From assembly GCA_003223215.1 (NCBI GenBank), contig QHYH01000127.1, positions 1 through 58,464 on the forward strand: a stretch of 58,464 nucleotides of DNA, written 5' to 3'. Source of the DNA: Acidobacteriota bacterium (GTDB lineage Bacteria > Acidobacteriota > Terriglobia > Acidiferrales > UBA7541). The notes under the pieces are model-generated. The model was not told where the DNA came from and did not search any database. It saw only the letters and a program-made list of their open reading frames with translations. Made by a program: the position numbers and the translations under genes. Positions 1 through 58,464 of the stretch are shown here, piece by piece. Position 1 is the first letter of the stretch, and every line of letters starts with the position of its first letter.

Positions 1-795
1 TTCGAATTCCTTCGCCGCCTCGTTCGCGTCCCCCGTTGAAGGAGCCTGCTGCGACCTTTTCAACAGGGTACGCCCCAAGCGGAAATGGATCCCCGGGCGC
101 CCAGGGCCGAGCTCCAAAACGGTTCGGTATTCGCGCACCGCCAGGTCATAGGAGCCCTGGCTTTCAAATGCCTCGGCAGCGGCTTGGTGCCTCCAAACCG
201 AACCAGGTGCCACCTGGGCGAGTGCCTGCATCGTCAGAAACGCGAAGTTTCCAAACAGTCTGCCCGTGTGGTAGAGAACCTCGGGGTCTTCTGGATAGAG
301 GCGATTTAACTCGATCGCTACTTCCATGGCTTTGTTGTGACGTTGCATGCCAGTGTAGGCCCGCTCCAGCTGGAGACCGCACATTCGCTTCACCTCGGAA
401 TCGGAAGACGCATGGAAGCTCTTCTCCAACCCCGGCAGAGCTTCGCTATACCGCCCCAACTCCGATAGGGAAATTGCCAAGAGGGTCGCGGACTTAACCA
501 GGCGGGGATTCAGCTTTATCGCTTGGCGTAGGGCGGGTACGGCCTTATCGAATTTCCTCTCTTGAAAATAAATCGCTCCCAGGTTTGCGTGCACTTCCGC
601 CATTCCTGGTTCCAATTCACGAATTTTTTCGAAGGCTCGTTCGGCTTCCTCGTAGCGCCCCGAGGCAAGCGCTTTCTGCCCTTGTTCGGTGTAGCGCTGA
701 AGAGAGTTCGCATCATCCGATGGAGCCTGGGTCAAATCAATCAAACAGGAGGACAGTATCGCAGTCTGTAGCAGCCGCCTTCCGATGTTAAACAT
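1..795 (-). CDS. Secreted TPR-repeat protein, 3' end beyond the window edge
   Basis: The minus-strand frame is open from an ATG at 795 to base 1 (265 codons) without a stop, so the gene is truncated by the window edge. The N-terminus has a short basic start and a hydrophobic stretch ending near residue 24, which looks like a signal peptide. Tetratricopeptide repeats follow from about residue 33: paired helices with the A/G/Y spacing of TPRs, for example ALASGRYEEAERAFEKI, then LGAIYFQERKFDKAVPAL. TPR proteins are scaffolds and the partner is not visible. No clear Shine-Dalgarno sequence precedes the ATG. The start lies only about 15 nt past the terminator of the receptor gene upstream, so expression may depend on read-through. 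The TPR assignment is good; the biological role is unknown. Confidence 0.85.
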   Translation of the reverse strand, partial: MFNIGRRLLQTAILSSCLIDLTQAPSDDANSLQRYTEQGQKALASGRYEEAERAFEKIRELEPGMAEVHANLGAIYFQERKFDKAVPALRQAIKLNPRLVKSATLLAISLSELGRYSEALPGLEKSFHASSDSEVKRMCGLQLERAYTGMQRHNKAMEVAIELNRLYPEDPEVLYHTGRLFGNFAFLTMQALAQVAPGSVWRHQAAAEAFESQGSYDLAVREYRTVLELGPGRPGIHFRLGRTLLKRSQQAPSTGDANEAAKEFE

Positions 796-811
796 TCTTG
801 AAATGCTAACC

Positions 812-852
812 CTAAATAAAAAGCTTCGCCAGGCCGCTTCCGGCCTGGCGAA
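812..852 (-). terminator. Intrinsic terminator after the TonB receptor
   Basis: A perfect 12-bp stem (825-836 paired with 841-852) encloses a CTTC tetraloop. On the minus strand it is followed by GC and TTTTTATTT. It lies 20 nt beyond the stop of the receptor gene. The downstream TPR gene starts at 795, which leaves no room for a separate promoter between the two. Confidence 0.9.
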
Positions 853-872
853 TCCCGTGGTGGTTGCGGTGA

Positions 873-3800
873 TCAAAACTGGAACTTCGCTCCAAGCTGA
901 AGGATGCGTCCGGGTTGGGCGGTGGTAATCGAACCAAATCCCGGGGAGCCGATCGTGCTGTTAGGGGCATTGAAGTGTGGGTGATTGAACGTATTGAATG
1001 CGTCCAAACGCAACTGGAAGCGCATCCGTTCGGTGAGGGCCACACTTTTGGCCAAGGACATATCCCAGTTGTTGAAGCCTGGTCCCCGCAGATAGTTCCG
1101 AGCCGTAGTGCCATAGAATCCCGGACCGGGTTGAACAAAAGCCGCGGTGTTAAACCACTCCGCGGTGCTCCTAGTGAATCCGCTGTTTGGATTCTGCCCG
1201 GAAACGGGGTCGGCGCGATTTAGGGCAGCACAGAAAGGCGTGTCCAGCAAACAGTTTGCGTCGTTAGCGTTAATGGAGAATGGGAATCCCTTTTGCAGGG
1301 TTATAATACCGCCCAGTTGCCAACCGCCAATCGCGGCGTCCGCTGCACGATTCGCGTTGCCGAGATAGCGTTTGCCGCGTCCGACAGGCAATTCGTAGAC
1401 AAAGTTAGAGACGAAATGGCTCTTCACGTCAAAATCCGACAGCCCGTAGTCAAGCTCCGGACGATGATTGTCCATGAACCCCTGGAATCCCCCGCCCGAA
1501 GCGCCAATCCCGGCTGCTGCGGACTTGTCATCGAGGCTCTTTGACCAAGTGTAAGCGGCCTGGAACGTCAACGAAGTGCTGCGATGCTCCAGTTTTATGT
1601 TGCCCGACTGATAGTTGGAGCGTCCCCGCCACTCGCTGTCGATATAGACCCCTGTAAAGTTCTGGTAGGGCTTCCGGCTGGCTACCGGGGTGATGTTGCT
1701 TGGATCGGGCGCAAAAGCCTGTGCGATGTTGTTCCGCGTAAGGAGATGGGTCCCTTTATTGCCGAGGTAGTTGACCTCAAGTGTGGTGTTCTTGAGGATC
1801 TCGCGCTGCGCGGAAAGAGTCCACTGTTGCGCGTAAGGATTCTTAGGATTCTCCGAGATGATCACGGCGATGAATGTGCTCTGTGCCGGGGTTACTGGAG
1901 AGATGGTATTGTTGGCGATGAAGATTTGGTCCGACAGTTTTGGCGCACTGGCCACCGGTTGGGTGGCGGGTGTAACGGCCGCGCGCACCGCGTATGGATA
2001 GATGTCCCCGGAGTCGTCGATCTCGCGGCCTTCGGAAGAGTCGAAAAAGATTCCGTAACCACCTCGAATCACCGTTTTGTCTCCGCCGAAAGGCCGGTAA
2101 GCAAAGCCGAACCGCGGGGCGAAAGGCTTCTTCGAACCGTCGGCGGGATTGCGCCGCCCGCAATATCGGTACATGCTTCCCGGCGGGGCAATCCCTTTGG
2201 TCACCAGCGACGGATCTGCAATGCACAGACCACCATCGGGGTTGGACGTGTCCAGCCACCCCATCTTGTTGCTCTCCTCAAACGGCACGGTGCGGAAGTC
2301 CCATCGCAGCCCCAGGTTTAGGGTCAGGCGGCTGCTCACCTTCCAGTCGTCCTGCACGAACGGAGCAAAATAACTGAAGTGGTACTGATTCAGATTGCCG
2401 ATTTGACCGGCCTTACTGAACGGTCCCGGCAGGAAGGCACCCACACTTTGGTAGTAGCCGAGCAGAAAATCAGCAATCGAATTGCCTGTGCCGCAGGCAG
2501 GTGTGGGACACCCGTTCTGGGGACCGGGGATGAAACCATTGCTGCTACCATTCTGCAGGATCAAATCGTTGCGATATGTGAAATCACCAAGGTAGTCTGC
2601 GTTGAGATTGCGCTTTTGTATCCAGTGACGATAGTCTACGCCCATCGTCAGCGTCTGCCTGCCGTGTATGAGCGTCAGTGAGTCGGCAATTTCTCGCGTG
2701 GGTATGTTACTTAGAGTGGTGTCATTGACGGGGCCGCCGACTCGTGAAGTTGGATTGAGAGTGATTCCCGGGTACGAGCGGGCACAATCGGACAGATTCG
2801 GGTAAACACCAGTGAACCCAATCGCGTCGATCACGGACTGAGGCACGGCTTGGGAGCACTGGTTTGCCGTTGCCTCCAACTGCCCGTAACGCGCCTGATT
2901 GACCAGATGGCTTCCGATGTTTATCGTGTGACCCACCGTCCAACTGGTCTCCTTCTCAACAAAGCTGCCGTTACCAAACGGTATCGACACCGTCCCCCCA
3001 GCGTTGGAGTTCGTGTAGTTTGCAAGCGTTCCGCGGCCAAAAATCCTTCCAAAGCGGCCCAGATCTTGATCGAGCTTGTAAGTTTGCTGATTCTGTGTAG
3101 TGGGGGCATTCACAGCTTCCCTGAAGTTTACCGCTGCGCCGCACGCTGTGCAGTTCGGAGCCGGGAATATGTTCTGTGCGAGTGACGTTTTTGCGAGGCG
3201 CGAGAGACTGGTTGACGGAATCTTGTTGCCGGGGAAAGGCGCCCCCGTCGTTGGGTCTATGGGCATACAAGGCAGGTTTGAAGCCAGGGCGGTCGTGCAG
3301 GCAGCACTGCCATATGCGGGCAGCCCGGACGCAGAAAAATCTCCGGACAACTGCGCGGGATCTCCGACAAGACCCTGCACTGTCGTTCCCAACGTGGTGC
3401 GCCAGCCTTCGTAGTTTGCAAGCCAAAACGTCTTGTTACGTCCGTTGTAAAGCTTCGGCAGGTACGCCGGGCCGCTGGCCACAAAACCAAATTGATTTTG
3501 CCGCAACTTGGAGTTCTTCCCCGAAAAAGGGGTCTGGGCGTCGAGGGCATCATTTCTTCCGAACCAAAACAGTGACCCATGAAGATCGTTGCCACCACTC
3601 TTGCTCACGATGTTGACCTGATTGGCGCTGAAACCGTACTCGGCTGAGTAAGTTGAGGTTTGCTCTTTAAACTCCTGCATTGCATCAATGGACAGAATAA
3701 CTGCTGGCGTATTCAAAGCCGTATCGGTATTCACCAAACCATCCAGCGTATAGTTGTTGGACGTGGGTCTGGCGCCGTTTATGCTGATGGCGTTGCCTTT

Positions 3801-4328
3801 CCCTACGCGCATGGAACCCTGTTCCCCGGTGGTCTCGACAGCACCTGCACCCAACAACAGAAACTGTGTGAAGTTTCGATCCTGCAAAGGCAGGTTTTCC
3901 ACCTGCGTGTTGCCGATCGTCTGAGAAATTGCGGACGTGTCCGTATCCAATGCCAGGGTGCTGGCGTTCACCGTGACCGTCTCCGTCACGGTGCCTGCCT
4001 TCATGACGACGTCCACGCGAACGTTTTGGTCGACCGCGAGATTGATGTTGTCCACGGCTGTTTTCTGGAATCCCGCAGCTTCAACGGTAACCCGGTAGGT
4101 GCCCGGCCGGAGGTATGGCACAGCGTAATTTCCATCGTCATTCGATTCCGTCACCTGATTGATATTTGTCGCGGTGTTCGTTACCGTCACTTTGGCCTTG
4201 GCGATAATCGCAGCGGAGCTATCACTGATCGTCCCTAAAATGGTTCCAACCCCGCCGCCTTGGCCGTAGACTTGGCCGGCTGTTCCCATAATGAACAATA
4301 CACAAAGCAGGAGACTTCGCAGTTTCAT
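873..4328 (-). CDS. TonB-dependent outer-membrane receptor with carboxypeptidase-regulatory-like N-domain
   Basis: This 1151-residue protein is predicted to import a ligand across the outer membrane using TonB energy. The chosen start at 4328 follows a strong GGAGGGG ribosome-binding site and opens a clear signal peptide (MKLRSLLLCVLFIMGTAG). A longer frame upstream lacks both. After the signal comes a carboxypeptidase-regulatory-like beta-sandwich (about residues 25-110), then a plug domain (LPLQDRNFTQFLLLGAGAVE region, residues about 145-240). A long beta-barrel follows, with many aromatic-ended strands and a terminal F (GAKFQF). This Oar/TBDR layout is typical of Acidobacteriota. Its neighbours are rhamnose genes, and its promoter shares an operator with theirs, so rhamnosides or oligosaccharides released from rhamnose-rich polymers are the likely ligand. 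That last point is inference. Confidence 0.92.
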   Translation of the reverse strand: MKLRSLLLCVLFIMGTAGQVYGQGGGVGTILGTISDSSAAIIAKAKVTVTNTATNINQVTESNDDGNYAVPYLRPGTYRVTVEAAGFQKTAVDNINLAVDQNVRVDVVMKAGTVTETVTVNASTLALDTDTSAISQTIGNTQVENLPLQDRNFTQFLLLGAGAVETTGEQGSMRVGKGNAISINGARPTSNNYTLDGLVNTDTALNTPAVILSIDAMQEFKEQTSTYSAEYGFSANQVNIVSKSGGNDLHGSLFWFGRNDALDAQTPFSGKNSKLRQNQFGFVASGPAYLPKLYNGRNKTFWLANYEGWRTTLGTTVQGLVGDPAQLSGDFSASGLPAYGSAACTTALASNLPCMPIDPTTGAPFPGNKIPSTSLSRLAKTSLAQNIFPAPNCTACGAAVNFREAVNAPTTQNQQTYKLDQDLGRFGRIFGRGTLANYTNSNAGGTVSIPFGNGSFVEKETSWTVGHTINIGSHLVNQARYGQLEATANQCSQAVPQSVIDAIGFTGVYPNLSDCARSYPGITLNPTSRVGGPVNDTTLSNIPTREIADSLTLIHGRQTLTMGVDYRHWIQKRNLNADYLGDFTYRNDLILQNGSSNGFIPGPQNGCPTPACGTGNSIADFLLGYYQSVGAFLPGPFSKAGQIGNLNQYHFSYFAPFVQDDWKVSSRLTLNLGLRWDFRTVPFEESNKMGWLDTSNPDGGLCIADPSLVTKGIAPPGSMYRYCGRRNPADGSKKPFAPRFGFAYRPFGGDKTVIRGGYGIFFDSSEGREIDDSGDIYPYAVRAAVTPATQPVASAPKLSDQIFIANNTISPVTPAQSTFIAVIISENPKNPYAQQWTLSAQREILKNTTLEVNYLGNKGTHLLTRNNIAQAFAPDPSNITPVASRKPYQNFTGVYIDSEWRGRSNYQSGNIKLEHRSTSLTFQAAYTWSKSLDDKSAAAGIGASGGGFQGFMDNHRPELDYGLSDFDVKSHFVSNFVYELPVGRGKRYLGNANRAADAAIGGWQLGGIITLQKGFPFSINANDANCLLDTPFCAALNRADPVSGQNPNSGFTRSTAEWFNTAAFVQPGPGFYGTTARNYLRGPGFNNWDMSLAKSVALTERMRFQLRLDAFNTFNHPHFNAPNSTIGSPGFGSITTAQPGRILQLGAKFQF

Positions 4329-4488
4329 TTCGCCCCTCCAGGTATTCATCTTCGCAGTCACCCCAAATTCGACTTCCAGTGGTTCCATGCCACCACCGAC
4401 GCAACCAAGCGTGCTTCTGTCTTGAAGAGCCGCGCGACCGAGCAACTCCCATCCTCGACTTATGGAAAACCCGCAATGCCGTTATTGA

Positions 4489-4606
4489 ACATGGCGCCTC
4501 GCTGTAGCACCTGCGAAGGCTCCTGGCTGCCCCAACACTGCCGCGCACTGTACTGGCAAAATTTGGATGCTGTCAATAGACAAATGAATTTGTTTACCTA
4601 TTGAAA
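4489..4606 (-). promoter_or_regulatory. Receptor promoter with palindromic operator (copy A)
   Basis: Reading the minus strand, a 30-nt element at 4603-4574 has inverted arms CAATAG and CTATTG. The proximal arm overlaps the -35 box TTGACA (4571-4576). An 18-nt spacer leads to TACAGT (4547-4552). About 115 nt from this element onward match copy B at 14344-14460 closely, including the conserved stretch CCAGGAGCCTTCGCAGGTGC. The rest of the 347-nt gap (4329-4675) is leader, and I see no gene in it. An operator that covers the -35 box suggests repression. Confidence 0.7.
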
Positions 4607-4675
4607 TTGATACCGGCTCGCTTTCCTGCTGCAATCGGACACGCCTACCCTTGCTTTAGTTGGGAGGTCACTCGA

Positions 4676-5866
4676 CTACGCGTACGAAGCGGTAATTCCC
4701 GTGTGCCGGCCACGGCGCTCCCGTGTCGCTCGCTCCTGATAGCCGCTTTCACGAAAGGCGTTCATCGGGTCTTCAGGCAAGCCCTTGGATTTACGCCATT
4801 CCACGACGATGGGTCTTACATCCGTCCAGAACGCGCCCCTCAGACATTCCTCCGCGTCTACAAGTGAGCAGCTCTGCTGCAGCCCAGGCAGCCGGTCGTG
4901 ATCCACGGCGGCCGCCTTCGCATATAACTCTTGCGCGATGCACACCGTCTGGATCATCGCTTCGATTTTTCCTTTGAGGTTGTGGCTCTGGTCCACCATG
5001 AAAGCGATATCTGTTGCCGCGCCATTTTCTGCTTCGAACGCAAGAATCTCGTGAAAGATGCGGAATACCTGATAGGGATCGATGGAACCAAGAGTGAGGT
5101 CATCGTCGGCATAGCGACGGTCGTTGAAATGAAACCCGCCTATCATCTTGTGATGGAGCAGCCAGGCGACGATTTGCTCGATGTTCTGTGCCTGGTAGTG
5201 ATGTCCCGTATCCACCAGCACATAGGCCTGCGGACCGGCAGCCTTGGCCAACAGCAAGGCCATGCCCCAGTCCGCGATGTCAGTGTGATAGAACGCCGGC
5301 TCGAAGGGCTTGTATTCGACCAGAAGCCTTTGGCCAGGCCGGAGGGCCGCATGCACTTCCTTCAGTCCCTCTTCAAAATAGCCGATTCGCTTTCGAATGC
5401 TCTGAGTCCCGGGATAATTAGATCCGTCCGCAAACCAGGGCGAGATGTCGCGGCAATTGAGCGCTTCCGCGACTCTAACGCAATCGAGAATGTGGTTTAG
5501 AGCCTTGCGGCGAATCGATGCGTCGGGATTCCCAACCGATCCATACTTGTATTCCTGGTCCTGAAACACGTTCGGATTGATCGAACCGGGCTTGACACCA
5601 TGTTTCTTTGCCAGCTCTTTTACCTTGCCCGCATCTTGCAACCCATTCGGGAGGTCCCACTGAACATGCAGTGCCAGAGTCGGGCAGGCGCCAGTGACCG
5701 CATGTACTTGAGCGGCGTCGCTAAATTTTTCTTCGATTGTGCTGGCGGCAGCGAGCTGGATGAACTTGCCAAATCTTGTGCCGGTGTTCGCAAAGCCCCA
5801 CGAGGGCAGCTCTATTCGAAGATTGTCGAGCGCCTTCCAAACACTCTCCGTCTGCTTATTTTTCAT
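4676..5866 (-). CDS. rhaI: L-rhamnose isomerase, RhaI type (TIM barrel)
   Basis: Converts L-rhamnose to L-rhamnulose, the first cytoplasmic step of rhamnose catabolism. The 396-residue protein has the xylose-isomerase-like TIM barrel of the non-enteric RhaI family. Visible signatures are GSINPNVFQDQEYKYGS, RDISPWFADGSNYPGT, the metal-site strand LLVEYKPFEPAFYHTD, VLVDTGHHYQ, and GGFHFNDRRYADDDLT with the metal-binding His and Asp residues. The ATG at 5866 has a GAGGT motif 5 nt upstream. It is the last gene of rhaD-rhaB-rhaI, 51 nt after rhaB. It is unrelated in sequence to the enteric RhaA isomerase. The assignment is firm from both sequence and context. Confidence 0.93.
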   Translation of the reverse strand: MKNKQTESVWKALDNLRIELPSWGFANTGTRFGKFIQLAAASTIEEKFSDAAQVHAVTGACPTLALHVQWDLPNGLQDAGKVKELAKKHGVKPGSINPNVFQDQEYKYGSVGNPDASIRRKALNHILDCVRVAEALNCRDISPWFADGSNYPGTQSIRKRIGYFEEGLKEVHAALRPGQRLLVEYKPFEPAFYHTDIADWGMALLLAKAAGPQAYVLVDTGHHYQAQNIEQIVAWLLHHKMIGGFHFNDRRYADDDLTLGSIDPYQVFRIFHEILAFEAENGAATDIAFMVDQSHNLKGKIEAMIQTVCIAQELYAKAAAVDHDRLPGLQQSCSLVDAEECLRGAFWTDVRPIVVEWRKSKGLPEDPMNAFRESGYQERATRERRGRHTGITASYA

Positions 5867-5917
5867 CGTGACCTCAGGCCGTGCCCGTGATCATGTCGCT
5901 TGGCAACGAGCAATTGC

Positions 5918-7390
5918 TCACACCGTTTGTCGCTTCCACTCTTCTTCAAACGTGGGCTCGGCAAATTCCTCGGCCCACCGCCCCACTGCGGAGGCGCCTA
6001 CGCCGGTGGTCTCATTCCAGCTTCCCTGCAACACCGCCATCTGGATGGCGAAATTGCCCAAAGTCGTCGACTCCGGCGAGCCAAGCAATACCTCCAGCCC
6101 GGTCCTCTCCGCCGTCAGGCGATTCAACAGAGAGTTCTTGCTTCCCCCACCGACAATAAACAGCCTCTTCAGATTCTTCCCGGTAATCGCGGCAATCGAT
6201 CCCAGCACCTCCGCATATCGCTGGGCCATGCCGTGAAGTATCATGTTTGCGATGAGCGGAATATCGCGTTTTTCCCCTGAAAATGTCGGGTGCCCCGCCC
6301 GTCGCAGTTGTCCATTGAGCTTCCCCAGCATGTCCCCAGGGAGTGTCAACGGGGGGTCGTCAACATCAATCAAAAAACCGGGAGCGGGAAGCGCTTCGCA
6401 CTCTTGCAACAATTTGGGCAGTATAACCGGCGTCCCGCGCTCTTCCCATTCATCCATGCATTCTCGCAGCAGCCACATCCCGTTCACGTTTTTCAGAAAG
6501 CAGACGGATCTCCCTACGCCGCCGAGGTTTGTAAAATTCATTCCTCGCGCTTCATCACTGACGCAAGGAGCAGTGAGGACCGTCCCCACGAGCGACCACG
6601 TGCCAGAACTGATGAAGCCCCAATCCTCCCCGCTGGCCGGAATCGCCGCGATCGCAGATGCCGTGTCATGGCACGCAGGAACTATCAATTTCGCGTTGTG
6701 AAGGGCGGGGAGATTGCTCAGATCCCCCGAGATACTACCGACGATTGAACCGGTGGGCACGATCTTTGGGGCCGCCGAAATATCCAACCCTAGCCCTTGA
6801 AATATCTCCTCGCACCACTCCTGGCCGCCCAAGCGCACAAGCTGAGTATGCGTGGCATTTGTGTATTCCGCGACGCGTTGTCCACCCAAGCGGTACGTCA
6901 CATACTCCGGCAGATTGAGCCACGCTGATCTGCAATTCCTCCCAGCCATTTTGTCTGCGTAAAGCTGATAAACCGTGTTCAGCCCAAGCAACTGAATACC
7001 AGTCAATGCATAGAGCTGCGATGGAGGGATAATTTGGTGGACTTTTTTTTCCGCGTCTTGTGTTCGCTCATCTCGGTAGCAGAAAGGATCAGCCATTGCG
7101 TCCCCGTTCCCATCCAGACGAACATAGTCGACAGCCCACCCGTCCACGCCAACCGACGCAATTCCTTCGGGCGCTGCCCCCGCGCACAAACGCAGCCCAT
7201 CCGTAACTCCGTGAAAAATCCGGCTGACATCCCAGCGAAGGCCTGCTTGCGTGGCGATGGGCGCGTTGGAAAAACGATGAACCACATGAATCTGCGGCTG
7301 GCCTTGTTTCCATCTTAAAAGCGAAACACGACAACTCTGTGCACCCAAATCCACCGCAACCAGGGCCGCTCTTTTCCCCGACGTCTCCAT
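5918..7390 (-). CDS. rhaB: Rhamnulokinase
   Basis: Phosphorylates L-rhamnulose at O1 with ATP. It is a FGGY-family sugar kinase of 490 residues from the ATG at 7390. The phosphate-1 motif AVDLGAQSCRVSLLRW begins the domain. GVDGWAVDYVRLD carries the catalytic-region Asp, and SSGTWSLVGT and FIVGGGSKNSLLNRLTA are the adenosine and phosphate-2 regions. The open frame extends to a GTG at 7441, but family members start just before the DLGA strand, so the ATG is preferred; its ribosome-binding site (GAGAG) is weak. The gene lies 56 nt after rhaD and 51 nt before rhaI, consistent with one transcript. Confidence 0.94.
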   Translation of the reverse strand: METSGKRAALVAVDLGAQSCRVSLLRWKQGQPQIHVVHRFSNAPIATQAGLRWDVSRIFHGVTDGLRLCAGAAPEGIASVGVDGWAVDYVRLDGNGDAMADPFCYRDERTQDAEKKVHQIIPPSQLYALTGIQLLGLNTVYQLYADKMAGRNCRSAWLNLPEYVTYRLGGQRVAEYTNATHTQLVRLGGQEWCEEIFQGLGLDISAAPKIVPTGSIVGSISGDLSNLPALHNAKLIVPACHDTASAIAAIPASGEDWGFISSGTWSLVGTVLTAPCVSDEARGMNFTNLGGVGRSVCFLKNVNGMWLLRECMDEWEERGTPVILPKLLQECEALPAPGFLIDVDDPPLTLPGDMLGKLNGQLRRAGHPTFSGEKRDIPLIANMILHGMAQRYAEVLGSIAAITGKNLKRLFIVGGGSKNSLLNRLTAERTGLEVLLGSPESTTLGNFAIQMAVLQGSWNETTGVGASAVGRWAEEFAEPTFEEEWKRQTV

Positions 7391-7446
7391 CGTGATTGCT
7401 CTCGATCTCTGGGGCCGCGCGGCCCAACCTCGAGTGGACACTTACC

Positions 7447-9666
7447 CTATCTCAGGAAAGCTTCCGTAAGACCACCATCCACAGGAATCAGATGACCTGT
7501 GGTGCAACGAGAATGTGGCCCGGCCAGAAACAGAATTGCTGCCGCACAATCTTCCGGGGCAATGGGCTGATGCGTAAGGGTCCGCTTGGCGTAAAACTCC
7601 GCCAGCAGTTCGCGTAGTTCTTCATCCGTCGCTTGTGAGTCAAACTTGATTTCGTATTTCGTGAGCGATGCTGTTACGCGGTCACGCGGAAACATCGTCG
7701 AACCCTTTACCACCGTCGCTGGGCTGATTCCGTTCACCCGCACCTTTGGCGCAAGCGATATCGCCAGTTCGCGTACAAGATGGCTGAGCGCCGCTTTGCT
7801 CACGTCATAGGCTTCGCTACCGCGCTTCGGCACCACCGCATTCGCAGAGCTTGTCAGTACGATGCTCGCATCCAGATTCTGCTCGCGAAGAATTTTCGCG
7901 ACTTCGTCCGCCAAACGATGATTTGCAGTCACATTGATGTCCAGCGTCGTGCCCCACTGCCCATCATGAATAACGCCGTTTGGCGATGATGGGAATACGG
8001 CGGCGGTATTGATGAGGATGTCGATACCGCCATAGGTGGCGATCACTTCTCGAAAAGCTCTACGAATCCCTTCTCGGTCACGAATGTCGATGGAAATAAC
8101 CGCAGTTGCTTCCTTGCCGGCACTTTTTTGCGCCTCCACTGTCGTTTTCGTCGCCGCGTCCGTATCGCGGTCCGCAACCACTACGTGCGCTCCGCGTTGT
8201 GTCGCCTGCAGAGCTGTGGCCTGGCCCACTCCATTGCCGCCTCCCACTACCACGACCACGCGCCGGCTTAATTCCTTCTCAGGTGGTTGGCGCCTGATTT
8301 TTGCTTCCTCCAGCTGCCAATATTCGATCCGGAATGCCTCCGAAGGAGGCAGAGCCACATAGTTCGCGTGGACACTAAAAGCCTCTGTTTTTGCCGCAGG
8401 CCCCGCTTGCGGCAGCACTTCGTGGGTCTTCCCAGTCCCTAACGCAGTCGCTCCCTCCATAACGTGAATCGCATTCGTATAAAACTCTCCAGTGATTCTC
8501 GCTTCCGTCTTGTTCTTGCCAAAACTGAACATCCCGATCCCGGGAAGCAACACAACGGTAGGATTGGCGTCCCGCATCTTGGGTGAATCGGGGACTGCAA
8601 ACGAGTCGTAATACTGCTTGTACTCTTCCTGGTAGACCTTCAGCGCCTCATCGATCTTCTCGCGCAGACCACGCAACGCGCTCGATGGTTCCCATGCCAC
8701 GAAAAGCGGCCGAATTTTTGTGCGAATGAAGTGATCAGGGCAGCTTGTCCCCAGGTGTGCTAGTTTCTGCGCATCTCGCGAGTTGACGAACCGCAGAACG
8801 TCCGCGCTGCTGCTGAAACTACCGATCATGCGCTGCCGGGCAGAAACACGGCCCCGGATAAAGGGAAAAATGTCTAGCGCCCGTTCGTGCTGGTTTTCAA
8901 GGGTCGCCGAAAGAGTTCCACCGAAGAGAGCATTTCCCTTTTCTTCCACGTGTTTCAAGATGAATTGGCCCAATTGATCGATGACAGTTAGCGTGTTGGA
9001 ATAGCACTCACGCTGGGTTTCACCCCAGGTAAAGAGACCATGACCACCCAAAACAATTCCGTCGCAATGCTTATTAGCATTAACCGCCTGGCGCAACATC
9101 ATGGCCAGCTCGAATCCCGGCCGTTGCCAAGGCAGCCAGATCAGCCGGTGTTCAAACTGGCGATTGAACTCCTCCATTTTTTCCAGACCATTCGCCGCAG
9201 CAGCAATCGCAATTCCCCAGTCGGGATGAAGATGATCGACATGGGCAAATGGAAGAAAGCCGTGCAGGGGTGTATCAATCGAAGCCGCTACCGTGTTGTT
9301 CCCGAACGCGCACAGCGGATACATATCTACCATCTCGTCTTCAAACTCCACGCCGCGATATCGCTGCGCTGCGGCATGCAGCTTATCGAGATATAAGGTG
9401 GCGAAACCTTTCCTTTGAATGCTTCCGATGTCTCCGCCACTCCCCTTAATCCATAAGACTGTTGCTTTACTCCCATCGAGCGGGTCCGTCCCCTCGATTT
9501 TGGAGCTGGTGTTCCCACCGCCGAAATTTGTGATGCGCAGATCCGATCCCAATAAGTTGGACCGGTACCTAAGCAATTCAGCGCCGTCCAGGGTCTTGGC
9601 GACGTGGTCGTCCCAGCGATCTTCGAGGTATCGAAGTTTCTCTTTGGATTTCATGGGAAAAACCAT
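7447..9666 (-). CDS. rhaD: Bifunctional rhamnulose-1-phosphate aldolase / lactaldehyde (alcohol) dehydrogenase
   Basis: Cleaves rhamnulose-1-phosphate into dihydroxyacetone phosphate and L-lactaldehyde, then probably oxidises the lactaldehyde. This 739-residue fusion has a class II aldolase/adducin domain (about residues 15-410; zinc-site region HGFLPFAHVDHLHPD and GGHGLFTWGET) and a C-terminal short-chain dehydrogenase (about 480-739; VVGGGNGVGQATALQ nucleotide loop, the family NAG equivalent NTA, catalytic YDVSK). The same fusion is known as RhaEW in Bacillus. The ATG at 9666 is chosen because GGAAG lies 6 nt upstream; a TTG at 9687 also keeps the frame. First gene of the operon. With lldD in the divergent unit, lactaldehyde can proceed through lactate to pyruvate. 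Confidence 0.94.
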   Translation of the reverse strand: MVFPMKSKEKLRYLEDRWDDHVAKTLDGAELLRYRSNLLGSDLRITNFGGGNTSSKIEGTDPLDGSKATVLWIKGSGGDIGSIQRKGFATLYLDKLHAAAQRYRGVEFEDEMVDMYPLCAFGNNTVAASIDTPLHGFLPFAHVDHLHPDWGIAIAAAANGLEKMEEFNRQFEHRLIWLPWQRPGFELAMMLRQAVNANKHCDGIVLGGHGLFTWGETQRECYSNTLTVIDQLGQFILKHVEEKGNALFGGTLSATLENQHERALDIFPFIRGRVSARQRMIGSFSSSADVLRFVNSRDAQKLAHLGTSCPDHFIRTKIRPLFVAWEPSSALRGLREKIDEALKVYQEEYKQYYDSFAVPDSPKMRDANPTVVLLPGIGMFSFGKNKTEARITGEFYTNAIHVMEGATALGTGKTHEVLPQAGPAAKTEAFSVHANYVALPPSEAFRIEYWQLEEAKIRRQPPEKELSRRVVVVVGGGNGVGQATALQATQRGAHVVVADRDTDAATKTTVEAQKSAGKEATAVISIDIRDREGIRRAFREVIATYGGIDILINTAAVFPSSPNGVIHDGQWGTTLDINVTANHRLADEVAKILREQNLDASIVLTSSANAVVPKRGSEAYDVSKAALSHLVRELAISLAPKVRVNGISPATVVKGSTMFPRDRVTASLTKYEIKFDSQATDEELRELLAEFYAKRTLTHQPIAPEDCAAAILFLAGPHSRCTTGHLIPVDGGLTEAFLR

Positions 9667-9730
9667 CGTCGGCTTCCACGCGAGCAAGTTGCCCGATAAA
9701 TTCTGGTTTCGACCAACAGGAGCGTTCTAG

Positions 9731-9779
9731 ACGATACGCTCCAGGAAGAAAGACTGCAATAGGTTAATTCTTTCAATAG
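9731..9779 (-). promoter_or_regulatory. rhaD operon promoter with CTATTG repeats
   Basis: On the minus strand, TTGCAG (9754-9759), a 17-nt spacer and TATCGT (9731-9736) form a plausible promoter. CTATTG occurs at 9779-9774 and again overlapping the -35 box (CCTATTGCAG). The second placement matches the receptor and rhaT promoters. Here the two arms are direct rather than inverted, so this site is weaker evidence for the shared operator. Confidence 0.5.
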
Positions 9780-9872
9780 AGGAATAACCTCCTCGACGAC
9801 GTCCGCTTTCGCAGCGGCTCGGATATCGGGCGACCCGCATTCCTGCGCCTTGTGCCATTTCGCCAGCCACTC

Positions 9873-10979
9873 TCAACTTGCCGCCCGTGCTCTTTTTGCC
9901 AACGATGCGGCCGTGACTAGCTTGTGCGCAATATAATTGTAAGGCGGCACGGTTTGCCCATTTAGGATTCCCAGTCCCAATTGAATTAATCGAGGGCCAT
10001 AGTTTCCCGCTTCATGCGATACGGAAGCAATGTAGGGTGTCCCAGGAGTCTTCATCTCTTCGAGTGCCTCATTGATGCAATCCTGGCCGACGATCGCAAC
10101 GTCTTTTTCTCTCTTCAATTCTCTCACCGCCTGCAGAGCCCCCAGCCCGCTGGTATCCGTAGCTGCTGCGATCAACAACCCTCGTTTTTTGGAATGCCGT
10201 CGAAGGAAGTCTTGCACCAGCCGGCAGCTTTTCTCGCGCAAGCCTTCTCCGTCCATTAAGACGTAAACCTCCTGCTTCAGGCCAGGAAGCCGCGAGCGCA
10301 CACCGGCGAAAGCGCCGGTGATGCGGCTTTGCACCAGCGGCCCCGCCTCCTCAATCCCCAGTCCAAGCACTTGGCTCACTTCCCCGCCCCAGTGACTCTT
10401 GGCAAAATGAGCCAAATACTGCCCGGCCTCAAATCCGACCCGGTAATTATCCACTCCAAAGAAAGTGGCGTGCGGATGTGGGATGTCTACCGCGATCAAT
10501 GGAATCCCTGCTGCACTGATTTTGTCGGCGATGGCCGGCGCGATTCGTTGATCGATCTGAAATTCTATAACCAGGTCAACCTGCTGTTGGACAAATTCCT
10601 CGGCATTTCGCACCGCTGTCTGCGCATCATAATGGTTGTCCAGAACTAACAAATCTACTCCCGCCGAGTTCGCCGCTGCTTGCAAGCTTTCTCTCACCCC
10701 CTCCGAGAAAGGCATCTCGGATGATTCACCTCCGAAGCCAAACCGGACTTTCCTCGGCCTAGCCACCAGACGATACAGTCCATTCTCGGAATGCGCCAGG
10801 TAGCCGCGATGAACAAGCGTCTTGAGAATGCGATAGACGGTCGTTTTGGAAATGTTTGTTCGTTGATAGATTTCCTCGAGCGTCCTCGGAGTATTCTCCT
10901 TCTGCATCAGTTCCAGAACATCGAGCGCCTTGGACAAGACGGGAATCACGTACAATCGGCTGCGGAACGCTCGGACCAT
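9873..10979 (-). CDS. Transcriptional regulator: IclR-type wHTH fused to LacI/RbsB-type sugar-binding domain
   Basis: The predicted sugar-responsive regulator of the rhamnose genes, 368 residues. Residues about 11-62 form an IclR-type winged helix-turn-helix (LSKALDVLELM, then NISKTTVYRILKTLVHRGYL). The rest is not the usual IclR ligand domain but a type-I periplasmic-binding-protein fold (about 78-355), with NAEEFVQQQVDLVIEFQID, GIPLIAVDIPHPHATFFG and DNYRVGFEAGQYLA typical of LacI/RbsB proteins. The ATG at 10979 has GAGG about 9 nt upstream; an in-frame TTG at 10994 is possible. It lies upstream of the rhaD operon on the same strand and is divergent from rhaT. Direct control of both is inferred from position and from the shared operators. 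Confidence 0.85.
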   Translation of the reverse strand: MVRAFRSRLYVIPVLSKALDVLELMQKENTPRTLEEIYQRTNISKTTVYRILKTLVHRGYLAHSENGLYRLVARPRKVRFGFGGESSEMPFSEGVRESLQAAANSAGVDLLVLDNHYDAQTAVRNAEEFVQQQVDLVIEFQIDQRIAPAIADKISAAGIPLIAVDIPHPHATFFGVDNYRVGFEAGQYLAHFAKSHWGGEVSQVLGLGIEEAGPLVQSRITGAFAGVRSRLPGLKQEVYVLMDGEGLREKSCRLVQDFLRRHSKKRGLLIAAATDTSGLGALQAVRELKREKDVAIVGQDCINEALEEMKTPGTPYIASVSHEAGNYGPRLIQLGLGILNGQTVPPYNYIAHKLVTAASLAKRARAAS

Positions 10980-11035
10980 ATTGTTTCGCCTCAACGCGAG
11001 TTGTTCTCTGGAAGTATACCCCTAACGCTAAATTT

Positions 11036-11086
11036 CAATACGGACATTCGTTTTGTATTGACAGGCCTTCCTTCAGGCACTACAGT
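11036..11086 (+). promoter_or_regulatory. rhaT promoter with CAATAC/GTATTG operator
   Basis: CAATAC (11036-11041) and GTATTG (11055-11060) are perfect inverted arms. The second overlaps the -35 box TTGACA (11058-11063). A 17-nt spacer leads to TACAGT (11081-11086). This is one of the best promoters in the window. It lies in the 196-nt divergent region between the regulator and rhaT. Confidence 0.75.
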
Positions 11087-11175
11087 CGCGAGTCGCCGTG
11101 CCTTCGTCTTTGGTTGCTTGGATTTCTCGGGAGTCACGATTCTAATCCGCTTGTCTCAAGAACAGAGAGGACCGT

Positions 11176-12378
11176 TTGCTCGCACCAAATCCCCCATTGG
11201 GCGTGTTCCTACACTGGCTTGGTGGCTTGGCGTCCGCAAGCTTTTACGTTCCTTACCGTCGGGTAAAAGCGTGGTCTTGGGAAACCTATTGGTTAGTCGG
11301 TGGTTTCTTCAGCTGGATCATTGCGCCCTGGTTCTTGGCCTTCGTGATGACGCGCAGTGTGGCTCAAGTCCTTCATGAGACTCCGACGAGCAGCCTCTTC
11401 TGGACCTACGGGTTCGGGGCTCTTTGGGGCTTGGGTGGCCTCACGTTCGGTCTCACCATGCGTTATCTCGGCATGTCCCTCGGTATGGCGGTCGCGCTCG
11501 GCTACACCGCCGTTTTCGGGACCTTGATGCCACCTATTTTCCGCGGCGAATTTAGGTCCGAGGTATTGGGCACCTCCTCAGGGCGGATCATCCTGGTTGG
11601 TGTCGTCGTCTGTCTCCTCGGCATCATTTTTGCCGGAGCGGCAGGGATGTCGAAAGAAAAGGAGATGTCCGCAGAGCAGAAGCGCGCCTCCATCAAAGAG
11701 TTTGATTTGAAACGCGGCCTTTTGGTCGCAACCTTCTCCGGAATCATGAGTGCCTGCTTCGCTTATGGCCTCGCGGCAGGCGATCCCATCAAAGCCCTTT
11801 CTGTGAAGTACGGCACGTCGCAAATTTGGCAGGGGCTTCCGGCACTAATCGTGGTACTGCTCGGCGGATTCACTACAAACTTTATTTGGTGTCTAATCCT
11901 CAACGTAAGAAACCGCACGGGTTATCAGTATTTCTCCTCTAGAATCCACGAGGGCGGGCCCGATCGAACGGATGAGCCGATCCTCGAATCTGTCACGGAT
12001 GCTCCCGGTGAGGAAATGGCAGTAGCCGCCGCGATTTCTGCTGACAAGACCAAGCTAACAAGAGCACCGATGCTCCCGAACTATTTCTTTTCAGCTTTGG
12101 CGGGAACAACCTGGTATTTTCAGTTTTTCTTCTACACCATGGGCGAAACCCAGATGGGTCGCTTCAAGTTTTCTAGCTGGACTCTGCATATGGCCAGCAT
12201 CATTATCTTTAGCACTTTGTGGGGAATTGCCCTCAAAGAATGGAAAGGTGCTGGCACTCGCACAAAATTACTCGTCGCCCTGAGTCTCTTGGTGCTGGTG
12301 GGCTCCACCATGATCGTGGGCTATGGCAATTACATAGGTAAGGCCGGTACGGCAACGCAATCCGCATCTTCACACTGA
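11176..12378 (+). CDS. rhaT: L-rhamnose:H+ symporter
   Basis: Imports L-rhamnose with a proton across the inner membrane. The 400-residue polytopic protein aligns by eye with enteric RhaT: FYVPYRRVKAWSWETYWLVGG, FGALWGLGGLTFGLTMRYLG and GTTWYFQFFFYTMGE are hallmark stretches, and about ten membrane segments are visible. The start is a TTG at 11176, with AGAGAGG 5 nt upstream, and gives the family N-terminus (GVFLHWLGG). A loop of about 55 residues between the later helices (about residues 255-300) is longer than in the enteric protein. lldD follows after 22 nt, so the two are probably cotranscribed. Confidence 0.94.
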   Translation: MLAPNPPLGVFLHWLGGLASASFYVPYRRVKAWSWETYWLVGGFFSWIIAPWFLAFVMTRSVAQVLHETPTSSLFWTYGFGALWGLGGLTFGLTMRYLGMSLGMAVALGYTAVFGTLMPPIFRGEFRSEVLGTSSGRIILVGVVVCLLGIIFAGAAGMSKEKEMSAEQKRASIKEFDLKRGLLVATFSGIMSACFAYGLAAGDPIKALSVKYGTSQIWQGLPALIVVLLGGFTTNFIWCLILNVRNRTGYQYFSSRIHEGGPDRTDEPILESVTDAPGEEMAVAAAISADKTKLTRAPMLPNYFFSALAGTTWYFQFFFYTMGETQMGRFKFSSWTLHMASIIIFSTLWGIALKEWKGAGTRTKLLVALSLLVLVGSTMIVGYGNYIGKAGTATQSASSH

Positions 12379-12400
12379 ACTAGGTCCTCCATGAGACTCG

Positions 12401-13609
12401 GTGTCACGACAAGAAATCCGGAGCACCGTGCATAGCACACCACGCTCATTGGCCTCTCCGCGGGTCATTAATATCCACGACCTCCGTCATCTGGCGCAGG
12501 GCCGCCTCCCTAGGGTGGTCTTCGACTATCTTGATGGCGGCGCCGAGAGTGAAGTCACTCTACGGGAAAACTGCCGGGTGTTCGATGACGTCACCTTTCG
12601 CCCTCGGCAAGCAGTTGCGATTCCCGAATGTGACCTCCGCACTCGGGTTCTCTCCGCCGATTTGGCCTTCCCCGCGATTCTAGCCCCCATTGGCTACAGT
12701 AGATTGATGCATCCCGGCGGAGAAATCGCTGCGGCAGCCGCAGCGGAGGAGGCTGGCCTTGCCTACACTCTATCCACGATTTCTGGGCACAAACTGGAAA
12801 ATGTCCGGGCCGCTTCAAAAGGACCCGTCTGGTATCAACTCTACCTTGTGGGGGGACGCGAGGTCGCTGAAGGGGCCATTGACCGCGCCCGTCGCGCTGG
12901 ATTCTCGGCGCTGGTCGTTACTATCGACACTCCCGTGGCGGGAATGCGCGAACGCGACCCGCGCAACGGAATGAAGGAACTCTTGGGCGGCTCAATATTT
13001 TCCAAACTGCCTTTCCTGCCACAGATGTTTACACACCCTCGATGGCTCGTGCGGTTTCTTATCGATGGGGGCGTGCCAAAACTAGAGAACATCGTTATCC
13101 CGGGTAAGGGACCGATGTCCCTCATCGACGTCACGGCTGCCCTTGCCCGGGCTGTCGTCACCTGGGAAGACATTCGCTGGCTCAAGCGCATCTGGACCGG
13201 GCCGATTGTCGTCAAAGGAGTGCTCACGGCTGAAGATGCCAAACGTGCCGTGGACGAAGGCGCAGCCGCGATTGTGGTTTCCAACCACGGTGGACGTCAA
13301 CTCGACGGCGCTCCAGCCACCTTGAGAGTGCTCCCAGAAGTGGTAGCCGCCGTCAGCGGCAAAGCCGAAGTCCTCATGGATGGCGGTGTTCGCCGCGGCA
13401 GCGATATCATAAAAGCGGTCTGTCTTGGCGCTCGCGCCGTTCTGTTGGGACGTGCTTACGCCTTTGGTCTTGCCGCCGCTGGAAAGGCCGGGGTTACCCG
13501 CGCGCTTGAGATTTTACGTGATGATGTGGAACGCACGCTGCGCCTCCTTGGCTGTCCGTCCGTCTCCGCGCTGAATTCCTCCTACTTAAACATTCCTAAA
13601 CATTGGTGA
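12401..13609 (+). CDS. lldD: FMN-dependent L-lactate dehydrogenase (alpha-hydroxy-acid oxidase family)
   Basis: Oxidises L-lactate to pyruvate with FMN, passing electrons to the quinone pool. The 402-residue protein has the full family barrel: VFDYLDGGAESEVTLREN at the N-terminus, ILAPIGYSRLMHPGGE, the catalytic strand VVSNHGGRQLDGAPAT with the active-site His and Arg, and the FMN-phosphate motif MDGGVRRGSDIIKA followed by LGRAYAFGLAAAG. It starts with GTG at 12401; another GTG lies at 12428. Placement after rhaT fits disposal of lactate made from the lactaldehyde produced by rhaD. Other alpha-hydroxy acids are possible substrates. Confidence 0.88.
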   Translation: MSRQEIRSTVHSTPRSLASPRVINIHDLRHLAQGRLPRVVFDYLDGGAESEVTLRENCRVFDDVTFRPRQAVAIPECDLRTRVLSADLAFPAILAPIGYSRLMHPGGEIAAAAAAEEAGLAYTLSTISGHKLENVRAASKGPVWYQLYLVGGREVAEGAIDRARRAGFSALVVTIDTPVAGMRERDPRNGMKELLGGSIFSKLPFLPQMFTHPRWLVRFLIDGGVPKLENIVIPGKGPMSLIDVTAALARAVVTWEDIRWLKRIWTGPIVVKGVLTAEDAKRAVDEGAAAIVVSNHGGRQLDGAPATLRVLPEVVAAVSGKAEVLMDGGVRRGSDIIKAVCLGARAVLLGRAYAFGLAAAGKAGVTRALEILRDDVERTLRLLGCPSVSALNSSYLNIPKHW

Positions 13610-13624
13610 GTGCGAGCCACTGCA

Positions 13625-14293
13625 ATGCCTATCCAGGCCAACGCGGACCGATGCATCCAACACCCCAGATGTTCGTGCCATCATTCTCGACTACGGCTTG
13701 GTTCTCTGCCGCCAGCCTTCGCTAGAAGGGATTGACCGAATAGCCCAAATCTTCGGTGTTGATCACCCCACTTTTTGGCAACTCTACGAAAAGAACCGCG
13801 GCGCTTACGACAAGAACGATATTGGTGGCAAGGAATACTGGCGCCGTTTTGCAAGTGACACGAATACTCATCTCGATCACGATACCCTCGAGAAGCTGCT
13901 GCGGTGGGACATTGAAATATGGAGCCACCTTGAAGAACGTCTGCTCTCCTGGACACGGTCGCTGCGAGTGGCCGGTTTCAAACGGCTCTACTCTCCAACC
14001 TGCATCTCAGGTTTTCCGCTCATATCCGTTCGAGTTCAGAATGGTTGCAGTTGTTTGATCACCTGATCTTTTCCTCGGAAGTACGTCTCATCAAGCCCGA
14101 TCCCGCACTTTTTCTTAATTGCCTGCAGGTTCTGAGCGTGAAGCCAGAGCAAACTCTTTTCATTGACGATCGCGACGCGAATGTCAAGACCGCCACCGCG
14201 CTGGGAATCTACGCGATCAAGTACGAGTCTGTGCCTCAGCTAGCCACAAGTCTAAGGGCCTTGCAATTCCCACTATTACCCCCGTCACTCTGA
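13625..14293 (+). pseudogene. HAD-family hydrolase broken by two homopolymer frameshifts
   Basis: A HAD-IA hydrolase can be read in three frame segments. The motif I strand (VRAIILDYGLVLC) is in one frame, but the only upstream ATG (13625) is in another. Removing one C from the CCCC run at 13663-13666 joins them. The cap region runs to about 13979. Adding one A to the AAA run at 13980-13982 restores TALLSNLH and the C-terminal motifs (IKPDPALFL, FIDDRDANVKTATALGI). Both changes fall in homopolymers, so sequencing error is a real alternative to true decay. It begins 15 nt after lldD. The motif I Asp pair is altered (DYG instead of DxD), as in some DYG-type HAD families. Confidence 0.75.
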
Positions 14294-14343
14294 CGGGATG
14301 CCGATTCATCTACGCCTAAACTTGGACTGCCGAGCAAATGGTA

Positions 14344-14460
14344 CTTCAATAGGTAAATAAATTCACTTCTCTATTGACAGCATCCGAATTTTGCCACTAA
14401 AGTGCGCGCGACAGTTCGGGCGGCCAGGAGCCTTCGCAGGTGCAGCAGCGGTGCGCCAGG
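14344..14460 (+). repeat. Stand-alone second copy (B) of the receptor promoter/operator
   Basis: This stretch repeats copy A (4606-4489, minus strand) with roughly 85% identity by eye. It keeps the 30-nt element with CAATAG and CTATTG arms (14347-14376), TTGACA (14374-14379), an 18-nt spacer and TAAAGT (14398-14403), and the conserved CCAGGAGCCTTCGCAGGTGC. No receptor gene follows. It may be the remnant of a lost receptor gene or may drive the PLC-like gene at 14995. Confidence 0.8.
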
Positions 14461-14994
14461 GTAGGCGAGCAACGTCGCGCGATTGTGGAGGCTGCTGAGA
14501 ATCGCGAAGATCCGCGGCCGGAGGCGCTCGCGCGAACATCGTGAAACCGGACCGATACGGCCCTTAGCGACCGTCCTCTCAGACGGTACGTGCGTGAATC
14601 TGATTCAGCTGGCGCAACGCGTGGGATGACCTGCTACGCACGCTTGTGAATGGCGATACAACCGGCAGCGGTCGATTGCCGCACAAGTGCTCTGCACTTT
14701 AGCTAAGAGTGACTCGCAGCAGCGCATGCTAGAGATGCAGTGAAGACTCAATTCACGAATCGTCGTCGGTCTGGAAGCTACCGCAAGCGGCTGCCTGGCC
14801 GAATAGTCGGCTCCAAGTACAGGTGATCTCGATTGTTAGCAAGAGTAGGATGTGAACGGTTGCGTTCACCCCAGGGCAGAGGTCTAGTCCGCGACGATGG
14901 AGTGGACTCTCATTTTCCATCATTTTCCAAGTTGAACCCGCAAAATCGTTTATATTGAAGTTTCTTACTTTCCGCTCGCCGCAGGAGACTCTAG
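14461..14994 (+). other. Non-coding stretch before the PLC-like gene
   Basis: No open frame here shows family features or good codon pattern in either strand. Only short overlapping frames occur. If promoter copy B is active, this would be a leader of about 580 nt; otherwise it is debris of a deleted gene. Confidence 0.5.
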
Positions 14995-15984
14995 ATGTGC
15001 ATTCGGTTTTTGCGAACGCTTGCCTGTTCGTTGATTCTATTTTGCCTTCCAACGCTTTTGGATTCCTCGCAGGTTGCTCTCCGCCCAGGTACTCGCGTTC
15101 TCCTCGATGCTCACAACTGTTATCCCTACTACGAATGGTGGTTCGATCGCATCGACCGCGCCCTTTCCGCGGGCACTCCCCTCGCCATCGAGCAGGATTT
15201 GCTTTGGGCCAAAAATCCGCGAACCGGCGCGATAAGTTCGGTCGTGAGTCACGGCGGCCCGCCCACGGGAGCCGAGCCGGGAATTCGCGAATATTTCTTG
15301 GAACGCGTACGCCCCATCGTGGAAAATGCCTTGCGCGATGGCAATCAAGGCGATTGGCCGCTGATCACCTTGAATCTTGATCTCAAATCAGAGGAACCCG
15401 AGCATCTCGCCGCAATTTGGCAATTGCTGTCGCAATATCAGGACTGGCTCACCACTGCTCCCCGCACCGGCACCATCGACAAGATGGAAACTCTCGAGGT
15501 TCGTCCAGTTCTTGTCCTGACAGGCGAGTCCAACGCGCAAAAAGCCGTCTTCTACGATCAGGTCCCCGAAGGCGGAAAGCTCTTGGTATTCGGAGCCGTG
15601 CGCACCGATACGAAAGACCCCTCCGCGCCGCCCGAAGTGCTGGCGCCTGATCCTGCCGACAATTATCATCGCTGGTGGAACAACAGTTGGCACGTCGTCG
15701 AACCGCAAGGCCAACCAAAGGCGGGCGATTGGACTCCGCAAAAAGAAGCGCGCCTGAAACAGCTTGTTCGTTACGCCCATTCCCGCAATTTATGGATTCG
15801 CTTTTACACTCTCGACGGCGCCACCAAAGCGGAACTAAGCTGCAAAGGGTGGTTCAGCTCCTACAACTTCGGTTCGAAGAATGCGGTCCGTCTGCGCTGG
15901 AAGGCGGCCGCCGAAGCCAGCGTTGATTTCATTGCGTCGGATCAATACGAAGATCTCGGCGCCTTCCTCAAATCGCGTAAGTAA
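14995..15984 (+). CDS. Secreted PLC-like / glycerophosphodiesterase-fold protein (AIM6-like)
   Basis: A secreted protein of 329 residues with a signal peptide (MCIRFLRTLACSLILFCLPT). The mature part starts with a PLC-like phosphodiesterase barrel: LLDAHNCYPYYEWW holds the first catalytic-type His, IEQDLLW the acidic strand, and VVSHGGPP a second His region. Later strands include LITLNLDLKSEEPEH and LWIRFYTLDG, and the C-terminus has DFIASDQYEDLGAFL. The arrangement matches the PI-PLC/GDPD superfamily, in particular the AIM6-like group. The substrate is unknown. AGGAGA lies 6 nt before the ATG. The gene is intact and isolated within a degraded region. Confidence 0.7.
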   Translation: MCIRFLRTLACSLILFCLPTLLDSSQVALRPGTRVLLDAHNCYPYYEWWFDRIDRALSAGTPLAIEQDLLWAKNPRTGAISSVVSHGGPPTGAEPGIREYFLERVRPIVENALRDGNQGDWPLITLNLDLKSEEPEHLAAIWQLLSQYQDWLTTAPRTGTIDKMETLEVRPVLVLTGESNAQKAVFYDQVPEGGKLLVFGAVRTDTKDPSAPPEVLAPDPADNYHRWWNNSWHVVEPQGQPKAGDWTPQKEARLKQLVRYAHSRNLWIRFYTLDGATKAELSCKGWFSSYNFGSKNAVRLRWKAAAEASVDFIASDQYEDLGAFLKSRK

Positions 15985-16894
15985 TTGGTGTTCAGTGTTA
16001 GCGATCATGTAAAAACGCATTTTTTGGAGCCGGCCAACATTCCCTAGCTGCCCCGCCGCACGAGGCCGGAGGGAAAACCGGCCGGAGCGCCTGATGAGTG
16101 AGAGCGGAGGCAACTCAGTCGACAAACTCCACCGCACACACGAAGATACGGGAGGACGCGGATGATGTGTGGAGGGATGATGCTGCTCCTTATTCCTGGA
16201 GCGATAAGCAATTCAAATGCCGTGATCCGGCAGGAGTTCAGAAAACTACGTTTTCAGATGATCGATGACAGTGTCAGCAATCTCTCAGAGAATCTTATGC
16301 ACGCTGCCGTCGGAAGCTTCAAGCACTTCCTCGTCTGTCTGCCGCTTTCTTTCTCCAGGCACCAGCCTTTCGAGAGTTGCGAACAGCTCGCTTACGCGAA
16401 TCGGTTTGGAAACGTACCTGTCCATCCCGGCCAGGAGGCCAAAGCTCCGAAAGCATGGCGGAATTCGCTGGCATCGACGAGCATGAAATGCGCAGAGGAA
16501 TGAGTTCTTGCTCATGGCAGCGACCAGGACGAGTTTTTCGCCATACCCGATGATGCTATCGACTCCCAAACCGGCCTCTGTTCAGAAAACTACATTTCCC
16601 AATGCGTGCTAACATCTACTTCCCACTATGTCCGATTCCGAGCTGTCCCACGGGCGAACCGAAGTCTAATGACGGCGAATACTCTCATGCGTTCCGCCAC
16701 ACGCAGTGCAACCGAATCGCCGCTCCAGTAATTCCTGCGATTTGAATCTAAGCGCGAGCCACAGGCCGTCTGGGCAAGGAGATTGGAATCGCTGGGATTC
16801 AGTTCAGCAATGTGTTGGTCCATGATTCCAGGCGAGCTATGGATTTCTTTCATCTTGTACGTCACGTGCTAACAAATGCCATGGAAGTCCGTAT
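15985..16894. other. Gene-poor stretch containing one receiver-domain scrap
   Basis: Apart from the response-regulator remnant near 16340-16437, no frame on either strand looks like a protein family. Short frames at 16162-16503 (+) and 16626-16865 (-) have no recognisable features. The region separates the PLC-like gene from the AAA ATPase. Confidence 0.5.
16340..16437 (-). pseudogene. Remnant of a response-regulator receiver domain
   Basis: The minus-strand translation LLAGMDRYVSKPIRVSELF is the end of a CheY-like receiver domain. The AGMD-xYxSKPI signature with the conserved Lys-Pro is followed by helix 5 (ATLERLVPG). Such ends are typical of hybrid histidine kinases. The rest of the domain is absent or out of frame upstream, and no kinase is present. 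The evidence is a single motif, so confidence is moderate. Confidence 0.6.
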
Positions 16895-18016
16895 TCAGAC
16901 GTCTTTCCTAGACCCTTCGACTTGAGTCTCACCGTTTGACATACAGAGGCGCACGCGCGGTACGCCGGAATGTTGCTCGATCCGGTCAGCCAAGGGCTGC
17001 GAATGCGTGGTGATCCAGAGCTGGGTGTTTCTCGATGCGCGAACGATTAAGTGCGCCAGGGCATCCAGAATGTCTGGATGCAGGCTAGTCTCTGGTTCGT
17101 TGAGTGCCAATAGCGACGGTGGACGAGGGCTAAGCAGTACCGCACAAAGACATAAGAACCGCACTTGTCCGTCCGAGAATTCTTGCGTCTGCAAGGGACG
17201 GAGCAGCCCGGGAATTTTCATCTTTATGCTGAAGAGGGTTTCCATGGCTTCGATAGCAAGAGTCGCGCCTCCAAAGGCCTCGGCTACGGTCTGGCGAAGG
17301 GCAGTACCATCGCCGATTTCAAGAATTGTTTGGAGAGCAGCCGCAAGGTCCGAGCCGTCATGACTCAGAACTGGTGTATAGACGCCAATTTGCGGCTGCC
17401 GCACGGGGGACTCCAGGTCTGTACGGAAATGGTGATAAAAACGCCAGCTCAAGATCTGCTGGCGTATTGCGGATATTTCTGGATAGAGGTGCGGATCAAT
17501 GATCTGCGACAGGACGGACTCGTGTTTCGAAATCTGGAAGGGATAGGTGACCATATTGCCTTCAGCGTTGCGCAACCACGCCGAAGGTTCGTCGCGTTTT
17601 AACATAGCCACGCGACGTTTCGCTTCAGAGGGCCAGATATACCAGATATATTCTTCCTTTACGCGAGGGTCGAGTATGAACATGGTTCCCAGTGCATGCT
17701 CGTTTTGGGACGGGAGGCCGATTTGTAGCTCGTACGCGAACTTCGCCGCTTCAAAGCCAAGCACGACTCGTTTTGGAGGTTGCTTACGCTGATAGCGAAC
17801 GCGCTCGCCTCCAGCCCAGAATACGCTTGGCGTGCCGCGCTCCTCGGCTATGGCTCGCGACAATTGCCCTTGCGCCGCGCGCGCCATCAAGACAAGGGAG
17901 TTGTAAAGATTTGACTTTCCACAACCGTTCGGGCCCGTGAGGACATTAATTGGCTTCAATTCAAGGCAGAGGTCCCGAACAGACCTATAGCCACACACAT
18001 GGATCTGCTTGATCAC
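16895..18016 (-). CDS. AAA-family ATPase, RecF/OLD-like (AAA_21)
   Basis: The 373-residue protein has an ABC/SMC-type nucleotide-binding domain split as in RecF and OLD-like proteins. Walker A is LTGPNGCGKSNLYNSLVLM near residue 26. The signature region is EFSDGQVRFLCLCAVLL, Walker B is LLALNEPETSLHPDILDAL (family form D/N-EPE), and the switch His is in LWITTHSQPLADRI. No nuclease domain is attached. It starts with GTG at 18016 without a clear ribosome-binding site. Such stand-alone ATPases occur in defence and repair contexts, but no partner gene is adjacent: upstream is degraded DNA. The function is not assignable beyond ATP hydrolysis. Confidence 0.85.
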   Translation of the reverse strand: MIKQIHVCGYRSVRDLCLELKPINVLTGPNGCGKSNLYNSLVLMARAAQGQLSRAIAEERGTPSVFWAGGERVRYQRKQPPKRVVLGFEAAKFAYELQIGLPSQNEHALGTMFILDPRVKEEYIWYIWPSEAKRRVAMLKRDEPSAWLRNAEGNMVTYPFQISKHESVLSQIIDPHLYPEISAIRQQILSWRFYHHFRTDLESPVRQPQIGVYTPVLSHDGSDLAAALQTILEIGDGTALRQTVAEAFGGATLAIEAMETLFSIKMKIPGLLRPLQTQEFSDGQVRFLCLCAVLLSPRPPSLLALNEPETSLHPDILDALAHLIVRASRNTQLWITTHSQPLADRIEQHSGVPRVRLCMSNGETQVEGSRKDV

Positions 18017-18254
18017 TGTATGTAAACAATACCAGACTGAGGCTGACTCGGGTTCGTTTCCGTGTACCGCAGTCCGTGAAATGTGCCTAATCTGGCGTTC
18101 CTCAGCATTCCCCGAATCATGGACCCAACGAGAGAAAACAGATCGTAGCCCTCTTGGACACCGCGTGGCAGACCGACAGAGAGATAAACATTGGTTAACG
18201 GCCCCGTCCTGCTGGTTTTGCCATGCTCAGCAAACAGCGGCAACGCAAGATAGT

Positions 18255-18385
18255 TGCCGTCGCCTACGATGACTGTTGGCAGGGAAAGCGCCAAAAAAAG
18301 GGACCACCCCGCTCGGACTCCCGCGCCTTTCCACTCCTTTAACCCTATTCCCCATAGGCCACTAAAAAATGACGATGCTGGCCCG
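18255..18385 (-). pseudogene. C-terminal fragment of a second rhaT
   Basis: The minus-strand translation GLWGIGLKEWKGAGVRA, then TVIVGDGNYLA, matches the C-terminus of the intact RhaT at 11176-12378 (TLWGIALKEWKGAGTRT, then MIVGYGNYIG), with a short internal deletion. The preceding bases also match (GCCAGCATC then a T-run) but are out of frame. The rest of the gene is missing. It abuts the GH78 fragment on the opposite strand. Confidence 0.8.
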
Positions 18386-18390
18386 ACCAC

Positions 18391-18621
18391 AGCGGGACAA
18401 CAACGTGGGAGCGCTGGAACGGGGATCAAATGCGCGGTGACCCGAGTATGAATTCTTATAACCACTACGCATATGGTGCGGTTGGAGAGTGGCTGTACCG
18501 GTATGCTGCGGGTGTTGATACGGTTTCAAGCGATCCCGGGTTCCGCATCATTTACCTTCACCCGAACTTTGACGCTCGGCTGGGAAGCCTTTTCACCTAC
18601 AATTCATCGAGGAGATCGTGA
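18391..18621 (+). pseudogene. C-terminal fragment of a GH78 alpha-L-rhamnosidase
   Basis: The translation TTTWERWNG, then MNSYNHYAYGAVGEWLYRY and PGFRIIYLHP, matches the conserved end of the GH78 catalytic (alpha/alpha)6 barrel (TTIWERWDG, then NHYAxGxVGEWxY). Only about 76 codons remain before a stop, and nothing upstream encodes the rest of the enzyme. With the rhaT fragment it records a lost second rhamnoside-utilisation unit. Confidence 0.82.
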
Positions 18622-18624
18622 ACG

Positions 18625-19218
18625 ATGAAGTTGAAATTGCCTTCTGGGACGTTCGACGCCTACTTGTTCGACTGCGATGGGACAATCGCAGATTCGATGC
18701 CGCTGCACTACCTTGCATGGAGAACCGTTCTCGCAGAATGCGATTGCAGTTTTTCGGAGGATCTGTTTTATGCGTGGGCTGCTTTCGCCGTAGCAAAGAT
18801 AATCTCTCTTTTGAACGAAAAGCATGGATTGAACATGAATGTTGGAGAGGCGGCTCGAAGGAAAGAGGAACTTTATCTTGAAGCGCTTCCAAATCTAAGG
18901 GCCGTCCCTGAAGTGCTAGAACACATAAATTTGCAATATGGCCGGATTCCTTTGGCAGTCGTCTCAGGAAGCACTCGGGAATCGGTGAGCGCTTCGCTCT
19001 GTTCATTGCACCTGCTCGATAAGTTTGAGACGCTCGTTTGCGCTGGAGACTACAAGGAAGGCAAGCCAGACCCAGAAGCTTTTTTGATCGCCGCTGCTCG
19101 CCTGAATGTCAAACCTGAGTCGTGTTTGGTGTTCGAAGACGGGGAGTTCGGAATTGTAGCGGCTGAGGCTGCGGGGATGGCAACGGTGAAGGTTCCTTCG
19201 CGACGAGCAAGGCTATAG
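18625..19218 (+). CDS. HAD-IA phosphatase, YqaB-like
   Basis: A small-molecule sugar-phosphate phosphatase or mutase of 197 residues. Motif I is YLFDCDGTIADSMPLHYLAW, with the nucleophile Asp and acid/base Asp. Motif II is AVVSGSTRESV. Motif III Lys is in EGKPDPEAFL, and motif IV is VFEDGEFGIVAAEAAGM. The whole C-terminal half resembles Escherichia coli YqaB (fructose-1-phosphatase). The ATG at 18625 has GAGGAG about 10 nt upstream. It starts 3 nt after the GH78 fragment and may have belonged to that lost operon. The substrate is not determined by sequence. Confidence 0.85.
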   Translation: MKLKLPSGTFDAYLFDCDGTIADSMPLHYLAWRTVLAECDCSFSEDLFYAWAAFAVAKIISLLNEKHGLNMNVGEAARRKEELYLEALPNLRAVPEVLEHINLQYGRIPLAVVSGSTRESVSASLCSLHLLDKFETLVCAGDYKEGKPDPEAFLIAAARLNVKPESCLVFEDGEFGIVAAEAAGMATVKVPSRRARL

Positions 19219-19467
19219 AGAGTCGTGATCCCCACAGCACGGCAGCCCTAAAAAGAACGTTCAGGAGTGTCCATCGGGGAGTCTTTGGCAATCACAACTT
19301 GGCGCCATGGAGTCCGACAACACCCAGACCGGGAATGGGTTGTCCTATTTGGTCGCCTATGTGAGCAGCACACTCCTGCCAAGCGGAAAGGTCGACGACA
19401 GAAGGACTGACCACAACTTGCGCAGAGAATTCTCAATTTTGCTGTGGTCCCGGATCGTGTGTTCGAC

Positions 19468-22320
19468 TTATTCTTTGTTCCTCTCGGAGGTGCGAGCTAC
19501 TAACTGTGGTTTCCCGACAATCCCGGCAGGGAGAGGCTCAAGATGCTCAAGGTCCTGGTCGCTGAATCGTACCCCGTAGCGATCGTTTAGCAGACGATGA
19601 TCCGGCAGAGAGCGGCCGGCCATTCCATTGACGGCAAGGTTTCCTACGAGGATTTTGAACTGGTTTTCGCCAACATGCAGGAATTTCGTTACGTCCAGTT
19701 CGTAAGGCGGAAGCCATACCGATCCCGCCGTTTTCCCGTTCACAAATACTCGCGCGGCCTCGCGCACAGGACTGTCTAACCAAGCCTGCGCACGCGGCGT
19801 GCCGGAACCCGTGCCTTCGTTCCGGAACTCGGAAGGCCCTGTCGGCATCGCAACTGGCGTGCCCGGGCCAAAATCAAGATACACCTCCATTCCGGGCTTG
19901 AGCATATCGGCGGGCACGTTTACCGTCTTATCGTATTGCGAGAGTCCCGAATAATATTTTGTATTTTCATCGTCCGTCCAAGAATGGAGCTTGTCCATTT
20001 TCACTGACCGGTTCCCGGTCGGGCTAGAAAACGTCACGGACCAATCGGTTGTCAAATCGAGCGGCGGCGGCATGGTCTGAGGCTTGTTGTGACGCAGTTC
20101 GCGGCGCTTAACACCCGGCTTTTGCTGAGAAAACACGAGGACACAAGACTGGTAAGGAAGCAATGTCAGATCGATGGGAGAAACGGCCCCCAAACTTTGC
20201 ATCTCGCCGGAGACAGTGTTCCAAAGCTCAGCCTCCGTGGCCACGCGAAACGCGGCTTGGGTATGGACGGTCTGATTGGTGGTGTTTGCGAGAAAATACA
20301 GATCGGCCGATTCCAGTTTGCGGTGGATAAACCCCACGCCGGGAGCAGGAGGAGAGAAGGTTACGTCTGGCTTCATCAATTGATCGAGCGTGCGGCCGAG
20401 CTCCGAATCCGTCGCGAGAAAGTGGCCCCGCGCATTCGGCTCACGAAAAAGTTGTGCGGAAATCTCCTGGACCCCCGGCGTATCGGTTTTGGATTGCTCG
20501 AGCCCTGGAGCAAGAGAAGGCACTTTCCGCGTGGCGATGATCATCCCCCCAGACCGTGCGTACGATTCGATCTTGCGATAGGTAGAGAGCGGCAAGCGCT
20601 CAATACCGGGAAGAACCAATATAGGATAAGGAATCCCGACCCTCTCGATTGCCTCGGCGTCGATGAAATCAAAATTGAACCCGGCGTCGAGAACTTGCGA
20701 AATGGCCTCGCCACCTAACATTGCCGCAATGGTTTGATTTACGGAAATGCTTGCTCCCGGCGGCGGTAGATCCGTCCGGCTCTCGCCTGGCAAGCCGGAG
20801 AGCGTAGCTGTGAATTGCGCCCAAGCATCATCTGTCGGCAATAGCAACGCCACGTCATTCGCCGGGTTCCCCTGCCGCAGCAGAAGGCTCATGCGTTGGA
20901 GATAGCGTGTGACGTCCGGCATCACCAGCCACCATGGATTGTGTTCGTTGAAAGCCGCGGCGGCGTAGAAGTGCCAACCGGGTTCCCCCGCGGATTTGGG
21001 TGAATAGGGCCAGCCATGGCCGATCAATTGGTTGCTGCCTTCCAAAAAGTAGGTATCCGCAGCAGCCTTCATGTCCAGCGGAGTTGCGCGAAAGGCGGGC
21101 GAATGCAACCATGTCCATGTCTCGGAGGACGTAACCTGACGGTCATACACGTGGTTCGCAGAAGAAGCCCAGCGGACGGCTGAAAACTCCTTCCATTTCC
21201 ATCCTTCGCCTTCAGGCAAATCGACCAGCGCATTGCTCGAAAGCGTCACCGGCGGCGTGCCGTAATTTTGTGACCGAAACCTCGTGTTGTGCATGCCGGC
21301 CCACTCGCGGACTGGCTTGAGATAGTTCTCATCGGCGAGTTCCGCAAGCGTTTCGCCCCAATCGTGGCGGATGTCGCTTGCGAGCGGGCTATCCTTGCCA
21401 ACCAACTCGGGCAGATACGGGGTCAGGTCGTAACCGCGCCGCTGTCGAAACTCCTCGAGAAAATTGCGGGTCCAATCAGACCGGTACACTTCAAGGCTGT
21501 CGCTAAAGACGGCGTAAGGTGGATGCGATCCGAATGCCTGCATCAGGCGATCGCCCACTGCATGCAGGTAATTTTCAGTGGCCCGGCTGTCGTAGTGATC
21601 CACCACGAATCCTTCAGCGCGAATCGCCGACCGTTTGACTTGTTGTCCTGTGTGGCTGGCGATGAAAAACAACACGGCTTGCGATCCTTCGGCGCGCGGC
21701 AACCACAGTCGGCCGTCTCGAATGTCCGAGAGTCGCTGTGCATCTTCGGTTGCGATTCCATCCCGCGTGTTGCGAACCAGAAACGCAGCTATCAATTCCT
21801 CCCCAGCTTCCATTCCAGGAAGCGCAACCGAGCCTTCGCCGTCGGCAATCGGGGATGCGGTCACGCGCAACATTCCTGCAGACTCGGCCACCGCCACACT
21901 TGGACCACCGTACGGCCAGCCGCTGCCCAGCGTGAGATCGAAACGCAACCCGAGTTCGCGCGCTCGCCCGGCGGCAAAGCGCAGACTATCCAGATACTCG
22001 TCCGAAAGGAATGGGTAATTGTGAGTACCCGTTGCGGCATCGTCCAGTTTCAGCGGATAGGTCGTTTGAACTTCGACGCCTCCGATTCCGGCAGCCCTCA
22101 TGAGCTCGAGTTCTCTCTCCAACTCCTCTTTCGTGACGGAGGGGCCGAACCACCACCAACGCATCATGATTCGGCAATCGTCGGGAGGGTTCTCAAAAGA
22201 CTTCCGGAGGTCACTTATGGAATTTCCTCCGCTTCGGGTTTGCGCCGGAATCTGTGAACCCAAAAGCATTATCACAACCACGAAGGCTAGCAAAAGCTGA
22301 CGCTGGACTCTTTGCAGCAT
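19468..22320 (-). CDS. Secreted GH106-type alpha-L-rhamnosidase
   Basis: Predicted to release terminal L-rhamnose from glycosides outside the cytoplasm. From the ATG at 22320 the protein has 950 residues, beginning with a signal peptide (QRQLLLAFVVVIMLLGS). Signature stretches of the GH106 family are MMRWWWFGPSVTKEELEREL, then AAGIGGVEVQT, LRFDLTLGSGWPYGGPSV and YAVFSDSLEVY. A long middle barrel is followed by a C-terminal galactose-binding-like beta-sandwich (VYLDFGPGTPVAM, then RVFVNGKTAGSVWLPPYELD). The frame opens at a TTG (22359), but the ATG gives the proper signal peptide. It is the probable feeder for the rhamnose pathway at the left of the window. No partner gene is directly adjacent. 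Confidence 0.85.
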   Translation of the reverse strand: MLQRVQRQLLLAFVVVIMLLGSQIPAQTRSGGNSISDLRKSFENPPDDCRIMMRWWWFGPSVTKEELERELELMRAAGIGGVEVQTTYPLKLDDAATGTHNYPFLSDEYLDSLRFAAGRARELGLRFDLTLGSGWPYGGPSVAVAESAGMLRVTASPIADGEGSVALPGMEAGEELIAAFLVRNTRDGIATEDAQRLSDIRDGRLWLPRAEGSQAVLFFIASHTGQQVKRSAIRAEGFVVDHYDSRATENYLHAVGDRLMQAFGSHPPYAVFSDSLEVYRSDWTRNFLEEFRQRRGYDLTPYLPELVGKDSPLASDIRHDWGETLAELADENYLKPVREWAGMHNTRFRSQNYGTPPVTLSSNALVDLPEGEGWKWKEFSAVRWASSANHVYDRQVTSSETWTWLHSPAFRATPLDMKAAADTYFLEGSNQLIGHGWPYSPKSAGEPGWHFYAAAAFNEHNPWWLVMPDVTRYLQRMSLLLRQGNPANDVALLLPTDDAWAQFTATLSGLPGESRTDLPPPGASISVNQTIAAMLGGEAISQVLDAGFNFDFIDAEAIERVGIPYPILVLPGIERLPLSTYRKIESYARSGGMIIATRKVPSLAPGLEQSKTDTPGVQEISAQLFREPNARGHFLATDSELGRTLDQLMKPDVTFSPPAPGVGFIHRKLESADLYFLANTTNQTVHTQAAFRVATEAELWNTVSGEMQSLGAVSPIDLTLLPYQSCVLVFSQQKPGVKRRELRHNKPQTMPPPLDLTTDWSVTFSSPTGNRSVKMDKLHSWTDDENTKYYSGLSQYDKTVNVPADMLKPGMEVYLDFGPGTPVAMPTGPSEFRNEGTGSGTPRAQAWLDSPVREAARVFVNGKTAGSVWLPPYELDVTKFLHVGENQFKILVGNLAVNGMAGRSLPDHRLLNDRYGVRFSDQDLEHLEPLPAGIVGKPQLVARTSERNKE

Positions 22321-23440
22321 CTGCAATCCATTTGGGAGTGCCGTGATCTTGATACACAATCGTGGCCGGCCCTGCTATCGTAATCCCAGCTCCTCGATTA
22401 CCAGAGTACTCGGATCGGAGGGAGCACCCCTTGACCGTGTACTTCGATTAGTTGCTTGGGTTTCGCGGGCATCGCCGGCTCCGAAAAGAATAGTCACATT
22501 TCTATGAAACAGCAGCCGAAAAGAAACGAAAGGTCGCGGCCCTCCGCCCAACACGCTATGGAGTTGCACCAAGACAATCCGTCCCAGGAGAAGCGGCGGT
22601 TCGCGCAAGTTTACGAAATCGCGTTCCTTCCAGCTGTGTCGACTTTTCGCGAGATGTCTTTTCGAGTTGGGCTGTGCAGTGTCGGTAAGCTGCTGTCGCT
22701 GCTTATCGTTACGTAGGCTTTTGAAGCGAACGCTTGAGGACATTGCGGACATGATTTGCATCCGGGTCTTGTGGTGTCAACGTACTTTCTTCCGTGGTCG
22801 TGCTTGGCGAGGCGGGAGTGATCACGGAACCCGTAGCCCAGCTCGTCGTGAATAGTCATTGATTCACCCTCTATTGCCTGGTTTCGATCTGCATCCGCCG
22901 CTAGAAGACGCTAGCGGCAAGTGCGAACTTATCATAGCTGCTGTCGACCACCTGGAACCGAATAGGTGAAAAAGCCTAGCGAGAAGCCAGTCAAGGCTGG
23001 GTGACAAATGTTTCACTACAAAAGTCCCGGTAGGCAGCGCGCGCCTTGGCTGTGTCGCCTTGCACGGCGTGGACACGTCTTCCCGCCGGCTCGGAACGGT
23101 AGGAAAAGAAGTCCAAGGAGCCGAGGAGGAAGCTATGAACTACAAACTATCCGGAAACTCGATATCGCGCTTCCGGCCTACACCCTCACCACGGACGGCC
23201 TTCTCTTGTGTGCGGAAACATGCCCTACGGAACTTGTACTTACGCTAGCGATACGCCCTAGGCGCATGACACACCGTTCAAAGGACTTCCGTTCGATGAA
23301 CTCCGCACATGGCATCGTGAGACTCCCTTGTTTCTCTTGGATTTCCCCTGTTGACGGAACCTTTTCGATTTTCCATCGTCTACATCCCTGGAAAGTCGCC
23401 GGGAGGAGCCGTGTCTCCACAAGTTGCTCGAGGCCAGGTT
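22321..23440. other. 1.1-kb stretch without a recognisable gene
   Basis: Short frames occur on both strands (for example 22375-22761 and 22611-22859, minus; 23008-23568, plus), but none has family signatures. On the minus strand CAATAG (22876-22871) is followed 15 nt later by CTATTC, a weak echo of the rhamnose operator about 550 nt upstream of the GH106 gene. I see no convincing promoter there. Confidence 0.5.
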
Positions 23441-25120
23441 GTGTTCCTGGAGAATTTTCGTCGGGACTTGAGGTTTGCGTTTCGTACGATGAGGAAGGAC
23501 TACGGCTTCGCGATCTTTGCGATTTTGGTCGTGGGGCTAGGGATTGGGGCGAGCTGCACTATTTTTAGCGTGCTGAACACGATTTTGATTCGACCGCTGC
23601 CGTTTCGGGACCCCGACCGACTGGTGTGGGTGGCGAATCATACTGACGATACGAATGACATGTCCGGGAAGACGGTGCAGGTCGACTACTTGCTGGATTA
23701 CCGGGGAAAGAACCGGTCGTTTGAGGACTTAGCAGCGTATTTCGCGTTCTACGGCGTCAGAGACGCGAAATTGATTGGCGATGGACAGCCGGAGAGGTTG
23801 ACGAGCATTCCGGTGACGCAGAATTTTTTCCCCTTGCTAGGAGTTTCCCCGCAGATCGGACGTCAGTTCAGCGCGGAAGAATGCAAGTGGAATGGGCCGA
23901 AAGTGGTGATGCTGAGCGATGCGCTGTGGAGAAGGAGGTTTGCCGGGGATCCGAGAATTGTGGGGCGAACGCTGGCGTTTGACGGCGGTCCGGCAACGGT
24001 TGTGGGGGTGCTGCCGCAGGAGCGGGGCTACTGATCCGCAGCTTCTTGCGCGTGCTGGATGTCGACTTGGGTTTTCAGCCGGAGCGGGCCGCGGCTCTGC
24101 GGATTGACCCCAATGCTACGTATAAGACGCAAGAACAGAAAAACGCCTACTTCACGGAGGCATTGCACGGCGTACTGGACGTGCCTGGCATCGAAGCGGC
24201 GGGATTGTCGGATGCGCTGCCGCTCGGACGCAACCGGAACTGGGGCATCGCTGCGAAAGGCATGATTTACACGCCTCAGACCTATCCCTATGGATTTCCT
24301 CGCATCATCAGCGAAGGATACTTTCGAGCGATGGGCATCCCGTTGCGGACCGGACGGGATTTTACAGAGCGTGACACCAAGGGATCATTGCCCGTAATCA
24401 TTTTGAACGAAACGCTGGCGCGAAATTTGTGGCCCGGACAGGATCCCATTGGGAGAATTGTGCGGACGGACAATCCGGAACGCACGGTCCTGGGTGTGGT
24501 AGGTGACGTTCGCCACCTGGCGCTCGAAGAAGCGTCGGGAAACGAGTTTTACATTCCCATGCGGCAAACCGATGACTACGGCACGGTGGATCTTGTTGTG
24601 CGTACGTCCCTGCCCACGGCTCAATTGGCATCCCGGCTGCGCGAAGGGCTGCGGCCGGTTGAATCGAATCTACCGACTTCGGATTTGCGCACGCTCCAAA
24701 CGCTCGTAGACCGAGCGACTTCGCCCCGGCGTTTTGTGGCTTTATTGCTCGGTGGATTCGCGGGGTTTGCGCTGATTCTAGCGTCGGCTGGGAATTTATG
24801 CAGTGATCTCGTATTCGGTGAATCAGCGCCACACAGAGATTGGGATTCGGATGGCATTGGGCGCGTTGCCGACGGCGGTGAGGCAACTTATCTTGGCCGA
24901 GACTATGCGTTTGGCGGGAATGGGCGCGGCGATTGGACTGATTGGAGCGCTGCTGACAACGCGGCTGGCGACTTCGCTTTTGTATGGCGTGACCGCGACA
25001 GACCCTTTGACGTTCGGGGGGACGATTGCGATCCTTGCAGCCATGGCCGCGCTGGCAGGGTATTTGCCCGCACTGCGAGCGGCTCGGATTGAGCCGGTGA
25101 CGCTGTTAAGGTCCGAGTGA
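23441..25120 (+). pseudogene. ADOP-type ABC transporter permease with internal deletion and frameshift
   Basis: Acidobacterial duplicated-orphan permeases (MacB/FtsX-like) have two MacB-PCD/FtsX modules in about 800 residues. Here the first module is present (DLRFAFRTMRKDYGFAIFA, first membrane helix, then the periplasmic domain to VGVLPQERGY). The reading frame ends at 24032. The protein resumes in another frame at 24031 (LIRSFLRVLDVDLGFQPERA), which belongs to the second module, so roughly 350 codons are missing. One extra base near 24787 shifts the frame again before SYSVNQRHTEIGIRMALGA. The end (ARIEPVTLLRSE) is intact. A GTG at 23441 is the likely original start. Confidence 0.85.
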
Positions 25121-25399
25121 CGAAAGACCTCGCTTTCGCGGTCTTGCCGGCCTTTTGCGGCGATCATCAGTTGCGCCAGCCGGTTGCGCTTCGAGCACTC
25201 ATGCTGCTCGACAAAACCGCTTGGCTGGCTGCGGTGTGGCCAACGGTAAACCCTGGAACGCAGGAGTCTTCGCATTGCTCCCTCACATGGGACCAAGCGT
25301 TGAACGAACAGCCGTGGTGGGTCGTGAGTGGAAGTGTGCGGACGTTAGGAGTAGGACAGAGAGCAAGGCCATGCATCAAAGGACCAGCCAGATGATCTC

Positions 25400-26686
25400 T
25401 CAAAGTTGCGATGCCAGGCTCTCGAAGAGAAATAGACCGGATTTTCCGGCGACGACTATGTCCTGATCACCGTCCCCATCGATATCCACTACCGCGATTT
25501 GCATCCCTCCGCCGGTACGCGTGCTGTAGTCCAGAACATGCCTCTTCCACTGCACCGCGCCATCCACCATGATTCGCTCGTACCAGTAGACTCCGAGCGG
25601 CTCGTTGGCACCGGGATCATGGTCATGCGCATAGTAGCGTTTGCCGGTGATCAGTTCACGCCGTCCATCGCCATTCAAATCCGCCAAGGTCATCGCATGT
25701 GCCTGCGACCAGCTATTATCAATCAAATGCTTCGTCCACACGCGATTCCCCCGGGCATCCTTCTTCTGCTCATACCAGAAGATGCCGTAGTCGTGGGCCA
25801 GGCTGGTGATCAGATCGGGCAACCCATCGCCATTCACGTCTTCGGTGTAGATGAATCCGGTGGCGCCCAACTCAAACTCGGGATGAAACGTCCAGTCACC
25901 GTTCCTCGGGTCGCGCGGGGCCTCAAACCAGCCCTCAGGCGTGATAATGTCCGTATGCCCATCCCCGTTGACATCGCCCGCTCCGATTCCGTGCCCGTAA
26001 CTGCGGGGACTGATTTCATGTCGCACCCATGGGTCTCGACCGCCGCGTTCCGCCAGTTCATACCATGTCAACGGGAAGTCAAGCTTGCCGAACTGAGGCA
26101 AGAGCTGAAGGGGTTGGCCCGTATTCAGGATGTCAACCAAGAAGACAAACTCTACGGGAGAGCCGGACTCGATCAGGTGCTCACGCCAGGCGCCGCCGGA
26201 TTTGCCAGGATTCTCCCACCAGGTTAGAGGCTTCGACCAATAGGAACAACTGACGATGTCCGGATGGGCGTCGTGGTTCACGTCGATAGCCAGATCGCTC
26301 AGGTCCTCCAGGTAGTCGAACGTATAGGACAAGTCCCGGAACTTGTGTTTGAGGAAGCGCGGACCGAGGCCGGCTTCCGGGGGCCCTTGCTCGAACCAAT
26401 GCTCTCCCGAGATGATGTCCAGTCTGCCGTCTCCATTCATGTCGGCGACGGCAACCGTTTCGCTGATCCCCAGATCAAGCGTATGTTTGCGGAAAGGGAT
26501 GGCGTCGTCCCCCGCGGGTACCGTGGCGATATGGATGTAACGGTCTGGCTCACTTCGCGGCGAGACCAGCGAGCCGCTTTGTCGTATATGCTTCTGCCTT
26601 CGTGTATGAGCAAACGCAGCGGCCGGAACAATTGCGGCCACTGATTTCAGGAACTGCCTTCGTCCGCGCTTTCTCGAATCGTCCAA
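25400..26686 (-). CDS. Tat-exported VCBS/FG-GAP repeat protein
   Basis: A secreted beta-propeller-like protein of 428 residues. A twin-arginine signal (RKRGRRQFLKSVAAIVPAA) is followed by repeated Ca-binding blades of the DxNxDGxxDI type: VADMNGDGRLDIISG, AIDVNHDAHPDIVS, GDVNGDGHTDIITPEGW, EDVNGDGLPDLITS, ADLNGDGRRELITG and VDIDGDGDQDIVVAG. The start is a TTG 2 nt after the stop of the upstream isomerase gene, which suggests coupled translation. Similar proteins accompany sugar oxidoreductase operons in Acidobacteriota and Bacteroidota. Whether it binds glycans or acts as an enzyme is unknown. Confidence 0.85.
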   Translation of the reverse strand: MDDSRKRGRRQFLKSVAAIVPAAAFAHTRRQKHIRQSGSLVSPRSEPDRYIHIATVPAGDDAIPFRKHTLDLGISETVAVADMNGDGRLDIISGEHWFEQGPPEAGLGPRFLKHKFRDLSYTFDYLEDLSDLAIDVNHDAHPDIVSCSYWSKPLTWWENPGKSGGAWREHLIESGSPVEFVFLVDILNTGQPLQLLPQFGKLDFPLTWYELAERGGRDPWVRHEISPRSYGHGIGAGDVNGDGHTDIITPEGWFEAPRDPRNGDWTFHPEFELGATGFIYTEDVNGDGLPDLITSLAHDYGIFWYEQKKDARGNRVWTKHLIDNSWSQAHAMTLADLNGDGRRELITGKRYYAHDHDPGANEPLGVYWYERIMVDGAVQWKRHVLDYSTRTGGGMQIAVVDIDGDGDQDIVVAGKSGLFLFESLASQL

Positions 26687-26688
26687 CG

Positions 26689-27624
26689 TTAGCGTACCCC
26701 GCGCGCGCGTGCCGTCCGTTTGGTACTGACATCGATCTCCTGGCTCAACGCGGTGATGAACCGAAGCCCTTCCCGCGCAAGCTCGTCGCCTGAAGGAGCA
26801 AGATCGCGCCAGATGGCGGCTGCGGCAGCGAGCTCCGGCTCCGGCTGGGCGAAAGATTCAATGGTCATCCAGCCCTGGTATCCCATCTCTTTTAAAGCCC
26901 CGAGAATACCCCGCCAGTCGTTGTGTCCTGTACCGGGAACGCCTCGGTCATTTTCGGAGATATGCACGTGTCCAAGGTCCTTAGCGACGGCGCGAAGAGA
27001 ATCGGCAGGGTCTTTTTCTTCAATGTTTGCATGGAAGGTGTCGAAATGAATCAGCACATTCGGCTCGCCCACATCGTGGGCCAATTGAGACGCGTCGGCC
27101 AGAGTGTTGAGGAAATAGGTCTCAAAACGATTGAGTGGTTCGATGCAAAGCGTGATGCCAAACGTGCGGGCTCGCTCGGCGGCCGCGTGGAGGCCTTCTA
27201 CGGCTCGTTTCCATTCGTCGTCGGTCCTCGGCCGTCCACTCATCATGCCCAAGGCTGCATAGAGCGGGCCACAAATGAGCTTGCACCCGAGTTCCGCCGT
27301 ACGCGCAATGCATTGCTGCAAAAACTCCCCTCCGCGGGCACGTACCTGCGCATCCGCATCGATCAGGTTGGCCTCACGTGGTAAGACGCTGCAGGCGGTG
27401 CGCTCAAGACCTGCTCCATCCAGGATTCGCCTCACGGCCGGAATGCTGGCAGGTTCACTCGGCGACAAAAACAGTTCGACACCGTCGAACCCCCACTCGC
27501 GGATCCGAGAAAAAAGCGCCGAATGTTGCTCGGTTATCCGCGTGGTCCACACCATGGTATTGACGCCGTATTTCATGGCGGCAAGTGTTCTGCTGGGCTT
27601 AGTCGATTTGCTTCCGGTGTTCAT
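26689..27624 (-). CDS. Sugar phosphate isomerase/epimerase-fold enzyme (tagatose-3-epimerase-like)
   Basis: A xylose-isomerase-like TIM barrel of 311 residues. Visible metal ligands and neighbours follow the ketose 3-epimerase pattern: CIEPLNRFETYFLN (Glu), IHFDTFHANIEE (Asp and His), HVHISENDRGVPGTGH (His) and MTIESFAQPEP (Glu). The start at 27624 has GAGG 8 nt upstream and overlaps the preceding gene by 26 nt; an alternative ATG at 27576 gives the more usual N-terminus MKYGVNTMVW. In operons with GMC oxidoreductases, members of this fold are known to isomerise keto sugars or to split 3-keto-glycosides by beta-elimination. That role is inferred here. Confidence 0.85.
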   Translation of the reverse strand: MNTGSKSTKPSRTLAAMKYGVNTMVWTTRITEQHSALFSRIREWGFDGVELFLSPSEPASIPAVRRILDGAGLERTACSVLPREANLIDADAQVRARGGEFLQQCIARTAELGCKLICGPLYAALGMMSGRPRTDDEWKRAVEGLHAAAERARTFGITLCIEPLNRFETYFLNTLADASQLAHDVGEPNVLIHFDTFHANIEEKDPADSLRAVAKDLGHVHISENDRGVPGTGHNDWRGILGALKEMGYQGWMTIESFAQPEPELAAAAAIWRDLAPSGDELAREGLRFITALSQEIDVSTKRTARARGVR

Positions 27625-28219
27625 CGGAAAGGCCTCGCGGCGCCCGTGACCGTGGCGCCTGCCGCGTCTTTTCCCCTTGCTCTAGGGCCTGGTTAGGACC
27701 GATCGGATTGATAGCACAAGGTGGAAAAGCACTGAGATACGTGTTCCCCTGATACTGCAAATCCTGGTGGATGCCGATGGCCGACGTATAATATCCATTC
27801 ACCGTCATCTGCTTGAGAGTTCGAAAGAAGCGCTCGAGATCAGTAGTCGGGTGGTCCTCGTGTGCAGCTGATTTGGCAAGCGCCTCAGTGAGCGAGGATT
27901 TTCGGGCCTCCTCTTGCATTTGCATCAGGCCTTCGCGCCACTGCTTTTGGACCTCCCTACCGCTGGTCGAAACCATTAGGTCGGCGAAAAGGCTCACCTC
28001 GGCTGCTTTTGCGCCGGGCGCGTGATCGTCGGTGGGAATAATCATTTCCATAAGCTGGTCGAGCAGCTCCCGCTCTTCTGCGGTAAAGAACCGGAGTTTG
28101 TCGTCTCTCGCCAGCCCGCCCGCGCCCGTAGGTAAATGGCCCAGAGCAGGTGAGAGGGTGTCGAGTTTCGGTGCGAGAGCGCCGATAGCCGTGATTTTGA
28201 TCGCGGTTCTTCGTTTCAT
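27599..28219 (-). CDS. Gluconate 2-dehydrogenase subunit 3 family protein (GMC small subunit)
   Basis: A small Tat-exported subunit (206 residues) of a membrane-linked GMC dehydrogenase. The N-terminus MKRRTAIKITAIGALAP is a twin-arginine signal. The body carries the family pattern FFTAEERELLDQLMEMIIPT, then DHAPGAKAAEV, and ends with YQGNTYLSAFPPC. The ATG at 28219 has GGAG 5 nt upstream. Its stop lies inside the start of the isomerase gene and it begins 72 nt after the GMC gene. In gluconate and glucoside 3-dehydrogenases this subunit is needed for export of the catalytic subunit, which has no signal of its own, as here. Confidence 0.88.
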   Translation of the reverse strand: MKRRTAIKITAIGALAPKLDTLSPALGHLPTGAGGLARDDKLRFFTAEERELLDQLMEMIIPTDDHAPGAKAAEVSLFADLMVSTSGREVQKQWREGLMQMQEEARKSSLTEALAKSAAHEDHPTTDLERFFRTLKQMTVNGYYTSAIGIHQDLQYQGNTYLSAFPPCAINPIGPNQALEQGEKTRQAPRSRAPRGLSDEHRKQID

Positions 28220-28291
28220 ACAAGCTCCAACTTTCCTTCCGATGCCGCGCCTTCGAGGTTCCTCGAGCGTCGCTGGTTCGCGCAACAAGGT

Positions 28292-29917
28292 CTAAAGCTG
28301 CCCGCGCCTCCTTTGCTCCTTGATGTAATCCGCCGCCCGAAGCGAGAGCGCCATGATGGTGAGCGTGGGGTTCTTCTCGCTCGAAGTGGTAAAACAGCTT
28401 CCATCGGTCACGAAGAGATTCTTCACCTCGCGCGCCTGGCAAAAGCTGTTCAGGACGGAGGTCTGGGGATTCCTGCCCATGCGGATTGTGCCCACCTCAT
28501 GACTGGCAAAGCCGCTCGGGGCTTGGCTGGAATCCGGGAAAGCCTCCCCTTTCAAATTTGAGCAAATTTCCATCAGGCTTCGATTCTTGTCGCGCCAGAG
28601 GGCCAAATCGTTCTCGCCAAATCGGAAATGAACTACCGGTATGGGGATGCCATACTCGTCTGTGTGATGAGGCGCCACGGTTACGCAGTTTTCCGGGCGC
28701 GCTTCGACTTTTCCAAATGCGCCAAGCATCATATAACCCGGTTGCATCTTGCGGATGCGTTCCTTATACGCGCCGCCGTAGCCGGCGAGCCGCGATGCAT
28801 GCTGGGGAAACATGTAGCCCGAAAAATTGACCTGAAATCCCCAGCCGCCCGCGTAGTCTTTTTTCTGAGCGAGATGATTGTATCGTGGAATGTACACGTG
28901 GTCTGTGGCTCCGTCTTGGTTGAACGGCGGAGCGCCCTCAAGTTCCTTTAGATAGATATCCGCGCCTCCTCCCAGGTGACCGTGAAGATAGCGCCCCACG
29001 ATACCGTTGGAGTTGGCCAGACCGTTCGGGTGCTGCGGCGACCGCGAATTCAAAAGCAGCCTAGCGGATTCAACCGTCGCGCAACAAACGACGACGACTC
29101 TTGCTCTTACCTCGTGCTCCTGCTTGGTTTGTGTGTCCACAAAACACACGCCGCGCGCCAGCCCTTCCTGGTTCACCAGGATTTCACGCGCCAGAGCGTT
29201 TTGGCGGAGCGTGAAGTTGCCCGTCCTTTGCGCCTTCGGCAACATGGCCACGGCGCTGTTGAATAACGCCCCCACATCACACCCATCCATGCAGTGGCCG
29301 CAGTAGTGACATGGCGGGCGGCGGTCATAAACGACGGTAGCGACGGCTTTGCGCACCGAAATGAGAGGAATTCCCAGGCTCTTCGTTGCCCGATGCAAGA
29401 TGTGTTCGCTGCAGCGCCACGGAAGCGGAGGTAGATAGTGTTTCCCTGCAGGCACAATCTCGAGCCCGTCGTCCTGGCCGCAAACGCCGATCATCTGCTC
29501 CACCCGCTCATAATAAGGTTCCAGCTCTTCATAGGTCAGCGGCCAGTCTTCCTCGCTGCCGTTCACCGACGATTCTTGGAAGTCTCGTGCTGCGTAGCGG
29601 AGCACTACGGCATTCCAATGCACCGTCCTGCCCCCTACCACACGTATCCGGTCCACGCTCACATGATCGCAGTCTTCATAGCGAATCGAGGTGGACACCC
29701 TCCCTTGGTAGAAAGGCGCCTGCTTCTCGCCGCGAAACCCGCGGTAAGGCAATTCGTAAGGCCACTTATGCGAGAGGAACTTGGTCAGGGGCACTTCCCT
29801 CCCGGCTTCGAGCAGGATGACCTTCGCTCCACCCTCGCAAAGCTCTTTGGCCATCACACTCCCAGCGGCTCCGGAGCCAATAATGCAAACGTCGTAGGAT
29901 GACAGCTGGCTCGACAT
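28292..29917 (-). CDS. GMC-family oxidoreductase, catalytic subunit
   Basis: An FAD-dependent dehydrogenase of 541 residues acting on an alcohol group of a sugar. The FAD loop is CIIGSGAAGSVMAKELCEGG, followed by ILLEAGREVPLT. VVGGRTVHWNAVVLR is GMC signature 1. The C-terminus has SEVGTIRMG-type ASHEVGTIRMGRNP and VTDGSCFTTSSEKNPTLT with the catalytic His/Asn region. CHYCGHCMDGC (near residue 205) is a Cys cluster seen in gluconate/glucoside dehydrogenases of this branch. No signal peptide is present. It heads the operon with the small subunit and the isomerase. Sequence alone does not separate gluconate 2-, sorbitol or glucoside 3-dehydrogenase; the neighbours favour the last. Confidence 0.88.
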   Translation of the reverse strand: MSSQLSSYDVCIIGSGAAGSVMAKELCEGGAKVILLEAGREVPLTKFLSHKWPYELPYRGFRGEKQAPFYQGRVSTSIRYEDCDHVSVDRIRVVGGRTVHWNAVVLRYAARDFQESSVNGSEEDWPLTYEELEPYYERVEQMIGVCGQDDGLEIVPAGKHYLPPLPWRCSEHILHRATKSLGIPLISVRKAVATVVYDRRPPCHYCGHCMDGCDVGALFNSAVAMLPKAQRTGNFTLRQNALAREILVNQEGLARGVCFVDTQTKQEHEVRARVVVVCCATVESARLLLNSRSPQHPNGLANSNGIVGRYLHGHLGGGADIYLKELEGAPPFNQDGATDHVYIPRYNHLAQKKDYAGGWGFQVNFSGYMFPQHASRLAGYGGAYKERIRKMQPGYMMLGAFGKVEARPENCVTVAPHHTDEYGIPIPVVHFRFGENDLALWRDKNRSLMEICSNLKGEAFPDSSQAPSGFASHEVGTIRMGRNPQTSVLNSFCQAREVKNLFVTDGSCFTTSSEKNPTLTIMALSLRAADYIKEQRRRGQL

Positions 29918-30082
29918 GTCCCTTCCCGACTGACAGCGAGAGCATGGGAATTTCGATCAGCAGAAAAGACCCATAACTTTTTGCTCTCGAAATTCTGCGT
30001 GTACTGCAGTGAACTTACGAGATCAGGTGCAGGGCACAAAAAAGACCAGAACGCGACCCTCATTCCACCGCGTGGCCTGCTG

Positions 30083-30091
30083 ATCATAACA
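30083..30091 (-). promoter_or_regulatory. Possible extended -10 for the GMC operon
   Basis: The minus strand reads TGTTATGAT, an extended -10 box, about 165 nt upstream of the GMC start. No good -35 box stands at the usual distance. The remaining gap 29918-30197 holds nothing else I recognise. Confidence 0.35.
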
Positions 30092-30197
30092 AAAGTAACT
30101 TAGGGCCGGACCTAAAAGCTGGAGTTGGCGGCGGGGAAACCTTGAGACCGAGATTGACCTACTAGCTTCGTCCCGCATCGCACCGAATCCCCTTTTT

Positions 30198-31706
30198 CTA
30201 TTGCTGCGGGTTGGTGGCCCGGCTCATGGGCACGTTCGTTTCGCGTACGGGGCGGTCCACTTCAGCCGGCCGTGCCGGCGCTTCGAGGCCGTCGGTAAGC
30301 AGATAACCCTCGAGGGCGATGCCCGTGGTCCAGACGTTCTCGAGCGCGGCAACGTATTCCAGATGAAGCTGGTAAAGGGCCCTCTGGGAATCTAGGACGA
30401 CGGGATAGGAAGCGAGCATCTTTCCGTATTCGTCGACGAGAAGCGAATAGGCTTCTTTAGCGCGTGGGAGAATTCCCTCGCGGTACTCGTCGGCCATGAT
30501 GCGAGCCGTAGCGTACTGATCGAGGACGGCCGCGGCGCGTTCACGCAGCGTGAGTTCAACACGCATTTCTTCTCGCTGTGCGCGGTCCAGGTCCTGACGG
30601 GCAGCGGCGATATTGCCCTGGTTGCGGTTCCAGAGGGGAAGAGTGACGCCGACTTCGGCAATTCCTTCCCAGCCGATGGATCGGTTGATGCCCTCGAGTT
30701 GCTCCCCGAAGTACTCGGCGCCCGCCCGAAGCTGGAGATCGGGAACCGGCTCGGCTTTGCTGCGTTCGAGGACGGCCTGCGCGCGGGTGGTGGAGATCGC
30801 CGCGATCCGCACCGCCGGACTCTCTTTGGCAATGGCTTCGACGACCTCTTCCTCGTTCACTCGCGGTAGGTCAGCCTCAAGGTTGCCGTCGACAACCTGC
30901 AAGGCCAGGTCCGGCTTTCCAATCACGGCCGTTAGACCGCGCCATTCCTGGCGCAGCGTGTTTTCCCGAACGCGGACCGCCATCTGCCTGCGCCGGGCTT
31001 CGACCTCAGCCTGCAGAACTTCCGGCCTGTCCGCCTGTCCGGTGTTGCTGAGGCGATGTTCCGTTTCCGCATTGTCCTGAGCGATCCGCGCCAAGTCCCG
31101 CTGCGCTTCCAGTAGTTCCTGCGCCGCGAGCACGCGATAGAACGCGATGCGCACGGCGCTTTCGATTCGCATCTTCTGTTCTTCGGCTTCCACTTCCGCA
31201 AGGCGAATCTCCTGGCCAAAGATCTGGCGATTCTTGCCGAGTTTTCCGGCAGTGACGATGGGCTGCGAGACGAAAAATCCCTGCTTGCCGCCGCCAACCG
31301 AGCCTCCGCGGATTTCGTCACCGGTGTAGCCGACTGTCGGATTGGGATAGAGGCCCGCCTGCTGTTGTCGGGCTTTTGCCGCACGAATCTCCGCCTCCGC
31401 TTGGCGCAGGGTCGGATTGCTCTGGGCCGCCAACCGCTGCAACGAAGTCAGCGTCATCAGCGGGCCCTTGGCTTGCTCCTGCGCCTTTCCCATCCGGGGG
31501 TAGACCGGTTCCACAGTCCGCATGGTCATCTGGTGCTCGCCGTGTTGCATCTCCTGCTTGCTTTGGTCCTGTGCCGGATTCTGTTCGGGCTTTTGGTGTT
31601 GATGTTGCGGTTCCTGCGGATGCGGCGGTTGCTGGGCCGCCGCGTATCCTGCTGCCACCAGCGATGCTGTAAACAGCGCTCTCAGACTTCTCGTGAAACT
31701 CTTCAT
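30198..31706 (-). CDS. TolC/CzcC-family outer-membrane efflux protein
   Basis: The outer-membrane channel of an RND-type metal efflux system, 502 residues. A signal peptide (SLRALFTASLVAAGYAAA) is followed by an unusual His/Gln/Pro-rich linker (residues about 25-60, with HPQEPQHQHQK and MQHGEHQM) that could bind metal. Two outer-membrane efflux repeats follow: LQRLAAQSNPTLRQAEAEI, then long coiled helices, then VAEVGVTLPLWNRNQGNIA in the second repeat. It lies 36 nt after the multicopper oxidase gene. No RND pump or adaptor gene is in the window, so the partner must be encoded elsewhere. The metal is probably copper, judged from the neighbour. Confidence 0.9.
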   Translation of the reverse strand: MKSFTRSLRALFTASLVAAGYAAAQQPPHPQEPQHQHQKPEQNPAQDQSKQEMQHGEHQMTMRTVEPVYPRMGKAQEQAKGPLMTLTSLQRLAAQSNPTLRQAEAEIRAAKARQQQAGLYPNPTVGYTGDEIRGGSVGGGKQGFFVSQPIVTAGKLGKNRQIFGQEIRLAEVEAEEQKMRIESAVRIAFYRVLAAQELLEAQRDLARIAQDNAETEHRLSNTGQADRPEVLQAEVEARRRQMAVRVRENTLRQEWRGLTAVIGKPDLALQVVDGNLEADLPRVNEEEVVEAIAKESPAVRIAAISTTRAQAVLERSKAEPVPDLQLRAGAEYFGEQLEGINRSIGWEGIAEVGVTLPLWNRNQGNIAAARQDLDRAQREEMRVELTLRERAAAVLDQYATARIMADEYREGILPRAKEAYSLLVDEYGKMLASYPVVLDSQRALYQLHLEYVAALENVWTTGIALEGYLLTDGLEAPARPAEVDRPVRETNVPMSRATNPQQ

Positions 31707-31742
31707 GAGCGTAATTCCTTTTTCTAGATTTGCGATCGTTCG

Positions 31743-33113
31743 TTACATGGAGGGTGGGCGGTCTTTGTCCATCTTCATCGGTGGCATGGGCGGATTCGGT
31801 GTTCCGGCTTTAATCCGCGCCATGATCTCGTCGTATTTCTGGTTAGGCAGAATGCGCATGAGGGTCATCATTCCCTGCATGCCGGCGCTCCAGTTGGGCG
31901 GAAGGCCATAGGTTTCGGGCTTGGCAACGGCGTCGTCCATGCCCATCTCCATGAAAGCGTCCTGAGGAAACCCCGGCTGGGAGTTGGCGCTCGCTGCCAC
32001 CGGCGAAGGCGGCGAGTGCCGGAAGGGCACACTCTTGGCGAGCGTCTGCATTTGCGCCATCGCGCGATCCACGGTTTGGTCGGCGGTCATGATGGCGCGG
32101 TCGCGAATTAAATCGGACATGCTGTTCATCATGTGGTGCGGGAGGTGGCAGTGAATCATCCAGTCGCCGTTAAACTTCGCTTCGAATTCCACGACTTTGG
32201 CTTGCGCGACGCCCACGAGAACGGTGTTGGTGGGATACCAGGTACTGTCGGGCGCGCGCCCGCCTTCCGTTCCCGTTACGTAAAACTGGTGGCCATGCAG
32301 GTGGATGGGATGATGATCCATCCCGAGGTTGACGATGCGCAGGCGCACGCGATTGCCTTGACGCACGATCATCGGTGTGGTGGCGGGCGCGGCGACGCCG
32401 TTGAACGTCAGCCAGTTGAACTCCATGTTCGCGGTATTCGGGACATCCAGCCCGGGCAAGATGGCCCATTCCTGCAGAACGATTCCGAAATCATGGTCCA
32501 CATGCGGCTTGTACGGCTTCTCGGGATGGATGATGAACATGCCGATCTGACCCATCATTTCCTGCATGGCGGAGTGCGCGTGGTAGAAGAACGTGCCTTC
32601 CTGGTGAAGAGTGAATTCGTAGGCGAACTTCTCGCCCGGAGCAACCGGCATCTGGCTGATGTACGGCGCTCCATCCATTTCGATAGGGACTTCGATACCG
32701 TGCCAATGGATGGTCGTGGCTTCGGGCAGTCCGTTCTCAAAGATGATGCGGACGCGGTCGCCCTCCCGGACTTGGATGGTCGGACCAGGACAACTGCCGT
32801 TGTACCCCCAGACGGTCATGTTCCTGAACGGAACGAGTTTCCGCTGAACCGGCTCCGCTCGAAGCCGGAAGACTTTGACTCCCCGATCCATTTCGTAGGG
32901 AAGATCGGGAACGTCCGGCGTTTGCACCGGAAGCGTGGCGATTGGACCGCTCGAACCTGACTTGACGGCAGGCATTTTGTGCTGCGAATGCGGCATGCCG
33001 GGCATCGCCTGCATTTGCTGATTCTGTCCTGTGGCTAGGGCTTTCGCGGCGGCGATGAGTCCCGCGCTCAGAGTGGCCGTGCTTTGAAGGAACATCCGTC
33101 TTGCCCGATTCAT
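31743..33113 (-). CDS. Tat-exported multicopper oxidase (CopA/CueO-like)
   Basis: A periplasmic copper enzyme of 456 residues that probably oxidises Cu(I). It starts at the ATG 33113 with AAGGAG 7 nt upstream and a twin-arginine signal (MNRARRMFLQSTATLSAG). All four copper-ligand segments are present in order: TIHWHGIEVP, FFYHAHSAMQE, HPIHLHGHQFYV and MIHCHLPHHMM. The last has no added Cys-His spacing defect, so type 1 and trinuclear sites look complete. A Met-rich stretch lies after the signal (MQAMPGMPHSQHKM) and at the C-terminus, as in copper-tolerance oxidases. It is flanked by a Cys/His-rich secreted protein and a CzcC-like channel. Confidence 0.92.
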   Translation of the reverse strand: MNRARRMFLQSTATLSAGLIAAAKALATGQNQQMQAMPGMPHSQHKMPAVKSGSSGPIATLPVQTPDVPDLPYEMDRGVKVFRLRAEPVQRKLVPFRNMTVWGYNGSCPGPTIQVREGDRVRIIFENGLPEATTIHWHGIEVPIEMDGAPYISQMPVAPGEKFAYEFTLHQEGTFFYHAHSAMQEMMGQIGMFIIHPEKPYKPHVDHDFGIVLQEWAILPGLDVPNTANMEFNWLTFNGVAAPATTPMIVRQGNRVRLRIVNLGMDHHPIHLHGHQFYVTGTEGGRAPDSTWYPTNTVLVGVAQAKVVEFEAKFNGDWMIHCHLPHHMMNSMSDLIRDRAIMTADQTVDRAMAQMQTLAKSVPFRHSPPSPVAASANSQPGFPQDAFMEMGMDDAVAKPETYGLPPNWSAGMQGMMTLMRILPNQKYDEIMARIKAGTPNPPMPPMKMDKDRPPSM

Positions 33114-33312
33114 TTCATTTCTCCTTGTTCGAAATTCTTTCCGGCCGCCTTTCGGCGCGTCGGGAATAGTTGGGCTCCTCCCAGGAGGGCAGCCTCCCGT
33201 TTGGCGAGGCCATTGGCTCGGCTCAAGGGCACGATGATTCACGCCAGAGGTGCGAGCCGGAAGGCAGGCTTGGTTTGGTGATTCAAAAAAGGAACGAGCG
33301 ATGAGGCAGGAA

Positions 33313-33729
33313 CTAAATGCGAAGAACGCCAATCTGCTGATGGAGAGGAATACGCCGCGGTACAAGGGGAGGAGCCAGGTCCAATCCATCGGAAGCGGTC
33401 AGGTTGGCAACCGAAAAATTCCCGGGCGAAGCGAACAGAACCGCGGGGCTCATGTAAGCCGAAATGCTCAGCTCAATCCTTGCGACGCCTCCCGATTTTA
33501 CGAACACCACACTCGGGTGAGCATGCTTTGAACAGTCGGGCTTATCGGGCACGCTCGAACGATGGGAGTGGTGAGAGGTTGACGACTCGCAGTCATGGCT
33601 GGAGGTTTGCTGAGGGTGGTCTGGGCAAACGCCAAGTGCACAGATTGTCGCACAGGCCGAGGCGGAGGAGATCACCATCGTGAAGATGGCTGCGAGTGCT
33701 CTGTTACAGCCCGCCGTGACACGTATCAT
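33313..33729 (-). CDS. Small secreted Cys/His-rich protein, possible metal binder
   Basis: A protein of 138 residues of no family I can name. The N-terminus is a signal peptide (ALAAIFTMVISSASAC). The mature start is rich in Cys and His (ATICALGVCPDHPQQ, then SHDCESSTSHHSHRSS and DCSKHAHPS), a composition suited to copper or zinc. The ATG at 33729 is chosen because it precedes the signal peptide; an in-frame TTG lies at 33789. It is 199 nt upstream of the multicopper oxidase on the same strand and is probably the first gene of this metal unit. Confidence 0.65.
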   Translation of the reverse strand: MIRVTAGCNRALAAIFTMVISSASACATICALGVCPDHPQQTSSHDCESSTSHHSHRSSVPDKPDCSKHAHPSVVFVKSGGVARIELSISAYMSPAVLFASPGNFSVANLTASDGLDLAPPLVPRRIPLHQQIGVLRI

Positions 33730-33937
33730 CAACTGTAGGCTACCATCTCCATCAGATAATAAACAAATGGGGAAGCGAAGCGTTCGCAAAAGTCCGCCAG
33801 TTTGCTCTCTCCGGTTGCTGGCCCGCGAGGCGCCACCGATGCGGGGAATGCGGGTCGTGATTCATGTTCAGGGCGCCGAGTCTCGGGTCGTCGTTCGGCA
33901 GATCACTGCTCACGCTGTTGACCCCATTGTTTCGCGG

Positions 33938-35737
33938 TCACGAAGGTAGATCGCTCGAGCGAATGAGAATGGACCCATCCAGTTCGGTGTCGCCGGCAAG
34001 ATATCTCCGCTGAACCTCCTTCTCGACGGGCTGGCGGTTCGCTCTGAACACTTCAAGTTTGTCTTTACCATCTCCATGGAAGTGATCGTCCAGGGCTTCC
34101 CTGGTGATAGCGCACCGCACGCACGCTTCGCCATCTTGCCCGTAGAAAAGGACCATATCGCGCTCGTAGACGAAACTCTCCATGGGCGCCGGGAATGTCA
34201 GGTCATGCCGCTCCAGGCGCCATTGTACGCGGCGTACGATAAAGGTGGTGAACGGATGGATGTCCATCTCGATGCTGGCGCGGTCCAGCGCGGTCAGATA
34301 AGACTTGCGATCCACGATGCGAATCACCGTCCAAGGATAGCCGCCCGATGCCAGCATAACGTTCATGAGGAAGCGCGCCATGCGGCCGTTCCCATCCGAG
34401 TACGGGTGGACATAACCGAAAAGCCAGTGTCCCAACACCGCGCGCACCGAAGGCTCGGGTTCTTTTTCCAGAAGATCGAAGAACGCCGGCATGGCCTCGC
34501 GCACCGCCTCCCACCTTGGCGGAACGTAGCGCGACCCGCGCAGATACACAGGTATATTCCTGTATCCGGCCAAGGATCGCGGTTCTATCAGGCCGGCTGT
34601 AACGCAGGGCAGGAATAATTCGCGATACCAGTCGTTGTGCGCGGCGCGCGCGAGCGCGGCGGGGTTCTCACCGGCGATCACTTTCTCTACTTCTTTTTTC
34701 ACGAGCTGGAAAGCTTGCCAGTATCCCCGAGCGGCGAGGGCGTCGCGATTTCTGCGATCACCGGCGTCATTCTCGGGGTCCCAGCCGCCTTGCCGCACTC
34801 TCTCAACCAGGGCCGGCGTGACGGAGTAGCCTTCAATGGACAAGGAGTGGTAGGCATCGGTCGGATAGATTTCGTCGACGAAGCGAAGATACGGTTCCTT
34901 GTCTGCCGGGAGTCCCGGCGCCTTCGGAAACCCCGCGAGAACCTTGCCACGCATTGATTCCCAAAGCATCTCGACGCGGCTCACGATCGGAGCGGTGGGA
35001 CGGCTCGGTTTGGGGAATATCTGTCCGGCTTCAAATGGACTGCTTTCCCGTACATCATATCCCGCGCCCTTCATCGCGCGGAGAATCTCGTCCGCGAGTT
35101 CGCCGCGACCGGTTTGGCGGAAGGCTTTGGCAAGATAACCGGCTTTCGCCGAATGACCGCCGTTCAGCAGGAGCCGAAGCAGGTCCGAGGCGTCCGCGAG
35201 GCTCGCCATCACCACTTGCGCCTCGAGTGGATACAGCTGAAAAAATGATTCTGGCACGCGTACCAGCGCCGCCGCCGCCGTAAACAGACGCAATCCCTCC
35301 CGCACCGTGAGGGCCGCAGGCGGGGGCATCTCGGCAACTTTCAAATCGTAAAGCGTTGTGCCGAAGAGAAGCTTGATATCGTTATTCGTGGCTTTGGGAC
35401 TGTGGACAACTAATTGGTCCGGGATCACCGTTCTCTCGCCGTGCAAAAAAAGGGACTGCTCCGGCGACAGGTGCCACTGGTCGCCAAAACGCTCGTCGCA
35501 GTAACGCGCGCAGAATTCCCAGAACGACGCATGCCAAGGGGTGCCCTCGCCGGCCTGTGCGTCGGGGCTTGAAGAAATCAGCCAGCCCTTCATGACTTCT
35601 TGCAAGAAGCCGTTGTCTACTAGCCGTTCGCGGTGAACTCGGCTCAGGTCGTCGGAACGGAAGACACGCTGGTTGCCTTCCTGGATGGCCTTGAGTACGT
35701 CAAGCGATTCAGCCAGTTTTTCGTTGGGCGAGGGCAT
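33938..35737 (-). CDS. Fic-domain protein (class II, autoinhibited)
   Basis: A predicted AMP-transferase of 599 residues. The Fic motif HPYSDGNGR lies at about residues 444-452 with the catalytic His. The inhibitory motif SLSIEG, matching [S/T]xxxE[G/N], lies at about 298-303 ahead of the core, as in class II Fic proteins. The N-terminal 60 residues (LKAIQEGNQRVFRSDDLSR region) look like a small winged-helix-type domain, followed by an undefined alpha-helical part. GGAGG lies 4 nt before the ATG at 35737. Upstream are five tandem 24-bp repeats, so autoregulation by the N-terminal domain is a reasonable guess. No separate antitoxin gene is adjacent. Confidence 0.88.
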   Translation of the reverse strand: MPSPNEKLAESLDVLKAIQEGNQRVFRSDDLSRVHRERLVDNGFLQEVMKGWLISSSPDAQAGEGTPWHASFWEFCARYCDERFGDQWHLSPEQSLFLHGERTVIPDQLVVHSPKATNNDIKLLFGTTLYDLKVAEMPPPAALTVREGLRLFTAAAALVRVPESFFQLYPLEAQVVMASLADASDLLRLLLNGGHSAKAGYLAKAFRQTGRGELADEILRAMKGAGYDVRESSPFEAGQIFPKPSRPTAPIVSRVEMLWESMRGKVLAGFPKAPGLPADKEPYLRFVDEIYPTDAYHSLSIEGYSVTPALVERVRQGGWDPENDAGDRRNRDALAARGYWQAFQLVKKEVEKVIAGENPAALARAAHNDWYRELFLPCVTAGLIEPRSLAGYRNIPVYLRGSRYVPPRWEAVREAMPAFFDLLEKEPEPSVRAVLGHWLFGYVHPYSDGNGRMARFLMNVMLASGGYPWTVIRIVDRKSYLTALDRASIEMDIHPFTTFIVRRVQWRLERHDLTFPAPMESFVYERDMVLFYGQDGEACVRCAITREALDDHFHGDGKDKLEVFRANRQPVEKEVQRRYLAGDTELDGSILIRSSDLPS

Positions 35738-35761
35738 GAGGCCTCCATCTTCGTAGATCAT

Positions 35762-35881
35762 TACAAGTTTATTGTGCCGAGTAAGTACAAGTCTATGATG
35801 CCGCATTACTGCAAGTCAATTGTGCTGTATAGGTGCAAGTATAGTGCGCCGTATAAATGCAAGTGTATCATGCTTTATCTT
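35762..35881. repeat. Five tandem imperfect 24-bp repeats upstream of fic
   Basis: Units begin at 35762, 35786, 35810, 35834 and 35858 with no spacers. Each starts TRCAAGT and keeps TA at or near positions 9-10, GC at 15-16 and mostly AT at 20-21, while position 8 and positions 22-24 vary freely. Variation is not confined to third codon positions in any frame, which argues against a coding repeat. The array ends 24 nt upstream of the Fic start codon, on the side where its promoter must lie. On the minus strand the repeats contain ACTTGYA and TATAC-like pieces that could serve as -35 and -10 boxes. Confidence 0.9.
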
Positions 35882-36351
35882 ATCTAAAGCATGTATTTTC
35901 AAATTGATACGAGACATTGCTTTTGCGAGTTCAGGCCAATCCTTCCAAGGCCGGAGGGCAAATTTCACGTCTACACCAAGGCCCAAAAAAAAGTACGACA
36001 CGCAAGACACTCGTCAGACACCCTTCTGTTCACCGCTTCTTATTGTTAGGCGAGTGCTTTTCTCTAGCAGCTGCTCGTTTTTTCGCTGGGGCCGTTGTAA
36101 GAATCTGCCCGCGCTTGCGGGTCTCCCGGTCGAGGAAATGGATTGCTAGCCAACCGGCGCCAAGGGTATTCGGACCGCGCAGCACGGCCCGCAGGCTCTG
36201 CCGTTGCACTACCGGGATCCTCCCATGGTGTAATCGTTACGCCGTGTTTGAAGCGACCCGCTTTTCCGCAGCGCCGTCCGGCCCTTCAACCGTTGACGGA
36301 TCTCGAGCGCGGAGCCTAGCATGAGGGGCGAAACGGCGAGGGGAGTCAACG
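35882..36351. other. Divergent intergenic region between fic and the kinase gene
   Basis: No frame here shows protein-family features. It must hold promoters for the kinase (plus strand) and perhaps for fic. I see no clear consensus promoter. A GCATGTATT-like AT-rich part lies next to the repeat array. Confidence 0.5.
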
Positions 36352-38457
36352 GTGATTGGTCAGGTTCTCGGCCATTGTCGTGTCCAGGCAAAGATTGGCG
36401 AAGGTGGCATGGGCGTCGTTTATCGCGCCTACGACGAAGTGTTGCAGCGCGATGTGGCCGTAAAAGTTGTCAAGAAGGATCCTCAGCTGGATTCCTCGGC
36501 AAGCCAGAATCTACTCAAAGAAGCGCGGGCTTCTTCCTCTCTCGCTCATCCCAACATTTGCACGATCCACGACGTTGGCGAAACCGAAGGCGAACTTTAC
36601 ATTGTCATGGAACTCGTGGAAGGCAAGTCCCTCTACGAGATGTGCCGAGATGGCGGATTGCCCCCGGAGCTAGTCATCCGCTACGGCGCGCAGATCTCGA
36701 GCGCGCTTGTCCGCGCTCATGACCGAGGCATCGTCCATCGAGATCTGAAGACCGCGAACATCGTGGTCACCGCAGAAGGGCTGGCAAAAGTACTCGATTT
36801 CGGTTTGGCAAAACGAGTGGGGGATGGTTTATTCGAGGGTCCTACTCGCACTCTTGAAACGATCGAGGACGGCTCCACACTGAGCGGCACTTTGGCTTAT
36901 ATGTCGCCGGAAGTCCTGCGCGGAGAAGGCTCCGACTACCGTTCGGATCTCTGGGCGCTGGGAGTTGTGCTTTATGAAGCGGCTTCCGGACGCCGGCCTT
37001 TTGAAGGGCCGACTGGCTTTGCATTGAGCTCGGCCATAATGCGCGAATTGCCCAAACCGCTCGGTCCTCCTGTCCCGCCCGGCCTTTGGGCCATCATCCA
37101 GCGCTGCCTGTCGAAAGAACCGATGCAACGTTACCAGCGCGCCGGAGAAGCTCTAGCGGCGCTTGAGGCCATCCAATCCGCGGCCGTTTTCGCACCGGCG
37201 CCCAGCGCCGACCGCAGCGAACCTCGAACCACGGTCTTGCACAGTGTGCGCCACGCGCGCGTCCGCAAAGGAGATTTTCTTTTGCTGGTAGGAACAACCA
37301 AAGGAGCTTTTATCCTTCGCTCCAACATCAACCGCGCCCGCTGGGACGTGGGTGGTCCTTATTTCCACGGTTACGCGGTTTACACGATGGTTTATGACGG
37401 CCGTCGTGGGCAACACCGCATCTGGGCATCGACGCAAAGCTTTTGGGGCACTCTGCTGCGCTCGAGCGGGGACTTTGGCAAGAGCTGGACGAATCCGCAG
37501 GAGGCCAATATTCGATTTCCTGCGGACACCGGTGTTTCCTTGAGGAACATCTGGCAGATCTCGCTCGGCCGGGCGGATGAGCCTGACGTTCTTTATTGCG
37601 GCGTCGAGCCGGCGGCACTTTTCGAAACCCATGATGGCGGGGAGACGTGGTCGTTGGTACGCGGTCTGTTCGATCATCCGCATCGCCCGCGTTGGGTGCC
37701 CGGCAATGGCGGATTGGCGCTACACACGATCGTGCTCGACCCTGCCGACAAGCAGCGCATGTACGTGGCGATTTCCGCTGGCGGCGTTTATCGCACCAAT
37801 GATGCGGGACGTACGTGGACGGCGCAAAACAGGGGAATCCGGGTCACGTTCATGCCTGGCAAATACCCCGAGTTCGGGCAATGTGTTCACAAGATCGTGA
37901 TGCACCCGGCGCGCCCCGCACGCCTGTTCCTGCAAAACCATTGGGGCTTATATCGCTCGGACGACGGCTCCGAAAACTGGACCGACATCGCTAATGGAGT
38001 GCCGTCAGACTTCGGCTTTGCCATGGTCATGCATCCCAGGAATCCCGATTGCGTCTACATCGTTCCCGTCGAGTCCGACCAGTTTCGCTGCGCGTGCGAT
38101 GGCCGGCTGCGAGTTTATCGCACGCGCAACGGTGGGGCCTCCTGGGAGCCGCTCGCTCGAGGCTTGCCGCAAAAACAGGCTTACGAAACGGTCTTGCGCG
38201 ATGCCATGACGGTAGATTCGCTCGATCCGGCGGGAATTTTCTTCGGCACAAGAAGCGGGCAACTCTTTGGCTCGTGCGACGAGGGAAGAACTTGGAACAA
38301 AATCCTCGATGGACTGCCCTCAATTGTCTGTGTGCGGAGCGCATTTATCGAGGATGGGTCGGCATCTTCAGGCCCGACCGGGCCCGTTACTCCGCCTCCG
38401 TCTTCGTCTCGAAAAAGCGCTCACCCGCCAAGCCACTCGCGGCGAAAAAGAAGATAA
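36352..38457 (+). CDS. Ser/Thr protein kinase fused to a BNR/sortilin-like beta-propeller
   Basis: A 701-residue fusion. Residues about 9-275 are a complete bacterial eukaryote-like kinase: glycine loop IGEGGMGVVY (15-24), Lys38 in VAVKVVKK, HRDLKTAN (129-136), DFGLAKR (149-155) and a Met-Ser-Pro-Glu activation segment. Residues about 305-680 form a BNR/VPS10-type propeller with repeated Asp-box motifs: HDGGETWSLV, NDAGRTWTAQ, SDDGSENWTD, RNGGASWEPL and DEGRTWNKIL. No membrane helix separates the two parts, so the propeller should be cytoplasmic, unlike most PASTA or extracellular-sensor kinases. The GTG start at 36352 has AGGGGAG 6 nt upstream. The MoaD-like gene starts 2 nt after its stop. 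Confidence 0.9.
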   Translation: MIGQVLGHCRVQAKIGEGGMGVVYRAYDEVLQRDVAVKVVKKDPQLDSSASQNLLKEARASSSLAHPNICTIHDVGETEGELYIVMELVEGKSLYEMCRDGGLPPELVIRYGAQISSALVRAHDRGIVHRDLKTANIVVTAEGLAKVLDFGLAKRVGDGLFEGPTRTLETIEDGSTLSGTLAYMSPEVLRGEGSDYRSDLWALGVVLYEAASGRRPFEGPTGFALSSAIMRELPKPLGPPVPPGLWAIIQRCLSKEPMQRYQRAGEALAALEAIQSAAVFAPAPSADRSEPRTTVLHSVRHARVRKGDFLLLVGTTKGAFILRSNINRARWDVGGPYFHGYAVYTMVYDGRRGQHRIWASTQSFWGTLLRSSGDFGKSWTNPQEANIRFPADTGVSLRNIWQISLGRADEPDVLYCGVEPAALFETHDGGETWSLVRGLFDHPHRPRWVPGNGGLALHTIVLDPADKQRMYVAISAGGVYRTNDAGRTWTAQNRGIRVTFMPGKYPEFGQCVHKIVMHPARPARLFLQNHWGLYRSDDGSENWTDIANGVPSDFGFAMVMHPRNPDCVYIVPVESDQFRCACDGRLRVYRTRNGGASWEPLARGLPQKQAYETVLRDAMTVDSLDPAGIFFGTRSGQLFGSCDEGRTWNKILDGLPSIVCVRSAFIEDGSASSGPTGPVTPPPSSSRKSAHPPSHSRRKRR

Positions 38458-38459
38458 TT

Positions 38460-38765
38460 GTGCCGGTGACCTTTCATATTCCCGGGCCGTTGCGCGAATT
38501 CACTGGAGGGCGCAGCAGAGTCACGGTCGAGCCATCACCAGTCACTTTGGCGGAGGCCTTGGCTGCACTGTGGAGGCTACACCCCGGTCTCAGGGATCGC
38601 CTCGCCACCGAACAAGGACAAATGCGCGAGCACGTCAGCATTTTCGTCGGTGACGAGGATGTTCGATATACCGGAGGCCTCACGAGTCCTGTTCCGCCGG
38701 GATCGGATATCTTTATTGTGCCAGCCATCAGCGGCGGCTGCGGGTCTGCTTTAACGATCTTTTAG
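38460..38765 (+). CDS. MoaD/ThiS-like ubiquitin-fold protein with a tail beyond Gly-Gly
   Basis: A 101-residue beta-grasp protein starting at a GTG 2 nt after the kinase stop, so translation is probably coupled. The N-terminal strand VTFHIPGPLREFTGG, the helix TLAEALAALWRLHPGL, and the ending IFIVPAISGG match MoaD/ThiS sulfur carriers. In those proteins the Gly-Gly is the extreme C-terminus and is adenylated by an E1-like enzyme. Here the pair (residues 92-93) is followed by CGSALTIF, so trimming would be needed, as for QbsE-type carriers. Its pairing with a BNR propeller is unusual. Its substrate is unknown, and no E1-like or JAMM protease gene is in the window. Confidence 0.8.
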   Translation: MPVTFHIPGPLREFTGGRSRVTVEPSPVTLAEALAALWRLHPGLRDRLATEQGQMREHVSIFVGDEDVRYTGGLTSPVPPGSDIFIVPAISGGCGSALTIF

Positions 38766-38832
38766 GAGCCCCATAAAAACCGCGCGCAACTTGGAGTCGA
38801 TGACAAGTTAGGCACACGCCGGTTCCATTGCC

Positions 38833-38861
38833 TTGACTTCACTGGTGGACTGGTCTACACT
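38833..38861 (+). promoter_or_regulatory. Promoter of the DksA/TraR-like gene
   Basis: TTGACT (38833-38838), a 17-nt spacer and TACACT (38856-38861) form a good housekeeping promoter, about 48 nt before the ATG at 38910. Confidence 0.75.
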
Positions 38862-38909
38862 ACGGAGTTTTTAGGTGGCCCCAAATAGGTTGCAGGGGCC
38901 GGGACTCAC

Positions 38910-39263
38910 ATGGACAAGAAACGACTCGATTATTACAAGAAGAAATTGCTGGCGCGGCGCGAAGAACTGACGAAGACCATCGCACGCACCCAGGAAGAAG
39001 GACGGACAGCGGACGAAGATCCCACGGTCGACCTGGCAGACAAAGCGGCCAACTCCTATACCAAGGAATTTCTCTTCGGCATGACCAATACCGACCGCTC
39101 GCTCTTGAACCTGATTGATGCCGCGCTAAAGCGCATCCAGGAAGATGAATACGGCGTTTGCGCCAACTGCCAAGAGGAGATGCAGCAAAAGCGGTTGGAG
39201 GCAGTGCCGTGGGCCAAGCACTGTATTGCCTGCCAGGAAAAATTGGAGCAAGGCCTGCTATAG
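38910..39263 (+). CDS. DksA/TraR-type C4 zinc-finger protein
   Basis: A 117-residue protein with an N-terminal coiled-coil hairpin (residues about 1-75, KKRLDYYKKKLLARREELTK) and a C-terminal zinc finger with two Cys pairs, YGVCANCQEEM and KHCIACQEKLEQ. Proteins of this family insert the coiled coil into the RNA-polymerase secondary channel and modulate initiation, often with ppGpp. The tip region holds DPTVDLADKAANSY, where the acidic DxxDxA-like signature of DksA would lie. It is transcribed alone from a clear promoter. Confidence 0.88.
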   Translation: MDKKRLDYYKKKLLARREELTKTIARTQEEGRTADEDPTVDLADKAANSYTKEFLFGMTNTDRSLLNLIDAALKRIQEDEYGVCANCQEEMQQKRLEAVPWAKHCIACQEKLEQGLL

Positions 39264-39864
39264 ACACGCCCAATCAAACGGGAAGTCAGCCTCGCACGGA
39301 TGTCCTCCGTTCGTAATAACTTTAAGGTAATTTCTTTCTTTATCTTCCCACCGCGGTCGCATCTGCAAGGTGCGCTCATTGGCTTCGCGCCAGGTACCTA
39401 TTTGCGAGCAAGGCCTGGCTTCCTTCGAACGCCATCGCCCGCGAAATCGGTAGCATCTCTATTCCAGGACTAGGACCAGAAGAACAGGGCCGAGCAGTTG
39501 GTGCAATGCTGTCGAGGGATTGGGCGTCTGGTGCGCCGCGCTGATTTCCAGGCCGCTCGCGAAGGCGCTTGCGGTCGCCTCTTAAGGCGATGCTCCTCAG
39601 GGGCAAAGGTGCCCGGCCCGGGGCATTTTTGAGCCTCGAAGAGCGGGCTGGGAATCTGTGCGTGGCGCTTTTGCCACACGTCCGGGCAGCCAAGTTGCAA
39701 CCTTCGCGTCCTACTGCTAGATGTCTGCTAGATGATGTATTGACGCGACCTTCGAGGCCTACCGAGGAACGTTGCCCCAGGCTTACGGTGGCCAGGACCG
39801 CCAGGACCGCAAGAAATCCACTCCCTGACGTCGTGGAATGGTAGAATAGAGGGAGACAAGCTCG
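39264..39864. other. 600-nt stretch without a recognisable gene
   Basis: No credible protein frame lies here; the long minus-strand frame 39376-40473 runs antisense through the HNH gene and has no family features. A TATTGACG-like -35 box near 39737 could belong to the HNH gene, but no matching -10 box is clear. Confidence 0.5.
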
Positions 39865-40509
39865 ATGGGATCCAACCGGCACATGGCGGCCGATTCCCGG
39901 GGGGCTCATACCCCCGAAGCGGCTCGCGAGACTGCGCCCGGTTCCCAAGGCCCCGCCGGTAGTAGAATCCACAACTCGATTTCCCGTCGCGCATCCTTGA
40001 TGCAGGAACCTGTGCTCGTTTTGAATGCTACCTACGAGCCCATCAATGTCACCGCAGTACGCCGTGCCATGGTTTTGATGCTGAAGGGTGTAGCCCAGGC
40101 GGAAGAGCTGCACAGCGCCGAGGTGCATTCGGCGGCCCATTCGCATCAGGTCCCATCGGTAATTCGCCTGCTGGCTTATCGGCATATCCCCCAGCAGAGC
40201 CGCGCGCTTTCGCGCAAGAACATTCTGCTGCGCGACCGGAATACTTGCCAGTTCTGCGGCCGCGTGTTCCCCAGCTCGGAACTGACGCTCGACCATGTCC
40301 TGCCTCGTTCGCGCGGCGGCCGTTCCTCCTGGGAAAACCTGGTGGCCTGCTGCTACCACTGTAATAACGCCAAGGGCGACCGCACCCCGGAGGAAGCCGG
40401 GCTGAAGCTGGCGCGCAAGCCCCGGCCTTTCACGTTGCACACTTCCCGTCAGCTGATGAGGCTGATCGGGCACCGCGACGACCGTTGGCGTAAGTACCTG
40501 TTTTATTGA
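39865..40509 (+). CDS. HNH endonuclease family protein
   Basis: A 214-residue protein with a C-terminal HNH fold. [20 protein letters not shown] supplies the first Cys pair and the catalytic [23 protein letters not shown] gives the central N and the second Cys pair. The N-terminal half ([19 protein letters not shown]) is the usual extension of the widespread stand-alone bacterial HNH family, whose role is unknown and which is not tied to restriction genes. The ATG at 39865 has GGGAG about 9 nt upstream. An ATG at 40000 would give the more common N-terminus but lacks a ribosome-binding site. Confidence 0.85.
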
Positions 40510-40618
40510 GATTTGCCCTTAATAAATCGATTTGCCCAAAATTATTTTATAGTCCAAGGAAACCTTTTTCGTTCCCGCACATCTAATATTTCAAAACCAC
40601 TTCGAGGACACACCCCGG

Positions 40619-40658
40619 GAAGCGGTTAGGGCTTGCCCCTAACCGCTTCTCTCCTTTT
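40619..40658 (+). terminator. Strong hairpin after the HNH gene
   Basis: A perfect 13-bp stem (40619-40631 with 40637-40649) and a 5-nt loop is followed by TCTCCTTTT. It stands 110 nt after the HNH stop. The TATAGT box at 40547-40552 makes a separate small RNA ending here (about 40559-40658) another possibility. Confidence 0.65.
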
Positions 40659-41162
40659 ACGGGGGAAATTCTTCCCCACCTTCGTTTCTTAGCTTGGTCT
40701 TGCCCAATTCGGATTGTTCCTGCAGATTGAGCGGGCAAGCTCGGGGGATCGATCGGGTCGCAGGCCGACCTGACGGGCCGGTCCAAAGGGGCTCTATCGA
40801 GGCATGACCACGCGGAGCAGCCCAGGGCTCGAGTCCTGCGCCTAACGAGCACGCGCGACTTCGAGCTCCAGGGCGAGATCTTTGTAGAACTTCATCCTCC
40901 GGGGATGGAAGCACCAGGTCGGCGCCCGCGCGAGGCACCAGGGTAGGAAAATGCTGGAGTTCGAACTCCGTAAAAACCCTTAACGGGCGATCTGTCCGCC
41001 TTCGGGGTGTTTTCGCGCGCAGCCAGTAATCCGCAGCCCGAAGCGGCGGGTGAATAGGCTCGCTGGCCTTTCACCCGATACCAAGTGCGGCTGCCGCCGT
41101 CAGCGAGGCCAGAGGCCAGGAATTTTTGCACTGGTGGCGTGGTCGCGCGGTGGTCACCGCGC
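40659..41162. other. 500-nt GC-rich stretch without a protein gene
   Basis: It lies between the converging HNH and phosphoesterase genes. Overlapping minus-strand frames (40657-40938, 40892-41173) have no family features. A palindrome GGAGTTCGAACTCC is near 40960. I checked for tRNA, RNase P RNA, tmRNA and SRP RNA signatures and found none convincing. A structured RNA remains possible. Confidence 0.45.
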
Positions 41163-41906
41163 CTATCGCCCAACGACCAATCGCTGGATCAAAGGCTCCG
41201 GCAAGTGGGCGAGCCGCATGCGTTTCTGCACCGCGGCAATATCGTAGGGAACCCGCCAAAATTCCACCACGTTGTGCGCCAAATCTCCAATTGCGAAAGC
41301 AGCTCGCGGATCCCCGTCGCGCGGCTGTCCGATTGAACCGGGATTCAACAGGTAGCGGCGTGTCGGCTCGATCTGCAGCGCGGCAAAAGATTCCGACATG
41401 CGCGCCCGAATCTGCAACACTTCCAGGCGCGCGCCCTGATTGGAAAAGCCGCCCTGGTGATGCGTGTGCCCGAAAAAAGTAACAACGGCATTGGAATCGA
41501 GGAGCCCTTCCAGAGCCTGTTCCGGCGTGAACACATATTCATCTTCGTCCTGAAGGGCCCCGTGGACCAGCACGATGCCGTCGGTCACCAACGGCCCCTT
41601 TGGCAAAGCCGCGAGCCACGCCATATTTTCCGGCTTTAATTCCGCTCGCGTCCAGTCCACGGCAGCCTTGGCAACGGGATTGAAATCTTCCGTGGCCATC
41701 AAACCCGTCACCGCCTTGTCGTGATTTCCTCGAATCGTCTTCGTGCCAAGTTCTCGCAACCGGGCCGTTACGTAATTGGGATCCGGGCCGTAGCCAACCA
41801 CATCGCCGAGGCACACGGACGAATCCCAGCGATCCTTCGCGGCATCGAGGACGGCGTCCAGGGCACTCCCATTGGAGTGCAAATCGCTGAGAATGAGAAT
41901 GCGCAT
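41163..41906 (-). CDS. Calcineurin-like metallophosphoesterase (YfcE/MJ0936-like)
   Basis: A phosphodiesterase or phosphatase of 247 residues with a dinuclear metal site. The ligands appear in order: ILILSDLHSNGSAL (D, H), VCLGDVVGYGPDPN (D), TIRGNHDKAV (N, H), IVLVHGALQ (H) and VTFFGHTHHQGG (H, H), followed by LLNPGSIGQPRDGDPRA. The ATG at 41906 has AGGA 7 nt upstream and TATACT (41934-41939) as a likely -10 box. The family includes cyclic-nucleotide and general phosphodiesterases; the substrate cannot be told from sequence. Confidence 0.88.
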   Translation of the reverse strand: MRILILSDLHSNGSALDAVLDAAKDRWDSSVCLGDVVGYGPDPNYVTARLRELGTKTIRGNHDKAVTGLMATEDFNPVAKAAVDWTRAELKPENMAWLAALPKGPLVTDGIVLVHGALQDEDEYVFTPEQALEGLLDSNAVVTFFGHTHHQGGFSNQGARLEVLQIRARMSESFAALQIEPTRRYLLNPGSIGQPRDGDPRAAFAIGDLAHNVVEFWRVPYDIAAVQKRMRLAHLPEPLIQRLVVGR

Positions 41907-41933
41907 TCGTGGGTCCTGAAAAAAATGACCTAG

Positions 41934-41939
41934 AGTATA
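41934..41939 (-). promoter_or_regulatory. -10 box of the metallophosphoesterase gene
   Basis: The minus strand reads TATACT 27 nt before the start codon, which implies a leader of about 20 nt. The -35 region is poor. The rest of the gap 41907-42405 contains a 7-bp GC hairpin (41991-42010), an AT-rich stretch near 42120-42140 and the terminator below, but no gene. Confidence 0.5.
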
Positions 41940-42220
41940 GATGAACAATCGAGGCGATGCACCAGCGCAAGCGTTGTGCGCGTTGTCCGGGACGCAAAAC
42001 GGCTTGCGTCGGTCGCAAGGCCCTTTGCCCGTTCCTCCGTTTTAGGAAAGATTTACCTTTTGCAATCAGGAACGTGATGACGCTTGAGGGAAAATAAAGA
42101 GAGCACCGCCGCATTTTTTTGGTCCCGGCAAAATTTTATTATGCTCCGGCGAAACATTCCCCGGCACGATTTCGTCTATATGGGGGCAGCCGCCAGAGAG
42201 CACTGCTCAAGGCGAGATTC

Positions 42221-42250
42221 AAAAAAAACCCCCGCGGTGGCAACCGGGGG
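42221..42250 (-). terminator. Minus-strand intrinsic terminator
   Basis: CCCCCG (42229-42234) pairs with CGGGGG (42245-42250), and on the minus strand the stem is followed by eight T residues (42228-42221). It would stop transcripts that run leftward from queA and pass antisense through the small secreted-protein gene. Confidence 0.75.
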
Positions 42251-42405
42251 GCCGTGACACGCAGCTTTTCCGGCCGTTAGTCCAGGAAGAAGACGTGTCT
42301 TCACCGGCGAGACTACTCGTCCGGCGTTTGCGTGTCAACTCCATCTCGCCCGCCCGGCGTCCTATTGCGGCTGACTCGATCCTTTCGGAAAGGAATTTGA
42401 CACGC

Positions 42406-42738
42406 ATGAAAAACAGCTCCTTTTTCCGTTGTTTCGCTTTACTCGCTGCCCTGGTGCTGGCAGTGCCACTCCTCGCCAAACCCTTTTCCAAGAACATTAG
42501 CCTCGCGCAATCCGCCAAGCTCGGCAAGGCCGAGTTGCAGGCCGGCGAATACCGCCTGATGATCGACGGCAACAAAGCCACCGTGGAAAAGGGTGGCAAA
42601 GTTGTCGCCGAATCCGAAGGCCGCTGGGAAGACCGGAGCGCCAAGTCCAGCTACGACTCCCTGCTGATCGGCGAAAATGGCCAAGTCAAGGAAGTGCGCT
42701 TCTCCGGGCAGTCCCGCGTCTTTGTTTTTGGCGAGTAA
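42406..42738 (+). CDS. Small secreted protein of an Acidobacteriota-type family
   Basis: A 110-residue protein with a signal peptide (CFALLAALVLAVPLLA). The mature part has alternating strands (KNISLAQSAKLGKAELQAGE, then YRLMIDGNKATVEKGGKVV and VKEVRFSGQSRVFVFGE), suggesting a small beta-barrel. I recall many similar short secreted proteins in Acidobacteriota but know no function. The ATG at 42406 is chosen for the signal peptide; AAGGAA lies about 12 nt upstream. Confidence 0.75.
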   Translation: MKNSSFFRCFALLAALVLAVPLLAKPFSKNISLAQSAKLGKAELQAGEYRLMIDGNKATVEKGGKVVAESEGRWEDRSAKSSYDSLLIGENGQVKEVRFSGQSRVFVFGE

Positions 42739-42923
42739 GCGCAGCCGCTTCGTGATGGCTCTCCTCGCGACGACAGGGAGGTTGCACCGCCGCAGCCTCC
42801 CTGCTTGTCCGCTAGACCTGCGACTCCGGCTCCTTTGCGTTTCTTCCATTGCTCCAGAAGTCCGCTATGCGCTTGCTCTCTCGCGAATCGCGGCTGCTTC
42901 TTGCAGAGTCTTTGCTTCTTGCT

Positions 42924-44021
42924 TCAACCAATCAGCATGCAATCCCCGTAGCTGTAGAAACGGTAGCCCGCTTCCACGGCATGGCGGTAAGCGGCCAGCA
43001 CATTTTCTCGCCCGGCAAAGGCGCACACCAGCGCCAGCAACGTCGAGCGCGGCAAATGAAAGTTCGTGAGCAGCGCATTCACGGCGCGAAAATGAAATCC
43101 CGGAGTGATGAACAATTGCGCCTCGGCTTTGCCGGAAAGAACCGTATTTGAGCATCGCGCTTCTGCCGCGCGCAGCGCTGCATCTTCAAGCGCTCGCACC
43201 ACCGTTGTTCCAATGGCCAAAACGGCCCGCCCTGCGGCGTGCGCTCGATCGATTAGCGCGGCGGTTTCGCCTGGAATCTCGTAGGTTTCGGAATGCATCA
43301 CGTGGCTTTCCAGCGTTTCGCCGTGCACTGGCTGAAACGTCCCGAGGCCTACGTCGAGCGTCAGCTCGCACAGCTCCACACCCCGCTCGCGGATTCGTTT
43401 GAGTATGTCCTCCGAGAAGTGCAGCCCCGCCGTAGGAGCGGCAATAGCGCCGGGCCGCTTGGCAAATACGGTTTGGTAACGCTCGCGGTCCGCCGTTTCG
43501 TCCGCCCTTTCAATGTATGGCGGCAGCGGAACGTGTCCTAGCCGCTCAAAGTGCTCATTCACGGTGCGCGAGTCATGAGAAACGAACCGCAGGGTGCGCA
43601 ATCCAAAATCCCCGCGCGCGGTTATCTCCGCCTCCAGTTCTCCCCCGCCGAACAGAACGCGCTCCCTTAAGCGCATCTTGCGCCCAGGGCGGACCAAGGC
43701 TTCCCAGGCGTCGTCACCGACTTGGCGGGTCAGCAGGACCTCCACCTTTCCCGTCAAGTGCTCGGCCCGCGTGGATCGCGAGGGCTTCTCGGACCGCACT
43801 CCGGCTCTGCGCCCAAAAAGCCGCGCGGGAATCACGCGCGCATTGTTGAGCACCACGAGCTCGTTGCCCGCGAGGAGATCCGGCAATTCGCGAAACCCCC
43901 GGTCTTGAAACCTCCCCGAGGAGCGGTCGACGAGCAACAGGCGCGAAGCGTCGCGGTGCTCTAGCGGCCGCTGCGCAATTTGTTCGCGGGGCAGGTCGAA
44001 ATCCAGATTCTCCAGGCGCAT
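42924..44021 (-). CDS. queA: S-adenosylmethionine:tRNA ribosyltransferase-isomerase
   Basis: Transfers and isomerises the ribose of SAM onto preQ1 at the wobble position of tRNA, the penultimate step of queuosine synthesis. The 365-residue protein starts MRLENLDFDLPREQIAQRP. It has LVVLNNARVIPARLFGRR, RPGRKMRLRERVLF, LPPYIERADETADRERYQT, the strongly conserved AAPTAGLHFSE, and LGTFQPVHGE and TNFHLPRSTLLALV. The usual length is about 340-365. An upstream extension of the frame to 44132 lacks similarity. No other queuosine gene is in the window. Confidence 0.96.
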   Translation of the reverse strand: MRLENLDFDLPREQIAQRPLEHRDASRLLLVDRSSGRFQDRGFRELPDLLAGNELVVLNNARVIPARLFGRRAGVRSEKPSRSTRAEHLTGKVEVLLTRQVGDDAWEALVRPGRKMRLRERVLFGGGELEAEITARGDFGLRTLRFVSHDSRTVNEHFERLGHVPLPPYIERADETADRERYQTVFAKRPGAIAAPTAGLHFSEDILKRIRERGVELCELTLDVGLGTFQPVHGETLESHVMHSETYEIPGETAALIDRAHAAGRAVLAIGTTVVRALEDAALRAAEARCSNTVLSGKAEAQLFITPGFHFRAVNALLTNFHLPRSTLLALVCAFAGRENVLAAYRHAVEAGYRFYSYGDCMLIG

Positions 44022-44204
44022 GAGCAGCCGTAGTCTAGCAGGAAGGCCGCTTCGACCAACGAAACAAACCGCTTGGCCATCTGAAGGGCCCGGTCGCGGA
44101 CGCCACAACACCCAAGAAGTTGGAACCTCCACCGACTCTAAATGACATATACGCTATTCATTCTAAGCAGTTTAGCAAGACATAGCCAACGACCAAAAAT
44201 TTGA

Positions 44205-44234
44205 CTTGACACTTAGACACTCATATTTTATTAT
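44205..44234 (+). promoter_or_regulatory. Heat-shock promoter with HAIR-like site
   Basis: TTGACA (44206-44211), a 17-nt spacer and TATTAT (44229-44234) form a near-consensus promoter. Over the -35 box lies CTTGACA-N7-ACTCATA (44205-44225), which matches the HspR target CTTGAGT-N7-ACTCAAG at 10 of 14 positions. hsp20 and clpB, common HspR targets, follow directly. Control by HspR is inferred; hspR is not in the window. Confidence 0.65.
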
Positions 44235-44268
44235 CCCTTTGCAGTCACCAATGGAGGTGCTTACAACC

Positions 44269-44742
44269 ATGAGAACCATAGCCCGATGGGAACCCTTTCG
44301 GGGCGTGACCACCCTGCAGGACCAGATCAATCGTCTGTTCAACGATGTTGCCCGGACCGGCGAGCAGTCGAACCTCAGCGCGTGGGCGCCGGCCGTGGAC
44401 ATTTACGAGACCGAGCAAGAGCTCGTCGTGAAAGCGGATCTCCCCGACGTCGATCCCAAGGATCTAGACATCCGCGTGGAGAACAACCTGCTCACCATCC
44501 GCGGCGAGCGCAAGTTCGAAAAGAAAGTCAGCGAGGAGAACTACCTGCGCGTGGAGCGCTCGTTCGGTTCCTTCGCCCGCAGCTTCACGCTTGCAAATAC
44601 CGTGAACACCGATGCGATTAAAGCCGGGTATCAGAACGGCGTGCTGACGTTGAGCATTCCCAAGCGCGAGGAAGCGAAGCCGAAGCAGATTGAGGTGACC
44701 GTCAACGCTCCGGCCGTGGCCGCGGCTGCTTCCGGCAAATGA
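44269..44742 (+). CDS. Small heat-shock protein, Hsp20/alpha-crystallin family
   Basis: An ATP-independent chaperone of 157 residues that holds unfolding proteins. The alpha-crystallin domain spans about residues 40-140, from [20 protein letters not shown] through [14 protein letters not shown] to the signature [16 protein letters not shown]. The C-terminal tail is Ala-rich. GGAGGT stands 10 nt before the ATG at 44269. It is the first gene of a unit with clpB 109 nt downstream. Confidence 0.93.
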
Positions 44743-44794
44743 GCTCCCGACGCAGCAAGAGGCTCAAAGAAAAGGTGCCGAGGGGGCAACCGGG

Positions 44795-44822
44795 AAGGGG
44801 CTGGCCGTCGCGCCAGCCCCTT
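44795..44822 (+). other. Stem-loop between hsp20 and clpB
   Basis: A perfect 11-bp stem (44795-44805 with 44812-44822) with a 6-nt loop. No T-run follows, so it is probably not a full terminator; it may protect or process the hsp20 part of the message, giving more Hsp20 than ClpB. Confidence 0.65.
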
Positions 44823-44851
44823 CTGGCGATCGCCGGGAGATTGAGGTTGCT

Positions 44852-47476
<2,625 letters not shown>

Positions 47477-47522
47477 TCAAGTGAGGCGTCCCTGTCGGCA
47501 GGGAGATTTTGCGTTGCTTTCG

Positions 47523-47543
47523 CTTGAACGACCGCTGCTCGAC
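47523..47543 (+). promoter_or_regulatory. Weak HAIR-like element before htpX
   Basis: CTTGAAC-N7-GCTCGAC fits 9 of 14 positions of the HspR site with the right 7-nt spacing. A small hairpin (TCCCTG/CAGGGA) lies just upstream, between clpB and htpX. The match is weak and could be chance. Confidence 0.3.
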
Positions 47544-47584
47544 TCTGTGCCAGGTTGGCGCGCGCGTAGAATGGAAGGAAAACC

Positions 47585-48427
47585 ATGAGAGTCTTTCGAA
47601 CAACTCTTTTGCTGGTCGCTCTTACGCTGCTGCTAATGTTCCTCGGCCAATCCATTGGCGGACGCAATGGCATGACCATCGGCCTGGGCTTTGCGATCGT
47701 GTCCAATGCGTTTGCCTACTTCTTCTCAGACAAGATCGCGCTTTTGTCGAGCGGCGCCAAGCCTGTCACGCGGGAACAGTTGCCGAGACTGTATGCCGTC
47801 ATGGAGCGCCTGGCCGCAAAAGCAAATTTACCCGTGCCAAAACTGTATGTGGTTCCCGAGGCGGCCCCCAATGCTTTTGCTACGGGGAGAAACCCGCGCC
47901 ACGCCTCGGTGGCGGTTACCCAGGGTTTGCTCGAATTGATGAATGACGACGAACTTGAAGGCGTCATCGCACATGAACTCTCGCACGTCCGCAACTACGA
48001 CATTCTCATCAGTTCGATCGCTGCAACCATTGCTGGCGCCATCACCTGGATTGCCTACTGGGGACCGTACCGCGATGATGGCGAGGGAGGCGGAGGCGGC
48101 GGACTGCTCGGTCTGCTGATGATGATTCTGGCCCCTCTTGCCGCCATGCTCCTGCAGCTCGGACTCTCCCGCCAGCGGGAGTATTCCGCCGACCAGACCG
48201 GCGCACGGATGGTGGGAAACCCTTACGGATTGATCAGCGCCCTTCAGAAGCTGGGTGGGTACAACAATCGCATTCCGACGACGGCTATATCGCCTTCGAC
48301 TTCTTCCTTGTGCATCGTAAAGCCCCTTTTTCGGGGCGGCTCGCTCGGGACGCTTTTTAGCACCCATCCGCCGCTGGCAGACCGCATTGCCGCCCTCCGC
48401 GAAACGACCATTGTTCCCGAGAGGTAA
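47585..48427 (+). CDS. htpX: Membrane zinc protease HtpX
   Basis: An M48-family inner-membrane protease of 280 residues that degrades misfolded membrane proteins. Two N-terminal membrane helices (TTLLLVALTLLLMFLG and MTIGLGFAIVSNAFAYFF) are followed by the zinc site HELSH at 130-134, then two more hydrophobic segments split by a glycine-rich loop, and the third ligand in SRQREYSADQTGARM. The end FSTHPPLADRIAALRE is typical. GGAAGGA precedes the ATG. It follows clpB by 108 nt and completes a protein-quality unit. Confidence 0.94.
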   Translation: MRVFRTTLLLVALTLLLMFLGQSIGGRNGMTIGLGFAIVSNAFAYFFSDKIALLSSGAKPVTREQLPRLYAVMERLAAKANLPVPKLYVVPEAAPNAFATGRNPRHASVAVTQGLLELMNDDELEGVIAHELSHVRNYDILISSIAATIAGAITWIAYWGPYRDDGEGGGGGGLLGLLMMILAPLAAMLLQLGLSRQREYSADQTGARMVGNPYGLISALQKLGGYNNRIPTTAISPSTSSLCIVKPLFRGGSLGTLFSTHPPLADRIAALRETTIVPER

Positions 48428-48647
48428 GGACGGGGCGAAAACGGACTCATTTTTGCCCATTCGAGGTGTAATCTTTTCAGAATTCGATACCCTGACCCGA
48501 CTGTTGTCCCCCTATTATGAGTAGCGTAAGTGTTCTATTTTCAGCTTGTTAACACTCTTAAAGCATCCTCCCCACCTTTGGCGCCGCAAGTGCAGCACGT
48601 TTTAGCGCCTGGTCCGCAGGTTTTGCGAATAGCGTAGGTGCACGGGA

Positions 48648-48857
48648 ATGAGCTGTCGAGACACCATTCATCTGATCTGCTGGTATTTAGAAGGTCGCCT
48701 ATCCTCGTCCGTCGAGACCGAAATCAGGCGTCACCTTGAAACCTGCTCCGACTGCCGCTTGGTTCTCGAAGCCGCGGTGAATACCCTCGACCGCTACTTT
48801 AACGCGAATCGCTCCGAGGCCGCTGCCGACACTTTCGGCCGCCTAACCTCCTGCTAA
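48648..48857 (+). CDS. Small orphan zf-HC2 (anti-sigma zinc-finger) protein
   Basis: A 69-residue protein with the H-x3-C-x2-C zinc site of anti-sigma factors (HLETCSDCRLVLEAA), preceded by the typical helix ICWYLEGRLSSSVETEIRRH. It has no membrane segment or sensor part, and no sigma factor gene is adjacent. It may act alone as a cytoplasmic sigma inhibitor. Codon pattern and motif support a real gene. Confidence 0.65.
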   Translation: MSCRDTIHLICWYLEGRLSSSVETEIRRHLETCSDCRLVLEAAVNTLDRYFNANRSEAAADTFGRLTSC

Positions 48858-49162
48858 CTGCCTGCACCAGAACGCCTCTATGCGCTTTCCCGACGACTTG
48901 AAAGCCCGTCCGAGCCTCTCCCCTGTTCGCTCTCTTCCCCCCCCCCGAACCAACCTTCCCCACCTACGGCGCCTTCTACCATCCAGCGTAAAATCTACGT
49001 GTACTAGTACGTATAAAACTATGGCGACCTATTCCTAACACTCGATCAAGAGGCTTATTTTGAATATCTTAAATAGTACTAGTATCTAGTAGCGGTTTTG
49101 GCGCGGCGGATGCTCCCTGTTGCCTATAGGGCTAAATCGCCTAAAGGAGAGACGAAACCTCT
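48858..49162 (+). other. Upstream region with paired ACTAGT palindromes and a C10 tract
   Basis: GTACTAGTAC lies at 49001-49010, and a second TACTAGTA at 49077-49084, 76 nt apart. Both are in an AT-rich part ahead of the gene at 49163. A run of ten C residues lies at 48937-48946. The palindromes could be a regulator site; half-sites TACTA/TAGTA recall BlaI/MecI operators, but the centre differs. No gene is visible. Confidence 0.5.
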
Positions 49163-50002
49163 ATGAGCGAATTTCAGGAGTTTTCCCAGACTGGCACCAC
49201 GGAGACACCCCGCTGGGTAGGATTGGCGGTTGGCATCTTGGGCGGCCTTTCCCTCGTTGGCCTCGGACTGAGCTGGAGCGCCCTCAATCAGGCCAAGAGT
49301 CTTGAGCAAACCGCCGTGGCTTCCAAGCAGGCCAGCGATGCTCTCACCCAGCGTCTTGCCAAGGAAGACGAAATCAACCAGCAAATGCAAAGCGATCTGA
49401 AGGTCATCGCCGACAAGCTAAACGTCACGCAGGGCGAATTGGTCAGCGCGCACAAACAGACCAAGCACGCGACGCATGCCGTGGATCAGAAGGTGGACAA
49501 TCTGGCCACCTCGATGAAGGCAGAATTGGCCACCAAGGCGAGCGCCGATGACCTGACCAAGTTGAACGGCGACGTCAACGGAGTCAAGGGCGACTTGGAC
49601 GCCACGAAAAACAGCATTCAGATGGCTCGCAGCGAGATGGGCACGCTGATTGCCCGAAACCACGACGAAATCGACCAGCTTCGCCGCATTGGCCAGCGCG
49701 ATTACTTTGAGTTCACCGTGCAGCGCAAGGGCGGCGCCACCAAAGTGGGCGGCATTCAGCTTGTGTTGAAGGACACCAACCCCAAGAAGAATCAGTACAC
49801 CATTAACGTGCTGGCGGACGACAACAGCTTTGAGAAGAAGAACCGCTCGGTCAACGAACCCATCTTCTTCTACACCGGTGGCAGCCACTCGGCGCTCGAA
49901 CTCGTGGTGAACAAAGTCACCAAGTCCAGCGCTACGGGGTATCTGAGCGTCCCGAAGCCCGCGCCCACGGCCTCTGCCAGCAACGCCACTTCCGGCCTGT
50001 AG
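49163..50002 (+). CDS. Membrane-anchored coiled-coil protein of unknown function
   Basis: A 279-residue protein with one membrane segment (GLAVGILGGLSLVGLGLSW, residues about 19-37), then a long coiled coil (about 40-170) with a regular Lys/Gln/Ala heptad pattern (DDLTKLNGDVNGVKGDLDAT). A compact C-terminal beta-rich domain starts at YFEFTVQRKGGATKVGG and includes FFYTGGSHSALELVVNKV. An Ala/Ser/Pro tail ends it. The topology places the coil and domain in the periplasm. I do not recognise a named family, although similar proteins occur in Acidobacteriota. AAGGAGAG lies 11 nt before the ATG. Confidence 0.85.
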   Translation: MSEFQEFSQTGTTETPRWVGLAVGILGGLSLVGLGLSWSALNQAKSLEQTAVASKQASDALTQRLAKEDEINQQMQSDLKVIADKLNVTQGELVSAHKQTKHATHAVDQKVDNLATSMKAELATKASADDLTKLNGDVNGVKGDLDATKNSIQMARSEMGTLIARNHDEIDQLRRIGQRDYFEFTVQRKGGATKVGGIQLVLKDTNPKKNQYTINVLADDNSFEKKNRSVNEPIFFYTGGSHSALELVVNKVTKSSATGYLSVPKPAPTASASNATSGL

Positions 50003-50248
50003 GCTCGAGGGGAGCTCGCAGAAAAGTTAGCAGGGCTTCCGCTTTCCGTAGCGATTACGGCGGTTCGGGGAGGGTTGCTTGAGGATCCTCCCCTTTTGAT
50101 TGCGCGTCTTCCGGGAATAAAGGGGGGCCGAGAACGGTATACTAGAACGGTATAGCAACCGGCTGGACAGCGGGGCCGCGGCTGTGCGAAGCTTAGTACG
50201 GCCCGGTCACTCAACTACCACAAAATGGACTTCTGGAGGGGGGAAACC

Positions 50249-50572
50249 ATGAAACTGAGACTCTCAACGGCAATTGCGGCAACGCTCTTCGCGGGGACTC
50301 TTGCAATGGCGGCAGACGGTTCCTGGACCGGCTGGATTTCCGACAGCCAGTGCGGAGCGAAAGGTGCGAACGAAAAGGCCGGCGACTGCACGACCAAGTG
50401 CGTCAAGGAACATGGCGCCAAGTACGTGTTTGTGAACGACGCCGACAAGAAGGTGTATGTCGTCGACGCGCAAGACAAAGTAGCGGAGCATGCCGGCCAC
50501 CACGTTACCGTCAAGGGCGCGGTGGACGGCGAGACGCTTAAGCTGACCAGCATCGAAATGGCCGGCAAGTAG
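50249..50572 (+). CDS. Small secreted Cys-containing protein
   Basis: A 107-residue protein with a signal peptide (STAIAATLFAGTLAMAA). The mature part has WTGWISDSQCGAKGA, then DCTTKCVKEHGAKYVFVND and HVTVKGAVDGETLKLTSIEM. Three Cys residues in the first half and a small beta-barrel end recur in a family of Acidobacteriota exported proteins of unknown function. GGAGGGGGG precedes the ATG at 50249. Confidence 0.8.
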   Translation: MKLRLSTAIAATLFAGTLAMAADGSWTGWISDSQCGAKGANEKAGDCTTKCVKEHGAKYVFVNDADKKVYVVDAQDKVAEHAGHHVTVKGAVDGETLKLTSIEMAGK

Positions 50573-50675
50573 CGCCAAGCAAGCGTCTTTATTTTTGAAG
50601 AGCGGGCAGACCGAGGGTTGGTCTGCCCGTTTTGTTTTGTCCCGCCCGACATTTCCGTTACGATGTTCCACGACC

Positions 50676-51842
50676 ATGCCGACCACCCTTATCCACGCGG
50701 GACGCGCTTTGACCCCGGCTTCGGAAATCAGCGACGCGGGGATTCTGATACGCGACGACGTTATCGAGGCGGTCGGGCCGCGGAGCAGCCTGCGCTTGCC
50801 CGCCGGCGCCAGGGAAGTCTCTGCGACCGAAACAACCGCAATTCCGGGATTCATCGACATTCATATCCACGGCGCAGGCGGACGTGACTTCATGGAAGCG
50901 ACCGGCGACGCGCTTGCCGCGGTGACCAGGAAGGTGGCCGAGTTTGGCACGACTTCGCTTCTCGCCACCACCATCACCGCGGGCCCAGACGACACTTCCC
51001 GGGCGGCGGCAGGAATCTCCCTGTACATCACGCAGCAGCACGCGGCGACGGAATCTCGCGCCGAAGTCTTGGGAATCCACCTTGAGGGGCCGTTTATCAG
51101 CAAAACCCGTCGCGGCGTACATCCCGCGGAATGGATTCAATCCCCTTCAGAGGCTTTGCTCCAACGCTTTCTCGAGGCTGCGGAAGGAAAGGCCCGCCTG
51201 ATTACCATCGCTCCCGAGGTGCTCGGAGCAACCCCGTGCATCGAAGCGGCGCGCAAAGCCGGCCTGGTTGTTTCGGTGGGCCATACGGATGCCAATTACG
51301 AGCAGACGCGGTTTGCCATCGCGCGCGGAGCGCGAAGCGCCACGCACACCTACAACGCCATGCGGCCCTTCACGCACCGCGACCCCGGTGTCATCGGGGC
51401 GGTCCTCACTTCCCCCGAAATCCATGCCGAGTTGATTGCCGACGGCGTGCACGTCGAAGAGGGCGCGATGAAGCTGCTGCTGGGGGCTAAAGGGCACGAG
51501 CGGGTCATTCTGGTGAGCGACGGCCTTTCTGCCACGGGTATGCCGGATGGAAAATACCTGCTGGGCGGCATGGAGGTGATCGTGACCAATGGAGTCTGCC
51601 GAAATGCCGCAGGAATCCTCGCCGGCAGCACGCTGACGCTCGACCGCGCGCTCCGCAACATCGCGAACCTCGGCGTTCCCTTAACGGACACGGTGCGCAT
51701 GCTGACTCTGAATCCCGCGTCTCTGCTGGGAATCGAATTCAAGAAAGGATCGCTGCGGACGGGTGCGGACGCCGACGTCGTTCTGCTCGACGAGTCCATG
51801 CACGTGAGTTACGTTTGGGCGCGCGGCCTGCCCGTCGCCTAG
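50676..51842 (+). CDS. nagA: N-acetylglucosamine-6-phosphate deacetylase
   Basis: Removes acetate from GlcNAc-6-phosphate, feeding amino sugars from peptidoglycan or chitin into glycolysis. The 388-residue amidohydrolase shows IPGFIDIHIHGAGGRDFMEA, LGIHLEGPFISKTRRGVHP (metal Glu), VSVGHTDANYEQ (His), ATHTYNAMRPFTHRDPG (His) and VSDGLSATGMPDGKY (catalytic Asp). The ATG at 50676 gives the usual N-terminus; the frame extends further upstream without similarity. No nagB or transporter is adjacent. Confidence 0.93.
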   Translation: MPTTLIHAGRALTPASEISDAGILIRDDVIEAVGPRSSLRLPAGAREVSATETTAIPGFIDIHIHGAGGRDFMEATGDALAAVTRKVAEFGTTSLLATTITAGPDDTSRAAAGISLYITQQHAATESRAEVLGIHLEGPFISKTRRGVHPAEWIQSPSEALLQRFLEAAEGKARLITIAPEVLGATPCIEAARKAGLVVSVGHTDANYEQTRFAIARGARSATHTYNAMRPFTHRDPGVIGAVLTSPEIHAELIADGVHVEEGAMKLLLGAKGHERVILVSDGLSATGMPDGKYLLGGMEVIVTNGVCRNAAGILAGSTLTLDRALRNIANLGVPLTDTVRMLTLNPASLLGIEFKKGSLRTGADADVVLLDESMHVSYVWARGLPVA

Positions 51843-51847
51843 GAACG

Positions 51848-52102
51848 TTACAGATCGAGCGGCAGGTCCAGTTCCAGCGCAAGTTCTTCCGGATCAAACG
51901 GGCTGCAGGCAAAATAGCGCCCGGCGACTTCGAGCGTCGGTACTTTGCGGACGCCGTTATTTGCTTTCAGAACGATCTCTTCGGCGGACTGGTCTTCTTC
52001 GATGTTCACTTCGCGGTACGCGACGCCTCTTTCCCGCAGGAAGGCTTTCGTGTACCGGCAATCCGGGCACCAGTTCGTGGTGTAAATGATGATGGGTTCC
52101 AT
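51848..52102 (-). CDS. Glutaredoxin-like protein
   Basis: An 84-residue thiol oxidoreductase with the redox motif CPDC in IIIYTTNWCPDCRYTKAFL, the cis-Pro segment VRKVPTLEV and a compact thioredoxin fold. CPDC is less common than CPYC. It converges with nagA, their stops being 5 nt apart, and lies downstream of the ATP synthase operon. Confidence 0.88.
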   Translation of the reverse strand: MEPIIIYTTNWCPDCRYTKAFLRERGVAYREVNIEEDQSAEEIVLKANNGVRKVPTLEVAGRYFACSPFDPEELALELDLPLDL

Positions 52103-52244
52103 TGCGCGCGGACTACTCTAAATAAGATTAATGCAAATCGGGCTCGTCCAAATAAGTCCAGCCAAATTCATCTCCAAAGCATTAGATGAATGGCTCCAGC
52201 TCGGGGTCACAAGACGGCCGAGCGCTAATATGAACGGCAAGCGG

Positions 52245-52676
52245 TCAGCGGGAATCCGCGGGCACGCCCCGGTACTTGCGGGCGACCTGAATGCGAATCA
52301 GGGCGCGCTCGAGAGCCACGCCGGCGCGGTCCCAATCGATGTTGGGGTCTCCTGCGGTGAGCCGCTTTTCCGCCCGGGCTTTCGCGGCTTCCGCGCGCTC
52401 GAGATCAATTTCAGCGGCCAGTTCGGCGGTTTCGGCAAGCACGGTGACGCGATCCGGCAAGACTTCCGCGAAGCCCCGAATCACCGAGAGGGGTGCGCTT
52501 TCTGTCGCGCCCTGAAAAGTCAATTCGCCGATGCCGAGCTCGGTCATCAGCGGCGCGTGGCCGGGTAAAACGCCCAAGTAGCCGTTGGCGCCCGGCAGCG
52601 TCACTTCCTGGGTGCGCGCCCGCAGCAACTGCCGTGTGGGCGTGACGATCACCAGCTCGATGGCCTCGGGAAGCAT
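52245..52676 (-). CDS. atpC: ATP synthase F1 subunit epsilon
   Basis: The 143-residue epsilon subunit of the rotary stalk. The N-terminal beta-sandwich is clear (LPGANGYLGVLPGHAPLMTE, then VIRGFAEVLPDRVTVLAETA), followed by a C-terminal helix hairpin (AEIDLERAEAAKARAEKRL). It starts 5 nt after atpD and is the last gene of the operon. Confidence 0.95.
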   Translation of the reverse strand: MLPEAIELVIVTPTRQLLRARTQEVTLPGANGYLGVLPGHAPLMTELGIGELTFQGATESAPLSVIRGFAEVLPDRVTVLAETAELAAEIDLERAEAAKARAEKRLTAGDPNIDWDRAGVALERALIRIQVARKYRGVPADSR

Positions 52677-52681
52677 GCTCG

Positions 52682-55014
<2,333 letters not shown>

Positions 55015-55037
55015 ACTCGCTTCGTCGGTCGAAATCC

Positions 55038-56573
<1,536 letters not shown>

Positions 56574-56645
56574 TGCCGCTCCATTGCTTCCGCGAAGACT
56601 TGCTCAACACACCGGGGACCGAAAACCCTGCCGTCGAATCCCTTT

Positions 56646-57182
56646 TTATTCCACCGCCAGCCGCGCGCCCATCTCGTTCAGGCGGGTCCGCAACGAACCA
56701 TCGTAAATCGTGTCGCCGATGCGCACCACCGCCCCGCCGAGCAGGGAGGGATCGAGCGCGTACTTCGGCTCGATTTTCTTGCCCGTGAGCCGCTCGAGCG
56801 TGGCGGCCAGCTCTTTTTTCTGCGAGGCGGTCAATTCTACCGCCGAAGAAACTTCCGCTTCCGCAACGCCTTGACGCTGCCGCAGCACCTGCTGAAACGC
56901 CGCTGCGATCTCCGGAATCAGTTGCGTGCGTCGGTGATCGGCAATCACCAACAAGAAATTGCGAATAATCTTGCTCGCGCCCAGGCGCTTGGCGATTTTT
57001 TCGAGGACTTCATGCTTCGCTTCCACGCTGACCGCCGGGCTTCCGAGGAAGGTGCGCAATTCCGCCGATTGCGCGTATGCCGCGCCGAAACTTTCCAGCT
57101 GCTTCGCCGCCGGCTCCCCCGCGCCCTGCTCCAGGGCGATGTCCGCCAGCGCGTTTGCGTATCGCAGGGTCGCTGACTTCAA
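56646..57182 (-). CDS. atpH: ATP synthase F1 subunit delta
   Basis: The 178-residue peripheral-stalk subunit (OSCP-like). The N-terminus is KSATLRYANALADIALEQG, then EVLEKIAKRLGASKIIRNFL, and the C-terminus has IEPKYALDPSLLGGAVVRIG and DTIYDGSLRTRLNEM. The start is a TTG at 57182 that overlaps the atpF stop, with GGAGGGG 8 nt upstream. A much longer open frame exists but only this part resembles delta. Confidence 0.94.
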   Translation of the reverse strand: MKSATLRYANALADIALEQGAGEPAAKQLESFGAAYAQSAELRTFLGSPAVSVEAKHEVLEKIAKRLGASKIIRNFLLVIADHRRTQLIPEIAAAFQQVLRQRQGVAEAEVSSAVELTASQKKELAATLERLTGKKIEPKYALDPSLLGGAVVRIGDTIYDGSLRTRLNEMGARLAVE

Positions 57183-57754
57183 TGGGGCATCCCCTCCAGG
57201 TTCTTCACGAAGTTGCTGATCAATCCCGCCTGCGTTTGCGCGGTGAGCTGGTTGGTCAGGAGCGATTCCGCGCCTTCGACCGCCAGCCGTGCCGCCACGG
57301 CTTTCAATTCCAGGCGCGCCGCGCGCGCCGCTGCTTCGATTTCGGCCTTTGCCGCCACCGCAATTTTTTCCATGTCCGAACGCGTTGCCGTTCGAATGCG
57401 CTCGACTTCCGCGGCCGCTTCGCGATCGGCGAACGCGCGCAATTCCGCGACTTCTTTCTCCAAATTTTCGAGCTTCGCCTCCGCTTCCCGGAGCTGCGCG
57501 TCCGCCGCCGCCTTCACGCTGCCTGCCTTGCTGATCGCGGAGCCGATTTCTTCCGCGCGGGCGCGGAAGAATCGCGGAGCTTTCTTCCAGCAAACCCACA
57601 AAAGTGCGCCTGCCCAGATCGCGAAATTCATCCACTTGAAAAGTTCTGGTGCCGTAGCGGCGCCCCCTTCTTCGGCGGCGTGCGCGCTCAGTGTCAAGAA
57701 AAGCGCCGCAAGGACGGCGCTGGCGGGGGCCAATAGGATACGCCCGGCCCTCAT
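57179..57754 (-). CDS. atpF: ATP synthase Fo subunit b
   Basis: The 191-residue peripheral-stalk subunit. An N-terminal hydrophobic segment (LAPASAVLAALFLTLSAHA) looks like a signal peptide and is followed by the real membrane anchor (FKWMNFAIWAGALLWVCW). A long charged coiled coil follows (SVKAAADAQLREAEAKLENL and on), ending with NQLTAQTQAGLISNFV. A cleavable-looking leader before the anchor is unlike enteric b. It overlaps b' by 4 nt and delta by 3 nt. Confidence 0.93.
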   Translation of the reverse strand: MRAGRILLAPASAVLAALFLTLSAHAAEEGGAATAPELFKWMNFAIWAGALLWVCWKKAPRFFRARAEEIGSAISKAGSVKAAADAQLREAEAKLENLEKEVAELRAFADREAAAEVERIRTATRSDMEKIAVAAKAEIEAAARAARLELKAVAARLAVEGAESLLTNQLTAQTQAGLISNFVKNLEGMPH

Positions 57755-58227
57755 CGAGCCCCTCTCGCGGGCGAACTCGGACGCGGCGGCGAGTCGAGAA
57801 TTCGCCGTGCAATTTCCGCGGAAAGCTCGGCCACCGAGGCCTCCACTTCGCGACGCGCGGCGGCAAGCTCCTTGGCCACGCGCTGTTTTGCCGAGCTGAC
57901 TTCGCCGGAAGACTTGCTTCGCGCCTCCTTCAGTTGCGCCGCGCGCTCGTCGAGCAGTCTCTTGCGAGCCGCTTCTTGTTCCGCGTACACCTGGCCGCGC
58001 GCCCGCTTCAACGCTTCCTGGTATTGCTTGACTTTCTCCCCAGCGGCCGCTTGCGCCGCTTCCGCGGCCTTTTGCGCGCCAACGGTCCTGGCCTCGCGCT
58101 CGGCCATCACTTCGAGCAGCGGCCGGAAGAAGAGCGGCCGTAAGATGAAGCCAAAAAGGAGGATAATCAGGACCGTGGGCGCAGCCCCAAGGAACAGTTC
58201 GCCAAGTTGGTGACCGATAGAGGGCAT
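57751..58227 (-). CDS. ATP synthase Fo subunit b'
   Basis: A second b-type subunit of 158 residues, first gene of the operon. One membrane helix (FLGAAPTVLIILLFGFIL) is followed by LRPLFFRPLLEVMAERE and a long coiled coil rich in Ala, Lys and Glu. With atpF it would form a b/b' heterodimer, as in cyanobacteria and photosynthetic alpha-proteobacteria. The ATG at 58227 is chosen by similarity; the frame continues to 58446 without features. Its end overlaps atpF (ATGA). Confidence 0.9.
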   Translation of the reverse strand: MPSIGHQLGELFLGAAPTVLIILLFGFILRPLFFRPLLEVMAEREARTVGAQKAAEAAQAAAGEKVKQYQEALKRARGQVYAEQEAARKRLLDERAAQLKEARSKSSGEVSSAKQRVAKELAAARREVEASVAELSAEIARRILDSPPRPSSPARGAR

Positions 58228-58354
58228 CAGATTGTTGCGCCTAAATTTCCGTCGCCTCTGACCCGGACCCGCGCGGGGCAGGTTAGGTTGGCTCCTCACC
58301 TCGCTCACCCCGAGGAGCACACGGTGGGCTTCAAGCCGCCGCTTTGAAATGTTC

Positions 58355-58383
58355 TTTATAGCATCCGTCGCGCCTCCCGTCAA
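58355..58383 (-). promoter_or_regulatory. Promoter of the ATP synthase operon
   Basis: Minus strand: TTGACG (58383-58378), a 17-nt spacer and TATAAA (58360-58355). The start codon of the first gene is about 128 nt further on, leaving a GC-rich leader. Confidence 0.75.
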
Positions 58384-58464
58384 CGCACTCTGCCGCAACG
58401 GCAGGGTAGATTTGTCCTGGGATTTAAGACCATAAGACTTAAACAATTGTAGTTTGTACTGGAC

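Follow-up and report, generated by a model that had tools for sequence, protein, structure and literature searches.

The propeller half of a kinase-propeller fusion protein and the MoaD/CysO-like ubiquitin-fold protein encoded directly behind it very probably form a two-protein unit that is found across several phyla. We describe the unit from one stretch of Acidobacteriota DNA, hereafter the window (58,464 nucleotides; contig QHYH01000127.1 of assembly GCA_003223215.1), and from its relatives in other genomes. The original prediction had taken kinase, propeller and carrier together as a signalling or protein-modification system. The pairing of propeller and carrier stands, the kinase turns out not to belong to the core, and the signalling part is speculative.

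Features of the window

The coordinates of the two genes and their parts are given in Table 1. In relatives of the same genus (L018-L020) an ATG stands at the corresponding position, which backs the start of the kinase-propeller gene. The kinase carries all four residues by which Hanks-type kinases are recognised, namely the VAIK lysine (here VAVK, K38), the HRD aspartate (D131), the DFG aspartate (D149) and the APE glutamate (here in an APE-like SPE), and the Sortilin-Vps10/BNR Pfam matches lie in the second half of the 701 amino acid protein. No transmembrane helix was indicated in this protein by a Kyte-Doolittle scan, where the highest mean over 19 residues was 1.19. The kinase does not fit the PknB-like receptor layout of a transmembrane helix plus an outside sensor, and the lack of a membrane helix in the fusion implies a cytoplasmic location. 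Pfam, motifs and hydropathy thus agree with the predicted fusion of a complete kinase to a BNR/sortilin-type propeller without a membrane helix.

Table 1. Positions of the kinase-propeller and carrier genes and of their parts, in window coordinates.
Feature	Position	Strand	Remarks
Kinase-propeller fusion gene	36352..38457	+	GTG start, 701 aa, without membrane helix
Hanks-type Ser/Thr kinase domain, aa 11-262	36382..37137	+	Pfam PF00069 (Pkinase), E 8.4e-51
7-bladed Asp-box/BNR propeller, aa 305-665	37264..38346	+	AlphaFold2 model and 3b7f match
Polybasic C-terminal tail, aa 666-701 (36 residues)	38347..38454	+	Low-confidence in AlphaFold2 model
MoaD/CysO-like ubiquitin-fold protein	38460..38765	+	GTG start, 101 aa, ThiS/MoaD family
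Gly-Gly, aa 92-93	38733..38738	+	Where sulfur-carrier proteins end
Eight-residue tail CGSALTIF after Gly-Gly	38739..38762	+	Window carrier does not end in Gly-Gly

The stop codon of the fusion gene (38455-38457) is separated from the GTG at 38460 by exactly the 2 nt that had been predicted, provided that this GTG is the start of the carrier gene; in relatives the corresponding codon is ATG or GTG. The ubiquitin fold of the product was likewise recovered, the match to Pfam PF02597 being over the cut-off (E 5.2e-9). SAMP1 is the best NCBIfam match (E 1.9e-13), although its 50.8 bits stay below the cut-off of 60. By sequence the nearest solved chains are CysO-type, and the top fold matches are the CysO chains 4n6e_B and 3dwg_C, which places the protein in the beta-grasp family. 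In a poorly resolved tree the carrier lies outside four CysO-type references with a support of 94. The residues that follow its Gly-Gly had been missed in the original prediction.

Compared with a same-genus relative (L014), dN/dS is about 0.07 for the kinase, 0.05 for the propeller and 0.12 for the MoaD-like protein, and all three are thus under purifying selection. No RNA family scored over its gathering score between positions 35800 and 39300, and no tRNA was found within the window.

Occurrence of the pair

A sample of 247 Acidobacteriota genomes was used, and at a threshold of E 1e-50 the propeller was recovered from 86 of them, at 92 places in total. A MoaD model was then applied to 80 of the 86, the six omitted genomes, with one place each, all belonging to one oversampled genus. 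Among the matches listed, at least 77 of the 86 propellers in the 80 genomes have a same-strand MoaD gene no more than 1.2 kb away (49 downstream and 28 upstream, two of the latter fused), and none has one on the opposite strand. A finer local scan gained a nearby MoaD gene for four of the nine misses (L141, L189, L192, L204).

When all loci are taken together, 158 of 194 non-identical propeller segments (four of which are fragments under 300 amino acids) are paired within 1.3 kb, always on the same strand, with the MoaD gene downstream in 129 and upstream in 29. Two of the 158 are double credits (a split propeller, L072, and a second propeller in L217), leaving 156 distinct carriers. The pair is therefore not unique to this genome. 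The suggestion, in the original prediction, that BNR-propeller and MoaD/ThiS genes are neighbours elsewhere was correct, and an adjacency restricted to this genome, which had been named as the refuting outcome of such a gene-neighbour survey, is ruled out.

The pair is also present on contigs of Actinomycetota, Gemmatimonadota, Verrucomicrobiota and Rokubacteria and, with the MoaD gene upstream of the propeller, on annotated plasmids of Pseudomonas, Mitsuaria and Burkholderia. MoaD adjoins the propeller in 5 of the 10 plasmid records examined out of 17, and the breadth outside Acidobacteriota rests on these 10 records and on the best 80 loci. A relative of the 3b7f propeller in Cupriavidus metallidurans has a MoaD gene upstream as well. 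Phage records gave no propeller match at E 1e-10.

No nearby partner was found for the remaining 36 of the 194 propellers. Such unpaired propellers come from Streptomyces and Chloroflexota as well as from some Alphaproteobacteria and some close Acidobacteriota. A search for an undetected small MoaD reading frame near 17 selected propellers without a partner, among them forms from Streptomyces, Chloroflexota and order relatives, gave none that was convincing.

A third recurring partner was looked for by a Pfam scan of the longest flanking reading frames within about 1 kb (196 of 201 used). Among the families listed, no further one exceeded 3 of 141 or 2 of 55, with the reservation that a partner could be missed by a scan of this kind; it showed ThiF in two loci, where a targeted search brought the number of loci with an E1 to six. 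No E2-like family recurs among the neighbour families listed.

Natural fusions and tree congruence

In two genomes of different families the MoaD-like protein and the propeller are encoded in one frame, with MoaD first and the Gly-Gly retained internally between the two parts (L138, L139). Pfam ThiS is over the cut-off in both fusions, and the propeller family is over it in L139 and just under it in L138.

Furthermore, the distances between carriers and those between propellers were compared for 90 pairs, giving a correlation of 0.859 where the permuted maximum is 0.065. This value is also raised by shared species history, so that the comparison within genomes is cleaner: where a genome has several pairs, the carrier clusters with its own propeller in 8 of 9 cases, and the lone exception is the double credit of L217, in which a second propeller, located where the stretch ends, was credited with its neighbour's carrier. 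The fusions and the congruent trees support a joint function of carrier and propeller.

Fold and conserved residues of the propeller

The AlphaFold2 model of the 399 amino acid propeller region has a pLDDT of 91.1 and a pTM of 0.87. By sequence, the solved structure closest to the propeller half is 3b7f_A (E 1.4e-74), and the model matches 3b7f with a Z of 50.9 over 356 residues (1.8 A, 37% identity). The region is thus a close match to the 7-bladed Asp-box propellers of the 3b7f type, the number of blades being borrowed from 3b7f as given in the available text of PMC2716378.

Beyond 3b7f the fold matches fall to a Z of 27.7, and GH74 xyloglucanases are among them. The drop argues against an ordinary glycoside hydrolase or sialidase that stands next to MoaD by accident, a reading for which the xyloglucanase matches and the names in plasmid records ('exo-alpha-sialidase', 'sialidase family protein') could be cited. 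Neither the soluble fusion to a kinase nor the MoaD adjacency in Acidobacteriota, together with two fusions, is what such an enzyme would lead one to expect, and we regard this reading as barely credible.

All of 105 diverse propellers share ten invariant residues (T315, K317, H458, S475, H513, Q528, H530, W448, W543, W648). R616 is kept in 104 of the 105, and R535 and R590 are also near-invariant. From the predicted strand order, several of the conserved His, Gln and Arg residues probably lie near the mouth of the channel. Unpaired propellers keep the invariant residues equally well, which argues that the site serves more than MoaD. Positions conserved only when MoaD is present would hint at a docking surface, and in the comparison just two weak ones were found, G438 and D553.

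The kinase-bearing group

A kinase is present in 19 of the 158 pairs and missing from the other 139. In a tree of 106 propellers, 18 kinase forms make up one group that takes a single change (SH-aLRT 99), the 19th form (L021) having been thinned out of this tree. The MoaD tree, which is short and poorly resolved, takes two changes for the kinase label instead of one. Because so few pairs have the kinase, and because they are one group on the propeller tree, we consider it a late addition and not the core of the system.

The kinase forms are spread over no fewer than four families of the class (f1, f6, f7, f9) plus one more family of the phylum (f38). One form (L059) comes from a contig that bears the label Verrucomicrobia, possibly through a binning error. 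The equivalents of K38, D131 and D149 are kept in all 19, the window included, while HHD or HGD replaces HRD in three, with loss of the arginine.

The polybasic tail of the propeller was compared between groups of forms, fusions and forms fitting none of the groups being left out of the tally. Tails with a net charge of at least +6 are found in 17 of 19 kinase forms and in 12 of 45 members of a related kinase-free group; the counts elsewhere are 0 of 56 for the second large group, 0 of 27 for forms with MoaD upstream and 1 of 36 for unpaired forms.

A generic kinase could have captured the propeller, with the MoaD gene just remaining part of the transcript, in which case the kinase would be unrelated to the carrier. 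The kinase-free majority of pairs is in line with this, as is one kinase-bearing unit (G245) whose carrier is damaged, with about 36 internal residues missing. On the other hand, MoaD lies downstream in 19 of 19 kinase fusions, and purifying selection acts on kinase, propeller and carrier alike; we find this explanation very improbable.

Possible activation of the carrier

Six of 194 loci, none of them with a kinase form, have a ThiF-family E1 of the MoeZ type next to MoaD or the propeller. A rhodanese match is seen in five of the six E1s; the remaining one is truncated by the end of the locus. E1s with a rhodanese domain are typical of sulfur transfer. About 0.3 such neighbours are expected by chance (an estimate based on about three such genes per genome), and the Poisson sums for six loci are 3e-7 with a mean of 0.26 and 1e-5 with a mean of 0.5. 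One pair (L148) is found beside a PLP-dependent enzyme of the cysteine-synthase type.

In the window's genome there are three ThiF matches over the cut-off, one of which is a MoeZ with rhodanese, so that an E1 is available. Away from the window's pair, an operon elsewhere in the genome (G000:C246) holds CysM-like, JAMM, CysO-like and MoeZ genes, JAMM and MoeZ being identified by Pfam, and this operon has the only Prok-JAB match of the genome. CysM, Mec and MoeZ in one operon with the carrier, the arrangement of the CysO pathway, is not what surrounds the window's pair.

Gly-Gly is found at the end of the aligned domain in 153 of 158 partners, of which 116 stop exactly there and 37 continue (a number that includes the two fusions and counts L072 twice). 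All four Nonomuraea partners found have lost the Gly-Gly and kept the pair; no partner was found for a fifth Nonomuraea locus (L101).

Residues after the Gly-Gly, as tails or fusions, are found in 22 of the 58 genomes whose JAMM match is strong and in 0 of the other 21 (79 genomes; Fisher 4e-4), 'strong' being about E 5e-14, a threshold set after the table was seen. Counted by family, the figures are 14 of 24 and 0 of 12. Both counts leave out the tailed carriers of other collections (L055, L063 and L067 among them), and in G012, one of the genomes counted as lacking a strong match, a contig edge holds a JAMM fragment. Nine of 80 genomes have no JAMM match at E 1e-3, and none of these nine is tailed. 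In phylogenetically independent pairs the link is not significant (median p 0.25), with no pair in the opposite direction. Additionally, a Prok-JAB match is present in 13 of 13 genomes tested that have a kinase fusion or a close relative of one, one of these matches being a weak fragment at a contig edge. Cleavage of MoaD fusions by JAMM was proposed in a 2006 survey (PMC1779556, available text), and the cutting of a Deinococcus MoaD-MoaE fusion by DRJAMM provides a precedent (PMC8832034, available text).

The original prediction had left room for protein modification, and the gene context (E1 with rhodanese, JAMM, Gly-Gly) favours sulfur-carrier chemistry at least as much. In a SAMP1-like modification the carrier would be conjugated to lysines, the propeller would select the target or be it, JAMM would remove the carrier and the kinase would be co-regulated. 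SAMP1 as the best, if sub-threshold, NCBIfam match would suit this, and so would the lysine/arginine-rich tail of the kinase clade and the Prok-JAB matches in all 13 genomes. Since the E1s beside the pair carry rhodanese, neither an E2-like nor any other third family recurs among the neighbour families listed, and most pairs are without a polybasic tail, we think such a modification improbable.

The main rival is a stable complex in which the MoaD-like protein acts as a constitutive subunit, either structural or regulatory, its Gly-Gly chemistry being ancestral and now optional; the propeller would then bind a small molecule or a protein, and the kinase would be the output. The loss of Gly-Gly in Nonomuraea, the internal Gly-Gly of both fusions and the rarity of linked E1 (or JAMM) genes point this way and count against simple carrier chemistry, and the conservation of the propeller residues in the absence of a nearby MoaD is also in keeping with a subunit. 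It would, however, leave unexplained why Gly-Gly is so widely retained and exactly C-terminal in most partners, why E1 adjoins the propeller in six loci and why, in the 79 genomes, tails are confined to those with strong JAMM. We therefore hold it to be rather unlikely, though worth serious attention.

Relation to known systems

Propeller-fused bacterial Ser/Thr kinases combine a Hanks-type kinase with a propeller sensor and are often membrane-anchored with the sensor outside. The fusion in the window, in contrast, is soluble, and its propeller is from a carrier-linked family. Ubiquitin-fold sulfur carriers, dedicated or shared, serve a client enzyme in BexX-CysO, ThiS-ThiG and MoaD-MoaE, and we know of no propeller client among such pairs. 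In kind, the window's unit would be a carrier-client pair of this sort, resembling BexX-CysO (after the title of PDB 4n6e), ThiS-ThiG and MoaD-MoaE with a propeller as client.

The Mycobacterium cysteine pathway of CysO, CysM, Mec (JAMM) and MoeZ, as described in the available text of PMC3227635, uses the same type of Gly-Gly carrier, and a MoeZ-type E1 and JAMM are present in the window's genome. The partner here is a propeller and not a cysteine synthase, whereas a separate CysO-like operon exists in the same genome and the window's carrier falls outside the CysO references. The Deinococcus MoaD-MoaE protein (PMC8832034, available text) likewise has a MoaD with residues past the terminal glycines and is activated by a JAMM cut, but its partner is the molybdopterin synthase MoaE, in place of which we find a propeller, a short tail or a read-through neighbour. 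Reut_B4987 (PDB 3b7f) has the same fold and family as the window's propeller and is without a kinase; its function is entered as 'Not known' in the available part of the account of 7-bladed Asp-box propellers (PMC2716378).

A full-text literature search, with most subscription papers outside its scope, gave among the papers listed no description of the MoaD-propeller pair, of a propeller client or of the kinase fusion. The propeller client and the kinase fusion are absent from the available text of PMC1779556, PMC1949818, PMC2948915, PMC2716378, PMC3227635, PMC8832034 and PMC3495685. The 2006 survey of prokaryotic ubiquitin-like operons (PMC1779556) nowhere uses the terms propeller, BNR, sialidase or WD40.

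Proposed mechanism

The explanation we favour is a dedicated thiocarboxylate carrier with a client propeller, served by MoeZ and JAMM from elsewhere in the genome, to which a kinase output was added in one clade. The core would be the CysO/MoaD-like carrier and the soluble 7-bladed 3b7f-type propeller as its dedicated client. An unlinked JAMM peptidase would trim any residues after the Gly-Gly, and an unlinked MoeZ-type E1 with rhodanese would adenylate and thiocarboxylate the terminus. The carrier would then dock on the propeller, whose invariant polar residues may act on or bind a ligand together with it. In the window's clade the N-terminal kinase would turn occupancy by carrier or ligand into phosphorylation, and the polybasic tail would direct the protein to an acidic partner, for example nucleic acid, the ribosome or a membrane. 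Since we infer the sulfur chemistry and the kinase coupling, along with docking and catalysis, we give the explanation as a whole slightly less than an even chance, in spite of our high confidence in the unit itself.

Conclusion

A bolder version, which we put forward as an outside chance, is that the propeller is a receptor that tells loaded (thiocarboxylated) from unloaded carrier, the cytosolic kinase signalling the state of carrier or sulfur and the kinase-free pairs constituting an undescribed carrier-client family. If true, this would be a signalling module that reads a ubiquitin-like protein in bacteria. In the plasmid records examined, the unit is hidden by the misleading names 'sialidase' and 'MoaD/ThiS'. 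The natural fusions and the kinase clade offer single-chain constructs and phosphorylation as a read-out, and the two-gene unit, occurring across several phyla, would be a further class of client for ubiquitin-like sulfur carriers.

Propeller-MoaD pairs and flanking genes

The window's own genome carries a second pair of an Asp-box propeller and a MoaD-like carrier (L002), and its carrier ends exactly at Gly-Gly. A Pfam search with this carrier gave no match up to an E-value of 0.1. The genes flanking the window's pair are listed together with the related loci; the HPYSDGNGR motif in one of their products is Fic-like.

Positions of related units and of genes near the window's pair
Feature	Location	Positions	Strand	Basis or remark
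Second propeller-MoaD pair in the window's genome (L002)	G000:C43	1432-2624 (locus)		Subtype other than the window's, without kinase
Kinase-bearing unit, MoaD without ~36 internal residues (L141)	G245:C332
Adjacent TolC-like outer-membrane and multicopper-oxidase-like proteins	Window	30198-33389	-	Putative, from inspection of translations
Protein with HPYSDGNGR motif	Window	33938-35806	-	Sequence
DksA/TraR-type zinc-finger protein	Window	38910-39263	+	Pfam

At two loci, L056 and L217, a kinase-type pair is directly followed on the same strand by a second propeller, which belongs to the other subtype. This second propeller has a MoaD of its own in L056, while the stretch fetched for L217 stops before any such gene would be visible.

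Putative DNA glycosylases adjoin the propeller or MoaD in L016, L024, L068 and L193, as well as in the Streptomyces loci L047, L084, L086 and L116. We take them to represent four families (MutY, Fpg, Tag and Ung), and by a post hoc tally made without formal control the adjacency occurs in about five lineages.

Carrier integrity and read-through frames

Four Nonomuraea propeller partners (L049, L099, L121, L125) have kept the MoaD-like domain and lost the terminal Gly-Gly. The internal gap in the L141 carrier represents either decay or an assembly fault.

In L016, L068, L095, L148 and L173 the MoaD frame has no stop and is continuous into the downstream gene. The joined genes putatively encode the DNA glycosylases MutY and Tag, a thioesterase and a TypA-like GTPase, and one of them an unknown protein. 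Assembly or frame errors may account for these frames; taken as read, such MoaD fusions recall ubiquitin fusions that need a peptidase.
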